Of a stretch of 64,000 nt of DNA, positions 1 to 64,000 are shown piece after piece. The position numbers and the translations under genes are program-made. This DNA comes from an uncultured Planctomycetota bacterium (lineage in GTDB: Bacteria > Planctomycetota > Phycisphaerae > SM23-33). Every line of letters begins with the position of its first letter. Position 1 is the first letter of the stretch. The DNA lies in the NCBI GenBank assembly GCA_903892515.1, contig CAITIS010000031.1, positions 1-64,000 of the forward strand. Reading direction: 5' to 3'. The notes below the pieces were generated by a model. The model was not told the DNA's origin. It saw only the letters and a list, made by a program, of their open reading frames with translations, and ran no database searches.

Positions 1-148
1 AAATACTCATGGGCGAGACGCCCATGCCACGAACAGAAAATACTCATGGGCGAGACGCCCATGCCACGAACAGAAAATACTCATGGGCGAGACGCCCATG
101 CCACGAGCAGAAAATACTCATGGGCGAGACGCCCATGCCACAGACAGA
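1..148. repeat. 4 x 37-bp tandem repeat, each unit with the palindrome CATGGGCG-AGA-CGCCCATG (family A)
   Basis: Unit AAATACTCATGGGCGAGACGCCCATGCCACGAACAGA at 1, 38, 75 and 112; may continue upstream of the window. Confidence 0.97.
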
Positions 149-160
149 GGGAGAGAGACC

Positions 161-847
161 ATGGATCGACGCTCAACGACGCTCATCCTGGCCGCGATGT
201 TCATCGGACTGTCCAGCACCCTGGCTCTGGCCGACCAGTTCACCCGCGTGGGCCCCAGTGTCACGCTGGAGCAATTGCTGGCCGACGGAGCCAGCATCCG
301 GGCGGGCGACAAGTGCTTTACCAACTTCGCCTACACGCCCGCCGGCACGGTCGCTGGGCCGAGGGCGGCGGATATCACGGTCGAGCCCATCCTGCTCAAC
401 GGCCAGTTGGGGCTGCACTTCGTCGGCGGCTTTACGGCCTTCGGACCGCAAGTGCTCGCCGCCGCCCTGAGCTACCAGGTGTCGGCCGACGAGCCCAACC
501 GCATCGTCGGAACGACCTTGTGGGCGCCCGCCGCCGGGGCAACCGGGCCGGGACGGTTCAATATGGTCGAGAACGTCTTTGGTGCAGTCCCCGGCCAGGC
601 GATCGCCGAGCCCATGATGATATTCGCCAACTCCTCGGGCAGCGGCCTGCTGGCGACGGCGAGCTTTGAGATGACGACCTCGGTGGCCTTCCTGTTCAAG
701 AACATCACGCTCGATGGCGGCGGCTCGGGCGCAGCCGTGCTGTCGGAGTTCTTCCAGACCTTCGAGCAAGTGCCCGAACCGGCCAGCCTGGCGCTGCTGG
801 CCACCGGCGGAGTGGCGCTGCTGGGCCGAAGGCGGCAAGGGCGGTAG
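161..847 (+). CDS. PEP-CTERM sorting domain protein, secreted
   Basis: Signal peptide MDRRSTTLILAAMFIGLSSTLALA; C-terminus VPEPASLALLATGGVALLGRRRQGR; ATG at 161 rather than inside the upstream repeat. Confidence 0.85.
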   Translation: MDRRSTTLILAAMFIGLSSTLALADQFTRVGPSVTLEQLLADGASIRAGDKCFTNFAYTPAGTVAGPRAADITVEPILLNGQLGLHFVGGFTAFGPQVLAAALSYQVSADEPNRIVGTTLWAPAAGATGPGRFNMVENVFGAVPGQAIAEPMMIFANSSGSGLLATASFEMTTSVAFLFKNITLDGGGSGAAVLSEFFQTFEQVPEPASLALLATGGVALLGRRRQGR

Positions 848-854
848 GCGTTCA

Positions 855-880
855 CGTGGCCGTTGGACGCCACGGCCACG
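855..880 (+). repeat. Hairpin CGTGGCCGT-TGGACGCC-ACGGCCACG (TGGACGCC-loop family)
   Basis: Perfect 9-bp stem, followed by GGCAC. Confidence 0.85.
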
Positions 881-930
881 GCACAGGGCTGCTCACCCGT
901 GCTATTTGCTGAAACTCAGTATGCCAAATG

Positions 931-965
931 CAAGCGACCCGCCGAACGGGTCGCTTGTTCTCTTG
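931..965. terminator. Probable bidirectional intrinsic terminator
   Basis: CAAGCGACCCG-CCGAA-CGGGTCGCTTG then TTCTCTT, between convergent CDS ends 847 and 1001. Confidence 0.75.
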
Positions 966-1000
966 ATAGGCAACGCTGCGTGTCTCGCGGCGTCGGCGTT

Positions 1001-2749
1001 CTACGCTCGGGCTCTTCGCCGCCCCGCCAGCAGGCCCAGTCCCGCCAGCAGCAGGCTGGCCGTGGCCGGTTCGGGAACGTTCGTGGCGGCGTCCTTGCCG
1101 AAATGCGATTCCAGGATGATGTAATCCTTGAAGGTGACCACGCCGTCGCCGTTGAAGTCGCCGTCGCGCCACGTCATGCCGGTGGAGCCGAAGTTCAGCC
1201 TCAAGGTCAGGTAGTCGTTGAAATCGACCTTGCCGTTGCCATCGGCATCGCCGGGCAGGGATAGGCCGAAGACATACAGGTCCTGGTAGGCGATGCTGTT
1301 GCTGGTGTTGTGCGAACCGGCCGTATTCTTGACGTCTATGAACACGCCCAGCTTGCCATTGGCGGCCACCAGGTCTTGCACGTGGATCAACTGGTCAGTC
1401 GAGGTCTGGCCGACCAATTGGGTCAGGTCCATGGTCTGGAAGATGGCGCCACTGCCCGTGTTGATGCCGATCAGGCGGTCGTCGGAGCCGGCCGTTCCAT
1501 TGCCGCGATCCACGAACCACAGCGAGTCATTTGTCAGCACCATGGGACGATACGTGGTGTCGTTGTAGGCGTAGTTCGCGTCGTTCACGAAGGCATTGGT
1601 CTGCCGCCAGATCACGTGGCCATCGGTGATGTCGAGCTTGAGCTGCTCGTTCTTGCCGATGACGTACAGGGCGCCGTTGGCGTACGCCATCAGCGGCCGT
1701 TCGGCCTTGTTGCCCATCTGGTACGTGAACCGCTCGCTGCCATCGGAAGAATTCAGCACGTAGATCGTCTGGGCGGTGGGGGTACGGTAGCTCATGGCGT
1801 AGTAGCCATCCTCCGTGGCCACGTACTGCAAGGTGTCCGTGCCTTGGCCGGTATACGTGTCCTGCGTGGGGAAGGACTTCTTCCAGGCCAGCTGGTGAGT
1901 CGTCAAATCGGTGGCGGCCACGGTCGTCTGCGAGGTATAGCTCGGGCTGTACGTGGTTTTGTCATAGCAGACGATGAGCTTGTTGGCGCCGCACTTGGGC
2001 ATGTCGGTCGGATACGTCAGGCCCTCGCCGTTGCCGGCCCAGTACACGGATTGGCCGGGGATGCCGGCGGCCCAACTGGCAGCCGAGATATCGCCCACGG
2101 CATAGTTGTATGCGTCGCCCAAATGCCCCGGCCGATAGATCACGTTGCCTTTGTAGGCAGTGATGTAGGCCATCGCGTCGCCGGCCCAGGCCGTGATCGG
2201 CTTGTCAGATGGCAGGTACTGCCACGAATGCGTCGCGACGGTCAAGGCCCCCTGGCAGCGCTGGTCGCCGCCGCGGCGGGCGTACACCCGGCCATCGTCG
2301 GCCCAGACGGCGGGGAAGTTGAAATGGTTGGTGTCGATCTCGGCGGGGTTCTCGCCGCCGTGGAACCAATTCGCCCCGCCATCGGGAGTGCCGGGCATCG
2401 TGGACTTGTACACGGTCTGGCCGGTGGCCCAGTCAAACTGCGTCCAGAACAGCGGGCCGTAAATGCCGGCCGTGTCGGGCGCGTCGTTGGTCAGCACGAT
2501 CGCCTGGCCGTTGCGGACCATCACGTCGCAGGCGTATTGATAAGCGCCGTAGGATTCCGTCCAGTCGGTCCACTTGGAATAGAAGCGCTTCTTGTACACC
2601 TGCTGCAAATCGCCCACGACGATGTTGTCGGACGAATACTTGGTCATGCCCGCGTCGCCGCCCTGGCCCATCCAGTCAGCGGCCCGTGAAATGGAAACGA
2701 CGCCGAGAAGACACACACCGGCCAAGACGAGAGTGAGCGAGCGGTTCAT
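1001..2749 (-). CDS. Secreted beta-propeller-like protein with dockerin type I repeat and PEP-CTERM anchor
   Basis: GDADGNGKVDFNDYLTLRLNFG..DGDFNGDGVVTFKDYIILESHFG dockerin pair; VPEPATASLLLAGLGLLAGRRRARA. Confidence 0.85.
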   Translation of the reverse strand: MNRSLTLVLAGVCLLGVVSISRAADWMGQGGDAGMTKYSSDNIVVGDLQQVYKKRFYSKWTDWTESYGAYQYACDVMVRNGQAIVLTNDAPDTAGIYGPLFWTQFDWATGQTVYKSTMPGTPDGGANWFHGGENPAEIDTNHFNFPAVWADDGRVYARRGGDQRCQGALTVATHSWQYLPSDKPITAWAGDAMAYITAYKGNVIYRPGHLGDAYNYAVGDISAASWAAGIPGQSVYWAGNGEGLTYPTDMPKCGANKLIVCYDKTTYSPSYTSQTTVAATDLTTHQLAWKKSFPTQDTYTGQGTDTLQYVATEDGYYAMSYRTPTAQTIYVLNSSDGSERFTYQMGNKAERPLMAYANGALYVIGKNEQLKLDITDGHVIWRQTNAFVNDANYAYNDTTYRPMVLTNDSLWFVDRGNGTAGSDDRLIGINTGSGAIFQTMDLTQLVGQTSTDQLIHVQDLVAANGKLGVFIDVKNTAGSHNTSNSIAYQDLYVFGLSLPGDADGNGKVDFNDYLTLRLNFGSTGMTWRDGDFNGDGVVTFKDYIILESHFGKDAATNVPEPATASLLLAGLGLLAGRRRARA

Positions 2750-2912
2750 CGTTCTTCTCCAAAGAGACGAGCATTAACAAAGAGCATGGCCCGGAACATG
2801 TCCTGGCCTGAGCGAGCTAGCGCAGATGATACCGCAGATGTGAATTCTGTCAAGTGCAAATGCGACCATGGAAGCTTTCGTATCTGACTGCGATTTCTGG
2901 CCGCCCGGTCTC

Positions 2913-3106
2913 GTCGTGTAACAGGCCCTCGCTTTAGCGGGGGTATAGCGAGACCATAACTGTGGTTGCAGCCCGTTTCAACGGGCTTGCCCGGACTGGC
3001 TTTAGCCACTGTGCCTCAAGGCACGACTTCAAGCCCGTTGAAACGGGCTGAAGATATCGATTCGCTGCCTTATACCCCCGCTAGAAGCGGGGGCCTGTTA
3101 CACGAC
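2913..3106. repeat. Nested inverted repeat with inner twin palindromes
   Basis: Arms 2913-2947 and 3071-3106 nearly perfect reverse complements; inner AGCCCGTTTCAACGGGCT (2970) and AGCCCGTTGAAACGGGCT (3032); GTGCCTCAAGGCAC at 3011. Confidence 0.9.
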
Positions 3107-3223
3107 AAAACGGCCTTGCCAGAAAGACGGGTCGCTCACCCGCCGAAGCGCCCCGAAGATTCGTTATTTACCCACGCCCCGCTGGCCGGTATGCTGTTTT
3201 AATTCGTACAGTCAGGGAGAGCC

Positions 3224-4885
3224 ATGGCCTCAGCACAAAGTAAGGACAGCCTGTATCATCAGCTCGCCGGCATTCGCGAGTCGGTGGAAAGTCTTTGGAT
3301 CGCCATCATCCTGGCGTTCGTGCTGCGGGCGTTCATCATCGAGGCCTTTGTTATCCCCACCGGCTCGATGGCCCCGCGACTGATGGGCCAGCACTGGCAG
3401 TTCGATTGCCCCGCCTGCGGCTACCATTACGCCTTCGGCCTGCCGACGCGTTCCACCGACAGCATCAACATCGACCTGTCCAACCCGGTTGGCACCGGCA
3501 GTAATTACGGCATCGGCGGCCCCCCGGCCGTTTGTCCCAATTGCCTGTATCGAAACAACTTCGGCAAAGACCTGGCGTACAATGGCGACCGCGTGCTGGT
3601 GCTGAAGTACCTCTACCGCTTCAAAGCCCCCACGCCCTGCGATGTCGTCGTCTTCAAGAACCCCCAGGACAACGATCAGAACTTCATCAAACGCCTCATC
3701 GGCGTGCCCGGCCAGATGATCCAGATCGTCCACGGCGACGTGTATTACCGCCAACTCGATACCGACTTGGACGGCGATGGCGCCATCGATGGCCGGGACT
3801 TCGCCGACTCGCGCAGCAACGAGCTGGCCCCGTGGAAAATTCTGCGCAAGCCCACGCACACGCAGGAAGTGATGTGGCAGGTCATCTTTGAAAACGACTA
3901 CCAGCCGGACGTCAAGTTGTACGAGAAGGCCATGCCGTGGAAGAGCCCCTGGCAGACAGCCCCGGCCGCAACCGGCTGGGACTTGACCGCCAACGACCAT
4001 CGCGTCTTCAAGTTTGCCGGCTCGCCCGCACCGCAGAGCCTGGCGTTCGTGGCGGACCGCAATCGCTTCGCCCCCAACTACGCCTATAACATATATTCGC
4101 CGCCGCAATACGACGTCGAGCACGATATCTGCTCGGACCTGAAGCTCTCGTTCATGTTCGTGCCCCAATCGGGCGACGCCCGCGTCGGCCTGCACTTAAG
4201 CAGCTTCAAGCACCACTTCCGCGCCACCGTCTCTGCCGACGGGCAGTGCGTGCTGGAGCATGGCCTGGCCGCCAACGGCAACACGGTTCAGTGGGACGCC
4301 CAGCCGTGGGGCTCTGAATCGCTCGAACCGCTCAAGGTCGGCGGCGGCTACAGCGTCGCCCTGGTTCACGTGGACCACATGGTCCAGCTATGGGTGGACG
4401 GCAAGGTCCGCATCCAGACCACCGACAGCCAGTACCCCGCCAACATGCAGCAGGCCATCGAAGACGAGATGCACGGCGTGCCCACGCCGGTGGTGGAGAT
4501 CTTCGCTTCCGGCGGCCCGTCGGAGTTGTGGCATGTGGACCTGATGCGCGACGTGTACTACACGCAGGCCCGCTTGGCCGACATCGCCGACCTCAAAGCC
4601 GGCTGGGGCGTGATGGGAAACCCCATCATCCTGCGGAAGTACCTGAACAACCCGGATATGGACGAGTTCTTCGTGCTGGGCGACAACAGCCCCTGCTCCA
4701 AGGACTCGCGCATGTGGGGGTATCACTCCCCCACGCTGCGGGCAGGTTACCAGGACGGCACCGTGCCGCGGTACAGCCTGATTGGCCGGGCGTTCTTTGT
4801 GTACTGGCCCGGCGGCTTCCGTTTGCCGCTGCTGGAGAAGCTGCCGCTGGTGCCCAATGTTGGAAGAATGCGGTTCATCCGCTAG
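3224..4885 (+). CDS. lepB: Signal peptidase I (S26) with zinc-ribbon-like Cys pairs and a large insertion
   Basis: FVIPTGSMAPRL (Ser), GDRVLVLKYLYRF (Lys), GDNSPCSKDSRMWG; CPACG..CPNC; roughly 270-aa insertion. Confidence 0.88.
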   Translation: MASAQSKDSLYHQLAGIRESVESLWIAIILAFVLRAFIIEAFVIPTGSMAPRLMGQHWQFDCPACGYHYAFGLPTRSTDSINIDLSNPVGTGSNYGIGGPPAVCPNCLYRNNFGKDLAYNGDRVLVLKYLYRFKAPTPCDVVVFKNPQDNDQNFIKRLIGVPGQMIQIVHGDVYYRQLDTDLDGDGAIDGRDFADSRSNELAPWKILRKPTHTQEVMWQVIFENDYQPDVKLYEKAMPWKSPWQTAPAATGWDLTANDHRVFKFAGSPAPQSLAFVADRNRFAPNYAYNIYSPPQYDVEHDICSDLKLSFMFVPQSGDARVGLHLSSFKHHFRATVSADGQCVLEHGLAANGNTVQWDAQPWGSESLEPLKVGGGYSVALVHVDHMVQLWVDGKVRIQTTDSQYPANMQQAIEDEMHGVPTPVVEIFASGGPSELWHVDLMRDVYYTQARLADIADLKAGWGVMGNPIILRKYLNNPDMDEFFVLGDNSPCSKDSRMWGYHSPTLRAGYQDGTVPRYSLIGRAFFVYWPGGFRLPLLEKLPLVPNVGRMRFIR

Positions 4886-4895
4886 AATCGCCACT

Positions 4896-5657
4896 ATGAT
4901 TCTGCTCGAAACCAAGGACCTCGTAAAACGCTACAGCGGCCGGCCGGTGGTCAACCACGTCAGCGTCCATGTCATCCAGGGCGAGATCGTGGGCCTGCTG
5001 GGGCGCAACGGCGCCGGCAAGACCACCAGCTTCCGCATGATCATGGGCATGATCGTGCCCAACGAAGGCCGGGTCATCTTCGACGGCGTGGAAGTAACCA
5101 AGATGCCCATGTACAAGCGGGCCCGCCGCGGCATGGGCTACCTCAGCCAGGAGCCCAGCATCTTCCAGCGCCTGACAGTGCGGCAGAACCTGCTGGCGAT
5201 TTTAGAGACCATGCAGCTTCGGCGCTCGATCCGCGAAGAACGGGCCGAGTCGCTGCTGGCGCAGTTCCACCTTTCCCACGTGGCCGACCACGAGGCCCGG
5301 ACGCTCTCAGGCGGCGAGCGGCGGAAGCTGGAAATCGCCCGCGCCTTGGTCACCAACCCGACCATGATCCTGCTGGATGAACCGTTTTCGGGCGTGGACC
5401 CCATTGCGGTGGAAGAGCTGCAAAAAGAGATTCGAGGCCTCAAGGACCGCGGCATCAGCATCCTGCTGACCGACCACAACGTCCGCGAGACCCTCAGCGT
5501 GACCGACCGCTCGTACATCATCGACAATGGCCAGGTCTTCCGCGAAGGCGCCCCGCGCGACCTGATCAACGACCCGCTGGTCCGCGAGACCTACCTTGGC
5601 CACACCTTCCGCGGCGATGAATTCGACCGCGGCGAACTCGGTACGGCCAGGCAGTAA
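4896..5657 (+). CDS. lptB: LPS export ABC transporter ATP-binding protein
   Basis: Walker A GRNGAGKTT, signature LSGGERRKLEIARAL, Walker B MILLDEPFSGVDP; full-length LptB-like. Confidence 0.9.
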   Translation: MILLETKDLVKRYSGRPVVNHVSVHVIQGEIVGLLGRNGAGKTTSFRMIMGMIVPNEGRVIFDGVEVTKMPMYKRARRGMGYLSQEPSIFQRLTVRQNLLAILETMQLRRSIREERAESLLAQFHLSHVADHEARTLSGGERRKLEIARALVTNPTMILLDEPFSGVDPIAVEELQKEIRGLKDRGISILLTDHNVRETLSVTDRSYIIDNGQVFREGAPRDLINDPLVRETYLGHTFRGDEFDRGELGTARQ

Positions 5658-5659
5658 GG

Positions 5660-5785
5660 CGGGATTCGGGATTCGGGATTCGGGAAGCCGGAAGCGGGAA
5701 GCCGGAATCGGGAATCGGGAAGCCGGAAGCCGGAATCGGGAAGCGGGAAGCGGGAAGCCGGAAGCGGGAGGCGGAAAGCTGGTCC
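5660..5785. repeat. Degenerate 7/8-mer array (CGGGAWTC/GGGAAGCC-like)
   Basis: cgggattcgggattcgggaagccggaagcgggaagccggaatcggg... just after the lptB stop. Confidence 0.9.
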
Positions 5786-5961
5786 TGTCCTGAGGCCCGA
5801 AGGGCCGGGACGATTGTAGCCGGGCGGCGTAAGCCCCCGGTATCGAGCCAACCCCATCCGAGCCCCGAAGGGGCGGCACAGCCGAGTGATTCCCCGCTTT
5901 CACAGACGCGGGCCCAGCCACGCAAATATCTTCATCCCCTGCATCCCTGCTAACTCTTGCG

Positions 5962-6501
5962 TTATGTATTCGCTTTGCCCGTCAGCGCTTCGATCTTGAT
6001 CGCCACCACAGTCGTTTTGGCCAGGGCCTTGGGGTCATAATCGGCCGTTCCGGGGAAACCGTAGTGGCGCATGATGCAATCCAGGCCGTGGCGGCGCTGG
6101 GCTTCGTCTTGCACGATCGCCGCCACGCCGCCACCCAGCACGCTACGGTAGCGGCAACTGAACTGGCAGGCCGTCGGGCCGGTGACGATTTGGGCGGTTG
6201 AAACCACGCTGAAGCTCACGGATGGGTTCCGCGCCAGCAGCTCCAGCGTGCGCCCTTCGCCGGCGCAATGGAAATACAGCCAGCCCAACCCCTGCGACGG
6301 GCCACTGCCCACGGGCGAGACGCCCGCCAGACGAATGGACGGGACGTCCATGCCACCTGCCGCCGCCGCTTCATACCCAAACGACACCGGCACCACGTAA
6401 GGCCGGTCGGCGTCGCACAGGGCCACGTTGCAGTACAAGGCCTCGTGCAGCACCTGCTGGATGGCCGAAATATCCGTGATCTCTCGTTCGCCGCGTCGCA
6501 T
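5962..6501 (-). CDS. Pyridoxamine 5'-phosphate oxidase family (NimA-like) protein with repeat-derived insertion
   Basis: MRRGEREITDISAIQQVLHEALYCNVALCDADRPYVVPVSFGY...GWLYFHCAGEGRTLELLARNP. Confidence 0.82.
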   Translation of the reverse strand: MRRGEREITDISAIQQVLHEALYCNVALCDADRPYVVPVSFGYEAAAAGGMDVPSIRLAGVSPVGSGPSQGLGWLYFHCAGEGRTLELLARNPSVSFSVVSTAQIVTGPTACQFSCRYRSVLGGGVAAIVQDEAQRRHGLDCIMRHYGFPGTADYDPKALAKTTVVAIKIEALTGKANT

Positions 6502-6556
6502 GTCGATCCTTTGCCGGTATTGACCCCGCGTCAGCACGAACCTACCATGATCTATC

Positions 6557-6958
6557 ATGTCTGCCCAGCACGAAACCGCCCGGGCGACCCCTGCGCAGAC
6601 CAACGGCAAGAAGCCGGTGGCCGGCCTGTTCACTATGATCGGCTCGTGCCTGCTGCTGGGCACGGTGCTGCTGATGGTGCGCTTCGCCGTGCCGCACTGG
6701 CAGGAACTGTACGCCAGCCACTTTGGCCAGAACGTGCCGGCACTGACGCGCTGCGTCTTTGGCTGCTCCTGCGCCATGCACGACCAGCCCTGCGTCCTGC
6801 CCATCGCCGGAGTGGTGCTGGTCGGCGTGATGGGCCTGCCCCTGGTGTGGCGTTCGCCGGCCAACCTGGTAATCGCCCTGGGCGTGCTGGCGGTGGGGCT
6901 GGCCATGCTGGGCGTGATCCTGGCCTCGACCATCTTGCCCATAACGGGTGTGCTGTAG
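6557..6958 (+). CDS. Small integral membrane protein, unknown function
   Basis: 133 aa with several hydrophobic segments; stop overlaps the next GTG start (TAGTG). Confidence 0.6.
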   Translation: MSAQHETARATPAQTNGKKPVAGLFTMIGSCLLLGTVLLMVRFAVPHWQELYASHFGQNVPALTRCVFGCSCAMHDQPCVLPIAGVVLVGVMGLPLVWRSPANLVIALGVLAVGLAMLGVILASTILPITGVL

Positions 6959-8631
6959 TGAAGCCTGCCGGGGGCGACAAATCGCCGCGCAGTGCTGCTG
7001 CCTCCAAGGCTCACTGTCGCGCGCTGGCCGAGACCGCCATCGAGCTGTTCAATCGCCTTGGCCACGTGCATGGCCTGGTCAAGACGGCCAGATCGCTGCT
7101 GCCGGCACTGGCCCGGCTGTACGTGGGTGCGAACTTGGGCGAGGTCCTGGCCAACGAGAAGGACCTCGCCGCCTGCCAGCTTGGCCTGTTGCGCCGCTGC
7201 GCTGCCCTGCTGCGGCGTCGGCCGGCGGCCAGCGATATCCAGACTGCCTCACGCCCGCCTTGGGGCGATAACAGCCAGTTGAAAAACGTAGCACGGGCGT
7301 CTCGCCCGTGGTTCAACGACGCGAAACTGGCCAAAATACTCATGGGCGAGACGCCCATGCTACAAAGGCAAGCACTTCTTCAACGGGCTGCTAAGAGTAC
7401 AACGGAAGGACGAATCATCACCGCCGAGGGCGGCTGTGCTACGGGCGAAGTCAACGCGGCCGGAGGGCTGCTGGACCTGCTGCGCCTGGCCGATGAACTG
7501 CTCAGGCTGGGCGGCGGCAAGGTCAAGCTCATCCCCTGCGACGGTCCTGCCGGCGCCGAGTTGCTGGCCCGCGTGAAGCGCCAGCCCGAAGCCCAACTGC
7601 ACCCGCCGGCCTGGATTGACTCGCTGCGCGTAAGCACGACAACGCCGCACGAGCCTCCCCCGTCGGCACAGCGCTGGGCGGTGCTGATATGCCAGCGACA
7701 GCACCAGCGTTTCATGGCCCGCCTGCCCGGCATGGTGAGCCCCGACGACGAATACGTCCACGAACTGCGCGTGGCCCTTCGCCGCCTGCGCAGCGCCGTC
7801 AAGGTATTCTCCGACGTGCTGCCGCCGCCCCTGGTGGGCATGCGTGGGCACCTGCGCACGTGGGCAAGAATGCTTTCCCCGCTGCGCGACGATGACATCT
7901 TCATCGCCTTCTTGCAGCGGTATATCGGCCATCACACCGGGGAAGAGGCGCCGGCGACGTTGCTTGGGCACATCCGGCGGCAGCGGGCCCGACGGCTGGT
8001 TCAGGCGCGCCGATTCTTCTCTTCTCCAGCCTTCCTGCGCCAAAGCCGCCAGCTGGGCGAAATCCTCGGCCACGCCCAAAGCCCGAAGGAGTCCGACTCG
8101 CTGGCCGCCCTGGCCGAGCGGCAGGTCAACCGGCATCTGGCCAAGGCGGTCAAGCAGTCCAAGGACATTCGCACGTTGTCTGAAACACAGCTGCACCAGT
8201 TGCGGATTCGCTGCAAGCGGCTGCGGTACGCCTGCGAGTTCTTCGAGCCCGCCGACGCCAAGCGGCTGGGCAAGCTGGCCGACGCCGCCCAGGCCATGCA
8301 GGACCACATCGGCGAACATCGCGATGCCGCCGTGTTCCTGGCGAAGGTGCGGGAATTCCAGGCCGCCGGCCGACGGAGCCCCGCAGGCCGAGGCAGCGTC
8401 CGAGCCCGCCAGAGCCCCGCCGGTCGCGCCGGCAGCCGTCAGACCACCAGCGGCCGCGGGACAATTCAGGACCTCGACGAGCTGGTCCAAACCCTGCAAA
8501 AACAGCAGAGCCGAGAGTTTGCCAAGATCGCCAGAGCGTGGCGGGAACTCCGCCGCCAGGGTGGCCGGAAATGTCATGTGCAGTTGCGCGTTGCCCAGTG
8601 CTGGGATTTGCGGCAGACTAGCGTTATCTAG
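6958..8631 (+). CDS. CHAD domain protein, possibly with a degenerate Ppx/GppA-like HD region N-terminal
   Basis: QRHQRFMARLPGMVSPDDEYVHELRVALRRLRSAVKVF...LRDDDIFIAFL...LHQLRIRCKRLRYACEFFE; GTG start at 6958. Confidence 0.75.
   Translation: MKPAGGDKSPRSAAASKAHCRALAETAIELFNRLGHVHGLVKTARSLLPALARLYVGANLGEVLANEKDLAACQLGLLRRCAALLRRRPAASDIQTASRPPWGDNSQLKNVARASRPWFNDAKLAKILMGETPMLQRQALLQRAAKSTTEGRIITAEGGCATGEVNAAGGLLDLLRLADELLRLGGGKVKLIPCDGPAGAELLARVKRQPEAQLHPPAWIDSLRVSTTTPHEPPPSAQRWAVLICQRQHQRFMARLPGMVSPDDEYVHELRVALRRLRSAVKVFSDVLPPPLVGMRGHLRTWARMLSPLRDDDIFIAFLQRYIGHHTGEEAPATLLGHIRRQRARRLVQARRFFSSPAFLRQSRQLGEILGHAQSPKESDSLAALAERQVNRHLAKAVKQSKDIRTLSETQLHQLRIRCKRLRYACEFFEPADAKRLGKLADAAQAMQDHIGEHRDAAVFLAKVREFQAAGRRSPAGRGSVRARQSPAGRAGSRQTTSGRGTIQDLDELVQTLQKQQSREFAKIARAWRELRRQGGRKCHVQLRVAQCWDLRQTSVI
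7288..7363. repeat. Family A hairpin doublet (GTAGCA...TGCTAC), 76 bp, inside the CHAD CDS
   Basis: GTAGCACGGGCG-TCT-CGCCCGTG / 30-nt spacer / CATGGGCG-AGA-CGCCCATGCTAC. Confidence 0.93.
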
Positions 8632-8642
8632 AATCACTGTTC

Positions 8643-8806
8643 GTGACATGGGCGTCTCGCCCATGCGTGTCACGGCCGTCCCGGCCGTGTGCTTCTGTCG
8701 TGACACGAGCGTCTCGCCCGCGTCGTCGCCAAATCATGGGCGAGACGCCCATGTCACGCATGGGCGAGACGCCCATGTCACCCACGGGCGAGACGCCCGT
8801 GTCACA
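8643..8806. repeat. Cluster of six family A hairpins
   Basis: Hairpins at 8647, 8671, 8704 (imperfect), 8735, 8759, 8783; flanks GTGACA/TGTCAC. Confidence 0.93.
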
Positions 8807-8858
8807 ATCAGGACACAGCCGAGGGCGGCTGTTCCACGGGCCACAGGCGGAGTTGGAC

Positions 8859-9866
8859 ATGAAAAAGAAGCCACGCTATTACGTCGGCGTCGATGTCGGC
8901 GGCACGAAGATCCAGGCCACCCTGGCCGAGGAAAGCGGCAAGATCATCGGCCGAAGCCGCGCCTCCACGCCGCGCACGGGCAAGCCCGACGACACCATTA
9001 TGGCCATTATCAAGCTCATCCGCGGCGTGCTGTGCGAGAATGAGCTGGCCGCCGGTGATGTCCGCGCCATCGGCGTGGCCGTGCCGGGCGTGGTCGATCC
9101 CGACCGAGGCCGCGTGATGCTCACGCCCAACACCAACCTCAGCCACACCGCCATCACGCCCAAGATCGCCCGGGCCTTCCGCGTGCCGGTGTGCCTGGGC
9201 AACGACGCCAACTGCGGCATCCTGGGCGAGGCCTGGCTGGGCGCCGCCCGCGGGGCACGCAACGCCGTGGGCATCTTCATCGGCACGGGCATCGGCGGCG
9301 GCATCATTATCAACGGCCAGTTGATCCGCGGCTGCCGCGAAGGCGCCGGCGAGATCGGGCACATGATCGTCGTGCCCGACGGCCCGCGTTGCGGCTGCGG
9401 GCTGCACGGCTGCCTGGAGACCGTCGCCGGAAGGCTGGGCATCGAACGCGAGGTGCGCCAGGCCGTCAAGAAGGGCCAAAAGACCATCCTGACCAAGCTC
9501 ACCGGCGACCTGTCGGTGATCCGCAGCAGCCTGATTCGCAAGGCCCTGAAGAAGAAGGACAAGCTCGTCACGGCCGTGATGGACCAGGCCGTCAAGCACC
9601 TCGGCGCGGCCTGCATCTCGCTGCGACACCTGCTCGATCCCGAATTGATCGTGCTGGGCGGCGGACTGGTGGAGGCATGCGAACAGTGGATCCTGCCGCC
9701 GGTGCGCAAGGCCGTCAAGGCCGGCACTATGCCGGGCGTGGGCAACGCCGGAAAGATCGTCGCGGCCGCACTGGGCGACGACGCCACGGCCATGGGCGCG
9801 ATCGTCCTGGCCCAGCAATTGGTGGGGAAAAAGCCGCTGAAGGAAACGGGAGCAGGAAAAGCGTAG
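8859..9866 (+). CDS. ROK family sugar kinase / glucokinase-like
   Basis: YYVGVDVGGTKIQATL; GTGIGGGIIINGQ; CGCGLHGCLETVAG. Confidence 0.9.
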   Translation: MKKKPRYYVGVDVGGTKIQATLAEESGKIIGRSRASTPRTGKPDDTIMAIIKLIRGVLCENELAAGDVRAIGVAVPGVVDPDRGRVMLTPNTNLSHTAITPKIARAFRVPVCLGNDANCGILGEAWLGAARGARNAVGIFIGTGIGGGIIINGQLIRGCREGAGEIGHMIVVPDGPRCGCGLHGCLETVAGRLGIEREVRQAVKKGQKTILTKLTGDLSVIRSSLIRKALKKKDKLVTAVMDQAVKHLGAACISLRHLLDPELIVLGGGLVEACEQWILPPVRKAVKAGTMPGVGNAGKIVAAALGDDATAMGAIVLAQQLVGKKPLKETGAGKA

Positions 9867-9934
9867 GTCATAGGTCATAGGTCGTAGGTCGTAGGGCCGG
9901 AAACGTTCGTGAACTCATTTCAGAGGGAACTCGC

Positions 9935-11194
9935 ATGCCAGACGCAGCAGCCAAGATGCCGCTTGCCGTTGACGGCGGGCCGAAAGTCCGCACTGCCCCC
10001 TGGCCGCCGCGGCGGCTGTTCGGGCAGGAAGAAAAGCAGGCCGCCGACGCCCTGTTCGATCAGTCCATCGCCACGGGAGAGGCCTTCGGCTACGGCGGCG
10101 TCCAGGAAGAAGCGTACTGCCACGAGTTCTCCGCGAGCCTCGGCGGCGGGTTTGCCGACGGCGTGAACTCCGGCACCAACGCCGTGTATGTGGCCCTGCG
10201 GAGCCTGGAACTCGAGCCTTTCACGGAAGTCATCGTGCCGCCAATCACCGACCCCGGCGGGGCCATGCCGGTGGCGCTGCTCAACTGCATTCCCGTGCCC
10301 TCCGACGCGGCCGTGGGCAGCTACAACACCGGCGTCGATCAGGTTGCCGCCAGATTGACCGATCGCACCTCGGCGATCATCGTCGCCCACATCGCCGGCT
10401 TGCCCGTCGACATGGACCCGATCCTTGAACTGGCGGCCAAGCGCAATATCCCCGTGGTCGAAGATTGTGCCCAGGCGCACGGCGCCAAGTACAAGGGCCG
10501 GCCAGTCGGCGCGCTCGGGACGGTCGGCGCCTTCTCGACCATGTTCGGCAAGCACCATGCCTCCGGCGGCCAGGGAGGCCTGGTCTTCACCAGGAGCGAG
10601 CAGGCGTACTGGCGAATCCGCCGCTGCGCCGATCGCGGCAAACCCATCGGGCTCGATGGCGTCACGAGCAACCAGTTCGCCGCGCTGAACTGCAACATGG
10701 ACGAACTGCATGCCGCCATTGGCCGCGTTCAGCTCCGAAAGCTCCCGCGCATCGTGGCAAAGCGGCGCGCCGTCGCGGCGCTGCTCGCCGACGCCTGCCG
10801 CGGCACCAGGACGGTGCGGATGATGCAGGAACTGCCGCTCTGCGAGGGATCGTACTGGTTCGCATTCCTCAGGCTGGACCTGCCGGCCCTGAAGGTGGAC
10901 AAGGCCACGTTCGTCAAGGCGCTGGCGGCTGAGGGAATCCCCGCCGAGTCGGAATACCTGCACTCGCCGGCCCTGGCGGAATGGTTGCGGAAACGCTCTG
11001 TGTTCGGCGGCAGCGGCTATCCGTGGAATTGCCCGCTGTACCAGGGCGACGCCACGCGGCAGTATGATGTGCCCAACGCAGTGGCCACCAACGCCTGCCA
11101 CTTCCGCATCGCCATCAACGAGGCGTGCGGGCCGGTGGAAGTCGCTGACATCGCCGCCGCCATCGCCAAGGTTGAGCGGGCCTACGCAAAATAG
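9935..11194 (+). CDS. DegT/DnrJ/EryC1/StrS family aminotransferase
   Basis: NSGTNAVYVALRSLEL, VEDCAQAHGAKYKGRPVGALGTVGAFSTMFGKHHASGGQGG. Confidence 0.88.
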   Translation: MPDAAAKMPLAVDGGPKVRTAPWPPRRLFGQEEKQAADALFDQSIATGEAFGYGGVQEEAYCHEFSASLGGGFADGVNSGTNAVYVALRSLELEPFTEVIVPPITDPGGAMPVALLNCIPVPSDAAVGSYNTGVDQVAARLTDRTSAIIVAHIAGLPVDMDPILELAAKRNIPVVEDCAQAHGAKYKGRPVGALGTVGAFSTMFGKHHASGGQGGLVFTRSEQAYWRIRRCADRGKPIGLDGVTSNQFAALNCNMDELHAAIGRVQLRKLPRIVAKRRAVAALLADACRGTRTVRMMQELPLCEGSYWFAFLRLDLPALKVDKATFVKALAAEGIPAESEYLHSPALAEWLRKRSVFGGSGYPWNCPLYQGDATRQYDVPNAVATNACHFRIAINEACGPVEVADIAAAIAKVERAYAK

Positions 11195-11214
11195 CGGCCC
11201 CCGAAAGGTCCATC

Positions 11215-12099
11215 ATGATTATCGACGCACACCAGCACTGTTTCTGGCATGGCCGCGACGACGCGGGCCTGATCGCCGACCTGGACGAGCACCACATCGA
11301 CCAGGCGTGGCTGCTGACGTGGGAAACCCCGCCGCAGGAGAACGCGACGCCCTACCTGCACGTGTTCAACCCCATTCACGTGCGGGCGGATGGCACGCAC
11401 GCAGGCATGCCGCTGTCGGATGTGCTGGCGACGCACAGAAAATATCCCGGGAGGTTTCTGCCCGGATATTGCCCCCACCCGCTGGCCGGCGATGCGCCGC
11501 GATTCTTCGAGTCGGCCTGCCGCATCCACGGCGTGCGAGTGTGCGGGGAGTGGAAATTCCGCGTGCTGTTTGACGACCCGCGCTGCCTCGAACTGCACCG
11601 CAAGGCCGGCGAACTGGGCTGCCCCGTGGTGCTGCACCTGGACGTGCCGTACCTCCGCAACGAAACCTCCGGCCAGCTCGAGTACTGCCCCGAGTGGTAC
11701 GGCGGAACGGCCGACAATCTGGAGCGTGCCCTGCAAGCTTGCCCGCAGACGAACTTCCTGGGCCATGCCCCGGGCTTCTGGCGCGAGATCAGCGGCGACG
11801 CGGGTGACTCGCCCAAGCTGTATCCCGACGGCCCGATCACGCCGGGCGGCAAAGTGTGGCGGCTGCTCAAGGAGTATCCCAATCTCTACGGCGACATGTC
11901 GGGCTTCTCCGGCCGAAACGCCATCAGCCGCAGCCCCGAGATCGGCCGGGATTTCATATGCACCTTCGCCAACAGGCTGCTCTTCGCCCGCGACGAATAC
12001 GGCGGCAAGACGCAGGCCTTCCTGGCGACGCTGAACCTGCCCTCGGATGTGCAGGAGCAGGTATTCTTCGGCAACGCGCAGCGGCTGATCCGCCCGTAA
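11215..12099 (+). CDS. Amidohydrolase family (TIM-barrel) protein
   Basis: MIIDAHQHCFWHG; FLGHAPGFW; LYGDMSGFSGRNA; DEYGGKTQAF. Confidence 0.8.
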   Translation: MIIDAHQHCFWHGRDDAGLIADLDEHHIDQAWLLTWETPPQENATPYLHVFNPIHVRADGTHAGMPLSDVLATHRKYPGRFLPGYCPHPLAGDAPRFFESACRIHGVRVCGEWKFRVLFDDPRCLELHRKAGELGCPVVLHLDVPYLRNETSGQLEYCPEWYGGTADNLERALQACPQTNFLGHAPGFWREISGDAGDSPKLYPDGPITPGGKVWRLLKEYPNLYGDMSGFSGRNAISRSPEIGRDFICTFANRLLFARDEYGGKTQAFLATLNLPSDVQEQVFFGNAQRLIRP

Positions 12100-12113
12100 G
12101 TCCTGCCTGCGTT

Positions 12114-12155
12114 GGGTGCCATGCCGGGTGCCATGCTTCCGCGTCGTCGTCGTAT
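12114..12155. repeat. GGGTGCCA-flanked hairpin CATGCTTCCGC...GCGGAAGCATG
   Basis: Perfect 11-bp stem. Confidence 0.85.
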
Positions 12156-12570
12156 GCGGAAGCATGCGTGTCTCCATAGGGCACGCAGGCTCCGAGGCAG
12201 CGCGTCCTCTGTACGCGAGACGGCACACCATCGAGGGAAGGGAACACGAATTTCTTGCGCCCGCCAGCGCCGCTGGCGGACACGAAATCAATCACATCGA
12301 AAGTGACGGCTGGCCATGCGGATTCGGCGATGGCGAACCGGCCTGTGCGCGCCGGCGGGCGCGGCGGACCTTCTATAGGCGAACCTCCAGCCACAGGGCC
12401 AAGGGGGCGAAGATTTCACAAGTGAAGATCGGCCGCCAGGAAGCAAGGCCATATCACAGTGTGACACCGACGCGGATGTGCGCATGGGATGCGTTCGTGG
12501 GCAGCAGCGTCGCATCCAGACCATGGCCAGATTCATAAGGGCTTGGCGGCCAGGATGCTGGAGGATTCCA

Positions 12571-12670
12571 CCCGCGTTCCAGATCGTTCCCAACGGTTCC
12601 AAATCGTTCCAAATGGTTCCGTTTGGTTCCGTTTCGTTCCAAACGGTTCCCGTTGGTTCCGCTCCGTGCC
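12571..12670. repeat. Exactly 10-bp-phased degenerate tandem array NNNNSGTTCC
   Basis: Nine consecutive decamers ending in CGTTCC or GGTTCC. Confidence 0.95.
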
Positions 12671-12796
12671 GGGGAGGCAAGAACAACGTCTGTCACTTGG
12701 GCACAAGACGTGGTTGCTCGCTTCACTCGCAGCCCACGGCACCCGGCAGACATCGCGTAAAGACATGGAACCGGGTTGAAGCTATGATGGTCGGGT

Positions 12797-13345
12797 ATGA
12801 ACAGGCCATCTGAGATAATCGCGCATGCGCGCGAGCTACGCGCTCGCCGAGTTGGCCTCCGCGGCTTACGACTCCTGCTGGAGGGAATCGCGGCAGTGGT
12901 CTTGACCATAATATACTGGGCGAACTTGACCCCAGAGTTCGGTTGGACGAGCCGGTGGACTCTGCCTGTAGCAGCCCTTCTTGCTATAGACTGGATCGTC
13001 AGTGCGATTCTCGAACCAAGCTCCAAAAGACGAACGGAATACTATCACTGGATCGAGGCCAAAGCATGGGGCAGCCCCGAATTCCTGGAGCGATTGAAGT
13101 CGCATTCACGCGACCACCATCTGCTGTATGGCCGGACGGTCGAGGATCTGCGAAAGGTGTTTATCGGAATGATCGACGGCGCGACGTTTCCGCCCGCATC
13201 GTATCGGGCTCTGCTTGATTCCGGCATTGTCTCGCCTGGTACCAATGCCATCGTTAAGACGTATTGGCTGGACGATGACGCCGCCAGTCCGGGATGGCGG
13301 CTGACGTTCATCAACAGCGAATGCGTGGACTTTAGCAGGGCGTGA
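12797..13345 (+). CDS. Hypothetical protein with two predicted TM segments
   Basis: 182 aa; VVLTIIYWANL and LPVAALLAIDWIVSAIL hydrophobic stretches. Confidence 0.55.
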   Translation: MNRPSEIIAHARELRARRVGLRGLRLLLEGIAAVVLTIIYWANLTPEFGWTSRWTLPVAALLAIDWIVSAILEPSSKRRTEYYHWIEAKAWGSPEFLERLKSHSRDHHLLYGRTVEDLRKVFIGMIDGATFPPASYRALLDSGIVSPGTNAIVKTYWLDDDAASPGWRLTFINSECVDFSRA

Positions 13346-14119
13346 TCAATCCGTGTAGTCGGCGGCTGAGAACGCGCCGATGTCCAGGAAGACGCTCTCC
13401 ACGCCCAGCTGCTCACTCAGCAGTCGGCCAATGGCCTGCACGCCCAGCGTTTCGGAGTGATAGTGGCCCAGGTACACCACGTTGGCACACACCTCGCGGG
13501 CGAGCTGGTATGTGAAGTGCATCGGTTCGCCGGTCACGTAGCAGTCGAGCTTGGCCGTGGCGGCCTGTTCGATCATGTCGCCGGCCCCGCCCGAGACGAT
13601 ACCGACGCTCTTCACGCTGTCGGGGCCATGGCGCAGGACAATGGGCTTGCCGCCCAGCTTGGCCGCCAGTCGGGCGGCAATGGCCGAAGCCGTCGTGGGC
13701 TCAGCCAGCACGCCGCGATAGCCGATCAGCATGTCGTGATAGCTGCCAAAGGGCTGGACGTCGCGCAGCCCCAGCAGCCTGGCCAGCTCGATGTTGTTGC
13801 CGTACAGTTCGTGCATGTCCAGCGGCAGGTGCGCGGCGTACAGGTTCAGATCGTGCTCGATCAGAAAGCGGAGGTGCTGATGATTCCGCCCGGTAACGTG
13901 CTTGATGCCGTCCCAGATCAGGCCATGATGGACGATGAGCATCTGGCAGCGCAGGGCGGCGGCCTTCTCATACGCCTCGATACATGCATCGACCGCCAAG
14001 GCGACGCGGCAAACCTCACCGGCCCCCTGCACCTGCAGCCCGTTGCAGGAGGAGTCCTTGATGGTAGCGGTCCGGAGCGTCTGATCCAGCAGCGCCACAA
14101 TCGCGTCACGATCGGCCAT
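13346..14119 (-). CDS. NIF3-like dinuclear metal centre protein
   Basis: NGLQVQG, MLIVHHGLIWDG, LYAAHLPLDMHELYGNN, GHYHSETLGVQAIGRLL. Confidence 0.9.
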   Translation of the reverse strand: MADRDAIVALLDQTLRTATIKDSSCNGLQVQGAGEVCRVALAVDACIEAYEKAAALRCQMLIVHHGLIWDGIKHVTGRNHQHLRFLIEHDLNLYAAHLPLDMHELYGNNIELARLLGLRDVQPFGSYHDMLIGYRGVLAEPTTASAIAARLAAKLGGKPIVLRHGPDSVKSVGIVSGGAGDMIEQAATAKLDCYVTGEPMHFTYQLAREVCANVVYLGHYHSETLGVQAIGRLLSEQLGVESVFLDIGAFSAADYTD

Positions 14120-14236
14120 GAGACTTCCTTTGTGCTCGCATGGCCAGCCCAACAGCAGGCTGACCATGGCACCTATGATCTGGCACGCATTCCCGTCTCT
14201 GCGTTCTCGGCGGCCTCTGCGGTGATCTTCTTTGAG

Positions 14237-15253
14237 CTACGAGATCGCCACTCTCCGGCCGGTCTGGCTGGACTTGAACGCTCCCAGCGCCACCTTCAGC
14301 GCCGCCAGGCCTTCTGGCAGGCCCACGCAGAACTTGCTCCGCTTGCCCAGTTGGCTGGTGAAGTACGCCATCTCGCCGTCCCAGGCGCGGTTCATCTTGT
14401 CGCACAGCACCGACGTCTTTTCTTCAAACTTCCCGTCGGCCGTGCGGGCGCCCACGACCATCGTCACCTTGCTGTTGTAATCAACGTAGATGCAGCCATT
14501 GTCGCCCATGATCTCCACGCCGCAGTACCCCGATGGGCTGGTCCAGCCGGTCTCGACGTACCCCAGCGCCTTGTTGCCGAACTCCAGCAGCGTGACGTTG
14601 TTGTCATCGACCTTGATCTTCTTGCGCAGCGTGGCGGCCTTGGCCATGACGGCCGTCACGGGTCCGAGGTAATACTGCACCAGGTCGAAGCCGTGAATGG
14701 CCATGTCCAGCATGGCCCCGCCGCCGGAGAGCTTGGGGTTGTAGAACCAGTCGGTCTTGGCCCAGCCCGGGAATGGACCGGTGTGGGCGAAGCGGACGCG
14801 AATCATGTAGGGCTTACCGATCAGGCCCTTGTCCAGTGCGGCCTTGGCGGATTGAGCGTACGCGTTGAAGCGATGCGAGAAGCCGACCATGACCCGCGTG
14901 CCGTACTTTTTGGCGGCATCGGCGATGGCCTTGCCCTCGGCCAGCGAAATGGCAATGGGCTTTTCCAGCAGCATGGCCGGAATGCCCTTTTTCATGCAGT
15001 CGATGGCGATGGGCTTGTGGAAGACGTTGGGCGTGCCGATGGAGACGACGTCGAGTTCCTCCGCCGCCAGCATGCTGGCGTGGTCGGAGTACTGCCGGGC
15101 GAAGGTCCACTTCTCCGAAACCATCTTGCGGATCTTGGGGTCAGGATCGGCCAAGGCCACCAGCTCGCAATTCTTGGCCGCGGCAAAGCCGGGAATGTGA
15201 CAGGCCTGCGCAATCGCGCCGCCTCCAATAACGCCGACACGGAATTTCTTCAT
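14237..15253 (-). CDS. Gfo/Idh/MocA family oxidoreductase
   Basis: MKKFRVGVIGGGAIAQACHIPGFA; LLEKPIAISLAEG. Confidence 0.92.
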   Translation of the reverse strand: MKKFRVGVIGGGAIAQACHIPGFAAAKNCELVALADPDPKIRKMVSEKWTFARQYSDHASMLAAEELDVVSIGTPNVFHKPIAIDCMKKGIPAMLLEKPIAISLAEGKAIADAAKKYGTRVMVGFSHRFNAYAQSAKAALDKGLIGKPYMIRVRFAHTGPFPGWAKTDWFYNPKLSGGGAMLDMAIHGFDLVQYYLGPVTAVMAKAATLRKKIKVDDNNVTLLEFGNKALGYVETGWTSPSGYCGVEIMGDNGCIYVDYNSKVTMVVGARTADGKFEEKTSVLCDKMNRAWDGEMAYFTSQLGKRSKFCVGLPEGLAALKVALGAFKSSQTGRRVAIS

Positions 15254-15358
15254 GGTTGTCTCCTTAGACAGGTGGCATTCTGGCTCGGATAAGCGGGCTT
15301 GTCAATTCGACGGGTCGGCGGCGGCGAATTTGTCTGGCGATTCGGCCGGCGCTGACCG

Positions 15359-15775
15359 ATGAAAGGAACGATGTCCAGCGATGTCCCAACACGAAGCAAC
15401 GGTATCGGCCGCGATAGCGAGCGTGCCAACGCCCCTGCGCCGCCGGCCGACCAGGCCGATGAGAGGCTCCTGGAGAGCATCGCCTGCCGGCACGCCGTCT
15501 CGTTGCCGGCTCAGCCGCCGCCATCTGCCACCTGGCCGGAGGAAAAGCAGGCCGAGCAGCTCACCGCGCCCGCGGCCCCTGCTCAACTGCTCAGGCCCGA
15601 AGAGCGGTCGGCCTTGGTGGATGACGACTCGGCCGAACTGGCTGAGCCCGAATCGCCACCAGACGAAGCGGCCCAAAGCCGGCGAAGTCTCTGGATCGGC
15701 CTGGGCGTGCAGGTGCTGGTGCTGCTGGCCTTGCTGGCACTGGCGTGGCTGGGTTTTCACTACATCCGGCTTTGA
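15359..15775 (+). CDS. Small protein with C-terminal TM segment
   Basis: Acidic/Pro-rich N-terminus then LWIGLGVQVLVLLALLALAWLGFHYI. Confidence 0.55.
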   Translation: MKGTMSSDVPTRSNGIGRDSERANAPAPPADQADERLLESIACRHAVSLPAQPPPSATWPEEKQAEQLTAPAAPAQLLRPEERSALVDDDSAELAEPESPPDEAAQSRRSLWIGLGVQVLVLLALLALAWLGFHYIRL

Positions 15776-15845
15776 ACGGGGCCGGGCCGAAAGTGGCTGG
15801 GGGCACGGAAGAGACGACGCGTCTTCCAATGGCGCCAGCCGACCG

Positions 15846-15878
15846 CGTGGCTGCTGGACGACGCAGCCCACGGCACCC
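15846..15878 (+). repeat. Hairpin CGTGGCTGC-TGGACGAC-GCAGCC(C)ACG-GCACCC (TGGACGCC-loop family)
   Basis: Stem with one bulged C. Confidence 0.75.
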
Positions 15879-15904
15879 GGCTCGGTAACCCGCGGACCCT
15901 GCCG

Positions 15905-15932
15905 CCTTTCCCTACGCCCTATGCCCTACGCC

Positions 15933-15945
<13 letters not shown>
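15905..15945. repeat. (GCCCTAY)n heptamer array
   Basis: ccctacgccctatgccctacgccctacgccctacc. Confidence 0.85.
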
Positions 15946-16871
<926 letters not shown>

Positions 16872-17054
16872 ATCAGACCACACCTCGTAGGATGGGCGAG
16901 CGATATTCGCAAGCCCCACCGAACACAATGCCCAACTGCGATATTAGATATCGGACATCAGATATTTAGCGCCACACATCCACGGTGCGAATCGCTTCCT
17001 GATATCTACTATCTCATATCTCATATCTCATATTTGCCATGTGTTTTCCTGTCC

Positions 17055-18092
17055 TCACCACACCAGATCGGCCGCATCGAACACCGGCCCGTCCTTGCAG
17101 GCCAGCTTGTATTGCCACGCCGGCTGGACCGAGTTTCCCGTGAGCTGGGCCGCATTTCCTGTAGGGTGGGCCGAGACCGAAGGTCGAGCCCCACCATCCG
17201 CCGGATCGCCACTCTTCACCTTTACGACGCAGCTCTGGCAGGTGCCCAGGCCACAGCCCATGTGGCGTTCGAGTGCCACCTGGCAACGGTATCCGCGACC
17301 CAGTGCGATGGTCGCGATGGCCCGCATCATCGGCGCCGGGCCGCAGGCGTACACGGCCAGATCGTCCGTCGCCGGCTGCTCGCGGTCCAACCACTGTTCC
17401 AAAGCCTGACTGACGAAACCCGCCACGCCCAGCGAACCATCGTCGGTGGCCACGACGGTCGGGGTGGCACGGGCGGCGAACTCGGCGGTGCACATGCCCG
17501 GCCAACCGGCCGTCGAAGGCGGCTGGGCCGAGCCGATGGTCAGCGGCAGCACCGCCCGCGTGCGGGCGCCCGCAAAGGCCACCACCTGCTTTCCGGCTTC
17601 AGTGAGTTGCTGGGCAAGGTACAGCATCGGCGGGATGCCCACGCCGCCGCCCACCACGACGGCCCGCCCGGTCGGCAGGATGTCAAAGCCGTTGCCCAGC
17701 GGGCCAAGAAGTTCGATCTCGTCGCCGCGCCGCGCCTCGGCCAGAAAGGCCGTGCCCACGCCGATGACATGATGAATTATCTCCAACTCGACCTTGCCGC
17801 CCACGTCGCGCCGCCCCGCCAGCGAAAACGGCCGGCGCAGCAGCGGCTGCCTGCCGGTGAGTTCGGGCCCGTAGAGTTCGGGGAGTTGGCCAGCTTGCCA
17901 CTGGATCTCGCGCGGGGCCTGGATCGGCTCGACCTGGCCGCAGCGGACGGTGACGAATTGGCCCGCCCGGCACGGCGGAAAGGCCTCCAGTTGCAGGACC
18001 AACTGGTAATGGTCCAGGCATAACTGATTGTTTTCCAGCACCTTGGCCGAAAAGACGCCGCGACGAGCTATGGTTGATCTTTGGCTGCCCAT
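17055..18092 (-). CDS. pyrK: Dihydroorotate dehydrogenase electron transfer subunit (PyrK) with insertion near the [2Fe-2S] loop
   Basis: RRPFSLAGR, GPLGNGF, VVGGGVGIPPMLYLAQ, MGCGLGTCQSCVVKV...YKLACKDGPVFDAADLVW; next to pyrD. Confidence 0.9.
   Translation of the reverse strand: MGSQRSTIARRGVFSAKVLENNQLCLDHYQLVLQLEAFPPCRAGQFVTVRCGQVEPIQAPREIQWQAGQLPELYGPELTGRQPLLRRPFSLAGRRDVGGKVELEIIHHVIGVGTAFLAEARRGDEIELLGPLGNGFDILPTGRAVVVGGGVGIPPMLYLAQQLTEAGKQVVAFAGARTRAVLPLTIGSAQPPSTAGWPGMCTAEFAARATPTVVATDDGSLGVAGFVSQALEQWLDREQPATDDLAVYACGPAPMMRAIATIALGRGYRCQVALERHMGCGLGTCQSCVVKVKSGDPADGGARPSVSAHPTGNAAQLTGNSVQPAWQYKLACKDGPVFDAADLVW
17160..17196. repeat. Family D imperfect hairpin inside pyrK
   Basis: tgtagggtgggccgagaccgaaggtcgagccccacca; same word at 21550, 57196 and 57440. 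Confidence 0.8.
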
Positions 18093-18301
18093 GCACAGAG
18101 CATGGTACGCCTTTGGCCAGGCCCCGTCAAACCGGTTGCATGTCGGCGGCCAGCGCCACATGGCGGCATCGGCATGCGTCTAGGGTCTTGTCAGGACGGC
18201 CGATTCGTTGTTGAATGGATGCATCGGCCGAGACGGTGGATTTCGGTCGCGAGTTTCGGCGAACATCTGCGGCCTCATTGGCTGCCAGGAGTGAGTGCGT
18301 C

Positions 18302-19228
18302 ATGAGCGAGAGAAGCGAGTCCCTGCGCGACCGCCTGCGCCGCTTTGGTGATCCCGACGATTTTGCCAAGTGGACGACCGGCGAATCCAACTACGTCACG
18401 ACGCTGGAACTGACGGCCGATGATGTGCCGGCATTGATCGCCGTGACGCAGGAATGGACCGAGGAAGTTGACGAGGACGAGAACGACGTGTCGGGCTTTG
18501 CGCCGGTTCACGCCTGGCGCTGCCTGGCCCAACTCGGCGCGGTCGAGGCCGTCACACCGCTGCTGGCGCTGCTGGACCCGCTCGATGCACTCGATGACGA
18601 ATGGTACATGGAGGAACTGCCGGACGTCCTGGCCGCAATGGGCCCAACCATGCTGCCGGCGCTGCAGGAGTACCTCGCCGACTCGTCACACGCCGTCTTC
18701 AGCCGTGAGTGCGCAGCGCACTGTCTCAGCGTGGTGTCTCAGCGGCACACCCAGGCTCGCGACCAGGCCGTCGCCATACTGGCCGATGAGCTGGCGAAGT
18801 TCCAGGACGCCGACCCGGGTATCAACGCGTACCTCATCCGCTATCTGCTGGAACTTAAGGCCACCGAGGCCGCCGAGGTGATCGAGCGTGCCCACGCCGC
18901 CGACCGGGTGGACCTGAAGATCAATGGCAACTGGAACACGGTGCGCAAATCTCTGGGCGTGCCCGGCCTGGGCCTCGTGAGCGAAGAACTCGCCGCCAAG
19001 CGGATTTGGCCCTTCCCGCCGAACCTGACCAGCCAGTTCCTCTCCGCCCCCGGCGAACTGGCGGACTCGAAAATGTACGAGCCGGCCCCCTCGCGAGCCG
19101 CTTCGCGCGCCCGCCGCAGCCGACTGGCCGCCCCCGTGATTCCGCGCCAAGCCGGCCACAAGATCGGCCGCAACGACCCCTGCCCCTGCCACAGCGGCAA
19201 GAAGTACAAGAAATGCTGCGGCCGGTAA
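18302..19228 (+). CDS. HEAT-like repeat protein with C-terminal SEC-C zinc motif
   Basis: C-terminus [20 protein letters not shown]. Confidence 0.8.
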
Positions 19229-19253
19229 GCACGGCGTGGGGGCGTAGCGAGTA

Positions 19254-19345
19254 GGGTGCCACACCTGCGGCGTTTGCAGGTGTGAACTGCCAATCGCTGC
19301 CGCCAGGTGCCATGCTTCCGCGCCGTTTCGGAAGCATGCCGGGCA
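19254..19345. repeat. GGGTGCC-flanked hairpin pair
   Basis: CACACCTGC-GGCGTTT-GCAGGTGTG and CATGCTTCCG-CGCCGTTT-CGGAAGCATG. Confidence 0.88.
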
Positions 19346-19403
19346 CGCTTCTGCATACAACGCACGAGCATGGCCCCCGGCATGGTCTGGTCGGCATGGT
19401 CTT

Positions 19404-19526
19404 GGCTGTAAACTCCTCTCCCTCTGGGAGAGGTACCGCCTTCAGGCGGGGGTGAGGGCCGGAGTCGCGGAACACCTTCACTTGCCAGGCGCCCTCACCC
19501 TACCCTCTCCCGCAGGAGAGGGGTAC
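19404..19526. repeat. CCTCTCCC/GGTGAGGG nested inverted repeat
   Basis: cctctccctctgggagagg...ggtgaggg...ccctcaccctaccctctcccgcaggagagg. Confidence 0.9.
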
Positions 19527-19588
19527 AAAAGCATGCTTCCACAACGGTGCGGAAGCGCGGCACCGCGCGGCACCACACCCACAAACCG

Positions 19589-20692
19589 CTAAAAGTCCGC
19601 CGGCTGGGACGCGGGAGCAGAAGCGGCCGAGGGCTGGCTGGCCGCCCTGAACGTCAACGTTCCGCGCTGGGCCCGGAACTGGCTCTTGCCCTCGTGCTCG
19701 TAGATCGTCACCGTGACCTTGGGGTTTTCAAAACCTTCAAGCGTCTTGTGAATCGCCGCCGCCGCCTCGGAGTCCGTCAGCCCCTCGACCTTGACTTGGA
19801 CCCATGTCTTCGACGGGTCTGCCAGTTCTTGGGCTTTGGGGCGGGGAAGCGTCATGATCCTGATTTTCCCGTCCTGGTCCACTAACTGCGCATAGTTGGT
19901 GCTGTTCAGCACGGTCGTGTCCTCGACAAGTATCGACACCATATCGGCCGGACGCAGCCGATAGGCGTGAGCGAGTGACTTGGTCGCGAGCAGACTCACA
20001 CTTGCATACTTGCACGTGTCGTCGCCGGCGTCATCGAAGGCCTTCGCAACACTTGCAGCCGCCTGCGAGGCCGTCATGCCGGCGAGAGACACCACTGTCT
20101 TCGTTGCGCTGGGCGGAGGGAAGAACAGGGACACCTCAGCCTTGCCGGCCTCAACGACATATGAGCTCACGCCACGGCCGTCGCCCTTCTGCCAGCGTTG
20201 CGGATCACGAATGACGCTCGGCATAAACGTGTCGCCATCTTCGAGCCGGTGCTGATCGAAGTCTTGCGGCAGGTCGGCCGGGCGGCCCAAGAGGTTCACC
20301 GCCATGGCCGCATTCTCGGGCACAACCTTGGCCGCGGCGTACGCCGTGGTCACCGCGTCCAAGACCTCCTGGGCCGTCATGCCGTCGACCTTCAGCGGGT
20401 CCGATAGCTTGGGCAAGGTTATCGTTCCGGCCGGCGGCACCTGAGTCGTCCAACTCGCGGTCGAGTAGAATTCCGGGTACAACCCTTCGATAAAGAACGA
20501 TATGACGGTCCCCGCCTTCGCCCGGTACTGGTCATCAGCTGGGTTTGCGGAACGTTGGCTCACCGGCTGAGAGGTAGGCCCGCTGGCGGGTGCGGAAACG
20601 CTCCTCCCGGCCGTTTGGGCCGTCACGGCCTCGTGAACAGAACCCGCCAGAATCATCCCCACCGCCAGCAGCAACACTTGTGTGGCTTTCAT
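19589..20692 (-). CDS. Polysaccharide export (Wza-like) domain secreted protein
   Basis: Signal peptide; LRPADMVSILVEDTTVLNSTNYAQLVDQDGKIRIMTL...VEGLTDSEAAAAIHKTLEGFENPKVTVTIYEHEG. Confidence 0.55.
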   Translation of the reverse strand: MKATQVLLLAVGMILAGSVHEAVTAQTAGRSVSAPASGPTSQPVSQRSANPADDQYRAKAGTVISFFIEGLYPEFYSTASWTTQVPPAGTITLPKLSDPLKVDGMTAQEVLDAVTTAYAAAKVVPENAAMAVNLLGRPADLPQDFDQHRLEDGDTFMPSVIRDPQRWQKGDGRGVSSYVVEAGKAEVSLFFPPPSATKTVVSLAGMTASQAAASVAKAFDDAGDDTCKYASVSLLATKSLAHAYRLRPADMVSILVEDTTVLNSTNYAQLVDQDGKIRIMTLPRPKAQELADPSKTWVQVKVEGLTDSEAAAAIHKTLEGFENPKVTVTIYEHEGKSQFRAQRGTLTFRAASQPSAASAPASQPADF

Positions 20693-20768
20693 AACAACCC
20701 TTTCCTCGAATCCGCGTCACACGCTTCTTAGGAGGCCTCGTTCGTCACCCGGCTGACCCGTGCTGGTT

Positions 20769-21353
20769 CTAGAAGTCCGCCGGGCCGGGCGCGAGCTGCC
20801 CCGGTCTCAGCTTTGCCATTTCTTCCGAGGCCACGCGTACGAACGCTTTCGCGAGGACTTTCGCCGTCGCCAGCGAGTCGGCATCGTTCAGAAAGAACTC
20901 GCCGCATGCCGCCATTTGCTGGAAGCACTTCCTGGCTTCCTCGGGCTTTCCGTTCGCTGCCGCGGTTCGGCCGGTGTCTCTGAGGTAGGTAAGGAGCTCT
21001 CGCAACTCCTGCATCCGTCTTCTTATGTCTGGCTCCAATCGCTCGCGGTCAAACTTCGGCAGCGCCGCGAACTGGCTTTCTTTCATGGCGAACATCGAGC
21101 CCTTGGCGAAAGTCGGGTGCTGCCAGTCGACGGCCAGGAACGTCTTGGCGGCACCGGCCTTGTCTTGGCTCATCCAGAGGATCAGCGCGTCATCCAGCGT
21201 GGCCACTGGCCGCGAAGCCGCATTGCTGGCCGCAGGCGACGATGCGCTCGCCGCCGACCGGGCCGATGTCGGCTGAGACTGCCCCGCCACCCATCCGCTT
21301 ACCGCAACCAAGACGGCCACAGCGGCCAACACGAGAACGTGGTTCTTCGGCAT
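20769..21353 (-). CDS. Secreted hypothetical protein
   Basis: MPKNHVLVLAAVAVLVAVSGWVAGQ signal peptide. Confidence 0.6.
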   Translation of the reverse strand: MPKNHVLVLAAVAVLVAVSGWVAGQSQPTSARSAASASSPAASNAASRPVATLDDALILWMSQDKAGAAKTFLAVDWQHPTFAKGSMFAMKESQFAALPKFDRERLEPDIRRRMQELRELLTYLRDTGRTAAANGKPEEARKCFQQMAACGEFFLNDADSLATAKVLAKAFVRVASEEMAKLRPGQLAPGPADF

Positions 21354-21513
21354 GTGTAACCTCCCTTGTTCTGTCGCTTCAATTCGTTGGGTCTGCAAGC
21401 GCCCCATTGCCGCTCGCGCGAGGCCCCGGGTGCGGGAGCATTGTAATCGACATGCCTATCTTACTCACTTCTTTTTTGTTCCAGGACGATCCTTGCCCCG
21501 TGATTTTCGGGTC

Positions 21514-24500
21514 TCACGGCCGGGTCGCCGGCTGCGGGGTAACAGCCTGTAGGGTGGGCCGAGGCTCCGCTGTTTGGAGCCGAGTCCCACCATTGGAACC
21601 CCTGGTGGGACTCGCTTGCCCAGAAGACGGGCTGCGCTCGGTCCACCCCACGTTGCTCTGGCTCGACGATGCGGCAGCCAGTTCGTTCTCCAATCGAACA
21701 AGGCCACTCATAGATTCGTCACGAAGAGCGAGCAGGTCGGCCTCGAGCTGTGGGTCCCCGGCTGCGATGCGGGTCGTCGCCTGCGTCAGGCGGAGGTGCG
21801 GATAGACAGGCAGCGTCATCAATTGCTCAATCGCTTTGGCGTCGTGAATCACCACCGCAAACATGTACCGATCGCGTTCAGGCACATCTCCATCGATACC
21901 GTCGCTCTTCCCGGCGCTTCGCGGGTACAGTCCGACACCCACGCGCACCTCCCCCGGAGCTGAATGTCCAGATAGTACATCTGCCAGCGGCCCGTGATTT
22001 GTCCGCTTCAATTGTGGATACTTCTCGGCCAGCTTGAGCAAGCCGATGCGCAGCGAAGCGTCGGCCTGTGAAAGTAGTAGGTCACGCTGCTGCCTGAGCG
22101 TGTCTGAGAGCAATATAGCCGACTTCGCGATAGTAGTTGCGCTGAGTTGCTTCTTGCCGACCAACGCACCATCGGGCTTGAAGATGAACTCGTCTTCGAC
22201 AGTGTTGGTGAGCTTGTCCGCGTCCCAGTCCCAGGTGGTGGCCAGGTACTTGTACCGGATGACGATGTTGCCATTGGCCTGCTTGATCGCCTGGCCCCAT
22301 TCGATACTCTGCCGGGCCGTCACGTCGCGATAGTGGTGGGCGAAGAAGTCCTCCACCCACGCCCGCGCCTGCTGGTCCAGTTCGGAACTCGGCTGGCTGG
22401 CGGGCTGGCTGGCAGCCTCCGCGTGGGCAGGAACGCCTGTCCCACCGACTATCGTAAAGTTCAAAGGTTCACTTACAACCCTGATGGCGCCACCGATCGG
22501 TCGCACCATGAAGGCCAGGCGCACGGTGTGCGGCCCAGGGCGCAGTTGCAGGCGGGGGCGGTTCCAGCCGGGGTCGATGGAGAGGCTGGGGTTCCACTGC
22601 AATTCCTCGGGCTTGGCCGGTATCCACGTCGGCGATAGCGCGACAAGCTGGTCGGACACAGTGACTCCAACGCCAAGCGGCGCCAACTTGGTGAACTCTG
22701 AAGACGCGACCGGTTCCAGTGTTTTGGGTATTGCCCAGCGATACCACGTGCCGTCCACCTCCAACTGCGTGAACAACTGGCCTTCGAGCACGTGCAGGGA
22801 CTCACGCGTGCCTACGTTGCGAATGTCCCATCGCAGTTCGGGTGTCTCGCCCTCTTGCCATATCTGCTTCTCGGCCCGCACTCGCACCTGAATGCCCTCG
22901 TGCGGCAAGCTCCAGGCGGTTTCGGGCTGGCTGGTCGGCTGCGATGCGGGCTGAGAGGCAGCGGGATAACCGGCCGCTTGTGGCAGACCGGCAACGATGA
23001 TCTCGCCCGCCCTCACCTCTAACTCAAGTAAAGGTTCCATTGCTTCAGACCGCAACTTTTCGAGTTCCTTGGCCAGGCCCGGGGCACCTGCGGACGCGCC
23101 GGGGGTCTCCCTCAGCCCGAGAAAGTGGAGCGGACTGGTGGTTGACGTCTGCCATTCGTCCTCGCGAGGCGGCTCGATGATCGCAACGATACTGAACCGT
23201 TGTTCTTGCGGAACTGAGGCATCAGTGTGCGAATCGCCGTGTCGCGCCGACAGGTGCATCTGCCCCAAGCCGGCGGGCGCGCTGGTCGGCTGGGCGCCCT
23301 GCATGAACGGATACTGCGCGGATAGCCGCCGCAGACCCGCGCGAATATGCTTGTCGGCCTCCAGGACCAAGCGGCCGCGTTCTCCGCGCAATTCTTCCGG
23401 CACGGCGAAGACAATCCGAGTGTCGTAGATGGGGGCTCGCTTCAGCGGGGCCGTCAGTTTGTCCATCCATGCGTTTGGCACTTCGCCGGCCTGTTGGCGA
23501 ACGAGCCGGATGGGCCTGTAGTCGTTTCGATCTTGACCAAAACCGGTGTACGATATCTCCAAGGCTCCACGAAGAACTTGCCGCAAAGTCGCCTCATCCA
23601 CCGGCCGCTGGAAGAGCGCTTGCTCTACCAGCTTCTCAGCAGTGCGAGCCATGTGGCGGTCTCTGATGTTCAGGCGGAAGACGTCAACCTCTCTGGCCAA
23701 GTCGAGAAGAAACGCCGGGCCGACCTGCTCGCCTTTCTGCTGGAGGGCTTGAATCTCGTTGAGTGTCGGATCGCCATTGAAACCCCAGGCCACAACGTCG
23801 GCTGGAAGTCGTTCTCCCATGGCCAGAAGAGCCCAGGCCGCCTCGTTGCGCTCGAACGTTGATTGGGACACAACAAGGTCACGTTCCTTGCCGCCAGCCA
23901 CGCGACGCAGAAACTTTGCGTCCACCGGCTGCCCTTGGAGAATGAGTACCTGCATCGCGGTCAGCTTGAGGAAGAGGTTGGGTTCCGTTGCCAGTTCCCG
24001 CAGACGCATGCGGACCTCGTCACGATCTGCCCAGTCCATCAGCTTGGCTATGGCATGCAACCGCCAGGTTTGATCGACGTGGTCGCCCGTCTCGGCAAGT
24101 ACCTGGGCGAGATTGTTGGACTCCGGCAGCCGGCCGTCGTCCGACATGCGGTCATTCGCGTCAATCATACTCAACAAGCGCAGTCTCAACATCTCGCGGC
24201 TCAACTGCATCAACTGCTTGGCCGACGCATCCGTCGCCGCCGCGCTGGCGGGCTGGCTTGTCACTTCCTCACGGGCGGCCTTGCCCGCCGCGCCGGGCTG
24301 GAGCATGACATCCTTAAACTCGGCCCATTGCAAGGCCTGGCCCTGCAACTCGAAGTGATCGACGTCGGACTTCGCCAGGCTGCGGAATGTCGCGTTGTTC
24401 ATCCGCACCTTTCCGCCACTGGTCCAGTTGCTGTTCGAGGGCATGATGGTCTTACCGGCCTTGTCGATGGCGACGAGACGAGTGGCCTGGTCGAATACGT

Positions 24501-26703
24501 CGTGTGCGACTGAGATGGTCAACCCGTCATCGCTAGCGACAGCCGGGGCGAAGCTGAAACCGTGCTTCTCTGTGCCCATAGACTCAGAGCCACCGTGCGA
24601 CTCGGCCAGAGAGGTCCACGGCCCGCCACCGACCGCATAGCGGAGCGTGGCTTTCTTGACGTGCTCCGAGAACGTCTGCGTTAGAGCCCCGACGGCCCGC
24701 CCCTTGCCGTCGGCGGTGGCGCCTCCCCCGCCGCTGCCTGAGGGCTCAAAGCTCCACTCGCTTGCAAACCCTTCGGGCACGTTGCCCAGAACGACGGCAA
24801 ACTCATACGCCCGTTCGCCCGCTTGCGGGTTGGCGATGCTTGTGGCCTTGTCGTACGGCAGCCGGTCCAACGCCGACCCGTCCGGCCGCCATGCCCTCTT
24901 GCCTTGCGACGGATTCTTCGCCACGCCCACCAACTCGACCGTCACGCCGCTGGGCAACGTGACCTTGAACGGCGAGGCCGGCTGCGTGGTGGGCGAGACC
25001 AGGATCGACCGGGCGCGGGGCGCGTTCTCACTGCCCACCGCGCCTACGACGTACTTGGTGGTCAGTCCCGGGCTGCTCCCGCAGCCACGCGCCTCGAGGT
25101 CAAAAGAGAGGCCGGTCTTTCCATCTCCCATATCACCGTTGACATAGATCGCTTCGGGATGTGCCTGCAAGCCATTGGAAGTGCTGTCCAAGATCTGGGG
25201 CAATGCCAGCCACACCGGCCCGTTCAACTCACTTGATCCGTCGGGTGTGACGTGAACAACTTTCCAGTGATAACCATTTGGGAGTTTGATCTGCTTCATA
25301 ACCTTCGCGCCGTCGCGAAGTTCAACGACGCCCTGCGCCACGTCAATCACCAGCCGGACGTTATAAGTGGCTAGGTCCTCTTCGCGCTGGGGCTGCGTGG
25401 CCTGCCATGCATGCCATATTTCATCGATCTGCGGCGAAAGCGCCTTCCAATCCCGTTGTGCCTTCCTGTGGTCCACGCGCACGCCCCCGGCCTCTCCGCC
25501 GCTGCAACTCACCCACAGGCACGCGCCCAGCAACGCGGTGAGCAGGACCAGGCCCGTCATCGGCCAGGTGCGGAGACGATCGCCTTGTTCCTCGATGTCC
25601 AGGCCCAGCAGGCGGCGGATTCGGTCCGTCAGGTCGCGGGCGTGGGAGCCGCGGAGGGCCACCATCGCTTCACGCGGATTCCCGAAGCTCGGCAGCATCT
25701 GGCGGGACTCTTCGATGGCGGCCAGGGCCTCGGCGTAACCGATGCGGTTGCCGTACGCCGCCACGGCCAGGTCGTCGCAGCAGCGTTCGCGTTCGATCCG
25801 CATCTGCCGGCTGATCCACCACAGGCCGGGGTGGTAGAAGAAGAGCATTTCCACAGCCGCCTGGAGCAGGTTGACGAGGTAGTCGCCGCGGCCGATGTGG
25901 GCCAGTTCGTGAGCCAGCACGGCCTGGAGTTGGGCGGGCGTGAGGTTCGTGATGGCTGAGAGCGGCAGCAGGATCACGGGCTTGAGATGGCCGATCACCA
26001 TCGGCGTGGACACCAGCATCGACTGCAAGACGCGGACGCGCCGCCGCACGCCCAGGCGGTCCATGAGCCGATGCGCCAGCGACTCGATGGCCTCGCTGAC
26101 TGGGTGAGTGCCCAGGACCCGCAGCCGCTGGGCGGCGATGTACCCGCCCATGCGCCAAACGCCCATCGCCAGCACCCCGGCCAGCCACGCGGCCGTCAGG
26201 TAGCCGACGGAATCATTCAGGGCCCCCCGAGCCCTTTGAAGGAGCGGGTGCGAAGGTGCGGCCGAAACGACCACAGCCGAGGGCGGCTGTGCCACGTAAG
26301 GCGACACAGCCGAGGGCGGTACCCGTGTCGCGGGCGTCTCGCCCGCGCGGCTCACAGCCGAGGGCGGCTGTGCTACCGGAACGTTTGTGACGTGGTCGCT
26401 GGACGCCGCGACCACGGCACCCGACTGGGCCACGGCACCCGGCTGTGCCACGGGAACCACCACCGTAGATGGCGGCTGCGGTGCGCGCGGCTCGACCCTG
26501 ACAAAGGTCAGCACCGCCATGGCCACCACAGCCGCCATGCACACCCCGGCCGCCAGGTAGCGGGCCTGCGGGCTGCGCCGGCGCAAGAGCACATTCATCG
26601 CCAGCAACATGCCCGAGGCCAGCGCGATCTGCCAGAGCGAGTGCAGCAGCGTCCAACCCAGCCGAACCACCACATCCGATGACAGCAATTCTGACGCGTT
26701 CAT
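21514..26703 (-). CDS. Giant M56 (BlaR1/MecR1-like) metallopeptidase with long C-terminal extension
   Basis: QAVLAHELAHIGRGDYLVNLLQAAVEMLFFYHPGLWWISRQMRIERERCCDDLAV; overlaps blaI stop by 4 bp; 1729 aa. Confidence 0.82.
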   Translation of the reverse strand: MNASELLSSDVVVRLGWTLLHSLWQIALASGMLLAMNVLLRRRSPQARYLAAGVCMAAVVAMAVLTFVRVEPRAPQPPSTVVVPVAQPGAVAQSGAVVAASSDHVTNVPVAQPPSAVSRAGETPATRVPPSAVSPYVAQPPSAVVVSAAPSHPLLQRARGALNDSVGYLTAAWLAGVLAMGVWRMGGYIAAQRLRVLGTHPVSEAIESLAHRLMDRLGVRRRVRVLQSMLVSTPMVIGHLKPVILLPLSAITNLTPAQLQAVLAHELAHIGRGDYLVNLLQAAVEMLFFYHPGLWWISRQMRIERERCCDDLAVAAYGNRIGYAEALAAIEESRQMLPSFGNPREAMVALRGSHARDLTDRIRRLLGLDIEEQGDRLRTWPMTGLVLLTALLGACLWVSCSGGEAGGVRVDHRKAQRDWKALSPQIDEIWHAWQATQPQREEDLATYNVRLVIDVAQGVVELRDGAKVMKQIKLPNGYHWKVVHVTPDGSSELNGPVWLALPQILDSTSNGLQAHPEAIYVNGDMGDGKTGLSFDLEARGCGSSPGLTTKYVVGAVGSENAPRARSILVSPTTQPASPFKVTLPSGVTVELVGVAKNPSQGKRAWRPDGSALDRLPYDKATSIANPQAGERAYEFAVVLGNVPEGFASEWSFEPSGSGGGGATADGKGRAVGALTQTFSEHVKKATLRYAVGGGPWTSLAESHGGSESMGTEKHGFSFAPAVASDDGLTISVAHDVFDQATRLVAIDKAGKTIMPSNSNWTSGGKVRMNNATFRSLAKSDVDHFELQGQALQWAEFKDVMLQPGAAGKAAREEVTSQPASAAATDASAKQLMQLSREMLRLRLLSMIDANDRMSDDGRLPESNNLAQVLAETGDHVDQTWRLHAIAKLMDWADRDEVRMRLRELATEPNLFLKLTAMQVLILQGQPVDAKFLRRVAGGKERDLVVSQSTFERNEAAWALLAMGERLPADVVAWGFNGDPTLNEIQALQQKGEQVGPAFLLDLAREVDVFRLNIRDRHMARTAEKLVEQALFQRPVDEATLRQVLRGALEISYTGFGQDRNDYRPIRLVRQQAGEVPNAWMDKLTAPLKRAPIYDTRIVFAVPEELRGERGRLVLEADKHIRAGLRRLSAQYPFMQGAQPTSAPAGLGQMHLSARHGDSHTDASVPQEQRFSIVAIIEPPREDEWQTSTTSPLHFLGLRETPGASAGAPGLAKELEKLRSEAMEPLLELEVRAGEIIVAGLPQAAGYPAASQPASQPTSQPETAWSLPHEGIQVRVRAEKQIWQEGETPELRWDIRNVGTRESLHVLEGQLFTQLEVDGTWYRWAIPKTLEPVASSEFTKLAPLGVGVTVSDQLVALSPTWIPAKPEELQWNPSLSIDPGWNRPRLQLRPGPHTVRLAFMVRPIGGAIRVVSEPLNFTIVGGTGVPAHAEAASQPASQPSSELDQQARAWVEDFFAHHYRDVTARQSIEWGQAIKQANGNIVIRYKYLATTWDWDADKLTNTVEDEFIFKPDGALVGKKQLSATTIAKSAILLSDTLRQQRDLLLSQADASLRIGLLKLAEKYPQLKRTNHGPLADVLSGHSAPGEVRVGVGLYPRSAGKSDGIDGDVPERDRYMFAVVIHDAKAIEQLMTLPVYPHLRLTQATTRIAAGDPQLEADLLALRDESMSGLVRLENELAAASSSQSNVGWTERSPSSGQASPTRGSNGGTRLQTAEPRPTLQAVTPQPATRP
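21550..21655. repeat. Family D hairpin doublet inside the M56 CDS 3' end
   Basis: GTAGGGTGGGCCGAG...GGTGGGACTCGCTTGCCC-agaagac-GGGCTGCGCTCGGTCCACCC. Confidence 0.82.
26265..26425. repeat. Cluster of family B (CACAGCCG-AGGG-CGGCTGTG), family A and TGGACGCC-loop hairpins in the M56 CDS
   Basis: Several ACAGCCGAGGGCGGCTGT-type units, CGCGGGCG-TCT-CGCCCGCG, CGTGGTCGC-TGGACGCC-GCGACCACG. Confidence 0.92.
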
Positions 26704-27089
26704 CCCCGTTCTCCCTTCGCGCGTTCCAGGAGTTTTTTGATCTGTGCCAGTTCATCTCGCGTGATCCGCTGCGCCGACACAGCCCGCAGCACCAGGCTCA
26801 TGGCCGAACCGCCGAAGCCGCGCTGGACCAGGTGATCGACCAGTTGCAGCTGCGTTTTCTCCTGCGACTGCGCGGGCGTGTACACCTGTGGCCGGACGGC
26901 ATCGTCGCGAACCAGCAGGCCCTTGTCGGTCATGATCTGGACCATCCGCAGCGTGGTGGAATAGCCCGTGGCCCGGCCATGCTTGAGGTTGTTGTGAATC
27001 TGGCGGACCGTGGAGGGCCCGTATTCCCAGAGGACGCTGAGGATCTCCAACTCGCCTTCGGTGGGCGTCGAGGAACGTCTCCGCGGCAT
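26700..27089 (-). CDS. blaI: BlaI/MecI/CopY family transcriptional regulator
   Basis: PTEGELEILSVLWEYGPSTVRQIHNNL...GYSTTLRMVQIMTDKGLLVRD. Confidence 0.92.
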   Translation of the reverse strand: MPRRRSSTPTEGELEILSVLWEYGPSTVRQIHNNLKHGRATGYSTTLRMVQIMTDKGLLVRDDAVRPQVYTPAQSQEKTQLQLVDHLVQRGFGGSAMSLVLRAVSAQRITRDELAQIKKLLERAKGERG

Positions 27090-27149
27090 GCGTGTGACTC
27101 CTTCTGGTGCGACTTCCCCGGCGCACAAGCCGGGGCCTGTCGCTTCTGA

Positions 27150-27167
27150 TGACGAATATTCTCGTCA
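27150..27167. promoter_or_regulatory. Candidate BlaI operator dyad
   Basis: TGACGA-ATATTC-TCGTCA upstream of the blaI start. Confidence 0.4.
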
Positions 27168-27234
27168 CATCTTACACATGTCAACTAATTTTTTCGTCAA
27201 TTTTCGGGAAGGTGAATTTGCCGAGCATTCCGCG

Positions 27235-27302
27235 TGGGGGGTTTTCCAACCCGCCACATCCCCGCTAACGAGAGGTGGCGGGTTGGGAAACCCGCCACCC
27301 AA
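27235..27302. repeat. Family H inverted repeat (TTTCCAACCCGCCAC...GTGGCGGGTTGGGAAA)
   Basis: Related copies at about 37800-37858 and 62999-63045. Confidence 0.85.
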
Positions 27303-27356
27303 TCGAAACAGACGTTTGGCAACCGTTCCAGCAGCCCGTTGAACAAGGCTTCGTTC

Positions 27357-27382
27357 GTGGCGCGGGCGAGACGCCCGCGACA
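27357..27382. repeat. Family A hairpin, stem variant CGCGGGCG-AGA-CGCCCGCG
   Basis: gtggcgcgggcgagacgcccgcgacac. Confidence 0.9.
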
Positions 27383-27406
27383 CACATTCAGCGGACTACC
27401 ACGGCC

Positions 27407-30283
27407 CTACTTGCTGCTGAGTTGATCGATCGCCTCGGCCACTTGCTTGCGGAAGGCGTCGGTATCGCCAAGGGCTTCTCGCTCGCCCAGTTTGATTGCG
27501 TTCAGCCGCTTTTGAATGAGTTCCTGCGCCTGCTTGGCTTGCGGCATATCGCCCTTCTCGCGCGAGAGCCGATCCAGCGTCAGGAGCATCCGGTAGTCCA
27601 CCACGCCTTCGCGAACCCGCTCAAAGAGCAGGCTGGGGATCAGCCGGCCATCGGGGGAGGCGTTGACCCAGCAGAAATCCTCCTCGCGGGTATCGAGCCC
27701 GAAATACGGGTCGCCCGAGGCGACGTTCCAATGCCAGGCCAGGTGGAACTTGCAGCCGTACTGTTTGGCGGCCTTGTACAGGTAGTCGCCAAAGGTCCAC
27801 CGGCTGCAGCCGTTGTACATGCCCCACTGCCCGCCGATGCCGTGCAGGGCATTCACCGACGCCTCACTGTGGCCGCCCCAGGCGATGGCGTGGAAAGTCT
27901 TGTACAAGTTGAAGTGCATGTCGTTGGTGTCGCCCGTGACGCAACTGCCAAAGAGCGTGAACCACGGCGGCCCGTCGGGGAAGGCCTTGCGATACGCCTG
28001 GGCGTTCTCCGTGGCGGCCAGCACGTCCTCCTTGCCCGCCGGCTCATCGCCCAGCACGTAGTACACCGGTAGCCAGTTGTTCTGGTCGGCATGCTGCTGA
28101 ACGGCAGTAAAGACCGCCTTGATGAACTCGGAATAATCGCTGAAACCGGCCGCCTTCATCGCGTCCAAGTCCCGGTTGTACAGGTTCAGGCCCCCAAAGC
28201 CCACGTAGCTCAGAATCGGCATGGAGAAGCCCATGTCCCGCGCCATCTTCATCTGCGCGTCGGCCGTGGCGAAGTCGATGTCCGGCTTGCCGTCCTTAAA
28301 GCCGCGGTACGCCAGCGACGGCATGCCCGTAAAGCTGGTGAAGCCGCAGTCGCGGATCATTTTCAGGCTCGTCTGGGCCAGCTTGGCGTTAAAGGCCTGG
28401 GCCTCGGCATCCCCGCCGACCCACGGAATGGAAATGCTGTAGCCAAAGGGGCCCACGGGAATGTCCATGGCGTCCAGGCTGCCGTGAAGGACACTGGCCT
28501 CGACGGGCACCTCAATTGTGCCGGCCTTTTCCGTGGCGATTTTGACCGTCCCGGTGTACAGGCCCGGGGCCGCCGATGCGGGCACGTTGAGCCGCAGCCA
28601 GAAGCGGCGGGAAACACCCTGCGGCAGCGCGATGGAATTCTCCGGCCGGACGTATCGCGGCCTCATTTCGTACATCGTGCCTTCGTACACGGCCCGCGTA
28701 ATGCGATAAGAAACGTACCCCACGTCCACCGCCGAGCCGGGGATCTTGCTGCGACCGTCGCTCAAGTCGCTCACCGTAACGGTGGCTTTGCCCATATCCT
28801 TCAGCGGCAGCACGCACAGGTCGGCGGGCATGGACTGGCCCTTGAAGCCGGAGAACCCGAGCTTGACGAGGGCCTCACTGGCGGCGGGCTTGTCGTTGTA
28901 ATACACTTCGCTGTCGATGGACCGGGTAAAGAGCGTCGCGCCGCGCTGCTGGTCCTGCCCGCTGGGAGCAAAGTCATTGCCGGTGGGAACGTGCGTGACT
29001 TCCTTGTTCTCGAGGTTGAAGAACCATTTCTGCTTGGCCTGCAGGTAGTCCAGGAACTTCTGCCCCTGGTCGGCCTTCTCCACCGGGTACACCACGATGG
29101 CCGAGACCGCGCACGCCAGCTCCGGGCCGTCAAACTCCAGCTTGAGCTGGCCGTCGTCCACCTTCACGTCGAAGACCTTCTCGTGGTAGCAGGGTTTGAC
29201 GTACTTCTCCCAGACGTCCAGGCCGGGCCAGTCTTCCACGTCATAGTGACTGAAGTGCCGGTCCTTGCGCTGGGCGAAGGTCATCTTCTCGTCCACCACC
29301 AGCTTGCCGTTGGCGGTCACCTTCCGCTGGAGGTAGGACTGCGTCTCGCCCCAGAAACCGGCCGACAGGTCGATGTTCATGAAGACGCGATACGTGCCGT
29401 TGGGCAGGTCGATGGCCACGCCGCCCTTTTCGATCGCCAGCGAGTCGCGGTACAGCGGATCGGGACGGAAGAAGTCCAGCGATCGTTTCATCTCCACAGG
29501 GCCGACAAGTTGCGTAAGCGGCAGCAGCCCAAAGCCGGTGGCCTTGCTGTAGAGGTCCGACGGCCCCAGCCGTGTAAAGCCGGGCATGACGGGGCTGATG
29601 TCGGTGCCCAGGTCGAAGGCTTTGAGGCCATCAAAGAGCAATGGCTGGGCGTCCGTTTCCTTCTCCAGTCGGATGTTGTCCAGGTACAACGCGTCGGTGT
29701 CGTCGTAGTTACACGACCACAGATCGCCGGCAAAGATCTTGAAGCTGACGAGCTTGAGCTTGCCCATCTCCAGCGGCTTGGCGGGCCGGCCCTTGCCGCC
29801 GCCACGGATGCCCGCGATCGGCAGCACCAGCGTGTTCTTGCCTGGCAGCACCGCGCCGAAAAGCTGGCCTTGCCACCAATGATGCCCCTGCGTGTTGTCA
29901 TCCTCCAGCAGCACCATGAAAACCTTGGGCGTCGGCGAGTCGCTGAAGACGTCGAGCTTGAGGTAGTCATAGCCGGCCCAGTCGAGCGGGCCCTGTAGTG
30001 AGAGCGTGCCGTTATGCACCTTCAAGGCCTTCTGGCCGTCGGTGGCGTGCTCGGCCACGACCTGCATCTTCGGGTCGGGCGGGGCCTTTTCCATGTCGGG
30101 GAATTCCAGCGTGACTGGCCCGTGGATGAACGGCTGGCTGTCCTCAAAGGACGCCACGGCCTTCACCGCCGGCGTGGCTGAACTTTTTTGAGTGGTTGGC
30201 GCCGGCGCATCGGCCGAGTACCCGATGGAGGCAACCGCAAAAGACGCGAGCACGAAAATGGCGTGAATGATCTTGCGAGTCAC
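27407..30283 (-). CDS. Large secreted glycoside-hydrolase-like (DUF4091-like) protein
   Basis: Signal peptide TRKIIHAIFVLASFAVASIGYSA; VYYVLGDEPAGKEDV; no close family recognised with certainty; GTG start. Confidence 0.6.
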   Translation of the reverse strand: MTRKIIHAIFVLASFAVASIGYSADAPAPTTQKSSATPAVKAVASFEDSQPFIHGPVTLEFPDMEKAPPDPKMQVVAEHATDGQKALKVHNGTLSLQGPLDWAGYDYLKLDVFSDSPTPKVFMVLLEDDNTQGHHWWQGQLFGAVLPGKNTLVLPIAGIRGGGKGRPAKPLEMGKLKLVSFKIFAGDLWSCNYDDTDALYLDNIRLEKETDAQPLLFDGLKAFDLGTDISPVMPGFTRLGPSDLYSKATGFGLLPLTQLVGPVEMKRSLDFFRPDPLYRDSLAIEKGGVAIDLPNGTYRVFMNIDLSAGFWGETQSYLQRKVTANGKLVVDEKMTFAQRKDRHFSHYDVEDWPGLDVWEKYVKPCYHEKVFDVKVDDGQLKLEFDGPELACAVSAIVVYPVEKADQGQKFLDYLQAKQKWFFNLENKEVTHVPTGNDFAPSGQDQQRGATLFTRSIDSEVYYNDKPAASEALVKLGFSGFKGQSMPADLCVLPLKDMGKATVTVSDLSDGRSKIPGSAVDVGYVSYRITRAVYEGTMYEMRPRYVRPENSIALPQGVSRRFWLRLNVPASAAPGLYTGTVKIATEKAGTIEVPVEASVLHGSLDAMDIPVGPFGYSISIPWVGGDAEAQAFNAKLAQTSLKMIRDCGFTSFTGMPSLAYRGFKDGKPDIDFATADAQMKMARDMGFSMPILSYVGFGGLNLYNRDLDAMKAAGFSDYSEFIKAVFTAVQQHADQNNWLPVYYVLGDEPAGKEDVLAATENAQAYRKAFPDGPPWFTLFGSCVTGDTNDMHFNLYKTFHAIAWGGHSEASVNALHGIGGQWGMYNGCSRWTFGDYLYKAAKQYGCKFHLAWHWNVASGDPYFGLDTREEDFCWVNASPDGRLIPSLLFERVREGVVDYRMLLTLDRLSREKGDMPQAKQAQELIQKRLNAIKLGEREALGDTDAFRKQVAEAIDQLSSK

Positions 30284-30528
30284 AGTGATGGCCCTTTCGG
30301 TGGATTGGGATTGGCAAGCACGGCTACATTGTACCTGAGCGGCAAAGGCCCTGCCAAGAGCGAGACTTCGGCCTCGACGGGCCGCTGGCACAGGCTCGTG
30401 AAACGCGACGTGGCAGGGCGTGGAAAAGCTTGCCGAAGTCTTGAGCTTGCGTGCAAGGTTGGTATCCTTTTATGCGAGTGTTGCGGGCGGACATGGACAC
30501 ATCAGGCATTTTCGACAGGAGCAGCATC

Positions 30529-31761
30529 ATGGGTATGGCGAATCGATCTGTGGGCGCGGTGGCGAGTTGTCTGATTCTTCTGGCGGGAACCTGCTTGTTC
30601 GCGGGTGACTGGCCGCAATGGCGCGGGGCCAACCGCGACGGCAAGGTCTCGGGCTTCACCGCGCCACTCAGTTGGCCTACGTCCATGGCAGCGAAGTGGA
30701 AGGTGACGGTCGGCCTGGGCGACGCTTCGCCGGCCCTGGTGGGCAATAAGCTGTACGTCTTCACGCGGCAGCAGGACGATGAAGTCACCCTCTGCCTCGA
30801 CGCCGACAGCGGCAAAGAGCTGTGGCGGGACAAGTACCCCGTTGGGGCCATCACCGGCCCGGCCGCAAAGGCGCACTCCGGCCCGCGCAGCTCTCCGACG
30901 GTGACCGACGGCAAGGTCGTCACGCTGGGCGTGACCGGCATTGTGTCATGCCTCGATGCCGCCACCGGCAAGCTCCTCTGGCGCAACGATGAATTCACCA
31001 AGGCGGCGCCGAAGTTCTTTACGGCCACCTCGCCGCTGGTCGTTGACGGCCTGGCGGTCATCCAACTGGGCGGCGAAGGCGATGCCGCCATCGTCGCCTT
31101 CGACCTGGCCAGCGGCAAGATCAAATGGAAATGGGCCGGAGAAGGCCCCGGCTATTCGTCACCGGTTGTGCTGACCGTCGATGGCGCCAAGCAAGTCGTG
31201 GCCCTGACGGAAAAGAGCGTCGTGGGCATTGACGCCAAGGACGGCAAAGGCCTGTGGCAGATTCCCTTCGCCGCCCAAGGCCGATCGTACAATGCCGCCA
31301 CGCCCATCGTCGACGGCTCGACGGTCATCTTCACGGGCCAGGGCCGCGGCACCAAGGCCGTCAAGATCGAAAAGCAAGGCGACAGCTTTGCCGTAAAGGA
31401 TCTCTGGAGCAACGACAAGATGGCCGTTCAGTTCAGCACGCCGGTCCTGGCCGATGGGCTGCTGCTGGGCATGTCGGACAAGGGCAACCTGTTCTGCCTC
31501 AACGCCAAGAACGGCGAGACGTGCTGGACGGATCCGGCCAAGCGCGGCGGCGGATATGCCGGCATGGTCGATGCCGGGAGCGTCATCTTCGCCCTGCCGG
31601 ACAATTCGGAACTGATCGCGTTCAAGCCGACCGACAAGGAATACTCCGAACTGGCCCGCATCAAAGTGGCCGACACGCCCACCTTCGCCCACCCGGTCAT
31701 CGCAGGCAAGAACATCTACGTCAAGGACCAGGACTCGCTGACGCTGTGGCTGCTGGAGTAG
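30529..31761 (+). CDS. PQQ-binding-like beta-propeller repeat protein
   Basis: DWPQWRGANRDGK; repeated LDAATGKLLW/FDLASGKIKWKW blades. Confidence 0.9.
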   Translation: MGMANRSVGAVASCLILLAGTCLFAGDWPQWRGANRDGKVSGFTAPLSWPTSMAAKWKVTVGLGDASPALVGNKLYVFTRQQDDEVTLCLDADSGKELWRDKYPVGAITGPAAKAHSGPRSSPTVTDGKVVTLGVTGIVSCLDAATGKLLWRNDEFTKAAPKFFTATSPLVVDGLAVIQLGGEGDAAIVAFDLASGKIKWKWAGEGPGYSSPVVLTVDGAKQVVALTEKSVVGIDAKDGKGLWQIPFAAQGRSYNAATPIVDGSTVIFTGQGRGTKAVKIEKQGDSFAVKDLWSNDKMAVQFSTPVLADGLLLGMSDKGNLFCLNAKNGETCWTDPAKRGGGYAGMVDAGSVIFALPDNSELIAFKPTDKEYSELARIKVADTPTFAHPVIAGKNIYVKDQDSLTLWLLE

Positions 31762-31819
31762 CGGCGGAAAACTGGACGCCGCCGAGTCAGCTGAAAGCAC
31801 GGACGCCTGGCAATAAGTG

Positions 31820-31932
31820 ACTATCTCAAAAGCCGATTCACCGCCGAGACCGCAAAGCCCGCGAAGCTGAAATGTTTCAAAGCAGCTTCTCTCTGCGTTC
31901 TTCGCGGTCTCCGCGGTGAGTTCTTAGATAGT
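31820..31932. repeat. Nested inverted repeat
   Basis: ACTATCT...CACCGCCGAGACCGC...GAAGCTG...CAGCTTC...GCGGTCTCCGCGGTG...AGATAGT. Confidence 0.88.
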
Positions 31933-31994
31933 TTCTAAGCGCCACTGCCAAGCCCGTTGTTCTGTTTCTTGCCGGCTGGCAGTACCATGACGGC

Positions 31995-33347
31995 ATGGGC
32001 AAGCGAAGCCTGGCGATCATCCTGCTGGTGGCACTCGCTCTGCGCTGCGCCCTGCTGCTGGCGTCGTGGCAGGCGCCCCAGCGTTTCTTCACTCCCGATA
32101 GCCGCGACTACAACCTGCTCGCCCACAACCTGCTCAATGACGGCGTCTTCACCCGCACCGGCCAGCCGGACCTGTTTCGCACGCCCGGCTACCCGGCCTT
32201 CCTGGCGGCCATGTATTGGCTCGCGCATAACTCGATCCCCTTCGCCGTGACGGTGCAGATCGCACTGGATGTATTCCAGTGCGCTCTGGTGTACGTGCTG
32301 GGCCGGCAGCTCTGCTCGCACAAGGTCGGGCTGGTCGCCGCCGCTTGCCAGGCGGTCTTTCCCTTGGCCATCGTCGGGGCCGTGCGCGTGCTTTCTGAAG
32401 GCCTGTTCGCCCTGTGCCTGACGGCCTGTCTCGTGCTGCTGGTGGAGTTGTACCGGCGCGGCAAGGGCTGGCCGTGGGCGCTGGCCGCGGGCGTGGTGCT
32501 GGGGCTGGGCTGTCTCATCCGGCCCATCGGCCTGCCGCTGGCGGTGCTGCTGGCGGGTGCGCTGCTGATCTCGCGCTGGCGGAACTGGCACTGGGCTGCC
32601 ATCTTCCTGGTCGGCACGCTGTGCGCCGTCGGCCCGTGGATCGCCCGCAACGAGCTCAAGACCGGCTATGGCCAGCTCTCGGGCGTGGGCGATTACAACC
32701 TGTTTTACTGCAACGCCCAGGTGCTGCTGGACGCGTACCCCGACCTGCCCCTCAACGTCGAGCAGGAGTGGCTGCTGCATGTGAAGCACACCTACCCCGA
32801 CTGGCCCACCGGCGAGCCGGAGTACCTGAACGACCCGGTGTTCCTGCGGGCGTGCCGGCAGCAGGGATCGGCCTTGATTCTGGCCCACCCGCTGCGCTAC
32901 GCCTGGGTGCACTTCAAGACGTCATGGAACATCTTCCTGCCCGCCGCCACCGACGTGCTGGAGGTGCTGGGCGTCACCTCCGGCGGCAAGGGCACGCTGG
33001 CGGTTTTGCAGCAGCGCGGGATCGTCGCGGCCGTGCGGCACTACTTCGGCGGCCAACTCTGGCCCATGCTGCTGTCGATTCCGATGATTCTGATTACGCT
33101 GGGGCTATATGTGCTGGCCCTCAAGGGCCTGTGGCAGCACGCGCGGCTGCACATGCCCGCGACGTGGTGGCTGCTGCTGATCGCGTTCGTGTACCTGGCC
33201 TTCACGCCCGGGCCGGTGGCGCTGCCGCGCTTCTGCGTGCCGCTGGCGCCGCTGATTTCCCTGGCGGCTGGAGCCGGGCTGGTGCTCGGGCGAAAGGCTT
33301 TAACCACGGAGGGCACGGAGAACACGGAGGCCATTCGTTCCTCGTGA
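31995..33347 (+). CDS. ArnT/PMT-like glycosyltransferase family 39 membrane protein
   Basis: SRDYNLLAHNLLNDGVFTRTGQPDLFRTPGYPAFLA; multi-TM; C-terminus runs into repeat (TTEGTENTE). Confidence 0.8.
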   Translation: MGKRSLAIILLVALALRCALLLASWQAPQRFFTPDSRDYNLLAHNLLNDGVFTRTGQPDLFRTPGYPAFLAAMYWLAHNSIPFAVTVQIALDVFQCALVYVLGRQLCSHKVGLVAAACQAVFPLAIVGAVRVLSEGLFALCLTACLVLLVELYRRGKGWPWALAAGVVLGLGCLIRPIGLPLAVLLAGALLISRWRNWHWAAIFLVGTLCAVGPWIARNELKTGYGQLSGVGDYNLFYCNAQVLLDAYPDLPLNVEQEWLLHVKHTYPDWPTGEPEYLNDPVFLRACRQQGSALILAHPLRYAWVHFKTSWNIFLPAATDVLEVLGVTSGGKGTLAVLQQRGIVAAVRHYFGGQLWPMLLSIPMILITLGLYVLALKGLWQHARLHMPATWWLLLIAFVYLAFTPGPVALPRFCVPLAPLISLAAGAGLVLGRKALTTEGTENTEAIRSS

Positions 33348-33519
33348 ACTCGTTCTTCGTGAATTCGTGAATTCGAGCGAAGGTGGGCCTCGCAAGACGG
33401 CGCTCGACCCAGCCTACGTGACTCGTGAACTCGCGAATTCTCATCCCCTGTATCCCCTGCATCCCTGCTAGTCTTGATCCCACTGGTCATAAACGCCCCA
33501 ATTCGCTACTCTAGCGCCG

Positions 33520-34281
33520 ATGCGGATTTTGCTGGTCAATGACGATGGCATCCTGGCCCCCGGGCTGGCGGCGTTGCGCGACGCCGTGGCCGATTTGGGC
33601 GAGGTGGCCGTGATCGCGCCAGACTCGCCCCAGTCGGCCGTTGGGCGCGCCCTCACGCTGCACGGGCCCATCGTGTGCGAACCCGTCCACGTCGGCGGGC
33701 AGTTCTGGGGCATCGGCGTAGGCGGCAGGCCGGCCGATTGCGTCAAGCTGGCGGTGCGCGAATTGATGGCCGAAATGCCCGACCTGGTGCTCTCGGGCAT
33801 CAACGCCGGCGCGAACGTGGGCGTGAACGTGTACTACAGCGGCACAGTGGCAGCGGCCGCTGAGGGCGCCCTGCTGGGCATTCCCTCGATCGCCTTTAGC
33901 CTCGAAACCGGCCAGGAGATCGATTTCGCCCTGGCTGCCAAACACTGTCGCGGCGTGCTCGACGGCCTGCTGGCGTTGCCCATTGGCCGCGGCGACCTGA
34001 TCAACGTGAACATCCCGCTGCTCAAGGAAGGCAACCCGCGCGGCGTCAAGGTCGTGCCGCAATCGACGGCCGCCATCTCCGAAAGCTATCACCGCCAGGA
34101 CGAGGGGCAACGCATGATCTTCCGCATGACCGACTATTACGAGCACGGGCCGCAGCACGCCGAGACGGACGTGACGGCCATGGGCGAAGGCTACATCACC
34201 GTCACGCCGCTGCACTCGGACATGACCAACCGCACCCGCCTGGGCCAGATGACGCAATTCCACTGGCCTAAGGTGACGTAG
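33520..34281 (+). CDS. surE: 5'/3'-nucleotidase SurE
   Basis: MRILLVNDDGILAPGLAALRDAV; APDSPQSAVGRALTLH; LVLSGINAGANVG. Confidence 0.95.
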   Translation: MRILLVNDDGILAPGLAALRDAVADLGEVAVIAPDSPQSAVGRALTLHGPIVCEPVHVGGQFWGIGVGGRPADCVKLAVRELMAEMPDLVLSGINAGANVGVNVYYSGTVAAAAEGALLGIPSIAFSLETGQEIDFALAAKHCRGVLDGLLALPIGRGDLINVNIPLLKEGNPRGVKVVPQSTAAISESYHRQDEGQRMIFRMTDYYEHGPQHAETDVTAMGEGYITVTPLHSDMTNRTRLGQMTQFHWPKVT

Positions 34282-34299
34282 CACGGCAGCGAATCGCGT

Positions 34300-34380
34300 A
34301 GCACAGCCGCTTTCGGCTGCTGTCTTTCGTAGCACAGCCACCCTCGGCTGTGGTTTTCGTAGCGCAGCTGTGGAGCATGT
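34300..34380. repeat. Family B hairpins
   Basis: gtagcacagccgctttcggctgctg; gtagcacagccaccctcggctgtgg. Confidence 0.8.
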
Positions 34381-34446
34381 AAGCGGGCCGAACGACGCCT
34401 GAGCCAACCTCAGCCTCGATACGCCCTGCATCAGTTGGAGACGAAC

Positions 34447-35121
34447 ATGAAACGAAGCCAGATCAATCAGGCCATCGATGACGCGCTGGCCCTGCTCGAG
34501 CAGCACGACTTTCATCTGCCCAAGTGGGCCCTGTGGACAAAGCAGCAGTGGCGGCAAGCCGGCGCGGAGGCCGACGAGATTCGCCGCTGCCAGCTTGGTT
34601 GGGATGTGACGGACTTCGCCAGCGGCGACTTCTCGGCCGTGGGCCTGACGCTCTTCACCATCCGCAACGGCCTGCCGGGCCAGCAGAGCCAAGGCGGCAA
34701 GGACTACTGCGAGAAGCTCATGTTCGTTGGGCCAGGCCAGGTGACGCCCTGCCACTTCCACTGGGCCAAGATGGAGGACATCATCAACCGCGCCGGCGGC
34801 GTGCTGGTGCTCCAACTCAACAATGCCCGCAAGGACGAGAGCATCGACACAATCGCACCGGTACAGGTGCAGGTCGATGGCATCACCACGAGTGTGCCGG
34901 CCGGCGGACGCATCGCCCTGGAGCCGGGTCAGTCCATCACGCTGCCGCCGTACCTGTATCATTCGTTCTGGGCCGAGCAGGGCAAGGTGCTCGCCGGCGA
35001 GGTCAGCCGGGTGAACGACGACGCCCGCGATAACCGCTTCCTGGCCCCGCTGCCGCGCTTCCCGGCCATCGAGGAAGATGCCGTGGCCAAGTACGTGCTA
35101 TGCACGGAGTATGCGAAGTAG
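34447..35121 (+). CDS. D-lyxose ketol-isomerase
   Basis: KMEDIINRAGG, GGKDYCEKLMFVGPGQVTPCHFHWAK, LPPYLYHSFWAE. Confidence 0.85.
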   Translation: MKRSQINQAIDDALALLEQHDFHLPKWALWTKQQWRQAGAEADEIRRCQLGWDVTDFASGDFSAVGLTLFTIRNGLPGQQSQGGKDYCEKLMFVGPGQVTPCHFHWAKMEDIINRAGGVLVLQLNNARKDESIDTIAPVQVQVDGITTSVPAGGRIALEPGQSITLPPYLYHSFWAEQGKVLAGEVSRVNDDARDNRFLAPLPRFPAIEEDAVAKYVLCTEYAK

Positions 35122-35139
35122 GACGGGCGTCGTAGCAGG

Positions 35140-36003
35140 CTACTCCGAGTCGCTCCTGGGCAGACGTTTCGCTTTCGGTTTTTCAGTCAGATAGTTCTGC
35201 CGGGTGATAACCTTTCGCCCCGACTTGGTCTCAAGCTGGCGACGCGCATTGCCCGCAACGGAACCGCCTTCGCGAGCTGCCTTCTTGTTCGGGATGAAGC
35301 CTTGGGAGTCCTTGTTACGGGCAATTTCAGTGGTGGCCGCTTCTCCAAGCATGGTGAAGATGAGTTCCAGATCCGTCATGTGGTCACGAAGGTTCTCTCG
35401 CTGGAGCCCTTTGAGCCTTTTGTAGTCAGAGGGTGTAAGCCCGAAGGTGGCCTTGGAAATCTCGGCGGTAAGAATCGCAAAACCTCTCTCGCCGGAGACC
35501 CCACGATTCCGCCATTCGTCAGTCAACTCGTCACGGACGGCGATACCTCGAACGCGTTTTTCGATCCAATCGTCGGGATAGCCCTTTTCCTTGTAGAGCT
35601 CCCGCATTCGCTGCTGAGAAAGTTCTGGGTTCTCGATCTCCTGAACGCGTTGGTAGCCGACGCTGGCGAGCCACTGCTTAAAGGGTTCTGCCCGGGGACT
35701 GGGAATGGACTGAATTAGGCGAAAGGCGGCTTCCGTATTCACGCAATCGGTGCTGTAAGCCTTTCCGTCAGAAGATATTAACCTCAGTTGTCTACAAATT
35801 GTAGATAACTCAAACCCGCTGGTGGCCCCCTCCCGCCGCTTCATGGCCGTCCAGTACTTGGTGGGTGAGTTGCTCTCGGTCAGGGCGGCGATGATGTCCA
35901 CTACCGAGAAGTACCACTGCCCCTCGACCAAGACGCGCCGAATTCGCTTGGCGCCGAAAACGACGATCTTGCCGTGTGAATTGTCGATGGATTCTTCTCT
36001 CAT
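35140..36003 (-). CDS. BRO-N domain (DinD/antirepressor-like) protein
   Basis: IRRVLVEGQWYFSVVDIIAALTESNSPTKYWTAMKRR...AFRLIQSIPSPRAEPFKQWLASVGYQRVQEIENPELSQQRMRELYKEKGYPDDWIEKRV. Confidence 0.88.
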   Translation of the reverse strand: MREESIDNSHGKIVVFGAKRIRRVLVEGQWYFSVVDIIAALTESNSPTKYWTAMKRREGATSGFELSTICRQLRLISSDGKAYSTDCVNTEAAFRLIQSIPSPRAEPFKQWLASVGYQRVQEIENPELSQQRMRELYKEKGYPDDWIEKRVRGIAVRDELTDEWRNRGVSGERGFAILTAEISKATFGLTPSDYKRLKGLQRENLRDHMTDLELIFTMLGEAATTEIARNKDSQGFIPNKKAAREGGSVAGNARRQLETKSGRKVITRQNYLTEKPKAKRLPRSDSE

Positions 36004-36035
36004 CGCGTTGCCCTTTTTTTTTGCACCTGCTGGCC

Positions 36036-36926
36036 TCATTCTGCTCCACGCCGATGCAATGGTTGTAACAGTCGGCCCGCCAGCCACACCAGCACAAACG
36101 CCGCGCCGATGGCCGGGCCGGGGGCGGGACAGGCGAGCAGCATCGCCGCCTGCGCGGGCAGCAGCAGCCACGCCAGAAGCCGAACATCGACGGCCCGCCA
36201 GGCCGACGCCAGCACGATCACAGCCAACCCCGCCAGCGCCGCCCGCTGCCACATCACGCCGGGTACGGCCAGGAATTGAAGATCCAGCAGCCACGCGCTC
36301 AACACGATCACCGGTACGATTGGCCGGCCAGGCAATGATGGTGACGACGGGGCGTCCCTGGTCGCGCCAGGGACTCGCCGCCGCTGCACGCACGCAACGT
36401 ATACACACAGCATCGCGGCGAACAGCCACGCCGTCGGGCACATGACGCCGCCAATGGCAGCAGCGCCGAAGAGCAGGCCGATCCCCCTGCCGGTTCCTGC
36501 CATGAGCGAAGCAGCGAAACCCTGCCCGCCCGCGTAGGCGCGAAAAAGCATCAAGGCCAAATACAATAGCGCCACCGATAGCAGGATTGGCCGCAGCGCC
36601 CACGCGGCCCCCACGCCCACAATGGCCAGGCCGGCCGCCAGCAGCACCGTTCCCCCACGGCCGCGATGTGCGTCCTGCCCTGGCGCCACAACCCGCCCCG
36701 CGAAGTGCAGAGCAAGATACGCCGCCCCGATCATCGCTATTCTGGCCACGGAAAGGGACGCGTCCAGCCACGCCGACGCCAGCAGCGCCCCAGCCATCGC
36801 GTCGCCAGGAACGGTCACCACTTCGCGAATGAGTATCCCCGCGCCACTTGAAGCCGCCTGGGGTCGCGCAGTCACTGACCCCGGTTGCTCCTCGCGCACC
36901 GGCATATCTTTCGACGCATCGGCCAT
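36036..36926 (-). CDS. Integral membrane protein, unknown function
   Basis: Many hydrophobic segments, 296 aa. Confidence 0.6.
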   Translation of the reverse strand: MADASKDMPVREEQPGSVTARPQAASSGAGILIREVVTVPGDAMAGALLASAWLDASLSVARIAMIGAAYLALHFAGRVVAPGQDAHRGRGGTVLLAAGLAIVGVGAAWALRPILLSVALLYLALMLFRAYAGGQGFAASLMAGTGRGIGLLFGAAAIGGVMCPTAWLFAAMLCVYVACVQRRRVPGATRDAPSSPSLPGRPIVPVIVLSAWLLDLQFLAVPGVMWQRAALAGLAVIVLASAWRAVDVRLLAWLLLPAQAAMLLACPAPGPAIGAAFVLVWLAGRLLQPLHRRGAE

Positions 36927-37007
36927 AGCCCGTAGGCTACAGGCACTCTACTGCCTGAGCAAGCAAGCTTGCCCGCCGGGGGCGCGCGTCAGGCCCAAGA
37001 ACAACAA

Positions 37008-37032
37008 GACGCGGCCGGGAACCGGTCGCGTC
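37008..37032 (-). terminator. Probable intrinsic terminator
   Basis: GACGCGGCCGG-GAA-CCGGTCGCGTC then CTTGTTGTT on the minus strand, downstream of 37120-37470(-). Confidence 0.6.
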
Positions 37033-37119
37033 TCGCACCCATGGGACTTGCCGCCTGAACGAGACGGCTGGGTATCGTGGCGTCGCGTTCTGGCTTGCAT
37101 GCCGGCGCGACGCACTGTT

Positions 37120-37470
37120 TTAGATGTCCAGTTCCTCCTCCTCTTCGCCCAAGCTCAGCCGGCTGAGCAGCCCCTTGGCCCGCGTGTAGCCTCTGTTGTA
37201 GGCGCGTTCCAGCGCGTTGACCAGTTGCTCATATTGCACCCTGGCTTGCTCGGAGCCTTGATTGACCTGCTCGGTCAGCGTGTCGATGAGGTCGCTCGTC
37301 TCGATTCGGTCGAAGATCTCCTCAACGTGCTCCTTGGCCCCTTCGATCGACTTGTTCAAACAGTCGCTCAGGGACGTAGCACACTCCGTGGCGCATTGCA
37401 TCAATGCGTCCAAGTTAACGGCCGTGCCGACGCCATGCGACTTGCCCTGTGGTTGTTTTCTTGTTGCCAT
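37120..37470 (-). CDS. Small acidic helical hypothetical protein
   Basis: 116 aa; lower composition bias than antisense frames; strong acidic tail. Confidence 0.6.
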   Translation of the reverse strand: MATRKQPQGKSHGVGTAVNLDALMQCATECATSLSDCLNKSIEGAKEHVEEIFDRIETSDLIDTLTEQVNQGSEQARVQYEQLVNALERAYNRGYTRAKGLLSRLSLGEEEEELDI

Positions 37471-37986
37471 TCCAGAACTCCTTGCTTTCGCAGGATGGAC
37501 CAGCCATCCTTGCCATAGTCAATTCTAGGCTTCACGCGACGCGGCGGTAATATATGCGTCTATAGGTGGTTACGGGGATGCCTTCAATCGCACGATCCAC
37601 CTGCAACATCGGTGGGTCATGGCAGTTGAACAGCAGTGTCCGCAACCTGCGGCCGTTAAAGGAGATGACATCGCTGTTAGCCCGAAGGGCGTCTGAAAGT
37701 AGCCCCGCCCCGGAGCGAAGCGCAGGGCGGGGAAGGATCGTCCGAGCATTCGAGCCCTTTATGGGCGACTGAATCTCTCATGCCAGAACGTTCCGTGTGG
37801 CGAGTTTCTCAACCCACCATGCTCCCACTGACGAGAGGTGGCAGGTTGGGAAACCGCCACAAAATCGAAAACGCCTTTGGTGACTGCTCGATCGGCCCTC
37901 CCGGCTGCCGTCCACGTTCGATAAAGAAAGCCGACAGAACGCATCCGCCGGCTCTTTGGAATCCCGCTGTTGCCTGTTGCCAGCCG

Positions 37987-38700
37987 CTATTTTTTTCGCA
38001 TCCGCGGCGCTGGCTGACTGGTTGCGTTGTCGCCGGGAGTGATCGTGAAGGGCACGGTAAACTTGCCGGCCACGATCGTGCCGGAGATGCTCGCAGAGTC
38101 GGACGTAACCTTGATCAGCAGGCCATCGAGAGCGCCGACAACGCCGGCCTTCCAGGTAATCTGGCTGCCCTGCGACTGGATCATCTCATCCTGTCCCGAA
38201 CCCGATCCCGGGCCGCCATGATGGGCAGGCTGACTGGCGTTGTGCCTGCGCCACCTGGGCCTCTCCGTCCCTGCGGCAGCGGGTCGGCTGGTGGCCGTGC
38301 CATCGTCGAAGGCGATCTTGCGGACGACCTCGCCGGTGGCGCTGGTCAGCGCCAGCGAGCCGTCCCAGTCGGAGTAATACTGCCGGCCGCCACCGACAAT
38401 GACGTTATCCAGGTCGCCCCAGACGATCCGCACAAACGCGACGTTCTTGCCGTCCTTGTTCACGTGCGAGTGCGTCAGTTCGATGCGGAGCTTGTCAGAT
38501 GAGCTGTTCTCACGCGTGATGGTCTGATCGACAGCCAGGGGCATGCGGCCTTCGTGGTGCGGCCTGGAACTGGGCAGCGACGCGCCCTCTGCAAACCGGG
38601 CCCGCCTGCCGGCCAAGCCCTCGGCGCCAAGGCTCAGGGCCGACACCGCCGCTACACTCACGATGGCCAATAACGTCCGACGAAAACAAGGCATGGTCAT
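37987..38700 (-). CDS. Secreted hypothetical protein
   Basis: Signal peptide RTLLAIVSVAAVSALSLGAE; NATSQPAPRMRKK C-terminus. Confidence 0.6.
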   Translation of the reverse strand: MTMPCFRRTLLAIVSVAAVSALSLGAEGLAGRRARFAEGASLPSSRPHHEGRMPLAVDQTITRENSSSDKLRIELTHSHVNKDGKNVAFVRIVWGDLDNVIVGGGRQYYSDWDGSLALTSATGEVVRKIAFDDGTATSRPAAAGTERPRWRRHNASQPAHHGGPGSGSGQDEMIQSQGSQITWKAGVVGALDGLLIKVTSDSASISGTIVAGKFTVPFTITPGDNATSQPAPRMRKK

Positions 38701-38944
38701 GGGGCTCTCCTCTTGAGGGTAATCTCGTTACTGCTCCAAACGACGGGAGGAAGCAGGTATTGCGAGGATGGCCACAAAACCGCGGGACGTGCAGACCAAG
38801 CTGAGGCCCGAGGCTGGGAGATTCACCGACAGCGATGAAACCGACTCTGCGTTTAAGTTGTGATTCAGATTGCCAAAGCCTGGGCCCAATTCAGCATCGT
38901 AAAGACCCTTTGGAGCTTGGCCACCCAACGCGCCGCCTGGTCAT

Positions 38945-39165
38945 CCAACGCGCCTGTTTGTCATACAGCCCGAAGGGCTGAGAGACTACAGCCTGGGGCA
39001 ACGCCCCAGGTGAAGATGCCTCACAAGCCAAGCCCTGAAAGGGCGTGAGATGCCCGCTGTGCCGCCCTTTCAGGGCTGAGATCGTCGCGTTCCTGAACCC
39101 AGGGCGGCGCTTCGCTCTGCCTTGGGCTGGACTATTCAAGCCCGTTGGGCTTGGCGGAATGCTCG
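38945..39165. repeat. Cluster of nested palindromes
   Basis: CAGCCCGAAGGGCTG; GCCTGGGGCAACGCCCCAGG; GCCCTGAAAGGGC...GCCCTTTCAGGGC; AGCCCGTTGGGCT. Confidence 0.88.
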
Positions 39166-39261
39166 ATTGAATCGCCTTGTGTCAGACTTGGTTACATGGC
39201 CGTGGCACGCCCGCTTTCGAGCGTGAAGCCGCGCGAGAATACGTAGATCTGGGCCGCAAAG

Positions 39262-39290
39262 ACCACAGCCGAGGGCGGCTGTGCCACGAA
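39262..39290. repeat. Family B hairpin
   Basis: gaccacagccgagggcggctgtgccacg. Confidence 0.9.
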
Positions 39291-39498
39291 ACACTCACCG
39301 CCGGGGGCGGCTTGTGCGACGAATCCAGGCGGTTATGAAACCGGTTGTATGCAAGAGCCCCAGGTTCCACCGTCGCATTCGCACCGCGCAAAAAGAAGGT
39401 GGGTCGAGCTTTCGCCCGGCCCACCCGTTGGCTTGCTTCTCTGACCTCCGGCCTCTGGCCTCTGGCCTCCGACCTCCGACCTCTGACCTTGCCCTGCT

Positions 39499-41070
39499 CT
39501 ACTCGAAATTCATGCTCATCAGGAACTCGGCGTTGGTCTTGAACTTGTTGAGGCGGTTGATGAGCAGCTCCATGGCCTCGACCGGGTTCATCTCCGACAG
39601 CACCTTGCGCAGGCGGAAGATCAGCTTGAGTTCCGTCGGGTCCAGCAGCAGTTCTTCCTTGCGGGTTCCGCTGCGGCTGATGTCGATGGCCGGCCAGGTG
39701 CGGCGGTCGACCAGGCGGCGGTCCAGGTGCAGTTCGCTATTGCCGGTGCCCTTGAACTCTTCAAAAATGACTTCGTCCATCTTGCTGCCGGTGTCGATCA
39801 GGGCCGTGCCGATGATCGTCAGCGAACCGCCCTCTTCGACCTTGCGGGCGGCGCCGAAGAATCGCTTGGGCTTCTGCAGGGCGTTGGCGTCCACGCCGCC
39901 GGTGAGGATCTTGCCCGAGTGCGGCACTTCGGTGTTGTACGCGCGGGCCAGTCGCGTGATGCTGTCCAGCAGGATCACCACGTCCTTGCCGAACTCGACC
40001 ATGCGCCGGGCCTTCTCGATGACCATCTCGGCGATTTGCACGTGCCGGCTGGCGGGTTCGTCGAAGGTCGAGCTGATGACCTCGGCCTTGGTGGCCCGCT
40101 CCATCTCCGTAACTTCCTCGGGCCGCTCGTCGATCAGCAGGATGATAACGTACACGTCGGGGTGATTGGCGGTGATGGAATTGGCGATCTTCTGCAACAG
40201 CACGGTCTTGCCGGTTCGCGGCGGGGCCACAATAAGCATGCGCTGGCCAAAGCCGATGGGCGTGACCAGGTTCACCACGCGCATGTTGATTTCGTCGCTG
40301 GTGGTCTCCAGGAAGATGCGTTTTTCCGGGTGGAAAGGCGTGAGATCCTCGAAGTTGACCTTCTCGGCCAGCTTGTCGGGGGCTTCAAAGTTGATGGCCT
40401 CGACACGCAGCAGGGCGAAGTAACGCTCCGACTCCTTGGGCGGCCGGATCTGCCCGGCCACCACGTTGCCCTGGCGCAGGCCGAAGCGGCGAATCTGGCT
40501 GGGCGAAACGTAGATGTCGTCGGGGCTGGGCAGGTAGTTGTAGTCGGGACTGCGCAGGAAGCCAAAGCCGTCCGGCAGAATCTCCAGCACGCCTTCGCCG
40601 TACATCAGGCCGTTCTTCTGGATGCGCTCGCGCAGAATCTTGAAGACCAGTTCCTGCTTCTTCAGGCCGGTGTACTCGATGAGCCCTTCGGCCTTGGCGA
40701 TGTCGTGCAACTGGGCGACGGTCATCTTCTGCAGGTCGGTGATGTGCAGCTCGCCACGCTTGACTTTCTCGTACTTGGCGTGCATCTCTTCGTCGAGTTG
40801 TTCGACGGTCTCGTGCTCGACCACCGGCTCGGGCGGCGCTGCCGGCGCCGGCGGATCGCCCGAAGCCACCAGGGCAGCCAGAGCTTCTTCCACCGCGGCG
40901 GCGGCATTTGCCGAAGCCGTCTCAACCGGAGCTGCCGCAGCCACTGGCTGGGGCTCCTGGGCGACGGCCTCGACTGCTGCGGCCGACGCAACCGCTTCGG
41001 CTGCTTCAGCGGCTTCGGCGGCCAGGGCCTTCTTCGTTTTGCGTGTTGTTGTCCTTGCCATGTTCTTCAT
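39499..41070 (-). CDS. rho: Transcription termination factor Rho with Ala-rich N-terminal extension
   Basis: [135 protein letters not shown]. Confidence 0.97.
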
Positions 41071-41220
41071 TCTTCCTTGCTGTTGGGGCACATCGACTGG
41101 AGCCGGCCGGCGCCTCACGAAAGGCTTGCCGTGGCCAGACCGGCGGTGAATCCCTGTCTCAGATCATGTGTTTCATTCGCGGGCGAACGCCCACCTGCGA
41201 TGGTACGCCGGGACGAACAG

Positions 41221-41856
41221 TCATTTTGATTCTATGGACGGTCCACCGTCTTGAAGTATCCGTTGAAGTACCGAGCGGACCTGTTCGTGTAGGCAAGAAT
41301 CGCTGAAACGGTTGTCTATGACATATTCGGCTCTGGCCTTCTTAATGTCCAGTGTTTTCTGGGAATTTTCTCGCCGCCTCCACGTCTCTTCGTCCCAGGC
41401 GCGAGCCGCCTCCACCCGCCCTCGCCGCTCCTGCTGGGGGGCGTCAACGTATACGAACACGTCGCACAATTCGTGCCAGTCCGTCTCTAGGAGCAGCGCC
41501 GCATCCACCACGATAGCCTGCCAACCGGCCTGGTTCCGCAGACGCTCGATCTGTTCGATGATGCGCTGACGGATGCGCGGGTGCATAATCTCGTTGAGGG
41601 CACTGAGACTCTCGGGGCTGGCGAAGGCGGCCTGTCCGAGCTTTTTGCGATCCACCCTGCCCGAAGGGTCGCAAACACCCTCGCCAAACCGCGCCCGCAA
41701 TGCCGCCAGCACGTCGGGCCGCTCGTACAGTTCATGGCCAAGCGCGTCGGCGTCCACGCAACCACAGCCTAGCGCGCCAAACTCGCGCGCGACCGTGCTC
41801 TTGCCCGAGCCGATCCCGCCGAGAATGCCAATTATGGGGATACTCTTGCCTGACAT
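41221..41856 (-). CDS. coaE: Dephospho-CoA kinase
   Basis: IGILGGIGSGKSTVAREFGALGCGCVDADALGHELY; HPRIRQRI; VVDAALLLETDWHELCD. Confidence 0.93.
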   Translation of the reverse strand: MSGKSIPIIGILGGIGSGKSTVAREFGALGCGCVDADALGHELYERPDVLAALRARFGEGVCDPSGRVDRKKLGQAAFASPESLSALNEIMHPRIRQRIIEQIERLRNQAGWQAIVVDAALLLETDWHELCDVFVYVDAPQQERRGRVEAARAWDEETWRRRENSQKTLDIKKARAEYVIDNRFSDSCLHEQVRSVLQRILQDGGPSIESK

Positions 41857-41871
41857 GCGGAAATTCCTAAA

Positions 41872-42052
41872 AGGTCGTAGGTCGTAGGTCATAGGTCGTA
41901 GGGAAAGACAACAGCAGCAAGTCAACCTGTCCTGCATTTCCCTACGACCTATGACCTACGACCTCGTGTCTTGCATTTCCCTACGACCTATGACCTATGA
42001 CCTATGACCTACGACCTATGACCTACGACCTACGACCTATGACCTACGACCT
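41872..42052. repeat. Inverted pair of (GACCTAY)n heptamer arrays
   Basis: 41879-41903 is an exact reverse complement of 41940-41964 (25 bp); array continues to 42052. Confidence 0.95.
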
Positions 42053-43206
42053 GGCTTCTCGTACACCGCCTCGATCTCATCCACCATCACGTTATGGTCG
42101 AATCGCCGCGTGGCTAATTGCCGGCCCGCCTGGCCCAGGTTGGCGCGAAGTTCCGCCGAACCCGCCAATTTCCGCAAGGCCTCGCACAGCCCGTCCACGT
42201 CGCCGCTGGGCAGCAGGATGCCCGTATCGGCGTTCACGACCTCGCTGGCCCCGTCGATGTCGAAGCTCACCACCGGCTTGCCGGCCAGCATGGCCTGGGG
42301 CAACGCGCGGGCCAAGCCTTCCCGCTGCGAACAATGCACCAGGATATCCGTGGCGTGCAGCACCAGCGGGATCCGCTCGGGCGGCAGCAGGCCTGTAAGA
42401 TGCACGCGATTTGACAGGCCCGACTGGACGATTTGCGACTCGATCAGGCCGCGGAGGTTGCCGTCGCCCACGAAGCAAAAGTGCACATGCTCATCGGGCA
42501 TTGTAGCGGCCGCCTGAAGAATAAACTCGTGCCCCTTAAGCTCGGCCAGCCGCGAAACCTGCGTGACCAGCACGTCGCCGTCCTTCAAACCCAAACTGCT
42601 ACGAAACTCCGTGACGCCCTCAGGCCGGCGGGAATACAGGCCCACGTCCATGCCGCTGTAGATGGTGCGGTATTGCCCAGGCTCGCCCACGCCGGCAGCC
42701 ATGGCTTGGCGCGTCATGGCGTCGGCCACCGAGATCAGGGCGTCACTCTGCCTGGCCGCGTGGCGTTCCAGGTGAACGTACAGGAAATTCGCCGCCGCCG
42801 TACCGAAGCGATGAAAGGGCAGGCCATGAATGGTGTGGACGATCAGCATGCGCTCGCAGCCTTGGACGCTCTGGCGGACCTTCCACGCCGCCTGCCGGCC
42901 CAGGATGCCCGCCTTGGACGAATGCGTATGCACCACGTCAGGCCGGTAGTGCGCAAGCAACGCCACGAGACGCCGATACGCCCGCAGGTCGTGCCGCGGG
43001 GCAATCTCCCGGCGCAGATCGTCCAATACCTCGACCTGATACCCCCCCGCCAGCGCGCGGGTCATCAGTTCGCCCTCGGGGCCAAGGGCTGGGCCGGTGA
43101 TGAGAATCACTTCATGCCCGCGGGCCTTGAGGCCTTCGCAGGTCAGCAGCGTGTTCTCCATCGCCCCGCCCAGGATCATGCGGGTAATGATATGGACTAT
43201 CTTCAT
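42037..43206 (-). CDS. Glycosyltransferase family 4
   Basis: MKIVHIITRMILGGAMENTLL; VHTHSSKAGILGR; LVHCSQREGLARALPQAMLAGKPVVSFDIDGASEVV. Confidence 0.92.
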   Translation of the reverse strand: MKIVHIITRMILGGAMENTLLTCEGLKARGHEVILITGPALGPEGELMTRALAGGYQVEVLDDLRREIAPRHDLRAYRRLVALLAHYRPDVVHTHSSKAGILGRQAAWKVRQSVQGCERMLIVHTIHGLPFHRFGTAAANFLYVHLERHAARQSDALISVADAMTRQAMAAGVGEPGQYRTIYSGMDVGLYSRRPEGVTEFRSSLGLKDGDVLVTQVSRLAELKGHEFILQAAATMPDEHVHFCFVGDGNLRGLIESQIVQSGLSNRVHLTGLLPPERIPLVLHATDILVHCSQREGLARALPQAMLAGKPVVSFDIDGASEVVNADTGILLPSGDVDGLCEALRKLAGSAELRANLGQAGRQLATRRFDHNVMVDEIEAVYEKPGRRS

Positions 43207-43207
43207 T

Positions 43208-43275
43208 GTGATTCGTGAACTCGTGCCTTCGTGAATTCGTGAACTCGTGAACTCGTACCTTCGTGAACTCGCGCG
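43208..43275. repeat. (TCGTGAAY)n octamer array
   Basis: ttcgtgaactcgtgccttcgtgaattcgtgaactcgtgaactcg. Confidence 0.9.
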
Positions 43276-43280
43276 GGACT

Positions 43281-43402
43281 CTAGTACTCCGTCCGACCTA
43301 AATTGTCGGGTGCCACACCTGCGGTGTTTGCAGGTGTGTAAGAGGCACGGCTGCAAACGCCGCAGCCGTGGCACCCACATTATCGCCCGGACAGAGTACT
43401 AG
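43281..43402. repeat. Nested element: CTAGTACTCYGTCCG arms enclosing a GGGTGCCA...TGGCACCC hairpin doublet
   Basis: Core 43308-43376: CACACCTGC-GGTGTTT-GCAGGTGTG and CACGGCTGC-AAACGCC-GCAGCCGTG. Confidence 0.93.
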
Positions 43403-43519
43403 GACGGTTTAAGTTTGCGTGTCGGTGCTGTTTCGGGTGGCACAGGCTTTCCAGCCTGCTCAGCACAACCCCAAAGGTGTGCCACCTGTGGCCAGGCAAG
43501 CTTAGTCTCTTCTATCCTA

Positions 43520-43608
43520 CGGGTTAACGAATTCACGAGTCAACGAGTTCACGATCCCTTTCACGATCCTACGAGTTAACGAATTCGCGAGTCAACGAGT
43601 TCACGGGC
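43520..43608. repeat. Octamer array in reverse orientation (GTTCACGA-type)
   Basis: ttaacgaattcacgagtcaacgagttcacgatcc...gagttcacggg. Confidence 0.85.
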
Positions 43609-43632
43609 GCCCACCTAAGATTCATTGACGGC

Positions 43633-44343
43633 ATGAGGGCTAATGAAATGGTCATTGTGGCTCTGACAGATATCCACGGCCACACGGGCCGGATCGGCTC
43701 GATAGCCGAAGAAATCTCGCAGGCCGACTGGATCGTGCTGGCCGGTGACCTGACCGACCTGGGCGGTGAAGGCCCGGCCTCAGCGGTGATCGAGGCCGTG
43801 GCGGAGATCAATCCGCACATCCTGGCCGTGCCGGGAAATTGCGACCGGGTGGGGGCGGCCAGCTACTTGAGCCTGCGCGGCGTGAATATCGACGCCGACG
43901 CCCGCGTGATCGACGGCATCGGCTTTGTCGGCCTGGGCGGCTCGCTGCCCTGCCCGCACATCACGCCCAATGAACTCTCCGAAGAGCAGATGCACAGCCG
44001 GCTCGCCCAGGCCCACGCCGCCTTGGAGCCGGCGACGCCCTTCGTGCTGGTCAGCCATGAGCCGCCGCAAAACACGCTGCTGGATCACGCCCGGCGCGGC
44101 GGCCACGTCGGCAGCCGGAGCGTGCGGGAGTTCATTCTTCAGGCCCAGCCGATTCTGTGCCTGTGCGGGCACATCCACGAAGCCCGCGGCACCGACACGC
44201 TGGGCCGCTCCCTGCTGCTGGACCCCGGCCCGCTGCGCGACGGCCACTTCGCCCGCATCGTCCTGGCCCGACACGGCGCCACCGCCCGCGTCGAGACGTA
44301 CGAACTGGCCGACATCGGCCAGGCGGCCACTCCGCGCTGGTAA
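43633..44343 (+). CDS. Metallophosphoesterase
   Basis: MVIVALTDIHGHTG; VLAGDLTDLGG; AVPGNCDRVG; VSHEPP; LCGHIHEARG. Confidence 0.92.
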   Translation: MRANEMVIVALTDIHGHTGRIGSIAEEISQADWIVLAGDLTDLGGEGPASAVIEAVAEINPHILAVPGNCDRVGAASYLSLRGVNIDADARVIDGIGFVGLGGSLPCPHITPNELSEEQMHSRLAQAHAALEPATPFVLVSHEPPQNTLLDHARRGGHVGSRSVREFILQAQPILCLCGHIHEARGTDTLGRSLLLDPGPLRDGHFARIVLARHGATARVETYELADIGQAATPRW

Positions 44344-44378
44344 ACTTCGCCCCTCGACCTGCACTTAGACTGACCTGG

Positions 44379-44404
44379 AACGCCTGAGCCCCCGCACAGG
44401 CGTT
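44379..44404. terminator. Hairpin between convergent genes, possible terminator
   Basis: AACGCCTG-agcccccgca-CAGGCGTT. Confidence 0.5.
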
Positions 44405-45488
44405 ACCGACGACGGCGAAGCAGGCCAAACCCGCCCAGAACCAGCAGTGACAGGGATGCCGGGTCGGGGACCGGGTTCAGAAGGACGGCGTGCTTTTGCC
44501 CCTGGGCGTTAATGCCGTCGGCGACGATCTGCCCCAGATCATTGATGGCCAAGGCACCGCAAACGGTTAACCCGCAATCCGCAGGCAAGAGTGTATTGAG
44601 GTCCATCATCACGCCGCCGCTGTACAGAAACGCGTGCTCCGGGGAGCCAGCCATTAATGACGTTCCCACCACTTGGCCAGAAGCGTTGATGCCATAGGCA
44701 TAACTGTCAGTCCCGCCGAGGGTGCCCAGATCCCGCATCACCCCTCCGCTGTAAAGGAATGCGTGCTGGCCCGTATCGCCGGTGATCTGCGAGTCGCCTA
44801 CAATCTGGCCACTGTCGTTGATGGCCCACGCAGAACTGCCCGAGCCTCCCAGGGTGCCGATATCTTGTATGCCGCCCCCACTGTATACGAAGGCATGAAA
44901 GGCCCCATTGACCGCTATCTCGGAAGCGCCTACCACCTGGCCACTGGCGTTGACGCCATGACCCCAGCTTGTCTGTCCTCCCAGCGTGCCCAAATCCTGC
45001 ATGAAGCCGCTTCCCGCTGCCGGTCCAGGGGTATAGAGGAAAGCGTGGATATCGAACGTTAGGAAGGAGTAGCCAGTCACTTGGCCGCTGGCATTGATGT
45101 CATAGGCGATACTCAACATGCCTCCTAAGGTGCCGATATCGCGCATGACGCCACCGCCGTACAGGAAGGCATGGTAAGTCGTGTCGTTTCCCACCCCGGA
45201 GTAGCCCGCCACCTCTCCGCTGGCGTTAATGGCGTGGGCATAGCTATCGCCAACTCCGCCCAAGGTCTCCAAATCCTGCATGATGCCGCCGGAATAGAGG
45301 AAGCCATGCTCAACCGAATCGCCAGGCATCTTCGAATACCCCACTACCTGCCCCGCCGCGTTGATGTCTTTGGCGTGGCTGGAGGTGCCGCCCAATGTGC
45401 CTAAATCGGTGATCGCGTACTGCACGGCCATTGTGGGAACAGTAAGGAGCATTAGAACTGCCAGCGCACAGCACATTCTGGTTTGCAT
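44403..45488 (-). CDS. HAF-repeat PEP-CTERM protein
   Basis: Repeated DLGTLGG..S.A..IN.SGQVVG; VPDPASLSLLVLGGFGLLRRRR. Confidence 0.93.
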   Translation of the reverse strand: MQTRMCCALAVLMLLTVPTMAVQYAITDLGTLGGTSSHAKDINAAGQVVGYSKMPGDSVEHGFLYSGGIMQDLETLGGVGDSYAHAINASGEVAGYSGVGNDTTYHAFLYGGGVMRDIGTLGGMLSIAYDINASGQVTGYSFLTFDIHAFLYTPGPAAGSGFMQDLGTLGGQTSWGHGVNASGQVVGASEIAVNGAFHAFVYSGGGIQDIGTLGGSGSSAWAINDSGQIVGDSQITGDTGQHAFLYSGGVMRDLGTLGGTDSYAYGINASGQVVGTSLMAGSPEHAFLYSGGVMMDLNTLLPADCGLTVCGALAINDLGQIVADGINAQGQKHAVLLNPVPDPASLSLLVLGGFGLLRRRR

Positions 45489-45756
45489 GATGCCTCCGTC
45501 ATCTTAATGAGCCTAGACACTGCTTCTGGGGAGAGAGCGCAAACCCCACGTGCAGATTAGTCTACTCCGTTTCCGGATTCTGTCAAGGGATACTCGACGC
45601 AACTTGCACAAAGCCCAGTAGGAACGGCATCAAACCGCGGGGGACGTGCTTTTCGTGTGGTTGTGGATGGTGCCCGAGTCGGTATAATCCTCAAACCTCG
45701 ACGGCCGTAGGAACCCCAGGCAAGACGAAACCCCGACGAAGGATTTAAGGAACAAG

Positions 45757-47424
45757 ATGCCCCCGCAATTTGTCTTTGAGATGCATGACGTGTGCAAGAG
45801 CTACGACGAGAAGGTCGTGCTCCAGGACTTGAGCCTGAGTTTCTTCTACGGCGCCAAGATCGGCATCGTGGGCGAGAACGGCAGCGGCAAAAGCACCGTG
45901 CTGCGCATCATGGCCGGACTGGACAAGGACATCCACGGCGAGGCCCAACTGGCCAAGAACATGCGCGTCGGCTACGTCGCCCAGGAGCCCATTCTCGACC
46001 TGGACATCACCGTCAAGGCCACGCTGCTGCAAGCGCTGGCGCCCATCCAGAACCTGATCGACCGGTACAACGCGGTCTCCGACGAGATGGGCGCAGCCGG
46101 GGCCGACATGGACAAGTTGCTGGAGGAAATGGGGCACCTGCAGGAGAAGATCGACGCCGTCAACGGCTGGGAACTCGACCGCATGATGGACATCGCTTCC
46201 GATGCCCTGGTGCTGCCGGATTACGACATGCTCATCCGCACGCTCTCCGGCGGCGAGCGGCGGCGAGTGGCCCTGTGCAAGGCGCTGCTGGAAAAGCCCG
46301 ACCTGCTGCTGCTGGATGAGCCCACCAATCACCTGGACGCCGAGACGGTCGCCTGGCTGGAAATGGCCTTGCGCGAGTACGCCGGCACGGTCATCATCGT
46401 CACGCACGACCGGTACTTCCTGGACAACATCACCAAGTGGATCCTGGAACTCGAAAACGCCCGCGGCCTGCCCTTTGAGGGCAACTACTCCTCGTGGCTG
46501 GCGCAGAAGGCCGAGTCGCTGCGCATGAACGAGAAGAAGGAGTCGCAGCGGCAGAAGGTGCTGGCCCGCGAGTTAGACTGGATCAACACCTCGGCCTCGG
46601 GGCGGCGGAAGAAGAGCCAGGCCCGCATCAGCGCCTTTGACCAGATCGCCAACCAGGCCACGGCCGAAGAGAACGGCGATGCGATCATTCAGATCGCCCC
46701 GGGCCCGCGGCTGGGCGACAAGGTGCTGGCCGTGCGCGGGGTGGACAAGGCGTATGGCCCCAACACGCTGCTGAAGGGCTGCGACTTCGATTTGCCGCGC
46801 GGCGGCATCGTGGGCGTAATTGGCCCCAACGGCGTGGGCAAGACCACGCTGTTCCGCATGATCGTGGGCGCTGAGAAGCCCGACGCCGGGAAGGTCGAGC
46901 TGGGCCAGAGCGTCGTCGTCAGCTACGTCGATCAGCACCGCGACGCGCTGGATGACACGCGGACGGTCTTTGAGGAAATCACCGAAGGCAAGAGCAGCAT
47001 CGAGCTGGGCAAGTCGGCCATCAATAGCCGGGCGTACGTGTCGCGATTCAACTTCCGCGGCAGCCAGCAGCAAAAGAAGGTGGGCGAGCTTTCCGGCGGC
47101 GAGCGCAACCGCGTTCACCTGGCCAAGCTGCTGCGTCGCGGCGGCAACCTGCTGCTGCTGGACGAGCCGACCAACGACCTGGACGTGAACACCATGCGCG
47201 TGCTGGAGCAGGCGATGCTGGACTTCCCTGGCTGTGCCATGGTCATCAGCCACGACCGGTTCTTCTTAGACCGAATCTGCACGCACCTGCTGATCTTTGA
47301 AGGCGACGGCAAGACGAGCTGGTTCGTCGGCAACTTCGCCGACTACGAAGAGAAGATGCTCTCAGTCGACCCCGACCACCTGGCCCACCGCCGCAGCCAA
47401 TACAAGCGCCTGACGCTGAAGTAA
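45757..47424 (+). CDS. ABC-F family ATPase
   Basis: Two ABC cassettes GENGSGKST/LSGGERRRVALCKALL and GPNGVGKTT/LSGGERNRVHLAKLL; no TM. Confidence 0.93.
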   Translation: MPPQFVFEMHDVCKSYDEKVVLQDLSLSFFYGAKIGIVGENGSGKSTVLRIMAGLDKDIHGEAQLAKNMRVGYVAQEPILDLDITVKATLLQALAPIQNLIDRYNAVSDEMGAAGADMDKLLEEMGHLQEKIDAVNGWELDRMMDIASDALVLPDYDMLIRTLSGGERRRVALCKALLEKPDLLLLDEPTNHLDAETVAWLEMALREYAGTVIIVTHDRYFLDNITKWILELENARGLPFEGNYSSWLAQKAESLRMNEKKESQRQKVLARELDWINTSASGRRKKSQARISAFDQIANQATAEENGDAIIQIAPGPRLGDKVLAVRGVDKAYGPNTLLKGCDFDLPRGGIVGVIGPNGVGKTTLFRMIVGAEKPDAGKVELGQSVVVSYVDQHRDALDDTRTVFEEITEGKSSIELGKSAINSRAYVSRFNFRGSQQQKKVGELSGGERNRVHLAKLLRRGGNLLLLDEPTNDLDVNTMRVLEQAMLDFPGCAMVISHDRFFLDRICTHLLIFEGDGKTSWFVGNFADYEEKMLSVDPDHLAHRRSQYKRLTLK

Positions 47425-47476
47425 GGCAGGGCGTAGGGTGTAGGGTGTAGGGCGTGCGTGGCACAGGCCGCCATGT

Positions 47477-47588
47477 GGGTGCCATAGGCTGACACGGCTT
47501 CGCGGCTTCTTGCGAAGCCGGGGCTGCCTATGCCCGACGTCCCACATAGGTAGAGCCGCCAGAAAACGCGGCTCAACCTATGGCACCC
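47477..47588. repeat. Doublet GGGTGCCATAGG...CCTATGGCACCC, 112 bp, copy E1
   Basis: Two inner hairpins, CATAGGC..CGGCTTCGC/GCGAAGCCG..GCCTATG and CATAGGT..AGCCGC/GCGGCT..ACCTATG. Confidence 0.93.
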
Positions 47589-47605
47589 AGGCAGGGCGTG
47601 CAGGA

Positions 47606-47634
47606 CGTAGGGCGTGCAACTTATTGCACGCGGC
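47606..47634. repeat. Family G hairpin CGTGCAA-CTTA-TTGCACG
   Basis: Same word at 47979 and 63065. Confidence 0.85.
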
Positions 47635-47705
47635 CTCGCGGCCGGGCAGGGTGCCGCGGTTTGCGAGCCAAGCGAGCAACCACGACTGCGCTACCACCAG
47701 CCGCT

Positions 47706-47817
47706 GGGTGCCATAGGCTGACACGGCTTCGCGGCCTCTTGCGAAGCCGGGGCTGCCTATGCCCGACGTCCCGCATAGGTAGAGCCGCCAGAAGCCGCGG
47801 CTCAACCTATGGCACCC
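47706..47817. repeat. Doublet copy E2, 112 bp; overlaps the GH51-like stop
   Basis: Same length and architecture as E1. Confidence 0.93.
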
Positions 47818-49853
47818 AGGCAGGGCACGTCCAGATGCGTCACCGTCAGCGGGTCCAGAATCAGCGCCAATGTGCCGCCGGTTGCCCGACTGACCGACCG
47901 CTCTTCCGTAAACCGTACGCACGGCTCAGCCGATACCGGCACAAGCTGCGTCAGCGTCACCAACTCAGGACTGTAGGGCGTGCAACTTGTTGCACGCGGG
48001 CTCGTGGACGCGCCGTCCCCTGGCTGCGGCCTGCACGCCCGCAAGTCCAGCACCACCTTTCGCGCCTGCTGGGGCTCGCGATTGATCAGCGTCACGTGCA
48101 CGGCCTTGCCGCCAGGAGCCAGCGTGGCCAACGCATCGATGTCGCTGCCGGCGGCGAAGGGCAGCTCGATCAGCCTGCCGCCGTGGTGAACCTTCAGCAT
48201 GGCCATGACCTGGCCCACCGGGGTCAACTCGCACTGGTCCTTGTTCGGCCCAGCGTCGGTGACGATGGCCCCTTCGTTGACGGGTTGGAAGTACGCGCCG
48301 ATGCTCAGGTCCAGCGCCTGCGCATTGCGGAAGAGCATGTGCAGCGTGCCGGCGGCGTAGATGCCGTCCACGATCGTCGGCCGGCGGTCCCAGGCGTACC
48401 ACACGTTCCATTCGTCGTAGGCGATGCCGATGCGGCGATTCCTGGGCTTGCGCTGGTCGAGCGACTGCCGCAGTTCCGCCAGCCGGCGATAGTCCGTGTC
48501 GGGCATGTGCGTGAGCTGGCGGAAACCGTCAGGGGCCTTGGGCCCGAGAAAGTCCTGCGTCTCTGGCCGGGCGTACCAGTGAAACGACACGTGCTCGTAA
48601 TCGCGGTACGACGAGGACGGGATCTTCGGCACCCAGCCGGAAAACCACGTGCCCGCCGCCACCAGTTCGACGCTCGGATCGACCTTGCGCATGACCTTGG
48701 CATACTCGTGCGCCAGCCGGCAGTACTCGTCAGGCTCATTGGGCGGGGGCATGTGGCCATAGCCGACCTCGTTGCCGATGGACCAGTACTTCACGCCGTA
48801 CGGCTGGCGGTTTCCGCGGCGGGCGCGCAGCTTGCCCCAGCGCGTCGAGGGCGCGCCGTTGCAGTACTCGACGAAGTCAGCGGCGTCCTGGGCCGTCTCA
48901 CGATTGATATTCACGGTGATGAACGGCTCGGCGCCAAGCTGGCGGCACAGCGCGATGTATTCGTCAACGCCGATTTCATGAGTGTCGTAGCCGCCCGTCA
49001 GCCATAGCGTGTCGTCCATGTATGCTTTGAGCGGCGCCCGCTGATGCACCGGCAGCAGGCCCTCCTTCCAGCGATAGTCGCCGGAAAAGTTTCCTCCCGG
49101 CCAGCGCAGGATCGGCGCGGAAATCTCGCGGAGCTTGTCGATCACGTCCTGGCGCAGGCCGTGGAAGGTGTTGGCCGGCAGAAGCGAAACCGCGCCGACG
49201 TGCAGCGTGCCGGGCGGCGGGAAGGTGATGCTCAGTGCGGCATTGTCATCGTTGGCCGGGCAGCGGAAGGAGAACTCCAGCTCTCGCCACTGGCCGCTCT
49301 TGACGGCAAAGACGTGGCGGCCATGTGTCCGGCGTCCGTTGCCGCTGGCGATGGTCACGGTCACGCGCATGGCCCGATCGGCCCGCACCGCCACGAAGCA
49401 GCGATACATCAGGCCGCGCCGCAGCCTCAGGCCGCCCTGGGTGATGCCGCACGGTTCAGCATTCTTGCCCGCACTGCCCGGACCGGCCTGGATCGCCTGA
49501 TATTGAACCGAGTAGTCGGACTTGAACCGGCTGTAGAGGTCGATGCCTTCATGCCGAACGTAGGCGTCGGCGCCGGAGAGCAGGCGATACTGGCAAGCCT
49601 CGTGCCCCACGCCCTGCCACGGCAGCGCTACGCCTTGCGGGCCCGGCTGAAACGTGAACTTGCGATTGCGCAGCATCTCGGCCGATAGCCCGCCGTGGAT
49701 GCACCGCCGCGTGTGCTCAAGGTTGTGCCCAGCCAGCAAAGCCGATACCACCTCGCCGGCCGACGATGCATCAATTGAAAGGGTGGTCACGCCGTCGCGA
49801 CCTCGCCTGCGCATAGAACTGCCCGCTTTGCCCGCCCGCTTGACACTCGCCAT
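47802..49853 (-). CDS. GH51-like alpha-L-arabinofuranosidase
   Basis: GGLSAEMLRNRKF; LRWPGGNFSGDYRWKEG; YWSIGNEVGYGHMPPPNEPDEYCRLAHEYAKVMRKVDP; YDEWNVWY. Confidence 0.85.
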   Translation of the reverse strand: MASVKRAGKAGSSMRRRGRDGVTTLSIDASSAGEVVSALLAGHNLEHTRRCIHGGLSAEMLRNRKFTFQPGPQGVALPWQGVGHEACQYRLLSGADAYVRHEGIDLYSRFKSDYSVQYQAIQAGPGSAGKNAEPCGITQGGLRLRRGLMYRCFVAVRADRAMRVTVTIASGNGRRTHGRHVFAVKSGQWRELEFSFRCPANDDNAALSITFPPPGTLHVGAVSLLPANTFHGLRQDVIDKLREISAPILRWPGGNFSGDYRWKEGLLPVHQRAPLKAYMDDTLWLTGGYDTHEIGVDEYIALCRQLGAEPFITVNINRETAQDAADFVEYCNGAPSTRWGKLRARRGNRQPYGVKYWSIGNEVGYGHMPPPNEPDEYCRLAHEYAKVMRKVDPSVELVAAGTWFSGWVPKIPSSSYRDYEHVSFHWYARPETQDFLGPKAPDGFRQLTHMPDTDYRRLAELRQSLDQRKPRNRRIGIAYDEWNVWYAWDRRPTIVDGIYAAGTLHMLFRNAQALDLSIGAYFQPVNEGAIVTDAGPNKDQCELTPVGQVMAMLKVHHGGRLIELPFAAGSDIDALATLAPGGKAVHVTLINREPQQARKVVLDLRACRPQPGDGASTSPRATSCTPYSPELVTLTQLVPVSAEPCVRFTEERSVSRATGGTLALILDPLTVTHLDVPCLGAIG

Positions 49854-49978
49854 GTTTGCTCTCCGCCTGAACTTACCTGTCAGCGATCAACGTATGTGTG
49901 ATCGAATCAGCCACATTCTCAACTGCCCGCCGGCGGACGGCAACAGATTCTCCGACGGCATCGGGCGCCTCGTCACGC

Positions 49979-50146
49979 GGGTGCCATAGGTTGAGCCGCG
50001 GCTTCTGGCGGCTCTACCTATGCGGAACGCACCCGGCCAAAAGACGGCGGGCAGTGCCCGCCCTACCTGCTGCCTGTGCGGGACGTCCAGCATAGGCAGC
50101 CCCGGCTTCGCGAGACGACGCGAAGCCGTGTCAGCCTATGGCACCC
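49979..50146. repeat. Doublet copy E3, inverted orientation, longer spacer
   Basis: GGGTGCCATAGGTTGAGCCGCGG...CGAAGCCGTGTCAGCCTATGGCACCC. Confidence 0.92.
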
Positions 50147-50167
50147 ATCGACGGCCGTTGCCACGCC

Positions 50168-50245
50168 CCCTACGACCTATGACCTATGACCTACGACCTA
50201 CGACCTTTCCCTCCGCCCTATGCCCTACGCCCTCCGCCCTCGCTT
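50168..50245. repeat. (GACCTAY)n followed by (GCCCTMY)n heptamer array
   Basis: ctacgacctatgacctatgacctacgacc...ccgccctatgccctacgccctccgccctc. Confidence 0.88.
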
Positions 50246-50315
50246 CCGTTGTTAAGTTGATTCTTGCCGCGCCAGGCGGTATCTCTTGGCAAGTCACTCT
50301 TGGAAAGGATCAGAC

Positions 50316-51194
50316 ATGATTCGCATCGGCATCGTCGGCGCTGAAAACACCCACAGCTATTCCGTGGCCGCCACCTTAAACATCAACAAGGCCGTGCCCG
50401 GGGCCGCCGTCGTGGCCATCTGGGGCGAGACGGACGAATTCGCCAAGACGGCCGCAAAGAAGGGGCAAATCCCGCTGATCGTAAAAAAGCCCACCGACAT
50501 GATCGGCCAGGTCGACGCCATCATGGTCGATCACCGCCATGCCAAGCTGCACCTGCCCGCGGCTGAGGCGTTCCTGGAGAAGAAACTGCCGCTCTTTATC
50601 GACAAGCCCTTCTCGTATCGGCTGGCCGAAGGCAAGGCCTTCCTGGCCAAGGCCCGCAAGCTGGGCGTGCCGGTGACGAGTTTCAGCGCCATCCCGCACC
50701 AGCAGAGTTTCGCCACCATGATGCAGAAGGTCCGCAAGGCCGGCGAGGTGCGGGCGGTCTCTTCCATCGGCCCAGCCGATATCAAGAGCCCCTGGGGCGG
50801 CATCTTCTTCTATGGCGTGCACCAGGTGGACATGCTGATCGAGGCCTTTGGGCCGGAAATCGTGGCCGTCAGCGTCGCCAAGAAGAAGGTCGGCGAGAAG
50901 TTCTCCGCCATCGCTGCGCTCTTCTGGGCCAGCGGCCTGATGGCGACAATGCAGTGTTTGAACGGCGCCCAGACGGGTTTCCAACTGGCCGTCAGCACCG
51001 ACGGCGGCATCCTGAGCGACAAACTCGCCTTTGACGCCGATCCGTACCTGATGGGCACGCGCTGCTTCGTGAAGATGTTCAAGACCGGCAAGGAGCCCTT
51101 CACGCACAGCCGAATCCTGTCCCCGATCGCCGTGCTGGAAGCAATGGAAAAGGCCGTCACCAGCGGCAAACTGGAAAAGGTGGCCAAGACGTAG
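50316..51194 (+). CDS. Gfo/Idh/MocA family oxidoreductase
   Basis: MIRIGIVGAENTHSYSVAATLN; FIDKPFSYRLAEGKAFL. Confidence 0.88.
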   Translation: MIRIGIVGAENTHSYSVAATLNINKAVPGAAVVAIWGETDEFAKTAAKKGQIPLIVKKPTDMIGQVDAIMVDHRHAKLHLPAAEAFLEKKLPLFIDKPFSYRLAEGKAFLAKARKLGVPVTSFSAIPHQQSFATMMQKVRKAGEVRAVSSIGPADIKSPWGGIFFYGVHQVDMLIEAFGPEIVAVSVAKKKVGEKFSAIAALFWASGLMATMQCLNGAQTGFQLAVSTDGGILSDKLAFDADPYLMGTRCFVKMFKTGKEPFTHSRILSPIAVLEAMEKAVTSGKLEKVAKT

Positions 51195-51390
51195 TTCGTT
51201 GATTCGTGAATTCGTGAATTCGTTAATTCGTGGACTCGTGGACTCGTGAATCCGTGAACTCTGAATGCGTAAGCTCGTGGGTGCCGTGGCCACGGAGTCC
51301 AGTGGCCACGTTCCCGAGTCAACGATTCACCAGTCCCGGATCCACTGGCTGGATCGGATTCACGGATTCACGAGTCCACGAATTCACGGC
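51193..51390. repeat. Octamer arrays in inverted orientation bracketing a TGGACGCC-loop-family hairpin
   Basis: Left tcgtgaat arrays; centre 51285-51310 CGTGGCCAC-GGAGTCCA-GTGGCCACG; right gattcacg/gaattcac arrays. Confidence 0.9.
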
Positions 51391-51453
51391 CGCTCCTACG
51401 GCGGTTTTGCCGCGCGGTCCTATTCTCCTTAGTTAGAAAGTTAGTGTTGCTGA

Positions 51454-52287
51454 ATGCTGAGCTTGTGTTTTTCGATATCCGATTGGTGGCTCTTGCCGGT
51501 GGGCGTGATCATCGGGACGTACGGTACGTTGATCGGCGCCGGCGGCGGCTTTTTGCTCATGCCGCTGCTGATTCTGGCCTGTCCCACCGAAAGCCCTGCG
51601 GTCATGACGGCCATTTCGCTGGCGATGATCTGCGCCAACGCCACCTCGGGCACGTACGCCTACGCCCGCCAAAAGCGGGTCGACTTTGGCTTGGGCATCT
51701 GCTACGCCCTGGCCAGTATCCCCGGGGCATTCCTGGGCGAGGCCATGGTCAAGCACATCCCGCGCAAGGAATTCAACCTCTGCTTCGGCGCGGTGCTGTT
51801 CCTGGCCGCCACGTACCTGCTGCTCAATCCCAGGCGCAAAGGCGCTACCGACGCCCACGATGAAGAGGCCGTGCGCAATTTCATCCAGCACGGCGTCAGG
51901 CCGTATTCCTTCCGGCGGGCGTTCTGGATCGGCGTGCCGGTGAGCCTGGCCGTGGGCGTGCTCTCGAGCCTGCTGGGCATCGGCGGCGGCATCATTCACG
52001 TGCCGCTGCTCTCGAACGTGCTGCACTTTCCCGTGCACATGGCCACGGCCACGTCGCACTTCGTGCTGGTCTTCACCACGGCGGCGGGCACGGTGGCCCA
52101 CGCCCTGGACGGCACGCTCTGGCCGGGGCTGGACAAGGCCATCTGGCTGAGCGTGGGCGTGATCCCCGGCGCCCAGATCGGGGCCAAGCTCTCCAAGCGG
52201 CTCAAGGGCGCCTGGATCATCCGCGGGCTGGCGATGGCACTGGCCGTGGTGGGTGTGCGCATCGTGCTGCTGGCACTGTACCGGTAG
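51454..52287 (+). CDS. TauE/SafE family sulfite exporter-like permease
   Basis: IGTYGTLIGAGGGFLLMPLLIL; two-fold repeat LLGIGGGIIHVPLL; multi-TM. Confidence 0.9.
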   Translation: MLSLCFSISDWWLLPVGVIIGTYGTLIGAGGGFLLMPLLILACPTESPAVMTAISLAMICANATSGTYAYARQKRVDFGLGICYALASIPGAFLGEAMVKHIPRKEFNLCFGAVLFLAATYLLLNPRRKGATDAHDEEAVRNFIQHGVRPYSFRRAFWIGVPVSLAVGVLSSLLGIGGGIIHVPLLSNVLHFPVHMATATSHFVLVFTTAAGTVAHALDGTLWPGLDKAIWLSVGVIPGAQIGAKLSKRLKGAWIIRGLAMALAVVGVRIVLLALYR

Positions 52288-52388
52288 AGACGGACCGGGA
52301 TCAGGAGGCCGGAATCGGGAATCGGGGAATGCAGCAGGGATGCATGGGATTCAAGGGATAGTTGCGGATTGATGCAGGGTGGATGCGG

Positions 52389-54038
52389 ATGGCCGAACGA
52401 AAACGAGTTGCCCAGCCAACGGTGCAAGCACAGCCCAGCGCGTCAGGCCTGCGCCGCGTGCTGGAGCATCGTTTCACCGTGCCGGTGCTGCTGGTACTCG
52501 CGCTGCTGGCGGCCTACAGCATCAATGGCGACCCCATTACCGGCGGTGATTCGACGCCCAACACATTCCTGCCGGTCTATTTGCTGCGCGACGGCACGCT
52601 GTACTTCACCCCCAGCCGAGCGGCGTTCATGTTCGACTGGACGCTCACGCTCGACGGCAAGGACCACGCCGTCAGGCCGAATAACCTCGACGTACGCGTC
52701 GGCGGCACGCCGCTCCGGGACTTCTACCGCAGCGGGCGGTTGAAGGTCACTGAGCCCGACTACTACATCGTCGAAAGCAAACAGATCGATCCGGTCACGC
52801 GTGAGAAAGAGTACGTCAGCACGTTTGGCGTCGGGGTGGGGCTGTCGGCCTTGCCGGTACTGATGTGGTTTGACCCGCAGGAACTACTGAAGAATCCCGC
52901 CCGGTTGTGGTCGGCCGCCAAGTTCGCCGCCTCGCTGGAGGTGGCGCTCTCGGGGATGTTCCTGTTCCTGATTGGCCGGAGGCTCGTCAACGAGTGGCTG
53001 GCCCTGCTGGTGGCGCTGGCGTATGGCCTGGGCACGTGCGTGTGGACCACCAGCAGCCAGGCGCTCTTCCAGCACGCCCCCAACGTGCTGTTCCTGGCCC
53101 TGGGCACCTGGTTCTTGAGCCACCAGCCGCTCAAACGATTTTCCGCCACGGGCTGCGGGCTGGCGTATGCCTGCGCCCTGGCCTGCCGCCCCACCAGTTC
53201 GGCCGTGCTTGTGGCGGTGGGCGTGTATCTGCTCCTGAAGGACCGCCGAAACGTGCTGGCATTCCTGGCCGGCGCCGCGCCGGTCCTGCTGGCTGTCGGG
53301 ATGTACAACGCTTATTTCCTCGGCGCACCGTGGGACTTTGGCCAGGCGCACGCCGCCGCCGTCGTCTTGGCCAAGACGGGCTCGCCTAGCATCTGGCAGA
53401 GCCCGCTGTGGCTGGGCTTGGCCGGACACTTGCTGAGCCCCTCGCGCGGGCTTTTCATCTTCTCGCCCTTCCTGATCGCAGCCCTCTTTGGGTTGTATCG
53501 AATCTGGCGCGAAGAGCCCTACCGCTTCGCCCGGCCGCTGATGGTAGCGATGGTCGTCATCCTGTGCGTCGAAGCCAAACACTTTGACTGGTGGAGCGGC
53601 TGGTCCTATGGCTGCCGCCACATCGTGGACCTGACGTTCTTTCTGTGCCTGTTCCTGCTGCCGGTGATGGCCTGGATCGCGCGGCGCAAGTGGGCGTTGA
53701 CGCTATTCTCGCTGGCGCTGGCGTGGTCGGTCGTCGTGCAGGTCGTGGGGGCGTTCGCGTACGACATGGTGGGCTGGAACAATCATCTCGTCAGCGCCGA
53801 GATGAAATGGCCTGGCGAGACCGGCACGTTCACGGTAAGCACCTGGGCCCAGGAGTTCGGTTCAGCGGCCCAGGGCGCGCAGGTGGTCAAAGAGACCACC
53901 TTAGACATCGACAAGCCAGAGAACCGCTACCGGCTGTGGTCGATCTCGGACAACCAGATCGGCTACTACCTGACGCACTTCCGCGAGGCTCGCCAGACCA
54001 AGCGGGCGATTCTGAAACGGACGATCGGGCCGGGATAA
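52389..54038 (+). CDS. Multi-TM protein, glycosyltransferase-like (GT-C fold candidate)
   Basis: Hydrophobic, N-terminal NGDPITGGDSTPNTFLPVYLLRDGTLYF. Confidence 0.65.
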   Translation: MAERKRVAQPTVQAQPSASGLRRVLEHRFTVPVLLVLALLAAYSINGDPITGGDSTPNTFLPVYLLRDGTLYFTPSRAAFMFDWTLTLDGKDHAVRPNNLDVRVGGTPLRDFYRSGRLKVTEPDYYIVESKQIDPVTREKEYVSTFGVGVGLSALPVLMWFDPQELLKNPARLWSAAKFAASLEVALSGMFLFLIGRRLVNEWLALLVALAYGLGTCVWTTSSQALFQHAPNVLFLALGTWFLSHQPLKRFSATGCGLAYACALACRPTSSAVLVAVGVYLLLKDRRNVLAFLAGAAPVLLAVGMYNAYFLGAPWDFGQAHAAAVVLAKTGSPSIWQSPLWLGLAGHLLSPSRGLFIFSPFLIAALFGLYRIWREEPYRFARPLMVAMVVILCVEAKHFDWWSGWSYGCRHIVDLTFFLCLFLLPVMAWIARRKWALTLFSLALAWSVVVQVVGAFAYDMVGWNNHLVSAEMKWPGETGTFTVSTWAQEFGSAAQGAQVVKETTLDIDKPENRYRLWSISDNQIGYYLTHFREARQTKRAILKRTIGPG

Positions 54039-54070
54039 TCGCCCGAAGGGGCGGCCGCTGCGGTCGCCAC

Positions 54071-54146
54071 GTAGCATGGGCGTCTCGCCCATGAGTATTT
54101 CGGCTATTCCGGCATCATTGGGCCACGGGCGGGACGCCCGTGCTAC
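54071..54146. repeat. Family A hairpin doublet, 76 bp
   Basis: GTAGCATGGGCG-TCT-CGCCCATG / 30-nt spacer / CACGGGCG-GGA-CGCCCGTGCTAC. Confidence 0.93.
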
Positions 54147-54163
54147 GGTTACGAATCCGACCC

Positions 54164-55201
54164 CTACAGGTTCGTCCGGAAGAACTCCACGCTCTTGTGG
54201 CCGCACCAGCCGTGCTGACGCGGGTCGAGGTCCAGCGCAAGCCGCTCGCGCACGCCCGCGGCCGAGTAGATCTTCTCCACCTGCTTGAAGCACGCCGTGG
54301 CCGAGGCGACGCGGAAGCAGTCGTCGTGGATGCCGATCTCCACCAGCAGCGGGCGCGGGGCGATCAGGCCTTGCAGTTCGGCCACGTCGCACAGATCGTA
54401 GATGCCCGGGGTGATCTGGCTGCCGCAGAAGTTCGCGTCGGCCATGCCGAATTCCTCGAAGCGGTCGCTGTAGCAGATCACGTCGGCGGCCTTGATGCGG
54501 TCGTCGGCCAGGCTCGTCCACACCGTCATGGTGCCGCCGAAGCTCAGGCCCATCACGCCGATTCGAGCGGGGTCCACGAACTCCTGCTGGCAGAGGTAAT
54601 CCAGGGCGCACTGGGCGTCGTGCACGTTCAGGCCCAGCACCGTCTGGCCCAGGATGGCGGCCCGGATGAAGTGGACGTTGCAGATGTCCTGCCCGCCGAA
54701 GATGTCATTATGGTGCGGCCCGCGGCGGTCGTCGCGCTCGCCGAAGCCACGCCAGTCAATCGCGATCACCGCGAAACCGGCCTTGGCCATGTGCAGGCCG
54801 TAGTCGTAGTTGTGGGCAGCGATGTCCGCCGCCCGCCCGGCGTCAACGTTCACACCCATGACGGCGTCCTTGCCGTAAGGCCCGTGGCCATGGCAAGCGA
54901 GAATGGCGGGCAGAGGGCCCTTGGCGTTCTCGGGACGAAAGACGTACGCGGTGGCCGAGAGCCCCTCTTCGACGTCGAAGATGAGCTTCTGCTTGATCAG
55001 GCCATCGGCGCGCCACTCCACGATCAGCTCGGGATTCAGCGGCACGCGCGCGGGCATCTTGCCCAAACTCTGGCGGACCAGCGGCAGCAGTTCATCGTGC
55101 CAATTCTGCCACTGGGCCGGGCTGGCGCCGTCGAAATGAAACCTCGGCCGGTGCTTGGCGGCCACGTTGCGAAAATGCGCGTTGATCGACAGGTTCCGCA
55201 T
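54164..55201 (-). CDS. Alpha/beta hydrolase (acetylxylan-esterase-like)
   Basis: ILACHGHGPYGKD; VIAIDWRGFGERDDRRG; IGVMGLSFGGTMTVW. Confidence 0.88.
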   Translation of the reverse strand: MRNLSINAHFRNVAAKHRPRFHFDGASPAQWQNWHDELLPLVRQSLGKMPARVPLNPELIVEWRADGLIKQKLIFDVEEGLSATAYVFRPENAKGPLPAILACHGHGPYGKDAVMGVNVDAGRAADIAAHNYDYGLHMAKAGFAVIAIDWRGFGERDDRRGPHHNDIFGGQDICNVHFIRAAILGQTVLGLNVHDAQCALDYLCQQEFVDPARIGVMGLSFGGTMTVWTSLADDRIKAADVICYSDRFEEFGMADANFCGSQITPGIYDLCDVAELQGLIAPRPLLVEIGIHDDCFRVASATACFKQVEKIYSAAGVRERLALDLDPRQHGWCGHKSVEFFRTNL

Positions 55202-55299
55202 AAAGGCTCCAATTCATTTTCGAGTGGTGATTTTCGATGTGCGATTTAACACCGAGAACACGGAATACACGAGAGAAATGTGCGAGGTGGAGGTCCGGC

Positions 55300-55360
55300 C
55301 GCGCTCCCCTACGCCCTACGCCCTATGCCCTACGCCCTCTGCCTCTGCCCTCCGCCCTGC
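55300..55360. repeat. (GCCCTAY)n heptamer array
   Basis: ccctacgccctacgccctatgccctacgccctctgcctctgccctccgccc. Confidence 0.85.
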
Positions 55361-55362
55361 CG

Positions 55363-56445
55363 CTACTCAATCCATCCCCCGCCCAGCAGGCGCGGGCCGT
55401 CGTAGATGGCGGCGCCTTGGCCGGGGGTAATGGCCGAGACGGGCTCGTCGAATTCGGCCTGAAATCGGCCATCGTCCAGCACGGTCACCTGGGCGGGAGC
55501 GCCGGCGTGGTTGTAACGAATCTGCACCACGCCGTGGAATTCCCAGCCGGCTGGCGGCGGGTCGATGTGCCAGTTCACCGCGCTGGCAGTGAGGCGGCGT
55601 GAGAAGGTCTCATCCTTGGTTCCGATGGTGACGCGAGCGGTGATCGGGTCGATCTTCGTGACGAACATCCGCACCGGGCCATACAGGCGGTGCACGGCGT
55701 CTTCGATTCCCGGCCCCAGGCCGCGGCGCTGGCCGATGGTAAAGGCCGCCACGCCCTCGTGCCGCCCCAGCACGTGGCCGGCGCTGTCGGCGATCTCGCC
55801 GGGACGAAACGCCTCCGGCCGGCGCTGCCGCAGCAGCTCGACGTAATCGCCCGAGACGAAGCAGATCTCCTGGCTGTCGGGCTTGTCGGCCACCGGCAGG
55901 CCCAGTGACAGGGCGATGCGGCGGATCTCGGCCTTGTCGGATACCTCGCCGATGGGCAGAAGCACGCGGGTGAGCATCGCCCGCGGCAGCTCGAACAGGG
56001 CGTAGGACTGGTCCTTGGCGGCGGCCCGGCAGATGGCGCCATCGACCACGCGGGCGTAATGCCCCGTGGCGATGAAGTCGGCGCCAAGTTCGTTCGCCCG
56101 CTGCAACAGCCGGGCAAACTTGATGCGGGCGTTGCAGTGCACGCACGGGTTGGGCGTCCGGCCCGAGACGTACTCATCGACGAAGTAGTCCACGACGCCG
56201 CCAAAGGCGTCACCGGCATTGAGCACGTACAGGTCGATGCCCAGCAGCTCGGCCACGCGTCGGGCGTCGGCGGCGTCCTGCGGCGAGCAGCAGCCGGTGG
56301 TGTCATGCCCCGACCCCAGCAGCCCGCCCAGGCACAGGAACACGCCCGTGACGTCGTAACCTTGGCGCTGCAGCAAGTGGGCGGCCACGGAGCTGTCCAC
56401 TCCGCCGCTCATGCCCAGCAGGATTTTTTTGCGTTGAGACATCAT
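55363..56445 (-). CDS. mnmA: tRNA 2-thiouridine(34) synthase MnmA
   Basis: LLGMSGGVDSSVAAHLL; TPNPCVHCNARIKF; FIATGHYARV; DSQEICFV; TIGQRRGLG. Confidence 0.95.
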   Translation of the reverse strand: MMSQRKKILLGMSGGVDSSVAAHLLQRQGYDVTGVFLCLGGLLGSGHDTTGCCSPQDAADARRVAELLGIDLYVLNAGDAFGGVVDYFVDEYVSGRTPNPCVHCNARIKFARLLQRANELGADFIATGHYARVVDGAICRAAAKDQSYALFELPRAMLTRVLLPIGEVSDKAEIRRIALSLGLPVADKPDSQEICFVSGDYVELLRQRRPEAFRPGEIADSAGHVLGRHEGVAAFTIGQRRGLGPGIEDAVHRLYGPVRMFVTKIDPITARVTIGTKDETFSRRLTASAVNWHIDPPPAGWEFHGVVQIRYNHAGAPAQVTVLDDGRFQAEFDEPVSAITPGQGAAIYDGPRLLGGGWIE

Positions 56446-56519
56446 TCACAACTCGCGAGCATTCCTGCCCGCCCTACCAACTTGACCAAATTGGACGCAG
56501 AACCTACCATCCCTGCATC

Positions 56520-57188
56520 ATGGAATTACTTCATCAGTTCATCCAAGTCTTCCTGCACCTGGACAAGCATCTGGGCGAGGCCGTGGCCGCGTACCAGACC
56601 TGGACGTACCTGATCCTGTTCGTCATTATCTTCTGCGAAACGGGCCTGGTCGTCACGCCCTTCTTGCCGGGCGACAGCCTGCTCTTTGCCGCCGGGTCCA
56701 TCGCGGCCTTGCCGGGCTCGCCCCTGAACACCGTCTGGCTGATCGTGCTGCTGGCGGTGGCGGCCTTCCTGGGCGACACGGTCAATTACTGGATCGGCCA
56801 CCTGATCGGGCCCAAGATCTTCCACAAGGAAAACGTCCGGCTGCTGAACAAGAAACACCTGGAGCGGGCCCACCGCTTCTACGAAAAGTACGGCGGTAAG
56901 ACCATCATCATCGCCCGGTTCGTGCCGATCATCCGCACTTTCGCCCCGTTCGTGGCCGGCATCGGCAGCATGACGTATTGGCGGTTCCTGGCGTACAACC
57001 TCGTCGGCGGCGCGCTGTGGGTCTTGCTGTTCGTCCTGGCCGGCCGGCTGTTCGGGCAGATTCCCGTCGTGCAGAAGAACTTCACGCTGGTCATCATGGC
57101 CATCATCGTGATTTCGGTGCTGCCGGCGGTGATCGAATTCATCCGCGCCCGGCGCGAGAGCAAACGCGGTAACACCCCGACGCCCTGA
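56520..57188 (+). CDS. DedA family membrane protein
   Basis: ETGLVVTPFLPGDSLLFAAGSIAALPGSPLN; FYEKYGGKTIIIARFVPIIRTFAPFVAGIGSM. Confidence 0.93.
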   Translation: MELLHQFIQVFLHLDKHLGEAVAAYQTWTYLILFVIIFCETGLVVTPFLPGDSLLFAAGSIAALPGSPLNTVWLIVLLAVAAFLGDTVNYWIGHLIGPKIFHKENVRLLNKKHLERAHRFYEKYGGKTIIIARFVPIIRTFAPFVAGIGSMTYWRFLAYNLVGGALWVLLFVLAGRLFGQIPVVQKNFTLVIMAIIVISVLPAVIEFIRARRESKRGNTPTP

Positions 57189-57193
57189 CTTGC

Positions 57194-57450
57194 AGGGTGG
57201 GCCGAGGCCGAGAGTCGTTCGAGGCCGAGCCCCACTCTTGCTGGGTGCCATGGTCAGACCGCCGTCGTTGGGTCTGGCCATGCGTGACGCTGGGCACCCG
57301 TTGATCGATAGCATGGCCAGCCCAGAAGCGGGCTGACCATGGCACCCGCCCGAGGCAGAGATTTGTTCGAGGCCGAGTCCCGCCACTGCCGCGATGGCCG
57401 GTGGGACTCGCTTGCCCAAACGACGGGCTTCGCTCGGCCCACCCTACATT
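57194..57450. repeat. Family D hairpins with a GGGTGCCATGG...CCATGGCACCC doublet (57243-57347) nested or abutted inside
   Basis: Inner hairpins CATGGTCAGACC/GGGTCTGGCCATG and CATGGCCAGCCC/GGGCTGACCATG. Confidence 0.9.
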
Positions 57451-57457
57451 CTCGCTC

Positions 57458-60046
57458 TCAATCCGTCGGCACCTGCGGGGGCTTGGTCGATGAGATGTCC
57501 TTGGCCGGTGCTTCGATTTCGATGGCTGGTGCAGCCAGCTCCGGCGGCGAGGGCGGCTGGGCGGCATCGGCCAGATGGTCCGGATGAGCGGGGTCGAGCG
57601 GTTCGATCTGTCCGCCGGCGACGTCGGCCGCTGCGGGCTCAGACAGGCTCTTGCCGTTGCCATCGTGGCCGTTCTTGCCGTTGCCGTTCTTGCCGTTCTT
57701 GCCTGAGAGCATGCGGCTTTGTTGATCGAGATGCTCGGCCCGTTCGCGGTCGGCCCGCTCCTGCTGGGGGTACTTCACCCGGCCGTGGTACATGCCCGTC
57801 AAGCTCTTGATGAGCGAGTTCTCGACGCCGTAGACTTCCTTGAGCGTCATGTCGCACTCGTTGAGCTGGCCGTCCATCAGCCGCTTGAAGATCACCTGGT
57901 GCACCTGCGTCTCGATCCGACCCGGCGAGGGCTCGGTCATCGCTCGCACGGACGACTCGGCCGCATCGGCCAGCATGAGCACGGCCGCTTCCTTCACGCG
58001 CGGCTTGGGGCCGGGATAGCGGAACTCGACCTCGTCGGGCGCCCGCTCTATGTCCTGACGCCGCTGGGTGGCGGCGGCGTGGTAGAAGTACTCCACCAGC
58101 GTCGTGCCGTGGTGGGTGGCGATGAACTCGCGCAGCACCGGCGGCAGGCCGTATTCCTTGGCCAGTTCCAGCCCGTCCTTCACGTGCCCCTTGATGATGA
58201 GCAGGCTCATGGCCGGGCTCAGCCGCTCGTGCGGCGAACGCATGCCCAGCTGGTTCTCGATGAAGTAGAAGGGCTTGTTGATCTTGCCGATGTCGTGGTA
58301 GTACGCCCCGACCCGCGCCAGCAGGCCGCGGGCGCCGATGGCGTCGGCGGCGGCCTCGCACATGGTGCCCAGCAGCAGGCAGTGATTGTACGTGCCGGGG
58401 GCCTCCAGCGCCAGCCGCTTGAGCAGCGGGCGATTGGCGTCGCACCACTCCAGCAGCGTCATCGACGTGGCCACGCGGAAAACCCGCTCGATGAGCGGCA
58501 GGATACCCTGGGCGATGAAGCCCGCCGTAATGCCCGCGGCGGCCGCCCAGGCGACGTTGATGAGAATGAAGTTCGCCGGCTCGCCCTGTGCCGACTGCGT
58601 AGCCCAGATCACGGCAATGGTAACGGCAGCCGTCACGGCCCCGGTCTCGATGAGCTTGCTGCGGGTGCGAATCTCGCGGAGTTGGAAGATCGTCGCCCCG
58701 GCGGCCGTCCACAGCACCAGCAGCGAGTCCACGCCGGCGCGAAGCTGCAAGACCGTCAGCACCACCAGTCCGCCGGCCACGGCAAAGGCGAAGCGCTGGT
58801 CGTACGCGATGGTCATCGCCACGCTGGCCATGATGACGCCGAAGACCGCCAAGCTGGGGTTGAGCCCCCCCACGCCCACCAGCAGCTTGGAAGTGCCCAG
58901 TGCCGCCAGCAGCACGATGGAAATGCCCAGCCCGCGGGCGTAGCTCTTGTCCGGCCGGGCGTGGTGCTTGGCGATGTACAGCGCCAGGAACAGCGTCAGG
59001 GCGAGAATCTCGCCCATTCGCCCAGCCAGCACCCAGTACTTCCGCAGCGGCTGGTCTTTCTGCATCTGCGCCACGTACGCCTTGTGCTCAGCCGCCAGCA
59101 GTTCCAGGTCCAGCGGCGTCAGGCCCTGCGAGGGCGCGCCGGCTTGCATGGCCCACTCGGCCCCAACGGTGCGGCGCACCAGCAGCGCCCGCGCCTGCAC
59201 CGCTTCCCGCACCGGCGCGACGGATTCCTTGGCGGCAACCTCGGCCGCGGCGGTGGCCTTGGCATCGACACGATACAGAGGCTGTCCCTGATCGGAGATG
59301 GTCGAGGCCAGGTAGTGGTACACGTTGGCGCGGATGGACATGTCAATGGGCGCCACGGCCGCCTGGAGGAACTCGTCGAGCCCCTTGAATTCCAGCGAGA
59401 TCACCTTGCTCTTGGGCTGGAGGCTCTCCTGCGTGCCGTTGACGACATGGACGTCCTGCGTCTGCTTCTGCACGCAGGCCTGAACGAAGTCGCGCACGTT
59501 CACGATGTAGCGCTGCAGGAGATTATTCCGCAGGCTGTCGATCTGCCGGTTGTATTCCTCGCTCCTGGTGGCGTCGGCGTAGGCCAGGAAACTGGCCAGG
59601 TCGGCCGGCGTGTCGAGCAGGAACTGCTGCTTGAGTTCCTCGCCCAGGTTGGCCGGCTGGGTGGCAACCTTGAGTTTGCTGGGCAGGTTGCGCAGGTCCG
59701 ACAGCAGCTGCTGCAGCAGCGCCTCGTCCAGCCGGATGACCGCGGGCGTGTTCTTGGCCTCGAGTTCCTGCCGCTCGCGCGTCTGCTGGGGCGATGCCAC
59801 TTCAAAGGTCACGCGGGCGAAGATGTCGGCGGGCACGTACTGCCCGACGCGGTAGGTCAGCGGTTCTTGCGGCCAGCAGTCCATGAGCGTGGCGCCGGTC
59901 ACGAAGAACAGGCAGATGAGCAGGGCGCTCGTGCCGCGGTTGGCGCGAAAACGATCCCACCGGCCCAAGACTGGTGAGCCGCTGGGACGCGCCTCACGGC
60001 GGCGTTGCGCTGAGCGATGGATTCTAAATGGCCACACTTGTTTCAA
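57458..60046 (-). CDS. 7TM-HD family phosphohydrolase (PgpH-like)
   Basis: LLGTMCEAAADAIGARGLLARVGAYYHDIGKINKPFYFIENQLG; HHGTTLVEYFYHAA; multi-TM. Confidence 0.93.
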   Translation of the reverse strand: MKQVWPFRIHRSAQRRREARPSGSPVLGRWDRFRANRGTSALLICLFFVTGATLMDCWPQEPLTYRVGQYVPADIFARVTFEVASPQQTRERQELEAKNTPAVIRLDEALLQQLLSDLRNLPSKLKVATQPANLGEELKQQFLLDTPADLASFLAYADATRSEEYNRQIDSLRNNLLQRYIVNVRDFVQACVQKQTQDVHVVNGTQESLQPKSKVISLEFKGLDEFLQAAVAPIDMSIRANVYHYLASTISDQGQPLYRVDAKATAAAEVAAKESVAPVREAVQARALLVRRTVGAEWAMQAGAPSQGLTPLDLELLAAEHKAYVAQMQKDQPLRKYWVLAGRMGEILALTLFLALYIAKHHARPDKSYARGLGISIVLLAALGTSKLLVGVGGLNPSLAVFGVIMASVAMTIAYDQRFAFAVAGGLVVLTVLQLRAGVDSLLVLWTAAGATIFQLREIRTRSKLIETGAVTAAVTIAVIWATQSAQGEPANFILINVAWAAAAGITAGFIAQGILPLIERVFRVATSMTLLEWCDANRPLLKRLALEAPGTYNHCLLLGTMCEAAADAIGARGLLARVGAYYHDIGKINKPFYFIENQLGMRSPHERLSPAMSLLIIKGHVKDGLELAKEYGLPPVLREFIATHHGTTLVEYFYHAAATQRRQDIERAPDEVEFRYPGPKPRVKEAAVLMLADAAESSVRAMTEPSPGRIETQVHQVIFKRLMDGQLNECDMTLKEVYGVENSLIKSLTGMYHGRVKYPQQERADRERAEHLDQQSRMLSGKNGKNGNGKNGHDGNGKSLSEPAAADVAGGQIEPLDPAHPDHLADAAQPPSPPELAAPAIEIEAPAKDISSTKPPQVPTD

Positions 60047-60115
60047 TTACGAGTCGCGAATTTCCGGTTGCGGATTTCAAACGAGCGAGCGCCGCGGCGC
60101 GTGGGTGTCAAAGCC

Positions 60116-60188
60116 GGGTGCCACGGCTGCGGCGTTTGCAGCCGTGCGTCTCTCGGGCACACCTGCACACACCGCAGGTGTGGCACCC
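60116..60188. repeat. GGGTGCCA...TGGCACCC hairpin doublet with arm words swapped relative to 43308
   Basis: CACGGCTGC-GGCGTTT-GCAGCCGTG then CACACCTGC-ACACACC-GCAGGTGTG. Confidence 0.93.
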
Positions 60189-60291
60189 AGACACGCGCCC
60201 AGACACGGGCACGCAGTCGATTCGCAATCCGTAATTCGCACTTCATACTTTCCCATATGCCTGTATCGTCTTATCGGAACGGCTGCTCCAA

Positions 60292-61299
60292 TTACTCTTC
60301 GCTGCGGCGCGGGGCGTCGGTGCGGGCGTAGGCCTCCACGATATTCTGCACCAGCCGGTGGCGGACGATGTCCTGCCGGTCCAACTGGCTGAAGACCAGC
60401 CCGTGCACGCCCGCCAGCCGGCGACGGGCGTCGATGAGCCCGCTGGCCACGTTGGGCGGCAGGTCGATCTGCGAATCGTCGCCGGTGATGATCATCTTTG
60501 AGCCATGCCCCATTCGCGTCAGGAACATCAGCATCTGCGGCACGGTCGTGTTCTGGGCTTCATCCAGGATGATGACCGAATCGTTGAGAGTCCGCCCGCG
60601 CATGAACGCCAGCGGGACGACCTCGATAATGTCATTGGCCATCAGCCGGCGGCTCTGCTCGAAATCCATCATGTCGTGCAGGCTGTCGAACAGCGGCCGC
60701 AGGTACGGGTTGACCTTGGCCTGCAAGTCCCCCGGCAGGAAGCCCAGTTTCTCGCCCGCCTCCACCGCTGGCCGGGCCAGCACCACGCGCTTGATCTGGG
60801 CGCGCTTGAGCATGTTCACCGCCACGGCCACCGCCAGGTACGTTTTGCCGGTACCGGCCGGGCCGACGCAGAAAACCATGTCGTGCCGCCGCATCGCCTC
60901 GATGTACTGCCGCTGTCCGGCTGAACGCGGCTTGATGACCTGCCCGCCGTACACGTCGATAACGTCGATGGCTTCCTGGGCCTCTTCCTCTACGGCCGCT
61001 GCCGCCAGGGCCGACGCCACCGCCTCAGCCGTCACGGACTGGCTGTGCCGCATGTGCCGCTGCAATTCGGCCAGCACGGAGGCGGCGCGTGAAACGTTCT
61101 TGGCCCCGCCGGTGATCTTGACGGTCTCGCCGCGGGCGAACATCTGTACGCCCAGCACATCCCGAATGGTGCGCAGATGCGAATCGCCGGGCCCGAACAA
61201 CACGCCCCTGGCCTCAGGACGCTCCAATGTCACCGTCAGTTCCAAGGTTTCACTTCCTCGCGAAGTAGCACGGGCGTCTCGCCCGTGATTCGTTGCCAA
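60292..61299 (-). CDS. PhoH family ATPase; true start uncertain
   Basis: GPAGTGKTYLAVAVAVNML; VLARPAVEAGEKLGFLPGDLQAKVNPYLRPLFD; ILDEAQNTT; first residues lie in repeat DNA. Confidence 0.92.
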   Translation of the reverse strand: MATNHGRDARATSRGSETLELTVTLERPEARGVLFGPGDSHLRTIRDVLGVQMFARGETVKITGGAKNVSRAASVLAELQRHMRHSQSVTAEAVASALAAAAVEEEAQEAIDVIDVYGGQVIKPRSAGQRQYIEAMRRHDMVFCVGPAGTGKTYLAVAVAVNMLKRAQIKRVVLARPAVEAGEKLGFLPGDLQAKVNPYLRPLFDSLHDMMDFEQSRRLMANDIIEVVPLAFMRGRTLNDSVIILDEAQNTTVPQMLMFLTRMGHGSKMIITGDDSQIDLPPNVASGLIDARRRLAGVHGLVFSQLDRQDIVRHRLVQNIVEAYARTDAPRRSEE

Positions 61300-61336
61300 A
61301 CCGGCCGAAAACTCATGGGCGAGACGCCCATGCTAC
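61265..61336. repeat. Family A hairpin doublet, 72 bp
   Basis: GTAGCACGGGCG-TCT-CGCCCGTG / 26-nt spacer / CATGGGCG-AGA-CGCCCATGCTAC. Confidence 0.93.
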
Positions 61337-61345
61337 GGATTGTTT

Positions 61346-62260
61346 CTATAAGACCAGATGCCCCATGGTCAGCACGCTCAGCAGCACCAGGGCGGCCGGC
61401 GCGGTTAAGAGCAGACTGTCCAGAATGTCTAATACGCCGCCAAATTCCGGCAGGACGGCCCCGGCGTCCTTGACTCCGGCGGCCCGTTTCAAGGCCGATT
61501 CGCACAGGTCGGCCCCCTGCCCCAGCGCGCCCATCGCCAGCCCAAACACCGCCGCCGACCACGGCGCCATGTCCATCCACATGACCCGGTTGAGCACCAG
61601 CGACACGCAGGCCGCAAAGGCCAGGCCGCCAAAGAAACCTTCCCACGTTTTCTTGGGACTTAGCCACTCCACCAGTTTATGCCGCCCCAGGAACTTGCCC
61701 GTGAAGTAGGCCCCGATATCACTGCACTTTACCGCGGCCAGGAAGAGCACAAAGGCCTTTAACCCCACCACCGTGCGAATCGATAGCACCAGGTGCCCGC
61801 ACACGCCCAGGTAGCCCACGGCCAGAAAGGTCAAAGCCAGCCGGCGAAGAATATCCTCCAGCCGGTGGCGGGCGAGTTGCTCCAAAAACACCACGCCCAG
61901 CAGCAGGCCCACGACGGCGATGTCCGCCGGCAGGACCATCAGCCCGACGAAGGTGGAGCACTTGCTCTTTTCGCAGACGAACATCAGCACCGGCCACCAG
62001 AAGGGCATGGTGCCGATGACCAGGCAGCAGAGCATGCCGGTGGCCAGCGGCAACTGGACGCCGGCCGAGGCGATCATGCGGCGGAACTCGATATAGCCGA
62101 CGATGATGAGCCCCGCCGTCAGCAGCGTCAGCGGTAGCGGCGAGAGATCAAACGGGCACCACGCCTGGTCCGACTGAAGGAACCAATCGGCGTAGAACAC
62201 GCCGCAAACAAAGGCGATCAGTAGTAAGCCAAAGAAGATGCGCTTGCCCATTGGGTACAT
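61346..62260 (-). CDS. cdsA: Phosphatidate cytidylyltransferase
   Basis: KCSDIGAYFTGKFLGRHKLVEWLSPKKTWEGFFGGL; multi-TM. Confidence 0.92.
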   Translation of the reverse strand: MYPMGKRIFFGLLLIAFVCGVFYADWFLQSDQAWCPFDLSPLPLTLLTAGLIIVGYIEFRRMIASAGVQLPLATGMLCCLVIGTMPFWWPVLMFVCEKSKCSTFVGLMVLPADIAVVGLLLGVVFLEQLARHRLEDILRRLALTFLAVGYLGVCGHLVLSIRTVVGLKAFVLFLAAVKCSDIGAYFTGKFLGRHKLVEWLSPKKTWEGFFGGLAFAACVSLVLNRVMWMDMAPWSAAVFGLAMGALGQGADLCESALKRAAGVKDAGAVLPEFGGVLDILDSLLLTAPAALVLLSVLTMGHLVL

Positions 62261-62451
62261 TACATCTGGGTAACGGGCGGTAGGCAATAGGCAACAGCCC
62301 GGCCAGGGGCCTCAAACCGGCGTGATTGCAGGCCGCGGGCGCGGCTGGACGTTCCTCGCCTCGCCACCGATGGGCCATGGCAACTGCTGGAACGCGCCCA
62401 ACCACGCTGCCTATCATGGGTTAAGTTCGACTACCCAAAAAGGAGAAGTAC

Positions 62452-62949
62452 ATGAGCAGGTCTATGGTGATGGCGTTTGCGGCTCTGGGGCTGCTGTTGG
62501 CGATCTCACTGCTGTCGGCGCAGAACATGGGCTCGGGCATGATGGGTTCGGCCGCCTCAGCGCCGGGCGGCATGCGCGAGATGCACGATAAGTTCTTAGA
62601 GCAGATCTTCACGCACGTCGAATCGGCCGATACCGCCCTGGCCGGCAATGACGTGACCAAGGCCAAGCAGGAACTGGCCGATGCCAAGGGGCTGATCGCC
62701 CAGTGGCGGCAGATGGGGCATCACGCCACCAGCATGGCCGCTGGCAAGGTCTCCAACGCCAAGTGCCCGATCATGCTTCTGCCCGTCGGCGAGAATACCC
62801 CACCGGAATTGACGCGACAGTTCAAGGGCTTGACCATCGGCTTTTGCTGCAACAGTTGCCTGACGCAGTGGGACAAGATGTCCGACGCGGACAGGCTCTC
62901 CAAGCTAAAGGCCGTTGGCTGGAACGCGCCGGCGGATGGCGTGCAATAG
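62452..62949 (+). CDS. Secreted protein with YHS/TRASH-like Cys motif
   Basis: Signal peptide; NAKCPIMLLPVGENTPPELTRQFKGLTIGFCCNSCLTQWDKMSDADRLSKLKAV. Confidence 0.75.
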   Translation: MSRSMVMAFAALGLLLAISLLSAQNMGSGMMGSAASAPGGMREMHDKFLEQIFTHVESADTALAGNDVTKAKQELADAKGLIAQWRQMGHHATSMAAGKVSNAKCPIMLLPVGENTPPELTRQFKGLTIGFCCNSCLTQWDKMSDADRLSKLKAVGWNAPADGVQ

Positions 62950-63058
62950 CAAGGCCGACAAAGCTAACAAGGCCGACAAAGCTGCGCGGCTTTATGCTTT
63001 GGGTGGCGGGTTTCCTGACCCGCCACCTCTCGTTAGTGGCGACGGAATAGCCAGGCGC

Positions 63059-63087
63059 GTAGGGCGTGCAACTGGTTGCACGCGGGT
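63059..63087. repeat. Family G hairpin CGTGCAA-CTGG-TTGCACG
   Basis: gtagggcgtgcaactggttgcacgcggg. Confidence 0.87.
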
Positions 63088-63114
63088 TCGCACTGATTAG
63101 TGACGGGTGACCCG

Positions 63115-63147
63115 CGTGGCTGCTGAACGCCGCAGCCACGGCACCCA
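63115..63147 (+). repeat. Hairpin CGTGGCTGC-TGAACGCC-GCAGCCACG-GCACCC (TGGACGCC-loop family)
   Basis: Perfect 9-bp stem. Confidence 0.87.
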
Positions 63148-63226
63148 GGGCAACCGCAGCCAGGGCAACCAAAGCAGTTGTGCGCGGCCACGACATGATT
63201 CACAATGGCTTCTCCAGGAGATCTCG

Positions 63227-63556
63227 ATGTCCGATGAATTGACGCCCGCTGAAGCGGTGAAAGTGGATGGCCTCGTGCAATACCAGGAGGGCTCTGTGGT
63301 CAGTCGCACGCTGGTGGAAAAAGACACCGGCGACGTGACCATCTTCGCCTTCGCCGCCGGCCAGGGCTTACGCGAGCATTCCGCCCCGTACGACGCGCTG
63401 GTGCATGTCATCGACGGCCAGGTGGAGATCACCATCTCGGGCAAACCCCACACCGTCTCTGCGGGCGAGATGATCCTCATGCCCGCCAACCAGCCCCACG
63501 CCCTCAAGGCCATCGGGCGGTTCAAGATGATCTTGACGATGATTCAAGTTGCCTAA
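63227..63556 (+). CDS. Cupin domain protein
   Basis: GLREHSAPYDALVHVIDGQVEITISGKPHTVSAGEMILMPANQPHAL. Confidence 0.92.
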   Translation: MSDELTPAEAVKVDGLVQYQEGSVVSRTLVEKDTGDVTIFAFAAGQGLREHSAPYDALVHVIDGQVEITISGKPHTVSAGEMILMPANQPHALKAIGRFKMILTMIQVA

Positions 63557-63583
63557 TCCCCAGAGGCGAGTACGCTAGCGGGC

Positions 63584-64000
63584 ATGACTGAGCTAGGGCA
63601 TTCGCGGCGCGAGCCTTGGGTTCGATATGCGCTGGTCGCCGTCGTGCTGACGGCAGCGGCAGTGGGCTGCACGCAGATATGGGACAGCGACGTCCCCCAG
63701 CACCTCGCCAGCGGCGATTGGATGCTCCGCCACGGCCAGATCATTGGCCGAGTGGCCGACCCATTCGGCGTCGATGGCCCCGCCAGCTTCGTCAACGTCC
63801 ACTGGGGCTTCCAAGTATTCTTGTCGGGGCTGCACGGCATCGGCGGTTTTGAACTGCTGACGATTTTCAAGATGGCCGCGCTGGCCGGCGTGGTCGCGAT
63901 CGTGTGCGGGTTCATATCGCGCCGCTCCGGAGCGGGCTGGGTGCTGCTGTGCGGGCTGGTGCTCGTGCTGGGGCTTGAGGCCCGCGTTCGCGCCCGGCCA
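63584..64000 (+). CDS. Membrane protein, partial, runs off the window
   Basis: ATG at 63584, open to the end: MTELGHSRREPWVRYALVAVVLTAAAVGCTQIWDSDVPQHLASGDWMLRHGQIIGR..., several TM segments. Confidence 0.65.
   Translation, partial: MTELGHSRREPWVRYALVAVVLTAAAVGCTQIWDSDVPQHLASGDWMLRHGQIIGRVADPFGVDGPASFVNVHWGFQVFLSGLHGIGGFELLTIFKMAALAGVVAIVCGFISRRSGAGWVLLCGLVLVLGLEARVRARP

Follow-up and report, generated by a model that had tools for sequence, protein, structure and literature searches.

A stretch of 64,000 nucleotides of contig C31, hereafter the window, carries three pairs of inverted hairpins that open with GTAG and close with CTAC (family A). REP doublets are usually read as RAYT-driven elements, and the original prediction recognised REPIN architecture in these three while seeing no RAYT gene. 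The locus raises the question of what the mobile unit is, and of which transposase spreads it.

REP-type doublets are dispersed through the genome

The coordinates and lengths given for the three doublets (76, 76 and 72 bp, in the order 7288, 54071 and 61265) proved exact, and the loops and spacer endings attributed to them are present:

7288..7363, plus strand: REP doublet GTAG...CTAC, core of a type I element (see below)
54071..54146, minus strand: REP doublet GTAG...CTAC, with the CAC hairpin at 54124-54142 and the CAT hairpin at 54075-54093
61265..61336, plus strand: REP doublet GTAG...CTAC, 72 bp, with no recognisable scaffold

The 54071-54146 doublet lies in the convergent gap 54039-54163, between a 558-aa ORF on the plus strand and an abhydrolase gene on the minus strand, and 61265-61336 is flanked by cdsA-like and phoH genes. 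With up to 3 mismatches allowed, the half-element GTAGCAYGGGCGTCTCGCCCRTG occurred 14 times in the window, versus 0.00 expected from shuffles. In the whole genome (G000, Phycisphaerae; 4.89 Mb in 159 contigs, 91% complete) there were 57 exact matches to the 23-mer half-element and 28 to the full doublet pattern, and 0 of either in the reversed control. Identical 76-mers are present at three unrelated sites (C46, C51 and C133), and near-identical copies have 100-bp flanks whose unaligned identity is 0.28-0.53.

GTAG REP dimers and REPINs have been described as short hairpins preceded by GTAG and paired head to head around a spacer (PMC3733652, PMC3116915, PMC2817692), and one of these sources already lists the PVC superphylum as a host of GTAG repeats (PMC3733652). 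Here GTAG lies directly 5' of the hairpin in all 28 doublets, by construction of the search, and the two REPs stand head-to-head around a spacer and can form a single hairpin. The tag and the head-to-head pairing identify the doublets as REP dimers of REPIN-like organisation, and the paired hairpins are genuine REP-type repeats.

The two hairpins had been thought to occur in either order, which reflects insertion orientation only: once all copies are turned one way, the CAC/GTG hairpin, with loop TCT or TCC, comes first at the 5' end in 28 of 28. The 3'-end hairpin is of CAT type throughout and CAT itself in 26 of them, usually beside a spacer ending in ..GCCGAAA.ACT, and the spacer measures 26-32 nt in most copies and 18 nt in one. 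Covariation of the stems was not borne out. Each of the five stems named is indeed perfectly complementary somewhere in the window, but among 26 distinct aligned sequences 0 pairs had changed on both sides; homologous copies have nearly invariant stems, a result that applies to the stem positions left free by the search pattern, which fixed some of them.

Most doublets appear to be the core of a longer element

The repeat extends beyond the doublet. In an alignment of the flanks of the 28 doublets, conservation crossed the GTAG and CTAC ends, reached some 20-31 bp further out, and stopped at CTAG-type ends lying 20 and 19-31 bp outside, beyond which the flanks are unrelated. The flanks of 25 of the 28 doublets extend into one of two terminal-inverted-repeat (TIR) scaffolds. 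Type I (11 copies), with flanks CTAGCAGCCCGTTGAAGAAC and ..CACTTCTTCAACGGGCTGCTAG, has the TIR core CAGCCCGTTGAA... and measures 119 bp end to end; type II (14 copies, more decayed), with flanks CTAGAACTGGTTTCATAACC and GTTGTGAAACCAGTTCTAG, has the TIR AACYGGTTTCATAAC... and spans about 107 bp with a GTAG core, in the same layout as scaffold I. The other three copies, 61265-61336 included, were left unassigned in this alignment, although one of them (L289) has a type I arm on one side. What had been described as REPIN architecture therefore stands for the anatomy (GTAG tag, head-to-head pair, steady spacer, dispersed multicopy occurrence) but not for the doublet as the mobile unit: a REPIN doublet is itself what replicates, with unrelated flanks beyond it, whereas here the flanks are conserved as far as the TIR ends in 25 of 28 copies.

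The window holds the following parts of these scaffolds:

7272..7390, plus strand: complete 119-bp type I REP-MITE, made up of TIR CAGCC.GTTGAA, doublet 7288-7363, long arm and TIR
7268..7271, plus strand: left flanking tetramer ATAA, an imperfect target duplication of CTAA
7391..7394, plus strand: right flanking tetramer CTAA
54147..54158, minus strand: CAC-side arm of scaffold II, degraded: GGATTCGTAACC (consensus GGTTTCATAACC)
54059..54070, minus strand: CAT-side arm of scaffold II, degraded: GTGGCGACCGCA (consensus GTTGTGAAACCA)
27331..27397, plus strand: scaffold I remnant with one REP hairpin, CGCGGGCG, tagged GTGT on the minus strand

Both arms of the 54071 copy together match the scaffold II consensus, which includes this copy, at 17 of 24 positions, and 0 of 50,000 random placements did as well; this copy is probably an old, eroded scaffold II member. 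The 61265 copy matched neither scaffold I nor scaffold II arms. The 7272-7390 element lies in frame within an ORF at window positions 6268-8631, the C-terminal part of which is a CHAD domain and the upstream part possibly coding. Elements built on scaffold I in G000 and its relative G007 are 117-121 bp long, most of them 119 bp, whichever of three REP cores they hold, and 119 bp plus the duplication makes 123 bp, or 41 codons.

The 7271-7394 region folds as one long hairpin (z -7.2) and the 54071 copy occupies most of its 125-bp convergent gap, which would suit elements kept mainly as regulatory hairpins, either bidirectional terminators or mRNA stabilisers, whose mobility is past. We consider this unlikely as the main explanation, since the identical 76-mers at three sites point to recent dispersal and the family is patchy among relatives, the GTAG 23-mer being present in 15 of 120 genomes.

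Type I elements have target duplications and share their ends with an IS1182-like insertion sequence

Scaffold I is bordered by 4-bp NTAN duplications. A first duplication test relied on loose TIR matching, which admitted chance pairs, and was rerun on clean type I elements (20 of G000 and 7 of G007, one element being counted twice). The tetramers outside the TIR core were identical in 13 of 27 cases, against 4.0 expected after shuffling (p about 1e-5). Among those that match are CTAA, TTAG, CTAC and CTAT; these are non-palindromic and so cannot belong to a symmetric end. For type II, 2 of 24 tetramer pairs matched, which is not above chance under loose TIR matching. On C51, a type II element next to a type I copy terminates in the very CTAG that flanks the latter, which is what insertion of the type I element into that CTAG, with its duplication, would produce.

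The ends of scaffold I also border an insertion sequence (IS) in G000. Its two ends, encoding the first 55 and the last 85 residues of a transposase, are found at several contig ends, as those of a collapsed multicopy element would be, and the two fragments gave no match to Pfam and NCBIfam. A whole IS is present in the relative G035, with the TIR TAGCAGCCCGTTGAA at both ends and a 473-aa frame that has a DUF772 domain (E=1e-19) and IS1182 as its best NCBIfam match (E=2e-45; 155 bits, below the curated cut-off of 270). Type I elements, which are dispersed, 119 bp long, without a transposase gene and unrelated in their outer flanks, have the form of MITEs and have their TIRs in common with this autonomous IS, IS1182-like by a score under the curated cut-off. 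No autonomous partner was found for scaffold II. Precedents in the literature are an IS1182 element flanked by 4-bp direct repeats and a MITE of 159 bp that derives from IS1182 and likewise has 4-bp repeats (PMC3281130, PMC11578231).

The core, the scaffold, its boundaries, the type I target duplications and an IS with matching ends were all observed directly, and family A is probably a chimeric miniature transposon, with a REPIN-like core inside the TIRs of a DDE-type element; that is, IS1182-type MITEs with REP-dimer cores. Counting against this reading are the IS1182 score under the cut-off, the type II tetramers at chance level, the lack of a scaffold II partner among the sequences searched, and the doublets that have no scaffold. 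Most doublets appear to be the core of a longer TIR element and to have spread as IS1182-type passengers, not solely via their own REP transposase. The IS1182-type transposase would move the composites in trans, and the long hairpin, after insertion, may influence the 3' ends of transcripts nearby in the manner of REPs.

Cores and scaffolds have been combined more than once

Scaffold I in G000 also encloses GTGT-CGCGGGCG doublets, and scaffold II also encloses GTGG-CACAGCCG doublets. The GTAG cores of types I and II have homologous spacers (z 14), and in G007 scaffold I surrounds a GTAG doublet that has an unrelated spacer and the opposite orientation relative to the arms. That homologous cores occur in two scaffolds, and unrelated ones in a single scaffold, indicates that cores and scaffolds were combined more than once, and at least five scaffold-core combinations were counted. 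A third inverted repeat, CTTAGAACGTGTATGAA, encloses some of the GTAG elements of G035; others have none. Several doublets in G035, G025 and G061 have no scaffold or only a short inverted repeat, so that, with the 61265 copy, bare GTAG doublets also exist.

These combinations, and the placement of the cores just inside one TIR, agree with a sequential origin, in which REPINs enter MITE hairpins by means of RAYT and a DDE transposase then spreads the composite. This refines the origin of the chimeric transposon favoured above, and we give it slightly less than an even chance. REP cores would have entered scaffolds several times, perhaps by RAYT-driven insertion at the single-stranded hairpin tip of a MITE. 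However, the intermediate, an empty mini-palindrome, was not found among the TIR pairs listed, recombination between MITEs could swap cores too, and a length of about 119 bp with three different cores is not predicted by random insertion.

Other REP repeats were seen alongside family A. A second REP family has the same stems with GTGN tags (window 8643-8805 and L256-L305); most dispersed GTGN elements consist of four hairpins, GTGA-H-CGTGT-H-spacer-H-ACAC-H-TCAC, and no TIRs were seen in most of these four-hairpin elements. Single GTGG-CATGGGCG hairpins form a tandem 37-bp array at the contig start (window 1-141). Family B hairpins, CACAGCCG-AGGG-CGGCTGTG, lie at window 26272-26372 and 39264-39350, and the latter adjoin a scaffold II end (39332-39350), an arrangement shared by many further copies in the genome.

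RAYT genes and their flanking hairpins

The REP anatomy makes RAYT a candidate enzyme for mobilising the doublets. That no RAYT gene is visible holds for the window but not for the genome, where 14 Y1_Tnp matches were found, one of them on the same contig just beyond the window (C31:78023). A RAYT beside a GTAG-CAYGGGCG hairpin was looked for in G000 and was absent at all 14 Y1 genes. The RAYT-like genes L058 (C10) and L065 (C31:78023) have their own GTAG-GGCGGGC hairpins nearby. The C21 Y1 gene has its own GTGG-CACAGCCG REPs, and the only Y1 gene with the present stem immediately on both sides lies inside valS (C98), where the tags are GTGA and GTGC and the two-plus-two hairpin flanks resemble the scattered four-hairpin GTGN elements.

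Among relatives, RAYTs of the valS-embedded subclass have GTAG-CAYGGGCG hairpins on both sides at L226 and L220, the flanking hairpin of L220 being a one-base stem variant, and upstream at L216 and L211. The strongest Y1 matches in relatives, which are IS200-like, are without REP flanks of the family A stem. A strong match to the RAYT subclass (E below 1e-80) is present in 8 of the 15 genomes with the GTAG 23-mer versus 5 of the 105 without it, a comparison that ignores kinship.

These flanked RAYT genes fit a classical REPIN, in which the GTAG...CTAC doublet is itself mobile, copied by RAYT via single-stranded DNA, and the conserved flanks represent a palindrome favoured as insertion target. 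The REP anatomy of the doublets and the bare doublets of some genomes fit it too, as do the GTAG dimers within palindromes in A. variabilis and the GTAG or CGTC elements within palindromes in T. roseum and H. neapolitanus described in one source (PMC3733652). Such a reading is nevertheless quite improbable: no empty palindrome (a TIR pair about 40-50 bp apart) was present among the TIR places listed, direct 4-bp duplications lie outside the TIRs, the position of the core is fixed within type I copies, and 0 of the 14 Y1 genes in G000 have GTAG-CAYGGGCG hairpins alongside.

RAYT domains lie in frame within essential genes

The RAYT subclass is mostly found as an in-frame insert: when GTDB genomes were scanned, the open frame continued for 100 residues or more on each side of the RAYT at 45 of the 80 best loci. 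In 19 of these 45 the host is a valyl-tRNA synthetase, and all 19 share the insertion point, ahead of TTRPETMLGD. Other hosts are LeuRS and YoaA/DinG (by motif), an EtfB-like protein and, by eye, AlaRS, TsaC, IspG, NadE and DNA methylases. The valS locus of G000 and further loci of the subclass are as follows:

L061:5720-9457 (G000 C98): in-frame RAYT in valS
L127, L131, L128, L130, L126 and L176-L255: further in-frame RAYTs in housekeeping genes

This is the single valS of G000, and it is split between positions 202 and 203 of the ValRS-model profile with no profile position lost. The inserts carry in-frame REPs into housekeeping genes along with the RAYT domain. In 28 members of the subclass the HUH residues, a Trp and Tyr..N do not vary, and the predicted fold of the domain is closest to 4er8, a RAYT bound to a REP hairpin (E=1.1e-7). 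An earlier survey put aside members of unexpected length, taking them for fusions or annotation errors (PMC6006769), and our literature search, of partial coverage, found no account of in-frame RAYTs in essential genes.

RAYTs within essential genes bear on why these single-copy transposases persist. Tentatively, the chimeric transposon can be extended to a nested arrangement of two unrelated transposition systems, in which REPIN cores of a RAYT family are carried by IS1182-type MITEs and RAYT persists as an in-frame domain of essential proteins. A host could not easily lose a RAYT lying in frame in an essential protein, which in G000 is its only valyl-tRNA synthetase. If true, this arrangement would be one concrete answer to why RAYTs that do not mobilise themselves last.

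Comparison with known systems

The TIRs, the 4-bp duplications and the IS1182-like partner suggest that some REP families may spread via an unrelated transposase, which would change how REPIN counts and dynamics are interpreted. No IS1182-REP chimera was found in our literature search of partial coverage. Family A resembles REPINs or HH-type GTAG REP dimers (BIMEs; PMC3116915, PMC3733652) in its GTAG tag, head-to-head hairpins, steady spacer, dispersed multicopy occurrence and the RAYT genes in the genome, and differs from them in being enclosed by the TIRs of another element with 4-bp duplications outside. The GTAG-15 dimers of Anabaena variabilis likewise lie in a conserved palindrome of which no empty form was found (PMC3733652); the passage that describes this palindrome names no transposon ends or duplications, whereas scaffold I shows both. 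MITEPye1 of Paracoccus yeei (PMC11578231), with 159 bp, 18-bp TIRs and 4-bp direct repeats, is alike in having the TIRs of an IS1182-type IS, 4-bp direct repeats, a length of about 120-160 bp, no ORF and a long stem-loop. Unlike MITEPye1, family A has a REP doublet as its interior, and several REP families occupy one scaffold.
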